Below are positions 1 through 64,000 of a stretch of DNA of 64,000 nucleotides, piece after piece. How positions within the stretch are numbered: position 1 is the stretch's first letter; the number at the start of each line of letters is the position of its first letter. The stretch lies in NCBI GenBank assembly GCA_030867875.1, contig JAOWCC010001589.1:85583537-85647536 (forward strand), read 5' to 3'. The notes below the pieces were generated by a model. The model ran no database searches, was not told the origin of the DNA, and was given only the letters and a program-made list of their open reading frames with translations. The position numbers were made by a program, and so were the translations under genes. This DNA is from Actinernus sp. WN-2022. Its lineage: Eukaryota; Cnidaria; Anthozoa; Actiniaria; Actinernidae.

Positions 1-829
1 AGCTAGAAATCATAGAAAACGTTGTTGTTTTAAAGTACAAAGGAATTTTTCTGGATTATTATTCAGTGAAATCAATATTGCACTCAACTAGAACAAGAAG
101 CCTCGTTAAGTTTATAGAAATGTTACTCTTTTTAAAGTCAGTCTCGACTTATTTTGGTTATATTGCGTATGAATAGTTATGTTTGAGTTTTAGACGTAAT
201 TTACAAAATGCAAGTCCCTGTTGTGTCGGAGATACAGATACTCACCTCCGGCTCGTACCTGTATAATAGATACAGAATTCGTGACCGTGCGTCACTTGCA
301 CACTCGTATTTACAAACTCGAGCTGGAAGCAAGCACGGACACGAATTCTGTATATGGCGTCTACACGTCTAGTTGTGTAGAGTCGTGTTTTTCAGTTATT
401 TTGGAGATACGACCTATTTTGGCCGAGAAAATCGAAGCAAAAGCTTATGTAAATCAGGACGAAATCTGTATCAGATTTACAGATCACTTATCGCTCACTG
501 ATTTCCTTTGTTTTTCCTTCATGAATTATTAATGAACATCGTCTCAGAGATTTGAGCCAGAAACTGAGCCAGAAGGGACAATTTGGCCCTTTGGGAATGA
601 TCTGGCATTTAATTTCCTTGGGAAGCGGAAAAGCGGGACAATTTGACCGTTATCGTATTTTTTCAAGGGCCAAATGTGTTTTTAAAGCGGGAATGGTGCA
701 GCATGGCCCGTTCCCTGTGGCCTCTCATTTTGTAAACAATACTTAAATTCAAACTGTGATATCGCCATAATATATTTAAAAATACAATGAAATAAACAGA
801 AACGACGACGTGACATAGAACACAAGTAC
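1..829. other. NDUFAF7 intron or intergenic sequence, no gene recognised
   Basis: Sequence beyond the donor of the last visible NDUFAF7 exon. Open frames of 103 and 64 codons occur on the plus strand, but they have no recognisable domains and no splice context. No family C-terminal exon was found here on the minus strand. Confidence 0.5.
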
Positions 830-28919
<28,090 letters not shown>

Positions 28920-30754
28920 GTTGGACGAGCCTAAAGAAAGGCTGGGTACTAGACAGCTACAACTAGTGCCGCGCGCAGTGCCGAGTCTCTCTAGAATGTT
29001 TCCACAGGATGACCAATCGGGTGCAAAGGTAAAGAAAAACAGATTGATGATCGTCCCAATTTTGAAAAAAAAAAAACGTTTGAAGAATAAATTCCGAGCT
29101 CTCTACGTTTTAGTTTCCTGCTTTTCACATGCGAATTGTCAAACCACAACAAGTATCCAAACCCCCTAACGTCAATTCTATATTTTTGGCCCGACCGACC
29201 CACCATCACGAGCCAGAGAGCGATGGTAAATGAAACATTTTATTGAGATGGCCTAATCAGTTTTTGGAAGCAACTGGAAGGCAGATAGCTACGTAAAAAT
29301 GTCAAGCCAGTGTGGTGACTCAACGAGAAATAAGGATGAAGTAAGGATCAACTCAGTGGAGTAAAGAAACTTTTGAAAAAAACAGTCAGTCTTTGGATTC
29401 ACTCTTTCCATACCTCTTTATTCAAAGCTTCACTGTATACTTCAGTGTCTAACTCTATAAAAACATACAATTTTCTCTACAGAATTGTTACTGCTTTCTC
29501 GACGGAGGTTGTCACAATCGCGTTTTAATTGCCGCAAAGGTTTGGGCGGCCACACGTCTATGTTTCGGGCATGGGCGAGCGCGGAGGGGGGTTCACGCTT
29601 AGCGGTAGCTTGCAAATGGTAGTAACTGTTCAAAAGTGTGCTGAACTGTTGACATATATACCTCACATCAATTGTATCAAGTAGTTTAATAATAAAGCAA
29701 CAATTTGAAATACCAATTTGAAATACCTGACGTTGACAAGACTATACAGGGACCGCGGAGGGGGTGGGGCAGGTCGGGCTATAGCCCTACCGCTTTGTTC
29801 GGGAAATGTGACAAAAACAAACTTCTAAAGTAAAGGCGCATGTCGTTGAGTGAGTTTTAGCCCTACCAAGGGGCCGAAAATTGACTTTGTGACTGACAGT
29901 GGTTTGGATTCTTTGAATTTATCTTTTTTTAAAATGTTTTTTACTGACCATCTCAATACCATCATGCAATGGCGCCCTTGATCTACCGAGTAGCTTTGAA
30001 TCTTTGCCGGCGATCAACTTTCTCATTTCAAGCCGGTGTCAGTAGAATTTCGGATGGGAGTGTGCCGCCCGGGTCTCAAAACCCTGATCCTATTTCAGAC
30101 CAAAATATAAGATTTTCCATACCCCTTTTCAGACCTGTGCTCTATTTAATAACAAGAGAAATATATGAAAATGTGCGGTCTCATACTTACCTGTCAAGAT
30201 CATACCCTATTCCAGACTAACATGCGAAATCTGTGACCATACTATTCAGACTAAAAAAGCTCGAAAACCATACCCTTTGCCGGGAGGCACATACCCGTAT
30301 AGCTTATATATGGGAGTCAGAACCACGAGAAGCTGATCACAGGTGTTAAAACTACGTGCTTACTTGAAGGGGCTGAACTCTGCGGTGTTTTAGTGTTCTT
30401 TCCTAACGGTCCCAGATGAGAGGGTGGGTACACAGTGGAAAAACAAGATGCGCTTCGTGTCGATTGCTTACATGTGTTAACACATTTTCCAGTACCAGTG
30501 GTTGACGGGACTGTGTTTCCAGATGCGTAGTGTACTAAGCAACTTGTAATATCTGTAGGAAGTAATACGTCTGCGTGATCGGATAACTGGACACCGAAAT
30601 TGTCGCGTCTCGGCGCTTAATCAGTCATCTTAAGGTCCACGGTTCTAGCTGCAATTTCAACAAGTAATTCAGGTTTTTAGTGTTGTGGAAAATACCTCCC
30701 AACAAGCTTACGGAATTGGAATCTGTTTGGGTAAATAGATTAAGAGTAACTGAG

Positions 30755-31073
30755 CCCGAGGACCTAAATAGAGTGGATCCCTGTGCATTACGCGCAGCCA
30801 ATCCCGAGGACCTAAATAGAGCCCGAGGACCTAAATAGAGTGGATCCCTGTGCATTACGCGCAGCCAATCCCGAGGACCTAAATAGAGCCCGAGGACCTA
30901 AATAGAGTGGATCCCTGTGCATTACGCGCAGCCAATCCCGAGGACCTAAATAGAGCCCGAGGACCTAAATAGAGTGGATCCCTGTGCATTACGCGCAGCC
31001 AAACCCGAGGACCTAAATAGAGCCCGAGGACCTAAATAGAGTGGATTCCCTGTGCATTATTACGCACAGGGAT
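30755..31073. repeat. 67-bp tandem array, about 4.7 copies
   Basis: CCCGAGGACCTAAATAGAGT starts units at 30755, 30822, 30889, 30956 and 31023, an exact 67-bp period. Each unit carries the 19-bp CCCGAGGACCTAAATAGAG twice plus GGATCCCTGTGCATTACGCG. Copies are nearly identical, implying recent expansion or ongoing homogenisation. Confidence 0.97.
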
Positions 31074-31286
31074 CCCGACATAGACCAACATGCCTTGCTG
31101 GCCTCAACTATTTATACTGTATGTCGCTGCCATATAATCACTATTAAAGAGGACCGCAAGGTCGAAAGGCCTTTGATTAAAAGGTATTCCATCGCAGTTG
31201 TATGGCGTTGTGTTTCATCTACTTGTATAAATTGTGTTTTAGTGTTGAGCGTCGTTCACTCGTTTAACATTATGCCACAAAGAAGT

Positions 31287-31302
31287 TCTTAATAATAATA
31301 AT

Positions 31303-31354
<52 letters not shown>

Positions 31355-31356
31355 CA
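31287..31356 (+). repeat. AAT trinucleotide microsatellite
   Basis: About 22 AAT units with one interruption, followed by TGCAATTTATATAGCGCC, the start of a dispersed repeat that in many marine invertebrates sits next to AAT runs (recalled). Confidence 0.95.
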
Positions 31357-31720
31357 ATTTATATAGCGCCTATACATTGCTGTTCTAGGCGCTTTACAAT
31401 GGAATAGACCTAATAAATAATAATACAAAAAAATACTGAATAATTACAAATTACTATATTACATATTAAAAATCAGATTAATAATAAATACTACTAATGC
31501 TTATATGAAAATATGACTAAAAGGGATATAAAAACAGCACCGTTAATTTAACTAATTACAAATATAATTGTAAGCAGCTTTAAAAAGTTGTGTCTTCAGC
31601 CTAGACTTAAAAATAATTACATTCTCACTCGACTTAACATTTCAGTGGCAATGCATTCCACAATTCAGGAGCAGCTATGGAAAAGGATCTATGTCCATAG
31701 GTCTTCAAATTGTAAATAGG
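31357..31720 (+). repeat. Dispersed repeat with TATATAGCGCC...AGGCGCTTTACAA stem
   Basis: ATTTATATAGCGCCTATACA and TTCTAGGCGCTTTACAATGG form the conserved head; the later block ATTCCACAATTCAGGAGCAGC also recurs in invertebrate genomes (recalled). The right boundary is approximate. Confidence 0.55.
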
Positions 31721-32507
31721 AGAATATACTTAATCGAGAATATACTTAATCGAGAATATATTAAATTGTACATACATATACTACACGCGTTCCTCCATTT
31801 TGATAAAAGGCACATGTGAATGTTGTCTGTGTAGGGGTGGACTGCTACCTCCCTAACCTGGAAACTTGCATGTCAAATCGAAAATATTTCAAAATGGCAT
31901 AGGCGGTAGCATATCAAATCTACAATTTACAAAATGCAAAGTAGAAAGTCAAATGCAATATCTAGGCATAAATACAAAAAGTACAAAGTAAAATACAAAG
32001 TTTGATTTTTGGCGGATGAAGATCAGAGACACAAATAATCAATGGGCTCCGGACGGACAAACCAATTGATCGACTATAGTATTGATCACCAGCCAACATT
32101 GTAAAGCAGTGTGGATTGGGGCCGTATACCTGATTCTTTTGGAAACTCTGGTGTGAAACCTTTTGATCCAATTGTACCTGTCTCCTTCCGTGAATTGATC
32201 ATGACGTTTCGTAAAGGCGTGACTGAGACAGCAAGGCGGTAGCCACTCGCCGTACTAACTCCGTATTTTAATTGGATCACAAGGGTGGGAAAACCATTTC
32301 GGCGTCATGGCGCTGTGCCGCAGTTAACCGTTCCTTTTTAAGGTCCGTAGTTTATAGAACTCCATTCTATTCTACCAAACAATGCACCTCATAGTATTGA
32401 TAGAATAATCCAGATGTTAACAAGACTGATTATTCATCTCCATTTCACCAAGAGGGTATCACTAAAATAATAGGCTAAAAATGCTTACGCAGCTTTCTTT
32501 CCATTGC

Positions 32508-32575
32508 TCTGAGGATTTTTCTCCGGGTTCTCCGGTTTTCTCCCCTCCTCAAAAACCAACCACTTCGATTGAGGA
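32508..32575 (+). repeat. SINE body fragment
   Basis: TTTTTCTCCGGGTTCTCCGG followed by a CTCC-rich stretch and CAAAAACCAACCA. The same body is seen, inverted, downstream of a tRNA-like head at 50990-51040. The tRNA-like head is absent here. Confidence 0.65.
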
Positions 32576-35156
32576 ATTCGTTTCTCCAATTGGCAGACTC
32601 CCTGTAGGGTCACTGATAGATGATTCGACAAGTAAATAATATATGTTTTGTTATTGTTACATTTTTCCCCCTTAGGCGAAGAGTAATTAAGATGACCTCA
32701 CATAGCGTACAGACAAATTCTAGGATATCTATCTATCCGGTCTTCATGACTTCACGGTGGTCCTGTGATATTGAAAATAACTCGAAAAACGGGTGCTTGG
32801 AAACTACAATTGGGCCGTAACTAGCCATATCCTGGACGCCTTGATTTAACAGTTTGGGTGGCATGTATGACTTCCAACGTCTTTCTAAATCTATTAGTAC
32901 AGTTTACTTTCATACTTTGCATATTCAGTTGTAATTTTATAATTGATACTAATACAACAAATATTGGCCTAACTCCCTCCCCCCCAAAATAGAAATGGAA
33001 GAATGGGGAAAAAACGAAATAATATATAGTTGTCAACGATGACTTGATGACTTAATTAATGCAATGATGGTGGTCCCAGTACAACAGTTTTCGCCGGTCA
33101 TGTACGTACTTCCGTGAAACTAAGGACGCACCTCATCGTGCACAAGTCTGGCTGCCATGTGCGTATACACTACCAATCTTAGGTCACCACGCAATTTCCA
33201 TAAAGAAATAACTGAAATGTTGTCGAAGGCCTGAAGACGATGTCGAACCCCAGCTGCTCAGATGATGTACAAAATAAGTGTTCTTTAAACTGCCAGTTCT
33301 CTAGGCTGCGTGGTGTCAATTGATTTGAATAAGAAAAATAGTCATGAAAAAAGAACAATTTCGGCAATACAGTCGGTATCCATTCATTAATGGAATAACC
33401 CGCAGTACTTTATTCCTCTCGTAAAGGAACGGTTGGCCGCAGTAGCTAGCTTTTTCAGCTGTATATCAGTTCTATCTTTTATAAATTATACTATTTTTGA
33501 GCAAATACCATCCAACCGTCGGCGTTAGAAAAATGCTAAGAAAATATTATAGAAATCTATCCTTTTAGACACTTGGGTCTTAACAGGATTTTTCAGATGA
33601 AATATTCCACATCTTGGAGTTGTTCCAAAAGAAGTTGATCTGGGAAAAAGTACGAAATGAGTTGGCAAATTTTCAGTATTCCATAGTGCATTTAACTCTG
33701 CTTTTGGGAGAATTGCCGGATTCTGGATAATATCTAAAAGACCTGCGGTTAAAAAAAATTCCCAAGTCTTCAACATTTCTCGAACGTTAACGTGTACTTC
33801 TTATTTATTTATTGTATGGAAAGTTTTAAAGTCCCAAATTCTTGACTTCGCGTGCGAAGGCAGCACTATAATTGAATTATTTCAGAAAATGACTTCTTTA
33901 AATCAGTTTGTCAGTTTTGTCCGCAAGAACCGCAGACTGTCTTTTTCTGTTCCAGCAACTGTTGAATGGAATTTAAATATACTATATGACCATAAGTCCA
34001 TTGATAAGGGCTTTTGGTATGATTTACTACCGAAAATCAATGAAATTTTACAGTTTACGACTCTTTCACTGTTTCTCCGTAAAGAGTATGGTTTAGAAAT
34101 ACGTATCATGATTAAACAATTATCTTATCTTATAAGGATTAGCTTTATCTGAGGCGTAGCTTTTAAGGTAAATTAATCCGACTAAGCGACACGGCGTTGA
34201 AACAGCGACATGAAGAACACGAAATAACGACGAACGTCTAAAATTGCGAGAGCGACATAGAGAACTGAATAAGAAAACAATAGACGAAATTCCGACAGAG
34301 ACATGCCCACCTTACAAACTGCGACAAGACTAGTTTAGAAACTCAGTCAGGGGACATGCATAACCCCCCTCCTCCTCCGCTAAAAGGGCCTCATAGCTTA
34401 ACAAGGCCGTGTTTCAATCAAGTCAGAACATGGTTGAGGTTTATTGTTAATTTTAGTGCAACTGTGGTAAAGAACAAATCAATGGTAAGGCTCGCCCAGT
34501 CACTTTCTACATTGGTACAACTTTGGTGCAATATCGTGCAACATCGGTACGGCAACATTTGTTGAAACCGATTGAATTCAAACTAGCTAGCTCTAACATA
34601 TACTTTCGATATCTTTCAACACCTTTCAATAATGTTTTCAGGCCATTTCAAACAGTTTCAAGATCGGCTTCAACAACTAATGAAATAATTATAAACCGGC
34701 CAAAGAAGAAATAACAATAAGCTTAAAACAACAAGAGGCTGGCACTGCCAACCGAACTCGGGCCAATTGATATCGTTAGAAGGCAGCTTTGCCAAAATGT
34801 TGGAGAAAATAATAAAAAAGCAAACGTATAATGTCATAGTTAGGTTCCCTGTGGCCTCCGGCGGTTTAGCTCAGATGGTAAAACGGGTCACCGCGCCTGG
34901 GAATATCTCGTGCTGATGCTATTTCTTCTTTTTTTCACCGTTTCTTTTTTTCAAATAGCGTATACCAACACCTTTAAAAACGGAATTGGATGTCCTAAAT
35001 TTTATTTAGTTAGGTTAATTTAAATCATAATCCCTGGCCTTGAGAGCAGCTGTGGACAAATGACACAAGAAACACAGGATAAGTTAGAATGCACAGAAAC
35101 TCTAAGTGCTGCTGAAATAATATCTAAGCGAACATATTGTCACTCCTGTCATAGCT

Positions 35157-35622
35157 TTGTATACAGTACCGAGGCTCATTCCGGCCATGGAAACTAAACT
35201 GAATCATATCAAAAATCTTGGCAGTTTATTTAGCCGCCTAGTCTCTTTTTTTGATTGTGTAAATGAAAGGCATAATTATAGATTGGCTGCTAGGAAAGCA
35301 TACTGCCTTCGCCAGATGAGAACAAACTATAGAAAATTTGGTCTTTGATTTTCTGGTGCAAAAATTTGGAATTCTATTAATGACGAATACAAGCTTCTGT
35401 CAAAACCGTGTTATATATATATATATTGTTTATTGTTTCATAGAATTTGCATTGTAATAAGCTTACTTAACTGACTTGACCATACCATTGTAAATTTTTT
35501 TCTATAGTGGCAATCTGACACGATTAGTTTTACTATTTTCAGATTGCCAGTAACGGACATTTATATTTTAACTGTCATGTAATTTATCAAGTGTGTAAAT
35601 AAAAGTTGTTGTTGTTGTTGTT
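35157..35622 (+). pseudogene. 3' end of a truncated LINE with GTT repeat tail
   Basis: The frame encodes HNYRLAARKAYCLRQMRTNY, then KFGL, a stop, and FSGAKIWNSINDEYKLL: the usual C-terminus of CR1-like reverse transcriptases, in which a K-WNS motif precedes the stop. A 3' untranslated stretch follows and ends in six GTT units (35604-35622). Only the last part of the element is present. Confidence 0.7.
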
Positions 35623-35722
35623 AGCTTGAAGAGAGTTCGAACAACAAAGCCCGTACCGGTGCGAGATTTGAGAGCACATCAGTACACCAGCTTCTGTGCA
35701 TGTCCTCTTTAACTCCTCTCCT

Positions 35723-36819
35723 CCTTAAATACCCTGTGTCCGAGCCCATGGTGCTTTGCGCGCGCAAATCATTTCCGTAGGCTACGAAAATCAGAAAGAT
35801 CGTTGTTGTTGTTATGTGACTCTCGAATCTTTCGAAATCCATCCCTAGTTTGGCCCATCGTGTAATTATTCATAGGTATATATGCTTAACTGACTTTCTT
35901 TTATCTTAACTTTCGAATATATTCTCGAATATTTCTTCGAAATTCCGGAGAAAGGACCGAGACAGCGAGGCGAAGCGACTCGACAAATAATCCTTCAGCA
36001 GTCCACATTTTACTTTCTCTAGATCTACAAGAGAACACTTGTGGTTCAAAAGGACTACTACGTGAGTTTCCCGGGGATTTGCTGCACTAATGGACCGGCG
36101 GGCTTCGTTGGAAATACAAAGCACAAAGCATGCAACCACTTCTGGCATCAAGATCATTCGTAATTATAATTTCGCATGGCTAAGCTCCATTGAGGTGTTA
36201 CGACGTATCTGTATATGTTTTGCATTTTTATTAGCAGAGAAAGCAATGTCCTTAACCTTTTTTTCATCCTCCAGTAGGTCCAGAAAGTCTTGCTACCAAA
36301 ACTACGATCGCAGGTCAAAGTCCAATCTGCCGAGTTCAGCTGTTACTTCGCTGTGAGTTTGACTCGAGTGCGAGTTCTAGTCGACATTTCATTTTACACT
36401 CAAAATATATCATTCTCAAGGAAAGTAGAGATCTTCAAATACAGCTAAGCAATACTGGAAACATGAAAACAAGGTAGCAAGAGTATGTGTTTGCTTGTAG
36501 AGTTGTGAAAAGTCGCACTCGTAAACCTAATTAGAATCTAAAGACAGAACAACTGGCTTCCTGCCGAGTACTGTTAAAATCATATTCGAAGCATCCGGAG
36601 AAAATTCGTGGGCTCGATTGGGTTTCTAATCCGGTCCGGTATAAATTATGAAATTCGTTATCCAAAGTATATGGGTACTTCTTTTATGAAACTTATAAAC
36701 AATCGAGAGCATTTTAGTTCGCCTAAAAGCTGGCCTTTAATTTATGCGGCCGTTGATAAACAAACTAATCATAACATTGGCGCAAAGCACCATGGGCTCG
36801 GACACAGGGTCTTTAAGGG
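35723..36819. repeat. 1.1-kb interval bounded by 38-bp inverted repeats
   Basis: 35723-35760 (containing CTGTGTCCGAGCCCATGGTG) is the reverse complement of 36781-36819 with two or three differences. No longer arms or target duplication were found, so it may be a decayed element. Confidence 0.55.
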
Positions 36820-37762
36820 ATCATTGAGAAGCTCTTATATTTTGTTGCATTACTTCTCGATTGTTTTTCTAAATGTTCTGACTATGGCACAGCAACTGAT
36901 CTCGCTCCGCTACATGCAATTGCAGGTCTCGCATTCCAAGCCATATCCTGTAATAATTTGGGAACTGACTAAAGGAAGATTTCTGTAAAAAGCTGATTTG
37001 AAGAGTAGTTGATATTGTTCTTGTTCTCTGGGATTTAAAGCGAATTCGACGAATTTTAACCTCCTCTTTCTCCGCCGACTGATTTCCCCTGATCGACCGT
37101 ACAGATGACCCGCGAGTGTCCCGAGCGGTGTCGAATCTGATTGGTTGACCCTGTCACGTGTTGAGCCAACTTGCGACACGAAAAATTAAAAATTAAAAAA
37201 GGAAAACATTTATGATTCTTGACTCGGGCGGCCAAAGTAATTACCAGTAATTACCAGTTGAATACACGCGGACAATTTAAAAAGTATTCGCATAGAATAC
37301 TTATTGTTATTACATATTCTGATATTCTCGTATTTTTATGATTCTTTAAAAAAATACTTTTCTACAGCGCGCCATTTTTCTTAGGTTGCGTTCGATTGAC
37401 CGTTGAATTAGAGTATATATATAATAAATGATTACAACGTATATACAAGACGCTTATGTTAGGATTTATATACTAAATGTATACTGAATGTCATCGGTCA
37501 ACAAGCGTTTGTAGCTACAATGCAACATGTGCATGCCTGAACCAGTGAGACTATATTCCATAAAAAGTATGGACATTTACAAAGATATTTCATCTAGTAA
37601 TACTAACAGTATTCACCGTTGTTTGACACTGATTTTCATTGTTATTATTGATTATTGTAACTATTATTTCTTTTTTCTTTTATTGATGGCTCAGACTAGA
37701 TAAAATCAACAAAATGGTCCCTTGGTTAGCATTGCCCAAGGAATTTTGGTTGACTAGGTCGA

Positions 37763-37883
37763 GTTAACTATACCCTGGGTGCCCGCGGCAGAGGTTCTAC
37801 TGCCCTCTCTAAGCCAAAGTTTTATAGGATCGACTTTGGCTTAGAGAGGGCAGTAGAACCTCTGGCACCCAGGGTAAGTTAAC
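37763..37883. repeat. 121-bp near-perfect hairpin
   Basis: The left arm GTTAACTATACCCTGGGTGC continues through GTAGAACCTC-complement sequence to CTCTAAGCCAAAGT; the right arm reverses it to GGCACCCAGGGTAAGTTAAC. The loop is about 12 bp. A related end, CCTCTGGCATCCAGGGTAAT, appears at about 40544-40563. Confidence 0.92.
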
Positions 37884-38656
37884 TAAAGATTTTCAGACAA
37901 TATAGTTAACTGGAACGTACATGGCAAAAGGCATATCGAGGGACTGAAATAAACGATATACACCTTCAGTATTAACGTGATGTTATTAACGCGAAATAGA
38001 CAGTCCGAGAGGAATGTTTGGATTTCCTGATCACCGGTAGCAATGCTAAGAAAATTCGGGAATGACAAACAAACTGGATGGAATGTAAAATAGGTAAAAG
38101 TGTACGAGGCCCAAGATTAGAATTCAGTTCCACTTTCAATAAACTGGTAGAAGTTTCTCTCGCTGATCGACAAATAGCGGTTTACTGGAATCTCTTACTC
38201 AAGAAGCAAATTGGAAACTCCTTGTTCTTTCCCTGATTCGTGTCGCCGCCATTTATGAAAAAATAAACTATAACGATTTCAGTTTTTCTATCGTAATAAA
38301 ATTCATAGACAACATACTGTTCCTGTAATAGATTACCCCAACCAATCACATTAAAATTTAAAGCATTTAATCAACTTAAGGAATTTCCTTTCAATTCTTT
38401 AGAAATGTGCTTTAATAAATAACCGATCTTTGTACCGACATACGCCCCCGTGGGCTGTATGGTTTTGCAAGGAAATAGGTAATTTCTTGTTTCTGCCTTC
38501 CTGCCAATCCCCTTGCAGAACTTTCGTTTTAATTTTTTCATAGTCATTTAAAACTAATTACGTTCCAGGTTTAAAGGTTCGTAGGTGTGAACATGTTGGA
38601 ATCATTCATTAGATAAAAACAAATGAATCAGTTGTTGATTAGACGTAAGCCGAACT

Positions 38657-38774
38657 ACGTCGACCTAGCCTCCTCCGCAGGCATCTCTATTTTTTGAAGA
38701 AATCAGATTATGCGATTTTTTAAATCTGATTTCTTCGAAAATTAGAGATGACTGCGGAGGAGGCTAACGTCGAC
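38657..38774. repeat. 118-bp near-perfect hairpin
   Basis: ACGTCGACCTAGCCTCCTCC at the left pairs with GGAGGAGGCTAACGTCGACC at the right; the arms continue through GAAGAAATCAGATT to a loop of about 14 bp. Confidence 0.92.
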
Positions 38775-39372
38775 CGTTTTCAATAGAATTTAAATTGATT
38801 TGAAGGGGGAAAAAGCCGTGTCAGAAATGAATTAAAGCTGCTATTAAAAATGGGAAAAATGTAAACATAACAAAGTGTATGAAACAAAACAGATGTTACG
38901 TCGCTTCAGACAAAATTAATTTGAAGACACAGATCGCAGTCAAAGACTATATGTCTGAATTGTCTACTTTTTTTAGCCGAAAAAATATCGTCAATCGACC
39001 CCCCGCAATTTTCTTTTTAATCATTGCGGGGGTTAGTAAATGAAGGTTCTGACGTCATCAACATTAGAGTGTTACCAATATCATCCCACGTGCTCGTCTG
39101 ATCTGACAGGGGATTAATTACTAGCAATATTAAACCTGATTCAACCGAGTAATTGGTGATAAATCTAGCCCCCGCCAAATTTGTCGCGATGTTGTCGACA
39201 GAGTCGTCTGCAAAAGCACCCAGCAGCCAGTGAGGAAGACACCGTTTGCACAGAAAAATCAGTTGCGATGGTACGGTATACCGGTATATCCGCCGCCATT
39301 TTGTCATTTCGGTTGGAATGGCAAAAGAGGAATACCTCCGAAGGTGTTCCTTCCTTTCCGAAAACTTTCCAG

Positions 39373-39413
39373 TCAGGAACGAACCAGAGGAGACGACTGA
39401 AATTCAGGCTAGC
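39373..39413. repeat. Orphan terminus of the 904-bp Mutator-like element
   Basis: AGGAACGAACCAGAGGAGAC then GACTGAAATTCAGGCTA matches the right terminal repeat of 19504-20407 apart from small differences. No matching left terminus was noted nearby. Confidence 0.85.
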
Positions 39414-40588
39414 ATGAACCATTCCAATTGAATTCACAAACTTATGGAGACCATATAGACCTTTATTACGCAGCTACCATTTCGTTACAAACAATAGCTT
39501 TTGCGCTTCCAGGCGCTCGTCTCTACCTCGAGTTTAGAAGTGCAAGAACAATTACAGGTTATTATTCTCCTGGGACGCAACATGGCCACCGCGGGATAAC
39601 CGGTCTATACCGGTTTTCGGTGCAAATGGTCAGCGGTCCTGCTATAAAAAGGGCTGACTAATCAGTCCTGATTCTTTTCTGATTCTGCTCTTTCTCTAAC
39701 TTTATTATTAATTTGCTATCATAAAGATTGACAACATGAACTATATATGCGTGCAAAACTCAGGACGGCTTCATTTTCTCTTGTGAGCTATCAGTCCCGC
39801 GGGTCATCCCGCGGCACACTGATACACAGTTGCTGACAATGATAGAACTCGATTCCAATTCGATCTGTGGATTTAGCCGGGTCTTGACTTTGACCAGCCT
39901 CTATGGTTGTTTCAGGTCAGTCTCGTTAGAAATTCAGAGAACAGAACTGTTCAGAGCAATTTTATGGTTTTAATAAAAGGATACCCGAAACAATATTGAA
40001 GAATTTGAAGCATACTCATCAGGCAGACTTCAAACAGCTTTAATATGTGATGTTATGATGTCGAGTCACTGGGAAAGCCACAGTAAACCCACATTCCATT
40101 CGGGTTTAACCCAGGTGGGTCCGTGTGTGGTAGGTCGATCCCTCTCAGGTCGACTTGACCATCAAACTCGACCACAGGAGCGACTATTAAACAAGATTGC
40201 TTTCCGGTTGGCATTTCTAAAGACACCTGATGTTAAACATTAGAAGAAGCACTAAACGTGGTTATATCTTCACTCAGCGAAGTTGCTTCCTTGCAGTATT
40301 GATGAAGGTCTACTCGAAAATACTACCGGCTTTGATTACATCAGTTTTCCCCCTAAGTGAGAATTGTGTACATGAGAATCTTATTACAATGCGACGATAC
40401 TTTTTTTACATTTCTTAAATATTTCCTGTTTCGGTTTCTAGTTAAAGCAGTGTGCCGTATAAAAGTGTTAGAAGAGTCCGGCAGAAGAGCCGTCGATCGA
40501 CTCTCGCGGCTTTGCCGCTCGGCCAGTGACGGCGGGAAAAATAACCTCTGGCATCCAGGGTAATGTCAGTCCTCGAATATCCAGGGGC

Positions 40589-40722
40589 AGTTAGTGAGCG
40601 ACGGGCAAAAAATGGACGGAGGGGGAGGGGAAGGGGAGAAGAAGGGGTACAAGCTCTTCTTCCCCTTTTCCTTCTCCCCTCCCCCTTCCCCTCCGTCCTT
40701 TTTTGCCCGTCGCTCACTAACT
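40589..40722. repeat. 134-bp purine/pyrimidine hairpin
   Basis: AGTTAGTGAGCGACGGGCAA at the left and TTGCCCGTCGCTCACTAACT at the right are perfect inverses; the arms contain a GGAGGGGGAGGGGAAGGGG strand and its C-rich complement. It is a MITE-like foldback, also able to form a triplex or cruciform in principle. Confidence 0.92.
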
Positions 40723-42445
40723 ACGAGCTCGAAATTTTAGTATCCGACTGATTGTTGATGAGGAGCGTAATTCCGAGTTAAATATCAGCCATACGAATGA
40801 GAAAATGAAAGGACTGGTAGCCTAATTGTTTTAGTAGAAACCATGCAACTAGTTCAGTTCAATCCTAAACTGACATTTTATATGCAGAATATTGTGTTTG
40901 TAATTTGACGAATTGACATCCATTATTTTGTTTTTATAAACTGGCTGTTTTGCTACTACTGCTATCTAGCTCCCTTATCTAGTCATAGAAAAGATAGTGG
41001 ATTCGTTATTAATACACTGGTCGTTGGTTATCATAACTTCTAATAGATAATACTTTCCCCATATTATGTTAATTTACGTTAGGGGGCGTTACATTACTCA
41101 TGTTCAATCAGGAGAGAGTCCAGTTCTCAAATCAGGAAAAGTATTTCTTAAGCTTAAGCCATAATGTGGTATTATTTTTCCCCCAGATTTTTCTCAAATC
41201 TGGCTTACAGCCAGACTCGAGTCATTCGCCGTCGTTCTATTTTTATCAAATGATGATTGATATAATTTAGTTTACATTGTAAACCGGAACTGCAATAAAA
41301 ACAATATTCCCCTGGCTAAACCAATTCAGTTCTAAATAATAAACACTTTGACAAGCCAGTGCTGTTCCGCTTACCTAAAAGTAGCTCTTAAAACAAACGC
41401 AATTTTTCTAATTTATAACGAATTAACTCATTGCCATAAATAAATTATTAGTTTAAAAATGTTCTTCCGGTTTCCTCCCTCATACGAACTCGCTGAAAAG
41501 AGCGTTACTCTCTGATCACTTAATTAAGCTAAAGCTTGTAGTGTGAGCGCATACATCAATAAATAGGAAAACTCAAACAGGAACCTGCAAATTAAAAACT
41601 ACCCTCTTTTCCCCCAGAATTGATTAAGAATGTGCGTAGTTAAATGAAATAACTCGAGACTAGGTTTACTGGGAAAAAGGAGTGCCGGGAAACGGTCGTA
41701 AAGATACGGAGCCGGGTTCTGCCGTTCATGATTCGGCGGAAGAAAAGGCGGGAAAAAACAGTATCCGTTAATTTCCCGCCAATGCACCAGCGTGGCTACA
41801 TGACGTCACTTGGCTTGACTTCCGTTTTGAAGTGGCCTCTCAGAGCGACCTTGAAACACAATAAAGATAATAATGTCATGTTGGCATACGTTTGCAAATG
41901 CGCTTCAGACGGGGAAAATGATTGACTGAAAAAAATTACACAGTTTTACTATCAATGCCTTCAATAATGGAAGCTCTGAAACGCCAAAAATAGAACCTGT
42001 TCAAGTCCCTAAAGCTCCTAAACGATTTACGTCATTTAGTGTTAAAAACCGATAATGAGGAGCTCGAGCCTGATAATGTTCTTTTCAGTGTTCAATAAAT
42101 ATTTCTTTATGAAAAAGTATAAACGATTTTATACTTATCCGAGTTTTGACAAAACGTGTCAAAATACTGTTCAGTCTGATTCTGTGCAAATCCAGAATGG
42201 TGTACTATTGCCAAATGTCACGAAATCTCACGGTGATATTGTAACAAAGGTCTCGATACAATTTCCGGGTTGCTAAAGTAGCCGGTCGTCTATTCCTGAA
42301 ATGTGCGGTATTAGCGATCGCTCCAACGACAGCTAGCACACGGCGATTATATCTTCGCAGAAGACTGCTCCGGAACAATTCTGATTCGATCGGGTGTTGG
42401 CCGAAGCACTCATATCCGTTGGTATTTTTTGAGGTTACGTGGGCT

Positions 42446-42575
42446 TTATAAAGTCGTCTACAGTCGACTCCTAAATTGCATTCAACGTGGACCAAGTCAA
42501 CATAATTGCAAGTGTTCCTACTGCGTGTGGTATAAAGCAAATATTGTCTTGGAAACAAAGACTCGAAGTGTAAAA
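42446..42575 (+). promoter_or_regulatory. Probable FGF promoter and 5' leader
   Basis: Two TATA-like sequences lie upstream of the start codon: CTTTATAAAG near 42445 and GGTATAAAGC near 42530. The first would give a leader of roughly 100 bases, the second an unusually short one. An upstream non-coding exon cannot be excluded. Confidence 0.35.
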
Positions 42576-42631
42576 ATGTCTTGGATAACTTGTTTTTATT
42601 TCTTACTGAGCATACTTCTGATTACAATAAG
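42576..42631 (+). CDS. FGF exon 1 (signal peptide)
   Basis: Eighteen codons plus two bases, ending at AAG|GTGAGT. Encodes the hydrophobic signal peptide. The start is the only in-frame ATG that places the hydrophobic core at the N-terminus. Confidence 0.85.
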
Positions 42632-45600
42632 GTGAGTTTTTAAATGAGTCGTTTTCTTTAAAGAGCAGAGACAAGAAGACTTTCGTGAGAACCGAAATCT
42701 CTTTATCGTGACCGTGACCCACTCTGAAATATCATTTCATTGTTATGCCTCTGTTAGCGGACAGTGCTAAAGGTAGTTCTCTTTCGTACATGATTAATTC
42801 AAAAGCATTTTGGCTGAGTCTAAATTAATAATACGATGTCATTTGTTTTCACCTCAGGCGATTTTGCTTAGCTACGTAGATTTTCATTCTGTGTATAAAT
42901 GCTTGTTAAGCTTAAATTTTTCTAACAGGTCATCGGCAATTCCTATAAACAACAAAGACCTTTCTTCACTACTGGTAAGTTGTTTTATCTTAGTTTGTAA
43001 TACTTAGCTTAAACGAGCGAATGCTATATTTTCCTGAGTTAGTGTTTAAAGTCTTCTTTTCATGGGGATAATCATTCACTCGTGGTAAACGGCAAACTAA
43101 CCAAAGGTTGAACTTGAGAAAAATAAGTTGAAGTCTCAGAACAGTCGACCTACCACTCGACGAGGTCACGACTGTGTTTAATTCCTAGTAAACTCAACTG
43201 CGTAACGCAGTATAAATCATTAAATGGTCTGTTGTTTAAAAACACCTTTAGTTGTACTTCTTAATTATGCCTGAAATGCCTGTTTATATTTCCCCACCAC
43301 AGCTCCAAAATGTGGCCCAGGGAATACCATTTACTCGTACAATACGCATTTACTCCAGGAGCAGTCGGTGGCATTTGAGAGTCGTAGGGTCCAAAATAGA
43401 CGGCCTTTCGAAAAAGCCTGGCGACCCTAACTGTAAGTTTGTAGAAATATTTATATCTTAAATAATATATTGTTCTATAAAGCAATGGAAGAATTGCTGG
43501 CATGCATCTTTGGCTGTACAAAAAGTGAAGCGCAGTTTGTTTATCAAATTCTATGGTCTTGGACCACCCTAGATTAAATACCGCAGGCGTTCTAGGTCGG
43601 AAAATTCACGAAAAGGTGTTTTTGTCGGTTATTAGAAGATCGTTAGATCTCAATAAAACTTCTTTCATGTCCTCCTAGTGACCGAGGTGCTCTAGCATTT
43701 CACAAAGATCCGATCCCGCAGGCGTTTGTTAATGATGCCGAAATTACGCCCTTTCTTCACCTTTTGACTTTCAACACTATTAGAGCTCATTGGACTTGGG
43801 AAAACTTATTTCATACCGCTTTGTGGACCTCGGACTGCGATGTTTTCTTGAGTTCTTTCCAAATACAGTAATGTTATCGGGCATGTGTTAAGCAGGCAAG
43901 ATTTGTTTTCAGACTTTTTAATAATAATTGTCTTAAATATATTTTCATATAAAGGAAACGGTCAGTTAAATATTCTTCGGTACGCCAAAACGATACGGAC
44001 GACAATATGCAACACACACCCCGCCAAAATTAATAAAACGACTGAGTACGGTGAGAAGCATATTGCGATATTGTTTCTGTAATAGATAACTGAGAGGCTT
44101 CGTATTCAGACTTCAATGGTATTTTGACTTGCTTTTGCAGTTATTCATATCACGCAGAGAGGCCTACCTCCTTGTGCATATTAAGTGCTTTATACAAAAA
44201 TAGACGAAATAGCCGGGCTTATTTGGTAAAATTGAATTAGTTGCTCGACTTGAATTTGACGTACATATATAACAAGTGTGCCTGAATACAGACTATAATT
44301 AATTTTCCGTGTAAAATTTGAACAGAGAAAACAAACATTTATTTATGAGATATGTCTATTTAAACAATGACTGATAATACCCGGTTTCAATATGATTCCT
44401 ACCATCGCTAATACTTTTTCAGTGATCGTAACGGTCAGTTGGAAACCGGGCAGAAGTGATATAAATATACTATTTAGAATGTTCACAGCCGGTTCTGGTC
44501 TTGATCTCAATCAAAATTGACACCTTTAGAAAGGCGAGAATCTGGAGAAAACGCCTATAAAGTGCGAATCCCGGTGCGAATAGCATCCTGAAATGGGCCG
44601 TTTGTCCTGGCGGTGGTCTTTTTTCATCGAAAATGCACAAGTCTCTTTGTGAAATACTTAGCTTTGTATTCTCTTCATGTTAAATGGGCTCCTGATGGTA
44701 CTTAATTTGAAAAATTATTTCTTGCTTTCTGCGGTTTCGTTTCGGCATTGAAACTTGCAAACATCTGTGAGCGGCAATTTGCTTGTGAAAGACTTTTACG
44801 AAAATTAGGTCCGTGCTGGCGACATTTCCGCGAAACAGTGAATCGAAAGGTCCATCGACGAAACGAAAAGAGTGAAGAGTTCTCACGGTCTTCAAAACAG
44901 GATATCCCCTTCCGTCGTTATAATTCACAGCCAATTTATTATTATTTTTGATTCCGATCCGCAAATGACACTTACGGGACGACAATAACACACAACAGTG
45001 GAGCTGTTTTCCTGTTGTCGTGAGACGTGGGTGATCAATGACCGCAGACACTTTATCGAGAGAAATGTTTCGGATAAACTTACAATGTCGAGTTGTTGTG
45101 AAGATGCCGTTTGAGAAATGACCTCGCCTGACTGACAAAGTGTGCGGTATCTCAAGGACAATTAACTAATTATTTAACACTTGGCCGTATGACATATGGT
45201 ATCGTATTTCTACGTTGATAATGTCTGTTTTCGTGCCCTTTTAATAGCTAGTTCAGTTTTATTTGGCTGAATTTTGAAAAATAAGTTGTCGAGAACTAGA
45301 CAAATGTGATCCGTGTTCAACGTGGCCAACAGGCGATCAGTGATACGCATCTGTCACCGATTCTTAGGAAACTATGAAGACCACATTTAAAGTTCCTATT
45401 AACAGATTGCAAATGGTCCCCCCTACTGAGTGCCTTATCACCAATACAACGCCTAAGTTTATCTTGTTTATTGGCTACTGTTCCAATTATCCCAAGGACA
45501 GGAGTGTTCCGATCCTGACGAGTCGGAAGCCATTCGTAGTATGGCTAGCTGAGTTCAAACTTTAATTTCCTACTCAGGCAGAGTATATAAAAAATAATAA

Positions 45601-47833
45601 TTTTGTATAAATAATTTTCTGTTCAAAAGTTTCACAGCGGAGGTTGAAATCTTACTATTCGGCCTTGAAAGTTCCTAAAGCTCTAGCTGTCCACTTTACT
45701 CTAGTTTTTGTCACTGGGCATTTACGCTGTTCAAAACTGTCATCCTTTAAACAGAAGGTCAGGACCGATAGATAAGAGTAACGAAGATAACAAGGGCTAC
45801 TTACGGCGCACTACAGAACCGTAGTAACATTAATTTTGCCAACGCCCTAAAATCGGTACACGTCCTTATATCGCAAGCAGAGCGGTAACATGTCCCCCGC
45901 ACAGTTTGTTGAGCAGTAGAGATTGTTAAGGAATTCGTTCAACAGAATTAGCGGTTACGAAAGATTTCGGGGTCAGAATACTTTCAATTCCATTCCAGTT
46001 TTCTTAACATCGTAGTACGTGTATTCTCGGAACGTAACAGCGGAGAATATTGTTAAAAACTTTGAAAGAAAAAAGATGAAAAAGTATTATTTTTGCAAGA
46101 CGCACTGGTCCGCAACGGATAGATAATAATATCAAATTTAAAATAGAGAAAAGTTGCGAAGTACCGAGTGTTCCAGGCGATCGGGAAGACAAGAAAAGCG
46201 AGGCAAAAAAAACATGGCAGCAGAAATTAGAGGCTGACTGGTCCGCTATCTCTCAAATCCCTTTCTTCTCTCTGCGCAATATTTTGTACTCGCACGCTAT
46301 CTTGCATGTTGGTATATAAAGACAACTTACGACTCTTTATATGTTTCGTATCGTAGTAATCATGCATTTTCTTGTTTCTCCCACAGCTGTAATGATTCTT
46401 GAATCAGTTAATTTACTGGGCCACATCAGAATCAAGTCGAAAATGGAAAACACCTATATATGTGTTAGCAAACTTGGGAAACTTGTTTTAGAGGTGCGTA
46501 CGTACTAAGAAATTCTATATGAATATACCTTGAAACTATTGTTTATTTCCAGCAGTAGGTTCTCATCTTCAAACCATATAAAAAAATAAATTGGTCTCGG
46601 TGTTGAAAAATTAACTGAAGCGGTAAGCAAATCAACACTTGGTTTGACTTCATGCCGAATATAGCTTGATTGGCATAAGGTAGACTACAAGGAAGTCTTT
46701 GAAATGGCATAAGAACAATGTTATTCAATAAAGCTTGAGCTATTGCAGGAGGCAAAGGCACCGAGGTATATCTTGAAACTCGTGAATCGAAAGGGCGCCG
46801 GTTTTCCACTAAAATCAACCACCACAGGAATGTAGTAGAGACCAGGAAGGCCGAGTAACTTTACAATCAATCGGAAATGGCGAACGTATCTAAAGAAAAC
46901 GAAAATTGTAACTTTGGTAATCGTTTTGAATAGACTGGGTATGCGCAGTATTATCTTTGAGTATGCGCATCTTTGGGCATGCGCAGTGTGATTTAAAGCG
47001 AATGCCAAATGTCGTGCACCAGGCATTCTCGACCCCAGACCCTTCTCTTATTTCTTACTGCGCATGCTGGGGTCGAGAATGATCAGGTTTTCGCCAGAGC
47101 ATGAAATGTGGGAAGGGGTGTAGGAATGGCCCTCCTTCCCCAAGGAACTGACCCCTCCCCCATCAGACTGTTCCCTTCACTCAGTCACACCAAGTCCCGA
47201 TTGAATTTAGCCACTTGATGTCACTTACTTGGTGACCGTATAAACACGTTCACCTGGTGACCGTATAAACACGTCACCTGGTGACCGTGTAAACACGTTC
47301 ACCTGGTGACCGTATAAACACGTTCACCTGGCCTTCGGAGTCTCGAACATTTGTTTTTTCCTTTTCCTTTTCGCAAGTTTCCTATTTTCGGTCACGTAGT
47401 AAACAACTAAAATCTCTTAACCCAATTGTTTCCCATTTCTCCCCCAAATCCTGGCGAAAACCCTAATCATAGTATAGCAACATACAGTTTTTCAGTTAAA
47501 AGTTATCAAGCCTTATTAATGTGTTGCGCTGCGGTAATTTTTATTAGATTTTCTGTTAATGTTCTCTAGTTTTGCTAAACAGTAGTTTTTGTTTTGTTTT
47601 AGTCTTACACTCGTGTCGTTTTTCTCTTGCAGCACAATGGCCAAACTTTAACAAGATGTGTGTTCGTCGAGGATTACCACAAAGGTTTTACGCTGTTTAA
47701 GTCCATCTTCAACAACAAGTGGTTTCTGGGCGTAAAACATAAATCCGGGTTGATGAAGCGACCGAGTCATACAAATAACACTCAAAAGGCCGCTCTTTTC
47801 TTGGTTGAAGAAGTCCAGAGAAGCTCGATCTAA
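42576..47833 (+). CDS. Fibroblast growth factor (FGF8/17/18-like), five exons, complete
   Basis: Exons 42576-42631, 42929-42974, 43303-43432, 46387-46493 and 47633-47833 join in frame to 179 aa. Residues 1-19 are a hydrophobic signal peptide (MSWITCFYFLLSILLITI). The beta-trefoil core starts near 46 with TRTIRIYSRSSRWHLRVV, aligning with the LYSRTSGKHV strand of FGFs; then ESVNLLGHIRIKS, NTYICVSKLGKLV (family YICMNKKGKL; Cys103) and RCVFVED (the conserved Cys, 122), then WFLGVKHKSG and QKAALFLVEE, the usual FGF end. FGFs bind receptor tyrosine kinases with heparan sulfate. The basic heparin-binding loop is modest (MKRPSH). The subfamily placement is from recall; other cnidarian FGFs are possible. 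The gene is isolated between transposon-rich regions. Confidence 0.9.
42929..42974 (+). CDS. FGF exon 2 (46 bp)
   Basis: Opens after TTTTTCTAACAG and closes at CTG|GTAAGT. Encodes residues 19-34, the short linker after the signal peptide. Phases match both neighbours, but the sequence itself is not family-conserved. Confidence 0.75.
43303..43432 (+). CDS. FGF exon 3 (first strands of the trefoil)
   Basis: Residues 35-77 plus one base; acceptor CCACCACAG, donor ACT|GTAAGT. Contains IRIYSRSSRWHLRVVGSKID, the strongest FGF signature in the gene. Confidence 0.92.
43433..46386 (+). other. FGF intron 3
   Basis: Nearly 3 kb without a recognised repeat family or exon. It contains a 152-codon antisense open frame (44680-45138) with no recognised domain. 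Distal regulatory sites could lie here, but none can be shown from sequence alone. Confidence 0.5.
46387..46493 (+). CDS. FGF exon 4
   Basis: Residues 78-113; acceptor TTTCTCCCACAG, donor GAG|GTGCGT. Encodes the ESVNLLGHIRIKS and YICVSKLGKLV blocks. It is separated from exon 3 by a 2.95-kb intron. Confidence 0.92.
47024..47081. repeat. Short hairpin within FGF intron 4
   Basis: CATTCTCGACCCCAG at the left and CTGGGGTCGAGAATG at the right are perfect inverses around a 28-bp loop. Three TATGCGCA/CATGCGCA units precede it (46938-46988). Confidence 0.85.
47227..47331. repeat. 25-bp minisatellite, about four copies
   Basis: CACCTGGTGACCGTATAAAC followed by ACGTT is repeated about four times with one-base variants, in FGF intron 4. 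Confidence 0.95.
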
Positions 47834-47965
47834 CGGTAATTAACAAAATTAGTAGGGATTGAATTAAGAAATATTTGTAAATTTTGTTTCATAATGTTTA
47901 GAGAGAGAAACAGAGAGATTTCAGTTGTTTACTACGCGAGCGAAAATAGGAGAAACGCGAAAAGG
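47366..47965. repeat. Inverted repeat pair flanking FGF exon 5
   Basis: 47366-47416 (CCTTTTCGC, CCTATTTTCG, CGTAGTAAACAACT, AATCTCT) is matched in reverse at 47914-47965 with about 85 percent identity by eye. The last FGF exon lies between the arms. Confidence 0.85.
47633..47833 (+). CDS. FGF exon 5 (C-terminal, stop TAA)
   Basis: Residues 114-179, opening after TTTTTCTCTTGCAG. Carries RCVFVEDYHKGFTLFKS, then WFLGVKHKSG, and ends QKAALFLVEEVQRSSI. The exon with its flanks lies between 50-bp inverted repeats (47366-47416 and 47914-47965). Confidence 0.93.
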   Translation, partial: HNGQTLTRCVFVEDYHKGFTLFKSIFNNKWFLGVKHKSGLMKRPSHTNNTQKAALFLVEEVQRSSI

Positions 47966-48149
47966 AGGCAAAATGTATTTATTGTTATTTATATTACCGC
48001 ATAAATTATTAAAGGAACATATCATTGCAAAAAGGGCATACGTTACGTCTTAAAAGTGATCAAGAAAACAATTCTTAATACAGACATTGTAATCAAAATT
48101 AATGCAAGGAGATATGTAAATATAGCTTTATTTGGCCCGTGTGTACGGT

Positions 48150-48428
48150 CGATATATGAGAATCGTCCAGTTTCGTATTCGAAAATTACCGCTGAATGCA
48201 ATGACTGCAGACGCATGGTTAGCCTCATTCTGAAGTTAAACATTCTTAAATACCAGCGAGAAGGTGCAAAACTACAACAATACACAGTGTTGTGAATAGC
48301 CCACCTTCTCGCTGGTATTTATGAATATTTAACTTCAGAATGAGGCTAATCCTGCGTACATGCGTCTGTAGTCATCGCATTCAGCGGTAATTTTCGAATA
48401 CGAAACTGGACTATTATGTGATATATAA
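48150..48428. repeat. 279-bp foldback downstream of FGF
   Basis: The left arm reads GTCCAGTTTCGTATTCGAAA, then ATTACCGCTGAATGCA, CCTCATTCTGAAGTTAA and CCAGCGAGAAGGTG; the right arm is its inverse with a few changes. The loop is about 38 bp. Confidence 0.92.
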
Positions 48429-48488
48429 ACCGTTTCTGGGGGTCAATAGTCCTTACTTGAAAGGTAACCAAGCCTTGGCCTCGCATCG

Positions 48489-48665
48489 AGGCTGGAGTTG
48501 ACCCTGCACTGATACAAAATATGGATAGATTTTGATTATCATGCTAACTAGATACAAGCCATGGAAGCTGGAGTTAACCCTGCACTGATACAAACCCTCT
48601 TTCTATGAATATGGATAGATTTTGATTATCATGTTAACTAGATACAAACTGTCTCAACTCCAGCC
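48489..48665. repeat. Direct duplication of about 80 bp bounded by inverted ends
   Basis: TATGGATAGATTTTGATTAT and CTAACTAGATACAA (or GTTAACTAGATACAA) occur twice, each preceded by CTGGAGTT-ACCCTGCACTGA. The block begins GAGGCTGGAGTTG and ends CAACTCCAGCCTC, inverted. Confidence 0.9.
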
Positions 48666-49203
48666 TCGATTTCATCAAAGACCAAGAACCGGACCGATTG
48701 CCCTATTCTTAAAGTCCTAGATGTAAAAATTCAAATCAGTGAATACATTACAATAAAATACTTGTCCTTTGTGACAATGTCTAGTAGAAAACCTGTAGAA
48801 AATAATTCAAAAGCTCCTTGCTAATAGCAACCCAGTAACTCTTTGCTGGCAAAATATCGGCTTTTATAGAATGAGTTTATAATGTAACACTGTAATTAGC
48901 ACAGTAGTTTTTTCGATACGATGTATTGCAGAGTAATTCATATTGATATTTCTGCGTAGGCTTACAATAGCGTAAATACAGTAAGCTGCTCTTCAGTTAG
49001 TCTTTGTACTGCGGGACAATTGGCCTTTTATATCAAGTGGTCACGTGACCTTGTCAATCCAAAAAATGGCGCCAGAACAATATGAATTGGAAAGAACAAC
49101 TCAAAATTAGTAACCAACGCAAGTTTTAGATCCCGCATATCTTTAAAACTGAAGCAAGGACACCGTGTTGAAATTTCAAGCACAGCTCCCCATTGTCTCC
49201 TTA

Positions 49204-49345
49204 GTCCGGTTATTCAAAGGGTGGATAAAGCTATCCGCCGGATAAATCTCAATCCAGTCGATAAAATAAGCTAGTTAGGTAAACACTTATCCACTGGATA
49301 GGGTGTGATTTATCAGGTGGATGTCCACCCTTTGAACAATCGGAC
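49204..49345. repeat. 142-bp MITE with TTCAAAGGGTGGAT ends
   Basis: CCGGTTATTCAAAGGGTGGA at the left and TCCACCCTTTGAACAATCGG at the right are inverted with three differences. Internal TTATCCACTGGAT and GGATAAA units are also palindromic. Confidence 0.85.
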
Positions 49346-49984
49346 CTTGGTCTCTAAAATGTTAAATTTTGAGATTTCAAAAAATTTCAAAAATGAATCT
49401 GTTGGTTGCTAACTTTGGGTCGCTCTTTCCATGTCGGACATTTCAGACACGCCTAGACACCCATATGTACGTGCAGGTGAACACGACAATGGCATGATTG
49501 ATATATTAAAGCATCCAAGGAATGCGAGGAGTGAGACGTTATTCCTTGTGCCGGAAAAACTGTCTCAAATAAAAATAGCATAACAGAACAAAGAGCTAAC
49601 TGAGCCTGCAGAATGAACTGTTATGTTGAAGTAAATATCTTGGTTTCCAAGTTAACATAATAAAGTATACCGTTCCCTCTACGATAATGAGCAGACATCG
49701 AACAACGTGGCGGGGTAGAACAGTAACATGTATTCAGCCTTGAGTTTGTTATCTTCTGTTGAACGCGACCGATAGAACAGATTCACAGACCTCGTTTTTA
49801 TCTTGATATATGCTTTAGTTGCGAGTACGTATATCTCGAAAGCCTCACGAATATAACATGGACTGGAAATAGCTTCAAAAATATCCAAATAATTTCCAGT
49901 AAGTCAGTTATATGTTCAATATCTAGTGTTAATATTGGATTAGTTTTAAAGCAAATACTGATATTTTTGATACCTATAGGCCAG

Positions 49985-50116
49985 GTTCACACTGTCGACA
50001 TAAGCAAGTGAACATTCGCAGTGCGGAGGTGCGAGAGAAGCCGTGAGAAAACATAAGTAATGGTCAAAACATCGTATGCTGCTTTCACTTATGCTTATGT
50101 CGCAGGATAGTGTAAA
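49985..50116. repeat. 130-bp MITE with degenerate inverted ends
   Basis: TTCACACTGTCGACATAAGC and GCTTATGTCGCAGGATAGTG are inverted near-copies. Confidence 0.75.
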
Positions 50117-50929
50117 TCGGGGGCCAAATCAATAAAACTGTTACACTTTTTTTCTAGTCTGGACATTTTTCTATGCTGGAACTGACAGTGGCCAGTAAAG
50201 TTTTACTAAATTGGCCCCAAGCCAAAGGGTGAACGATAAAATGAGGCTAAAGCATTATGGGTAGTATACGACTCAGTTCTGAAGGAGTCGTACAAAATAC
50301 TACTGCTAATTGTGTTTGTATTATAATATAAAGACCAAACTTATTTATGATCGTCTCGAATGTGCGACAATATCATTATTTATATGATGGAAGTTAACGG
50401 ATATTATTTATAAAAGTCAGGAATGGGTTCATGTGAAAGTACAGAATCAGGAGCCATTACCTGACAGAATATTTTATTACTAAATTATTAACTAATTTAT
50501 TCACACACGCTGAAAAATTGCGAGATAGGATAGGTTATTTGAAATATTCCTAAATATTTGTAATTCGTATTAAACTGTATGTATTATTGCTGGATTAATT
50601 AAATAAAGTTATGATTATATGAGTCTTAACTTGAGTTGTCATTTGTAATATATCGAGCCGCAACACGACTTGAGCTAGCTGAACCCAGAAAAATGACAAC
50701 AGGAATCCAAAGGAACTCATTTGAACTCGTGAATAGAGTTGTTGACCTTATTCACAAAGGCATCAAAGCGAGGCTAGTATTCCCAGCTTGTCACAGGAAG
50801 AGAACAATCTACAGTCGATGACCAAAAACAACGTGAATTTCTTATGACACTGACAACAGTGCGGATCGACTCAAATGTTGCAATCTAAAAAAACTCTAAA
50901 TTTCTAAAGGGACCCGCTGAAACAACCAT

Positions 50930-51150
50930 AGGGGTTGATCAAAGCCAGGATCCGGCTAATCCGCAGATCGATTTGGAATTTAGTTTGTTGGTTATTGTGG
51001 AGGGAGAAAATACCGGAAGACCCGGAGAAAAACCCTCGGATCAAGGGCGAGACAAACTCAACTCGCATATGACGCCGCATCCGTGGATCGAACCTGGGCC
51101 ACAGAGGTGAGAGGCGAAGCGCTTAACCACTGCGCCACCCTGACTGGCCT
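50930..51150 (-). repeat. tRNA-derived SINE
   Basis: The minus strand has an A-box-like TGGCGCAGTGGTTAAGCG (51119-51136) and a B-box-like GGTTCGATCCACGG (51081-51094) at tRNA-like spacing. A body containing TTTTTCTCCGGGTCTTCCGG follows, also seen at 32508-32575. No acceptor-stem pairing was confirmed, so this is not called a functional tRNA. Confidence 0.8.
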
Positions 51151-54100
51151 CGCCCTGATACCATTGTTACCAGACTTCTTACCGCGCGGGCATAAGATAT
51201 CACACCGCGACAAAACGTTGTGCTCCGCTGACCGAAACAACGAAGGCTCTGGAGTTCAAATAGAAGTTTCCGAGGTCTTAAAAAAATGTAAATAATTTTA
51301 TAACTTAGCTCCTGGTGGTGGGCTCCTGCTTTTAAGCAGGTTTCTTGTGTTTTTTTTCGCGAATCATTTCACGTATATACGCGTACGTAGACATTAAACG
51401 GGGGTGAGTAGCCCTGTTTCCTTTTAGTTTCGGCGGGAAACTGGGGAGACGCGCGCGCTGGGCTCATCAAAAGCGCATGCGCGTGACATTTTGTTGCGGT
51501 GCGAGCTGTACATAATAGGTCAGGATCAGGACCACTTAGCAACGTTACTAACCAGCGTTATGCTTCGAATAGACGTTATAGTGACACGGCAGCCATATTT
51601 AATCCCAGGAGAATAAAAATCCTTTGTTTTTCCCCGTCTGAACTCGTTCTGAAACTGATTCAGTTTGTTACCAACATGGCCGCCGTGTGATACATACCGG
51701 CATACTGTAATTCGTGCGATTGTAGGAAGACGTTTTCTAGCAGGCGAGGGTGGCTGGCCCTGCCAACGGATTGTGAGCAGCGTAAGCGCGTGACGAGCAC
51801 TGCAAGTGCGAGCTTCTAGGGGGTCCGGTTGCGGGGCGTCTGGGTGCGTGATCTCCGGGAAATTGTGAAAATATAAGGTCTCTCAGTGAAATGGCATTTC
51901 CTGCATTTTTATACCACTTTGGGAAGCGGAGATGGGCACTCAAAAAGTACAGGTACTGTTTGCCGTAGAACCGGGATGAAGAAAGACTGGATGCGGCTTT
52001 GCACCATACCGCCAAAAATGTGGACTACTTAATTTTGTGGTAACCACTGCAGGAACACACAACAGTACACTTCGTAAATCGTTCCCAGGCCCATTGGCGC
52101 AAAATGTAGGGCCCGTTGCGCTAACCCCTGCTTCCGGTGTTTAGGGGGCCCCAGTCCCCCGCACCTCCATGCCTCCTACTCTAGTGGTTCTGGATCACAT
52201 GGTCACCTACAGATAAAGCCAGTTGTTCGTACCTTTAGGAACTGCCGTCCGCTTTTTGCTGATTTCACGGCAATAGCGCACTTAGAAAAATCCCGGCTTT
52301 GGTGACCATAAACTGAACAAACAAACAGGAAAAAAACAATCCTGTTTAAAAGACAATATATTAGTACGAACAACTGAAGCGCATACATAATACAGCTCAT
52401 ATAAATTATTCAGTATTCAGCGTGTGACGCTCCCGAAGGTACGTGCTGCCTTTTGGCCTATTGTGTCATTCACTCGATCAGTAAGCCCGAAGAGCCTGAA
52501 AACGAGGTTGAATGATAGCCTATCGATATTCGTCGCGTTTAGCACGTGGTTCTGACAAAATGTTTCAGATATTTATCCCAATGTGTTTTCCTTGCAATTT
52601 CCTTCTCTTATTTTCTTATTCTGCCTATTTTTAAAGTGATGTGCAGTCAAAAATGTATTTAGATAGCATTATTTTAAGGATTTAGCAATCGGCGACGGCC
52701 GACAGCGCTCCCTGGCATTTCGAGTACTATTAGAATTTAATAGCAAATTTTACACAGGAGATCGATCACAATTTTAGCAGACGTAAATGATTGACGATTC
52801 CCACTGGGAGCCGTAAGTAGCTCTAATTGGCCATGCGTTGCTATAGTACGCGTGGCACATTCCCCTAGACTAGATAGGTTACATAGGTCATGAGCATCCC
52901 GGGATATAAATAGCCAAGGATAATTACGGTACGTGCGAGGCTTGTCGCAGGTGTCCGTAAGACCGCTATTCCATATACACGCACCGTGACCCGTGATTTT
53001 ATCTACGAGAGCAATAACCAAATTACTTGCACCTGGACCCAGGCGAGTCGTTATTTGCGATCGTTGCTCTTGCGAGGTCGCATGCGGCATCTTAAGTTGA
53101 ATGTTTTCGCGTGTTCGGCTTTGAAAATTGCTCATTTTCCGTAATTTTTCACGACTAGCAGGATAAAGCGTTCAACGCCCCACCTCTCCGAAGACTCTGT
53201 TTTTGCGGTGCGCACGCCTCCTCCACAAAGAGCTCCCCGCTCCTACTGCCTCAAGCACGCTCTCCCCACATCTTAACTATAACTTGAACAATAACACACT
53301 TCCTGCCATCCAGGCTTGAAAAAGTAAAATTGACTTGTAAAAAGACCCATCTGTTTGCACAACTTTCGGTGTAATAACCTCTAAGTATAAATTAAGTCCC
53401 TTCAATTTCTTTTGCTGTAATTATTTCCATTTTTTCATGTGATATACAAGAAGTAGTTGCACACAAATTCTTTTTTTGGCACACTTTTGAAAACCCAGGA
53501 AATTTACCAGTAAGCAGTTTATTTTAAAATAAAATTAGTTTATCATTTTGTTATCATTGAACTTTGAAAATGGTGTTAACTTGATTGTCCACTGGGCTCT
53601 TCAGACCACCACACATTTTGCACCTATCAATTTAAATCCCGAAACTCCCCCACCCCCCTCCCTCAGGACTAGGACTAGGTGAGGATATTTGATGGTGATT
53701 GACCAGTTTTTGTGGCCCCAGGGGGTCAGGGATTTTACTTGATTTGCTTCAAGTACATGTACATTGTACTTTCAAAGTTCGTGGGAGGGGTGGAGATTTG
53801 ACTGGAGCCCAGTTCACCTGTGGTGGCAATCGTCATGTAAGATTGCGGTGATATGGCGCTATATAAATATGGCCATTATTATTTTAGTTGTTGTTTTTTC
53901 GTTTCTATACAAAGAATCATTGAAAGTTTTTTTCAGCAACTGGACCATCAAAGTTCCAACATGGCTTGCTCAAAAATCCAGCTGTACTGTTTGGACCATA
54001 CACCAGACAAAGTAAGTGCAATGATTGCATGTAAGAATCCAGGATGCAAGAGTGGTTCCAGACACTTTCAGCATGTTAGACTATAGGAGGGGGAGCAGCC

Positions 54101-54431
54101 CGAGGGGTAGTGAGTTATGTCCCACCTGTAAGCAAACTAGTTGAAGTCTTTCAAACACCCAACCACACTAGTATTTTGTGTTGTGCTTCATTAAACCAAT
54201 CAAGCTGCAGCTGATAGCATATTCCCTTTAGTTTTAGTGCTATGAAAATACATCAGACAAGAAAGAAAATTGTTGTAGAAGACTGTGGGGATTTGGTCCC
54301 ATTTGGCTGCCCCAGGGGGTGGGGGTTTTCATACATTAGGGACTTTCTCAAATATAAGTGCATTATTTCATCAAATTCATGAATAACCTGATGGTCCATC
54401 AGCCGTCCCTAGGCCTTCTGGCTGGTATGTT

Positions 54432-54535
54432 GTCTGAGTGGGTTAATGGGATCCCTGTGGTTTACAATGGCTTGTGACGTCACAGTTGGTCGGTGACGTC
54501 ACAAGCCATTAGGGATCCCATTAACCCACTCAGAC
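54432..54535. repeat. 104-bp hairpin near the 3' end of the OPR-like gene
   Basis: GTCTGAGTGGGTTAATGGGA and TCCCATTAACCCACTCAGAC are perfect inverses, with inner AATGGCTTGTGACGTCAC/GTGACGTCACAAGCCATT also pairing. Part of the arm (GGGATCCCTGTGGTTTA) recurs at about 57049-57065 in the divergent promoter region. Confidence 0.92.
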
Positions 54536-54692
54536 AAAATACACTGAAGGCAAAATTACAGTCTGTGACCAAAGAGGATCATGGCCAATGTACAGAGTCA
54601 AGTGTGAAGGGAGTAATATTAAGCATAACTCCAAGCATACGTATGCTGTTACATGTAAGTACATGTAGAACTACTGATTCCTTCAATTGCCT

Positions 54693-56834
54693 TTAGTTAG
54701 GTGTTGAAAGTTCTTGAGAATTCTCTACTGTTTCTGTTGTAACTACATGTACTTTGCTTGTGTCTCTCCTAAGCAGTTCTTCACTGGCCTTTCTGAATAA
54801 CTCAACAGCAGGAATCCCTTGAGTATTGAATGACCACAGTACATTGTTCAGGATATTGGTGTGCATCTCAGAGAAGCCCCTCTTTAAGATTTCTTTTTCA
54901 ATCACATTAAAAACTTCTGGAGCTCGTGACATTGTAACTGCATATGACCTCAAAACTGTGGTTAGTAGAAGTATGTCAAATGCAGAAATGTCACGCTTCA
55001 TAAATTCTTCCTTGAAAGAGTCAAACAACCTTGGAGCTGGTATGTTCGCTCTTTCAAACAACCACAGGAACTGCACTAGCTGCTTGTTGGTCAACCCAGA
55101 GAGATTACGGGTAAGAATTTCTTCTTCGAATGAGTTGAATAATCCAGTGTTGTACTCTGAAGCTTTCATGAAGGACCAAAGAACCATTACTAGCTCCTGG
55201 ATAGTATGACTTTTCAGACTTATAAATGCATATTGCTGGGCTGTCTTACTGAACAGATCTGGAGACCTAACACCAAGTTTGGCAAATGACCAAACAAAGT
55301 GTGCTAGAGCTACATAATCATAGTTGTCAAATGGCCGTGAAAGGATTTCTCCCTCTAGCTTCTTAAACATCTCACCATGAGGTTCAGCTAGCTTAGCAAA
55401 GGCCCACAGGGTTTTGGCAATCCTTCGGGAGGCCATCTCAGAAATATCATGATGGCAGAGACCATCGCCAACAAGTTTGAACAAATCAGGAGCCTTGATG
55501 TTGACCTTTGCAAAAGACCATGCAAATAAAACCAATTGTCCAGGTTCATAGCATGTGACATCACGAGAAATAATATCTTCCTTGAGTGTCCCAAACAAGT
55601 GATGGTCTGCAATCTCAGCTTCAGCAAATGACAGCAAGATGGTGGCCAGATCACGATTCTCCATGGTTGAGGTATCTCTTGCTAAGACTGCTCTTGAGAT
55701 GAAGCTGAACAGTTCTTTTGCACGGAACCCTAACTTGGATAGGTACTTTAGGAACAATGCAAAGTGGCGAACCCCATACTTACCAGGATCATCACTCAAC
55801 ACAGCTTCCGCTATGGCTCTTAGGAGAATATCACACCTGAAGTGCATCTTGGAGGAAACACGCAAAATTATCTCTAGTTCATATGGCTCAAATGCACAAA
55901 GATTCCTTTGGGAAAGCTCCTCTGCAAAGCAAATGAAAAGTTCTTTGGGCCTTAAGGATGTTTCTCCAAAGGCCCATAGAAGCTGAACGAATTGCTCTCT
56001 TGTGAAAGTGGAAGTTTTTCTACGAAGAATCTCTTGCTCTGCAAGCTTAAACAAGCATTCAGAGAGTTCTCCTAACTTCGCAAAAGACCAGAAAACAATG
56101 GCTAATTCACTATTGCTGAATGCTGATAAGCCACGGTTAAGAATTTCATCTCTCATTAACTGGCTTACATTGCTTGCATCAACAACATCTTTTGCCCTTC
56201 CCAGCCCAGATAAGAGCATGGCAATTTCTTTGGTATTCAAATTGTTGAACCCTCTTTGTATGACTTCGTTTAGACACACGTCCATATCTAAATTAATGTT
56301 ACGAAGGTTCACATCACTAATTAACAGCAATGCCAGAGCATGGATGATGTTCGTAAGGCCACGATGATCAACATCATGAACTCCTTTCATGACTTCTCTA
56401 ATAAGCCGTCCCATGCTGCTATTCAGCTGGCGATCAGTTTTAACAATCTGCTGTTCCCTTCTCTTGTTCTTCATGATCTTGGCCATATTATAGAGCACGG
56501 TTACTTTGTTATGTTGGTTCATTTTACATGATTCAAAAAGCTCCAACAGTTTGTCAACACTGTTCTCGCTACGAATCTGGCTGTTCAATTGAATTTGATG
56601 TCCTCTGAACCTATTATTGTCTCCTTCCCATTGGGTTCTCCTTTTCCACGAAGTCTTTATAGGATTTCTATGTCCATCCTCTCTGTTCCTAAAAGTACTC
56701 AAGGCTACTGCTGGAAAGCTACGGAGCTGGAGTTTTGCACGCAGTACCAGTGGTACATCGGGTGGTAGATGCTGCTGCAGACATGCCCTGGCGAAATTAA
56801 ACCTCAAAAACCGACTTGACCTAGATATAAACAT
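54693..56834 (-). CDS. Intronless OPR-like helical-repeat protein (713 aa), probable mitochondrial RNA-binding factor
   Basis: A single uninterrupted frame from ATG to TAA. Residues 1-50 are rich in Arg and Ser and free of acid until about 30, as in a mitochondrial presequence. From residue 249 to 667 a 38-residue repeat runs without a single insertion: the hallmark position falls at 249, 287, 325, 363, 401, 439, 477, 515, 553, 591, 629 and 667, usually as WSFAKLG or WAFAKL, followed by LF about 12 residues later and a charged EEIL-R helix. A likely extra repeat is at about 211. A 38-residue period is that of octotricopeptide repeats, helical-hairpin arrays that bind organellar RNA; animal FASTK proteins carry related repeats. 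No C-terminal RAP domain is visible, only a short tail. The RNA-binding role is inference. Confidence 0.88.
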   Translation of the reverse strand: MFISRSSRFLRFNFARACLQQHLPPDVPLVLRAKLQLRSFPAVALSTFRNREDGHRNPIKTSWKRRTQWEGDNNRFRGHQIQLNSQIRSENSVDKLLELFESCKMNQHNKVTVLYNMAKIMKNKRREQQIVKTDRQLNSSMGRLIREVMKGVHDVDHRGLTNIIHALALLLISDVNLRNINLDMDVCLNEVIQRGFNNLNTKEIAMLLSGLGRAKDVVDASNVSQLMRDEILNRGLSAFSNSELAIVFWSFAKLGELSECLFKLAEQEILRRKTSTFTREQFVQLLWAFGETSLRPKELFICFAEELSQRNLCAFEPYELEIILRVSSKMHFRCDILLRAIAEAVLSDDPGKYGVRHFALFLKYLSKLGFRAKELFSFISRAVLARDTSTMENRDLATILLSFAEAEIADHHLFGTLKEDIISRDVTCYEPGQLVLFAWSFAKVNIKAPDLFKLVGDGLCHHDISEMASRRIAKTLWAFAKLAEPHGEMFKKLEGEILSRPFDNYDYVALAHFVWSFAKLGVRSPDLFSKTAQQYAFISLKSHTIQELVMVLWSFMKASEYNTGLFNSFEEEILTRNLSGLTNKQLVQFLWLFERANIPAPRLFDSFKEEFMKRDISAFDILLLTTVLRSYAVTMSRAPEVFNVIEKEILKRGFSEMHTNILNNVLWSFNTQGIPAVELFRKASEELLRRDTSKVHVVTTETVENSQELSTPN

Positions 56835-57147
56835 GACTTTTAGCTAACAGCATCTTCCCTGGTCTCTTGGTTACAATTATCTCTATCTTAATAACTATAT
56901 TCTTAAAGGCTAGGCAACGCAAGTATATGAATGTTCATCTTCTCCACTTTCCACATAACAACACGTGTCTTCGACACCGCCATCTTGTAGCACAACCTCG
57001 TCCCCAGTGTCTTCTCTGACCGAGAAGGGTTGCACGTTTAATGATATGGGATCCCTGTGGTTTATTACCCAGGAGCCTATGCAATGAAAACACAGGGTTA
57101 CCACCATAGGAATGATGAAAAAGTCAAGATTGTGAATCCTCTGCATC
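56835..57147. promoter_or_regulatory. Shared divergent promoter of the OPR-like and peptidase genes
   Basis: Only 313 bp separate the two start codons, which point away from each other. The minus strand reads AAGATGGCGG (plus 56977-56986), an exact match to the recalled YY1 consensus common in TATA-less promoters. Both transcripts presumably start in this interval. Confidence 0.6.
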
Positions 57148-57387
57148 ATGCTCAGTTCAAAAACAATACGATGGCATTTTCAAATTTCGCGCCTTCCGAA
57201 GTGCGCTTTGCAAATGATTCGGCCAATATTTGTTTCCAGTACGAGACCTGTGCCTGGTGCACCATTATTGGAGTGGATGTTTGGCTCCAAAGATGCTGTC
57301 CTTGCCAAGCGTATGCCGAGCACCAATGAAATACATGGATACCAGATCATGGATGAGTTTAACTGGTTACGACACAGGAAATCAAAG
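57148..57387 (+). CDS. S9 peptidase-like gene, exon 1
   Basis: Eighty codons from the first in-frame ATG, ending at AAG|GTAAAA, phase 0. Contains LLEWMFGSKD and DEFNWLRHRKSK. A competing ATG in another frame (57171) gives a product that stops within the exon and lacks family similarity. Confidence 0.75.
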
Positions 57388-60300
57388 GTAAAATGATAAT
57401 TAGTGTACCCGACGTACAAGACTGTATGTAATTTAATACTCAGAGAATAAGACTAAGCAGCAATTATTTTGAATTTTAATTTCGTTTTGTTGCCTGAACA
57501 CCATCCAACTTTCCCTGCTAGCAGAGGTCTCTCTCTGTCTTGGTAAAATGGAAGGCGAGGGAGAGACTTCTGCCGACATCCAACGCTTTTTCTGTCGCGC
57601 ATGCGTGAAGTTTCCTTGGCAACAAGTGACGCGATCTCACGTGTACTTATGAGCGCACTGTAACAAACAACTGACGCGTACAACTATTTCCGGTTAAACG
57701 CGTTTTCGAAACTGGTTTGACTCGTCCATGACTGTGGACGGCAAGCGTCGGATGTCGGCAGAGGTCTCTCCCTTGCCTTCCATTTTACCAAGACAGAGAG
57801 AGACCTCTGCTAGCAGGGAACATCCAACTGTCTCTGCTTCCCAACTCTCTAAAATAAGGAAACGTTTTTATTCAAACAATAAAATTTCACTTTAATAAGC
57901 AACAACAAGTTTATGTTTACAACAACTGCTCAGTTTCTCGTTTCTGATTGGTTTATTGCCATTGGAAATGAGAGGACGTACCACCGATTGCGTCAATTTG
58001 CTCACACCACGGATTACGTGATAGCACATGCTATATAGAATCACTTTTCCCCTACTTCATAGTTTTCAAAGGCTGCTTTAAATAATCCCCTTGACTATTT
58101 CTCGTTTGTTGTTGTACAATAAATTTGATAGTTTAATTCCTGTGGTATGTCCTCTTATTTGTCACATTTTTCGTCATCTCATGGTCACTAGTGTAGACCT
58201 GTACCGGGGATTCAGGCACTGATGTTAATTTTAATTATATATATAATCAGTTCCATATATATCCAACAAGAACTAGCCTGTACACAGACCTCCGTAATCC
58301 CTTCAAAGGAAGGAAAAGGAGGTCTGTACTATGGATGAGTTAATCGTGTTCTAGGTCACGTGGATAGTTACAGGAATGTTGTAACCAGTCGCTGATTGGC
58401 TGGTGCCTCCTAGCGGGTGCTGATTGGCTTAGCGGTTATGTTGACCTTAATTAGTTCTGGCTCCGTGGGAAAATCCGAGCTCAATTGCCCTATATCATTA
58501 TGACGTCATATCAAAACAATCTATTGTTTAAACGCTAAGGATCACGGTCGTGGGAGGGGGACAATTAAAACAGCAACAACACAAAAAAAATCGCTATCAA
58601 ATGCATTTTGTAGAACGTAGAATAGTGGTAATAGCCACCAAATAGGTAAATATTGTGGGATAAACATTGATACAGCTGATATCTGGAAACCAGACAATTC
58701 GAAGTTAAATTTTCCTCAGCAGAGCAGATTTAGTTCAAAATTCTATTGTTCAAGTCGATTCTGTCCCCCTCATAAACAAGCCATGACGTCATAATGATAT
58801 AGGGTAATTCACTCTGGTTTGGAATTGTGTTAAGATGAATTGCTATGTCATTTTGTGTCCTGTGCTCGGTTAATATTGAGAAAAAAATTATAAGAATATC
58901 TGTTCATGTAACTCAGTACTGCATTTCAAGTCTGGGAAGAAATTATTTCTCTCGAATTTCAAGTGAAATGTAAATCAACATAAATGCCTCAACATAAATG
59001 CAGAAAGTGCCTAGGAAGTTTGAAAGAATTTGCAGGGAACAAACGAAATTCTTCTTCAGATATCGTCTAGTTGATCATCTTCAAAACAAAAAGAAAGTCC
59101 ATGTTCAAGAGCTCTTTTTACAAAGCGAATGGCTGTGGGAGACGATCAACCAGAAGCAATATCAATAGCCTCGGCGGTCAGGCGAGTTGCTACGAGCGCG
59201 ACTTCTCAAACCTCGAGTTCACGTGGTTCTCAAACTCTCGAATTCATCCAATCTTCCCCTTTCTCGAGGAAAGAAAGATAACGGAGGTCTGTGTATAGGC
59301 TATTGAAGAAGGGAATTTATTTTATTTCCCCCGCTTCCCAGCACGTCCTCCCTCTTTGTCTCTTGCATTGCCGTTAACAATAGGAAATGAACAATCTGAA
59401 TTATACAATGTGTACCATCTAGTGTTTCTCGGCCAATGGCAATCAAGATGTAATTTATGCAAAATTATGTCGGAACACGATTAACGACAGTATAGCACAC
59501 TGACATCCCTTCCCGAGTTTTGAGGGGGGATGGACGGCTGAACACAGGCTAACAAGAACTAGTATTTGTGGCAGTATATATTGGACTGAATATCTAATCA
59601 CAGTACTTCTGTACTGGAGTCCTGGGGGGTACTTCATGGTGAAAATTAAGGTAGGGGATGCTCGTTGGAAAAGCTGGAAAAATACCCTGAACAATACTTT
59701 ACCTAGAAAGTGCACTAATATAACTCTAAAAATACCTTAATGGCCTCAAAATACCCTCAAAATACCAAGTATGGATTACCAATTATTAACAAAGTAATAA
59801 GCCCAGTGATACACGACTAACACAAGGCCATTTCAGCAATTTTGTCAAATTTTCTAACTACCGTAATTAACATTCCAGCTGTGTTCAGTTTATTTGAGTG
59901 GATATTGTTTTTAGAGCCTGTTTCTTAAAAAAATCCCAGATTTTAGAACATTTGGTTTTTCCCTAGACGATTCGCTAAAAAGATTTTGAGTCGCCAAATT
60001 CAACCCCTAAAAAATACAATGAGCACCCCTGACCCCCTGGACTGGAGTATGCAGAGGCCATCACATGCTATAATTATATTCAGTGCACAGGATTCCATCA
60101 GGCTAGCAGCCTTTATTAATGAATTAGATTTAGCATAGAGTTTAAAAATTAACTGGTTATCGAGTTAATAATTCATGTAATTTATACAGTCACTTGGTCA
60201 TATCATATCATAGCACTTTGTGTTTGGGTCTATAAAGCTGGTAAACAAATTATTAATCTGGTCCATAACTTACAATATTGCCAAAGTTGCAGTCATTTAA

Positions 60301-63300
60301 TAAGTCCATAACTTACAATACTACCTTGCAGTCAATGTAATAGCCAGGATGGTCCATAACTTAAGTATGGCCTGCTTGCATTCATTTGATAGCCTGGTCC
60401 ATAACTTACGATATTGCCTTGCAGTCACCTAATAGCCAATAGGTCCACAACTTACAATACTGCCTGGCAGTCAATGTAATCATAACTTACATGTACAGTA
60501 CAGCCTTGTACTCATTTTAATAGGTCACTTCATAACTTATGGTATGATCTTGCAGTCATTTAATAATTAGAGGTATATATATCTATTGACACTTCTGATT
60601 TTAACAGGATGTTAGGAAGTACATTAAGCAAGAAAACAAGTGAGTTCGTTGAAAATGTTTCATGACAACTTTGCTCTTGGTTTAATGTAATTTAATTTAT
60701 TAGCTTCGATCGCCATTGATTAACTAAATATAACGTACAATAGGTATTGGAAAACAAACAAAAGCAAACACTATTCGTAAACAAACAAACACAAACTTTA
60801 TATATGGCTGGGTTGCCACAACAGCATAACAGCCAATTACTGTCTTTAACAATTACCATTGTTTTCATTAAGTCACATGACTTTAACCCAGTGATTACTG
60901 GGTTAGTTAAATTATGTAATTATTCAAAAAAACATGAATGGAGTCACTCCTAGTCCCAAATGGTCTAGATGAATAGTGCTTAATTTGAAAGACAGGTTCA
61001 CTATTTTAAGCATGCAGTGAGCTGTGCCTCACAGGGAGAAACCGGCTGAATGAGTAAAACATTTCACACGTGTCAGTGTTAATTGTATTGCTTAATTATG
61101 GAAATTGAACATTTCCACTAGTCTTTTGTAACTTTACATTGCACTTTTTTTCGCTCTCAGCCAATCTGATACCATGACATCTGAAACACAAAAGAACCTG
61201 AGAACAGTAATAATTATTAAGTTAAAGACACATTTAGACCGAGCAGTCATAAAAACAATTTTTTAACTATCAAAATAAAACATTTTGAGAAGGCTGACAA
61301 TGTTACATGTATATTTTTTTTTGGACAGCTACACTGAGAATTGCCTTGGTGACACTGTACACTTTCAAAAAAAGTTGTTGCACGAGATGTGTTACTGGTC
61401 GCCTCTCAGTCACGAGTTGGAGTCAATACCAGAGGTAACATCGTTTATTGGAATGTTATGATTGCATATGATATATTTATAGTCATGCATGCATGATCAT
61501 TACTGTAAGTATTTGTTCCTGAATATTATTTACAATAAATTATTGTTCATGAAGATTTATAGAGACATACCAGTTAATCACCTGGGTGTATGCATGGATT
61601 TGTTTCCAAAATCAATGCACTTAAATTACCCATTACATAATTACTGACCTCACTGATACCAAAGATGAATAATGATATCCTTAGAATACCAACATTTTAA
61701 AGGCTCCCAAATGTTTCTGGTTACTGACCTTTCTCCAAATTATGGAGATTATTAAAGCCATTATGTCACTCATTCAACTGAAGAAATGAATTGATCAGTG
61801 ATCGATCGACCAGTAAATGCCCAGATTTGTTTCTCAATACGTACTATAGGGACACTCGTCAGCAGCTTGCATACATGTACAATGTAATTATGTGCATTAT
61901 TATTAGTACATACAGTGGTACACAGTAGCCACTAGTACTACATCCCCAGGCTTAAATTCTCTCAGTTTTGATTCAAATTTCCTGAAAAGAGGGGAGATTG
62001 GGGAGGACTAGAGCCCTTCTCTTCCAACCCTTTTTCCACAGGAAGCCCAAGTTCAATTGGGTAGAGTTAAAACAGGCATCTCTTGGTCCATGGCTACTTA
62101 TGTATTAGAAATGATACAAAGTATATATATATATATATATAATTTATATATACAGTCGTTGCCGTTAACGTTGTCCTATACATATCCACATATGGATTTA
62201 TAGCCTTTGTTCAGTTCGCACCTTTTACATAAAGAATGGTAATCACCTGGGGGGGGGGGGGGACTCCCATATAAGAGGGGTAAGGGATGCTCGTCGTACA
62301 TTTCTTACCCTAGGTACTAAAATGGGCGTTGGCTCAACTTAGGGTATCACCCCTAAAAGAGAATATATATGTAAAGGGTACCTTTTTGGGTGGGTGTCAA
62401 AATTGAACAAAAAAGCTGTTATCAATTTACATTTTTATTATCTTTTAGGGGTCAAAATAAGCTTGAGCCACGCCCATTTTAGTACCTCTTAGGGGTCAAA
62501 TCGAAAATGTCCGACGAGCATCCCTACCCCTTTTATATGGGAGTCCCCCCCCCGGGGGTAATCAACCGTGAATGCGCCCTTTGTATTTGGGAACAAAGAG
62601 CCACTGTGGTCGAATGGTTAATGCTCTTGCTTTCCAGATCGAAGCCTCGAGTTCAAGTCTCAATATCGGAATCGTATCTTTTTTCCCCCTTGTTTTATTT
62701 TTTGTTTTTTCGTGTTTTCCCCCCTTGTTTTTTTAAGGGAATGCAGTCAGAAAAAAAGGGGAAAAAGAAATGAAAAAAATCTTCGCAGTGAAAAAAAAAG
62801 ATGCGATGCCGATACTGAGACTTGATCTCGGGGCTTCGAACTGGTAAGCAAGAGTGTTAACCATTAGACCACCGTGGCTCTTTGTTACCAAATACAAAGG
62901 GCGCGTTCACAGTTGATTACCGTTCTTTATGTAAAAGGTGTGAACTGAACAAAGGACTAGGTCTAGGACAACCTTAACGGCAACGACTGTATATATATAT
63001 ATATATATATATTTTAACTGATGAAGGCTGAAAGCCGAAACGTTTTTAAATATATGGAACTGTGAGAAGTTGCCAGTTGTACTCCTGTAAATTCTTTGTA
63101 TAATATATAACTACAACTAGCTGTGAATCCAGAGGGATCCTTCTACAGGAAGTTCATCGTTAGTTTTTACCGCCTTTTTATATATATATATAGCATATGG
63201 GTGCATTATGCTCTTGATATTGAGTAGTTTGAATTTCACATTTAATTTGCTCAGTCAGTTAAGTAAAAAAAATATTCATATGAATTGAACTGTCTTGTGA

Positions 63301-63445
63301 ATGCTAGACACATTATTGTAGTTATTGGGACTGATCATGGTTTATATCATTCTGTTGAAGCGGATTGATAACTATGTGTATTACATCAAGAGTCCTCCAG
63401 ATGATGACCAGTTTCCGGTAGTCTGTAGACGAAGAATACTGAATG
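57148..63445 (+). CDS. Prolyl-oligopeptidase/oligopeptidase B-like serine peptidase, N-terminal exons (gene continues off window)
   Basis: Four exons, 57148-57387, 60608-60639, 61329-61434 and 63361-63445, join in frame to 154 codons plus one base, and a donor GTAAAC continues. The product shows the start of the peptidase S9 N-terminal domain: DEFNWLRH (about 69-76), DVRKYIKQEN-YTE (81-95), HFQKKLLHEM (about 101-110), DNYVYYIK and QFPVVCRRR, matching the family pattern of YxWLRD, V-YL--EN-Y, L---I--RI, and YYYTR...YP-YCRR. The catalytic Ser-Asp-His domain would lie several hundred residues further on. The first 35 residues are basic and acid-free, consistent with a mitochondrial presequence. 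Such enzymes cleave short peptides after Pro or basic residues; specificity cannot be told from this part. The assignment is from pattern recall. Confidence 0.78.
57511..57820. mobile_element. Mutator-like MITE, copy 2 (310 bp, 9-bp target duplication)
   Basis: Same ends as 14871-15190 (TTCCCTGCTAGCAGAGGTCT and inverse), flanked by CATCCAACT on both sides (57502-57510 and 57821-57829). The interior is the reverse complement of copy 1, so it inserted in the opposite orientation. It sits 123 bp downstream of exon 1 of the S9 peptidase-like gene. Confidence 0.94.
58274..59301. mobile_element. 1-kb terminal-inverted-repeat element with nested MITE
   Basis: AGCCTGTACACAGACCTCCG at the left and CGGAGGTCTGTGTATAGGCT at the right are inverted with one change. 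An extra AGGAGGTCTGT copy near 58318 makes a small hairpin at the left end. A nested foldback occupies 58481-58808. No target duplication was identified. Confidence 0.75.
58481..58808. repeat. 328-bp MITE nested in the 58.3-59.3 kb element
   Basis: AATTGCCCTATATCATTATG and CATAATGATATAGGGTAATT are inverted near-copies, both extending into a TGACGTCA palindrome. The interior is unique. Confidence 0.88.
59613..60049. repeat. About 440-bp element with GGATGCTCGTTGG ends
   Basis: Left CTGGAGTCCTGGGGGGTACT with GGGGATGCTCGTTGG is matched in reverse by CAATGAGCACCCCTGACCCC. Related sequence (GGGATGCTCGTCG) forms the palindrome at 62244-62560. Confidence 0.65.
60261..60566 (+). repeat. Diverged 50-60-bp tandem array, about six copies
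   Basis: Units begin with variants of GGTCCATAACTTACAATA and continue with GCCTTGCAGTCA-TTAATAG. Unit length varies and identity is moderate. The array ends about 40 bp before the acceptor of exon 2 of the S9 peptidase-like gene. Confidence 0.88.
60608..60639 (+). CDS. S9 peptidase-like gene, exon 2 (32 bp)
   Basis: Opens after TGATTTTAACAG and closes at ACAA|GTGAGT. Encodes DVRKYIKQEN plus two bases that complete Asn with the next exon. The resulting EN-Y-TE join is typical of S9A enzymes, which supports this very short exon. Confidence 0.8.
61329..61434 (+). CDS. S9 peptidase-like gene, exon 3
   Basis: Residues 91-126; acceptor TTTTTTTTGGACAG, donor GAG|GTAACA. Encodes YTENCLGDTVHFQKKLLHEM and ends SHELESIPE. 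Confidence 0.82.
62123..62140. repeat. TA microsatellite next to the 62.15-kb element
   Basis: A TA run precedes the element's left end, and a second TA run (62990-63012) follows its right end. Confidence 0.85.
62153..62989. mobile_element. 837-bp TA-flanked inverted-repeat element carrying tRNA-like arms and a G14 palindrome
   Basis: CAGTCGTTGCCGTTAACGTT at the left and AACCTTAACGGCAACGACTG at the right are inverted with one difference and sit on TA dinucleotides. The arms continue through CTTTGTTCAGTTC and CCTTTTACATAAAGAA. Inside, 62598-62670 resembles a tRNA (ACTGTGGTCGAATGGTTAAT, then GAGTTCAAGTCTC) and is repeated in inverse at about 62800-62885. A second palindrome fills 62244-62560. 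The TA target and CAGT ends match elements A and B. Confidence 0.85.
62244..62560. repeat. Palindrome with G14 and C9 tracts nested in the 62.15-kb element
   Basis: The left arm has a 14-G run followed by ACTCCCATATAAGAGGGGTA; the right arm ends TACCCCTTTTATATGGGAGT followed by nine C. The arms also share GGGATGCTCGTCG and GTACTAAAATGGGCG. Confidence 0.9.
63018..63043 (+). other. CTGATGA...GAAACG stem-loop motif
   Basis: CTGATGAAGGCTGAAAGCCG followed by AAACG: a GGC/GCC stem between CTGATGA and GAAAC, the same layout as 12080-12113 on the opposite strand. A short Penelope/DIRS-type repeat remnant is the likeliest source. Confidence 0.45.
63361..63445 (+). CDS. S9 peptidase-like gene, exon 4
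   Basis: Twenty-eight codons plus one base, acceptor TTCTGTTGAAG, donor ATG|GTAAAC. Encodes RIDNYVYYIK and QFPVVCRRRILN, the first blade of the propeller. No further exon was identified in the last 550 bases. Confidence 0.78.
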
Positions 63446-64000
63446 GTAAACATAGCAGGTCTCGATATATAGAACAAAATAATTATGACCTGACATTTCA
63501 TTTTTTTAGCAAGCCATTGAGTATTAAATTATTTCCAAGCATATTTTCACCTGCCATTCCTGAAATTTGACCTAGTGCTTTTTGGCCATTGTCGAGTCTT
63601 GCATAGTATATTAGTTTTCATGAGTTTAGGAATAACCTGCAGTTACATAAATGTATTTTCTATTTAATGGAGACTCGTGCAAAGCATGAATGGACTTAAT
63701 GACCAGCTAGCCCACACACAGCTTCTATTTTAGTGAGCAAACAAGTGAATAAATATGAGTGGTTTAACACATTGGCATTCAAATAGATCTACTTACATGT
63801 AATAACAATACCAATAAAATGACTGTGTAGTTATGATCAAAAAGAGACCAGAGCGAGGGCCAATTACACATAAAAATGTGTACTTAAGCTGGAATGTTCA
63901 ATATCATTATGCATCAACTAACATCAGTACCTGAAGACAAAATTAATTATCAACTCAAATAATATATGTCAAGCTTCACAATCATGCACAATGTTTAAGT

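What the first reader, a model, noticed from the sequence alone, without database searches (positions are those of the whole stretch)
54693..56834. Animal gene with twelve gap-free 38-residue OPR-type repeats and no introns
The repeat hallmark recurs at exactly 38-residue spacing from residue 249 to 667 with no insertion. This strict period is typical of octotricopeptide (OPR) proteins of green algae and is unusual for an animal, where FASTK-family relatives carry irregular versions plus a RAP domain. The gene is a single exon while its neighbours are heavily split, which fits retroposition or acquisition by transfer. It could be an animal mitochondrial RNA factor with a modular RNA-recognition array.
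Basis: partly seen in the sequence, partly recalled or inferred. Interest (0 to 1): 0.75.

Follow-up and report, generated by a model that had tools for sequence, protein, structure and literature searches.

The report
Animal mitochondrial RNA-binding repeat gene family
A coral-like or anemone-like animal carries an intron-free gene for a spiral repeat protein of a type best known from algae and protists, probably sent to mitochondria to grip specific RNAs, and the same genome holds at least three more genes of this kind.

Summary
Window 54693-56834 (minus) is one open frame of 713 residues. Twelve 38-residue units follow each other without a gap, and an AlphaFold2 model puts both helices of all 12 units at exactly 38-residue spacing. 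Repeats, fold and profile matches place it with octotricopeptide (OPR) type mitochondrial proteins of algae and protists (RESC6, mL115, mL123). It has no RAP domain and no FASTK-family match above cutoff. A recent transfer is unlikely: Nematostella has an ortholog (69% identity over 64% of the protein), while the one named dinoflagellate hit is 22% identical. It is not a lone retrocopy either: the same 1.39-Gb genome holds three more distinct, single-frame genes of this kind with presequence-like N-termini. Four repeat positions (2, 3, 6, 38) vary between units yet are 28/28 identical between the window protein and Nematostella. In a second, unnamed group of relatives the same positions are among the least conserved, as expected of recognition residues (partly post hoc). 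Best reading: a RAP-less mitochondrial RNA-binding array that protects, positions or helps splice specific transcripts. Hexacoral mitochondria have two tRNA genes and group I introns, so such a factor would have work to do. RNA binding, target, import, transcription and spread across animals remain untested.

The parts
54693..56834 (-). OPR-type gene, single coding frame, 713 aa plus stop
   Evidence: 100% match, no stops
56685..56834 (-). residues 1-50: presequence-like N-terminus (8 K/R, 1 D/E); no confident structure
   Evidence: composition and low pLDDT only; no trained predictor was run
56115..56609 (-). residues 76-240: N-terminal helical region with the VTVLY segment and two degenerate hairpins
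54747..56114 (-). residues 241-696: twelve gap-free 38-residue OPR-type units (start at residue 241+38k)
54696..54746 (-). residues 697-713: disordered C-terminal tail, no RAP domain
54446..54464 (+). 19-bp direct repeat, copy on the 3' side of the gene; lies inside a hairpin element
57046..57064 (+). 19-bp direct repeat, copy on the 5' side of the gene
54425..54542 (.). hairpin (MITE-like) element downstream of the gene: arms 32 nt at 97% and 18 nt at 100%

Best explanation
The gene encodes a nuclear-encoded OPR-type alpha-solenoid, probably imported into mitochondria, belonging to a small, old, intron-free gene family of this cnidarian-like animal. Twelve regular hairpins plus more degenerate N-terminal ones form a superhelix. 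Residues at positions 2, 3, 6 and 38 of each unit (start of the first helix and the residue before it) are proposed to read one base per unit, over a tract of about 12 nucleotides of one mitochondrial transcript. Without a RAP nuclease-like domain it would act as a cap, guide or chaperone: protecting an RNA end, setting a processing site, or helping fold and splice a transcript such as the nad5 group I intron. Shown: ORF, period, predicted fold, homology, paralogs, conservation pattern. Inferred: import, RNA binding, one base per unit, target, role.
Against: No RNA-binding, localisation or expression data, and no AATAAA or ATTAAA signal within 492 bases downstream of the stop. The fold is also used by structural mitochondrial proteins (mL115, NDUTT15, ASA3), and lower Foldseek rows are unrelated helical repeats such as spliceosomal SF3b and AP complexes. 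My first prediction, that inner-face positions 2,3,5,6,9,10,13 would be more conserved in the second group too, failed (40/56 vs 208/248; 31/56 vs 161/248). The reversed reading was made after seeing that, and the four positions were picked post hoc in the first pair. The three pairs of the second group share ancestry; their hosts, and whether they are orthologs or paralogs, are unknown, and no dN/dS was possible. Summed charge over the 12 units at positions 2, 3, 6 and 38 is +3, -3, +1 and -5, so the proposed reading positions are not basic; nearby positions 9 and 13 are +3 and +6.
Confidence: 0.6

Rival explanations
1. It is a structural scaffold, such as a lineage-specific subunit of the mitoribosome or a respiratory or RNA-processing complex, with no sequence-specific RNA reading; the solenoid binds proteins.
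For: The best sequence and fold matches are subunits of large assemblies: RESC6, mL115, mL123, NDUTT15 and ASA3. A FASTK review describes RESC6 as a scaffold that also contacts RNA (PMC12687428 section 10, part 1). Charge at the four proposed reading positions sums to -4 over 12 units.
Against: Positions that vary between units are identical between the two orthologs and fast in the other group; that fits recognition of a changing linear ligand better than a fixed scaffold, though a protein partner could do the same. Four genes of different length (713, 837, 458 and 417 aa) in one genome fit a set of specificity factors.
Confidence: 0.22
2. It is a FASTK-family protein that lost its RAP domain.
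For: Weak FAST_1 match, E 4.6e-4; a review says FASTK N-terminal domains resemble RESC6 (PMC12687428); FASTK and OPR arrays may be distantly related.
Against: FAST_1 scores 20.5 bits against a cutoff of 27.4, and no FAST_2 or RAP match was listed. The Trebouxia, Symbiodinium and two unnamed proteins score 51 to 127 bits on FAST_1, so that match is not FASTK-specific. Profile A2 and the repeat profile A4 list no FASTK structure at E<=1.
Confidence: 0.08
3. The gene came by horizontal transfer from an algal or dinoflagellate symbiont.
For: Strict 38-residue arrays are best known from green algae; there is a Symbiodinium relative (P0005).
Against: 22% identity to Symbiodinium and 21% to Trebouxia against 69% to Nematostella. 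In a 16-row tree the window and Nematostella rows form one clade (100/100), sister to four unnamed ENA rows (100/99), apart from the named algae and dinoflagellate (midpoint root, long branches, ten rows of deviating composition, Nematostella row 41% filled, uneven sampling). A very old transfer is not excluded.
Confidence: 0.05
4. This copy is a recent retroposed duplicate of an intron-bearing parent.
For: Single coding exon; a perfect 19-bp direct repeat flanks it and occurs nowhere else in the window, even at up to 3 mismatches.
Against: No intron-split parent and no closer copy of the window gene among the 8 matches listed in the own genome (the next is 27% identical, a lower bound). No A-run of 8 or more within 492 bases downstream. 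The other three family genes are single-frame too. One copy of the repeat sits inside a hairpin element, so dispersal of that element may explain it.
Confidence: 0.05

Closest known systems
OPR (octotricopeptide repeat) proteins of green algae, e.g. CCS2 with LWALAR-type repeats, and the NCL cluster
   Same: 38-residue repeats in tandem, a LWSFAK-type first helix like the LWALAR of CCS2, organelle factors; NCL proteins are a paralog set with altered targets in mutants (PMC8635915 and PMC5541062 passages)
   Different: Animal host, no plastid, no PPPEW motif, no RAP domain, gap-free array
RESC6 of the trypanosome RNA-editing substrate-binding complex (PDB 8fn4, 8fni)
   Same: Closest solved structure by sequence profile (6.8e-15) and Foldseek (1.6e-11)
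   Different: Shorter, part of an editing complex unknown in animals (recalled); 16-18% identity in the structural alignments
mL115 (Chlamydomonas) and mL123 (Polytomella) mitoribosome proteins
   Different: Ribosome subunits
HPR (heptatricopeptide) proteins of alveolates
   Same: Related repeats; one study counts HPR within OPR (PMC13126933 passage)
   Different: 37-residue period; the Symbiodinium relative P0005 peaks at 37, 74 and 111
Animal FASTK family
   Same: Helical-repeat N-terminal domain and mitochondrial RNA role by review (PMC12687428)
   Different: Has FAST_1, FAST_2 and RAP; none reached the cutoff here

Membership tests
OPR | Tandem 38-residue repeat | tested here: met
   Lags 38/76/114 far above 500 shuffles; 12 units, helix spacing 38 in 11 of 11 steps
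OPR | Two antiparallel helices per unit forming an alpha-solenoid | tested here: met
   AlphaFold2 mean pLDDT 78.7, pTM 0.63; ten-residue means 81-95 within the repeats except 67-79 over residues 531-600; prediction only
OPR | Sequence homology to known OPR proteins | tested here: met
   Trebouxia protein P0006 with 38-residue period and RAP domain, phmmer 1.8e-17; unit HMM 1.4e-13 against it; mL115 by profile 1.4e-7
OPR | PPPEW motif (many but not all OPRs; CCS2 has LWALAR instead, PMC5541062) | tested here: not met
   Not in the 12 units; the LWSFAK type resembles LWALAR. Not universal, so not disqualifying
OPR | Organelle targeting | tested here: inconclusive
   First 50 residues: 8 K/R, 1 D/E, 6 S/T; amphipathicity only at the 84th percentile of the protein's own windows; no trained predictor available
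OPR | Sequence-specific binding of organelle RNA | not testable with these tools
   Only the position pattern bears on it
HPR | 37-residue period | tested here: not met
   The period is 38
FASTK | C-terminal RAP domain | tested here: not met
   No RAP match listed at E<=1; the protein ends 17 residues after unit 12
FASTK | FAST_1 and FAST_2 above gathering cutoff | tested here: not met
   FAST_1 20.5 of 27.4 bits; no FAST_2 listed
Retrogene | Intron-bearing parent, poly(A) remnant, target-site duplication | tested here: inconclusive
   No parent found, no A-run, but a perfect 19-bp flanking repeat
Recent horizontal transfer from a symbiont | High identity to, or nesting within, a donor group | tested here: not met
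   22% to Symbiodinium against 69% to Nematostella; tree

The most novel reading that the evidence does not exclude
Cnidarians, and perhaps other early-branching animals, keep an OPR family of mitochondrial RNA factors with a readable repeat code (positions 2, 3, 6 and 38). These would do the sequence-specific RNA end-definition and nad5 group I splicing that tRNA punctuation cannot do in a mitochondrial genome with only two tRNA genes. One branch of the family (P0012-P0014) is changing its recognition residues fast, as restorer-type PPR (recalled) and NCL-type OPR genes do.
Probability: 0.25. Interest if true: 0.85.

Novelty: new variant of a known kind. Interest (0 to 1): 0.62.

Why it matters
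Sequence-specific organelle RNA factors built as OPR arrays are discussed for algae and protists; in animals the role is attributed to FASTK and a few PPR proteins (the PPR part is recalled). How cnidarian mitochondrial mRNAs are cut out where tRNA punctuation is missing is described as unexplained in an octocoral (PMC5474008), and hexacorals add a nad5 intron that holds other genes (PMC10167242). A small, conserved, intron-free gene family with candidate recognition residues makes this directly testable in Nematostella, which has an ortholog. It also bears on how old OPR proteins are in eukaryotes.

Tried and rejected
Horizontal transfer, recent retroposition and FASTK membership were considered and are argued under the rivals. 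Prokaryotic, viral or plasmid origin: no relative by tblastn in genome contigs, viral contigs or plasmids. The contig scans rest on one or two short peptide patterns each, so these are weak negatives.

Prediction that failed: inner-face positions more conserved in the second group. Reported, and replaced by the post hoc test.

NCBIfam gave weak matches to a Xanthomonas-type effector family (XopAD, E 0.003, 14.8 of 2000 bits) and to an uncharacterised family (16.3 of 4299 bits). Judged to be generic helical-repeat similarity and not followed.

FASTKD4 is not among the structural matches shown; that absence is not evidence of a different fold.

L002 against L003 (a second contig) for polymorphism: 0 differences in 4533 bases, so no selection test was possible.

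Whether the own genome has RAP/FASTK genes, P0013-type genes or a mitochondrial contig could not be learned, because those searches did not complete.

Paper coverage: PMC13126933, outline, sections 3 and 19 (part 1), passages. PMC12687428, abstract/outline and section 10 (part 1). PMC8190603, PMC8635915, PMC5541062 and PMC10167242, passages only. PMC5474008, abstract and passages. PMC12691811, search listing and an empty term search. Others, search listings only. 'Not in print' rests on (octotricopeptide + Nematostella: 0; octotricopeptide + coral: 0; octotricopeptide + metazoa: 9 listed, by title none on animal OPRs; octatricopeptide + animals: 5 listed; RAP domain + FASTK + cnidaria: 1 review, not read) and term searches, in an open-licence library only.

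Full report
The gene. The window's next longest ATG/GTG/TTG frame is 152 aa, and 30 mononucleotide shuffles gave stop-free runs of at most 192 codons.

The repeats. Self-similarity at lags 38, 76 and 114 stands far above 500 shuffles. Twelve units start at residues 241, 279... 659. Their consensus is xxxLxxxLWSFAKxxxxxxxLFxxxxEExLxRDxSxxx. W stands at position 9 in 8 of 12 units. AlphaFold2 on six sequences gave mean pLDDT 78.7 and pTM 0.63. Almost all of residues 1-77 and 692-713 fell below pLDDT 50; the rest is all helix, with both helices of every unit at 38-residue spacing. Confidence dips to 67-79 over residues 531-600.

Homologs. One search gave 10 proteins at E<=0.001: Nematostella P0002 (69% identity, 64% coverage), Symbiodinium P0005, Trebouxia P0006, Symbiochloris P0010 and six unnamed. 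Search 2, on residues 62-330, gave Nematostella and three unnamed ENA proteins (P0012-P0014). Search 3, by profile, gave 10 proteins at E<=1e-5, two of them new. In searches only about 8000 candidates were scored, so other animals may have been missed. A 16-row tree puts the window and Nematostella rows together (100/100), then the four ENA rows (100/99), then P0003 (95/95), apart from the named algae and dinoflagellate (midpoint root, ten rows of deviating composition). The P0002 record is precomputed as PF26188, whose name I did not see and which the local Pfam scan did not list.

A gene family in the same genome. The own genome (1.39 Gb, 1772 contigs) matched the window protein in 8 rows. 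These resolve to four distinct genes: the window gene; C635:56716476-56718986 (837 aa, P0017), with an identical second copy on a 42-kb contig (0 differences in 4533 bases); C635 near 80.454 Mb (458 aa, P0018); and C1380 near 45.296 Mb (417 aa, P0019). Each is a single open frame; for P0017 I chose the ATG, since the frame is open somewhat further upstream. Further exons beyond the frames were not excluded. Querying with P0017 returned the same four plus a 64-residue partial duplicate just upstream of it, 78% identical. The tool calls its counts lower bounds. The first 50 residues of the four have 8, 8, 9 and 11 K/R, 1, 0, 0 and 2 D/E, and 6, 11, 12 and 1 S/T, so P0019 is the least presequence-like. 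P0017 also models as a long solenoid (pLDDT 77.5), with RESC and mitoribosomal chains on top. So 'no introns' is a property of the family found here, not of one retrocopy.

Candidate recognition residues. Between the window protein and Nematostella, seven units can be compared (266 cells, 76% identical). Ten of 38 positions are identical in all seven units; shuffling within units gave 5.5 on average, p 0.016. Four of the 15 positions that vary most between units (2, 3, 6, 38) are identical in 28 of 28 cells, against 175 of 238 elsewhere. I then predicted the wider inner face would be conserved in P0012-P0014; it was not. There positions 2, 3, 6 and 38 are instead among the least conserved: 13/32 vs 235/272 (Fisher 3.7e-8; random four-position sets as low 0.0001), 11/32 vs 181/272 (7.3e-4; 0.0040) and 8/32 vs 183/272 (7.7e-6; 0.0005). 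Other positions, such as 13, 15, 18, 20, 23 and 35, are also low in one or more pairs. Frozen in one lineage and fast in the other is what recognition residues do, and it recalls the PPR code, where two early residues and a late one of each repeat matter (PMC8635915 passage, in another numbering). The test is post hoc in part, the three pairs are not independent, and the four positions are not basic (summed charges +3, -3, +1, -5 over 12 units).

How it most likely works. The protein is imported into mitochondria and lays about 12 nucleotides of a specific transcript along the solenoid. Lacking RAP, it protects or exposes a site rather than cutting. [quoted passage not shown] In an octocoral most mRNAs are polycistronic, and the excision of units not explained by tRNA-Met or rRNA processing remains to be explained (PMC5474008 abstract and passages). 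That the host is a hexacoral is inferred from the Nematostella ortholog; its own mtDNA was not examined. No AATAAA or ATTAAA signal lies within 492 bases downstream of the stop, and transcription is untested.

Literature. A 2026 study counts HPR within OPR and says the OPR motif is not in domain databases; a term search of its text shows no mention of metazoa, animals, cnidaria, corals or Nematostella. My searches found no paper on OPR proteins in cnidarians, within an open-licence library.

Verdict. The class reading (OPR-type) is supported by homology and predicted fold; the mitochondrial RNA role is inferred from the relatives and not shown. The transfer and retroposition ideas are not supported.

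Noticed in passing
P0005 (Symbiodinium sp. CCMP2456), residues about 1100-1175: An OPR-type array followed by a C-terminal stretch with sub-threshold deaminase matches (Toxin-deaminase E 0.0027, APOBEC_N 0.011) and, by eye, a HPE ... PCVSC zinc-type motif: a possible OPR-deaminase, of interest for dinoflagellate organelle RNA editing.
   Followed up: no
P0016 (EukProt), 1098 aa: OPR-type repeats in one protein with Pfam domains PF01596 and PF13578, methyltransferases by recall.
   Followed up: no
L011:6215-6446: A broken partial duplicate (about 64 plus 20 residues, 78% and 95% identical) just upstream of the P0017 gene, a sign of recent local duplication in the family.
   Followed up: partly
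G000:C1424:5674-8184: A second copy of the P0017 gene, identical over the 4533 bases compared, on a 42-kb contig: uncollapsed haplotype or very recent duplication.
   Followed up: partly
window 54425-54542, 54446-54464 and 57046-57064: A MITE-like hairpin next to the gene and a perfect 19-bp repeat 2600 bp apart bracketing it.
   Followed up: partly
window 57511-57820: Inverted repeat with 78-nt arms, 96% complementary, 154 nt apart; probably another hairpin transposon.
   Followed up: no
window 17409-17828 (-): Open frame of a tandem repeat of about 25 residues ([29 protein letters not shown]); probably a minisatellite.
   Followed up: no
window 15746-16265 (-): Two frames matching Methyltransf_28 (E 6.1e-11, and 3.3e-4 below cutoff); NDUFAF7-like by recall: a split gene for a mitochondrial protein about 38 kb away.
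   Followed up: partly
window 10718-11041 (+): Reverse transcriptase fragment (RVT_1, E 1.1e-5, below cutoff), a LINE remnant.
   Followed up: no
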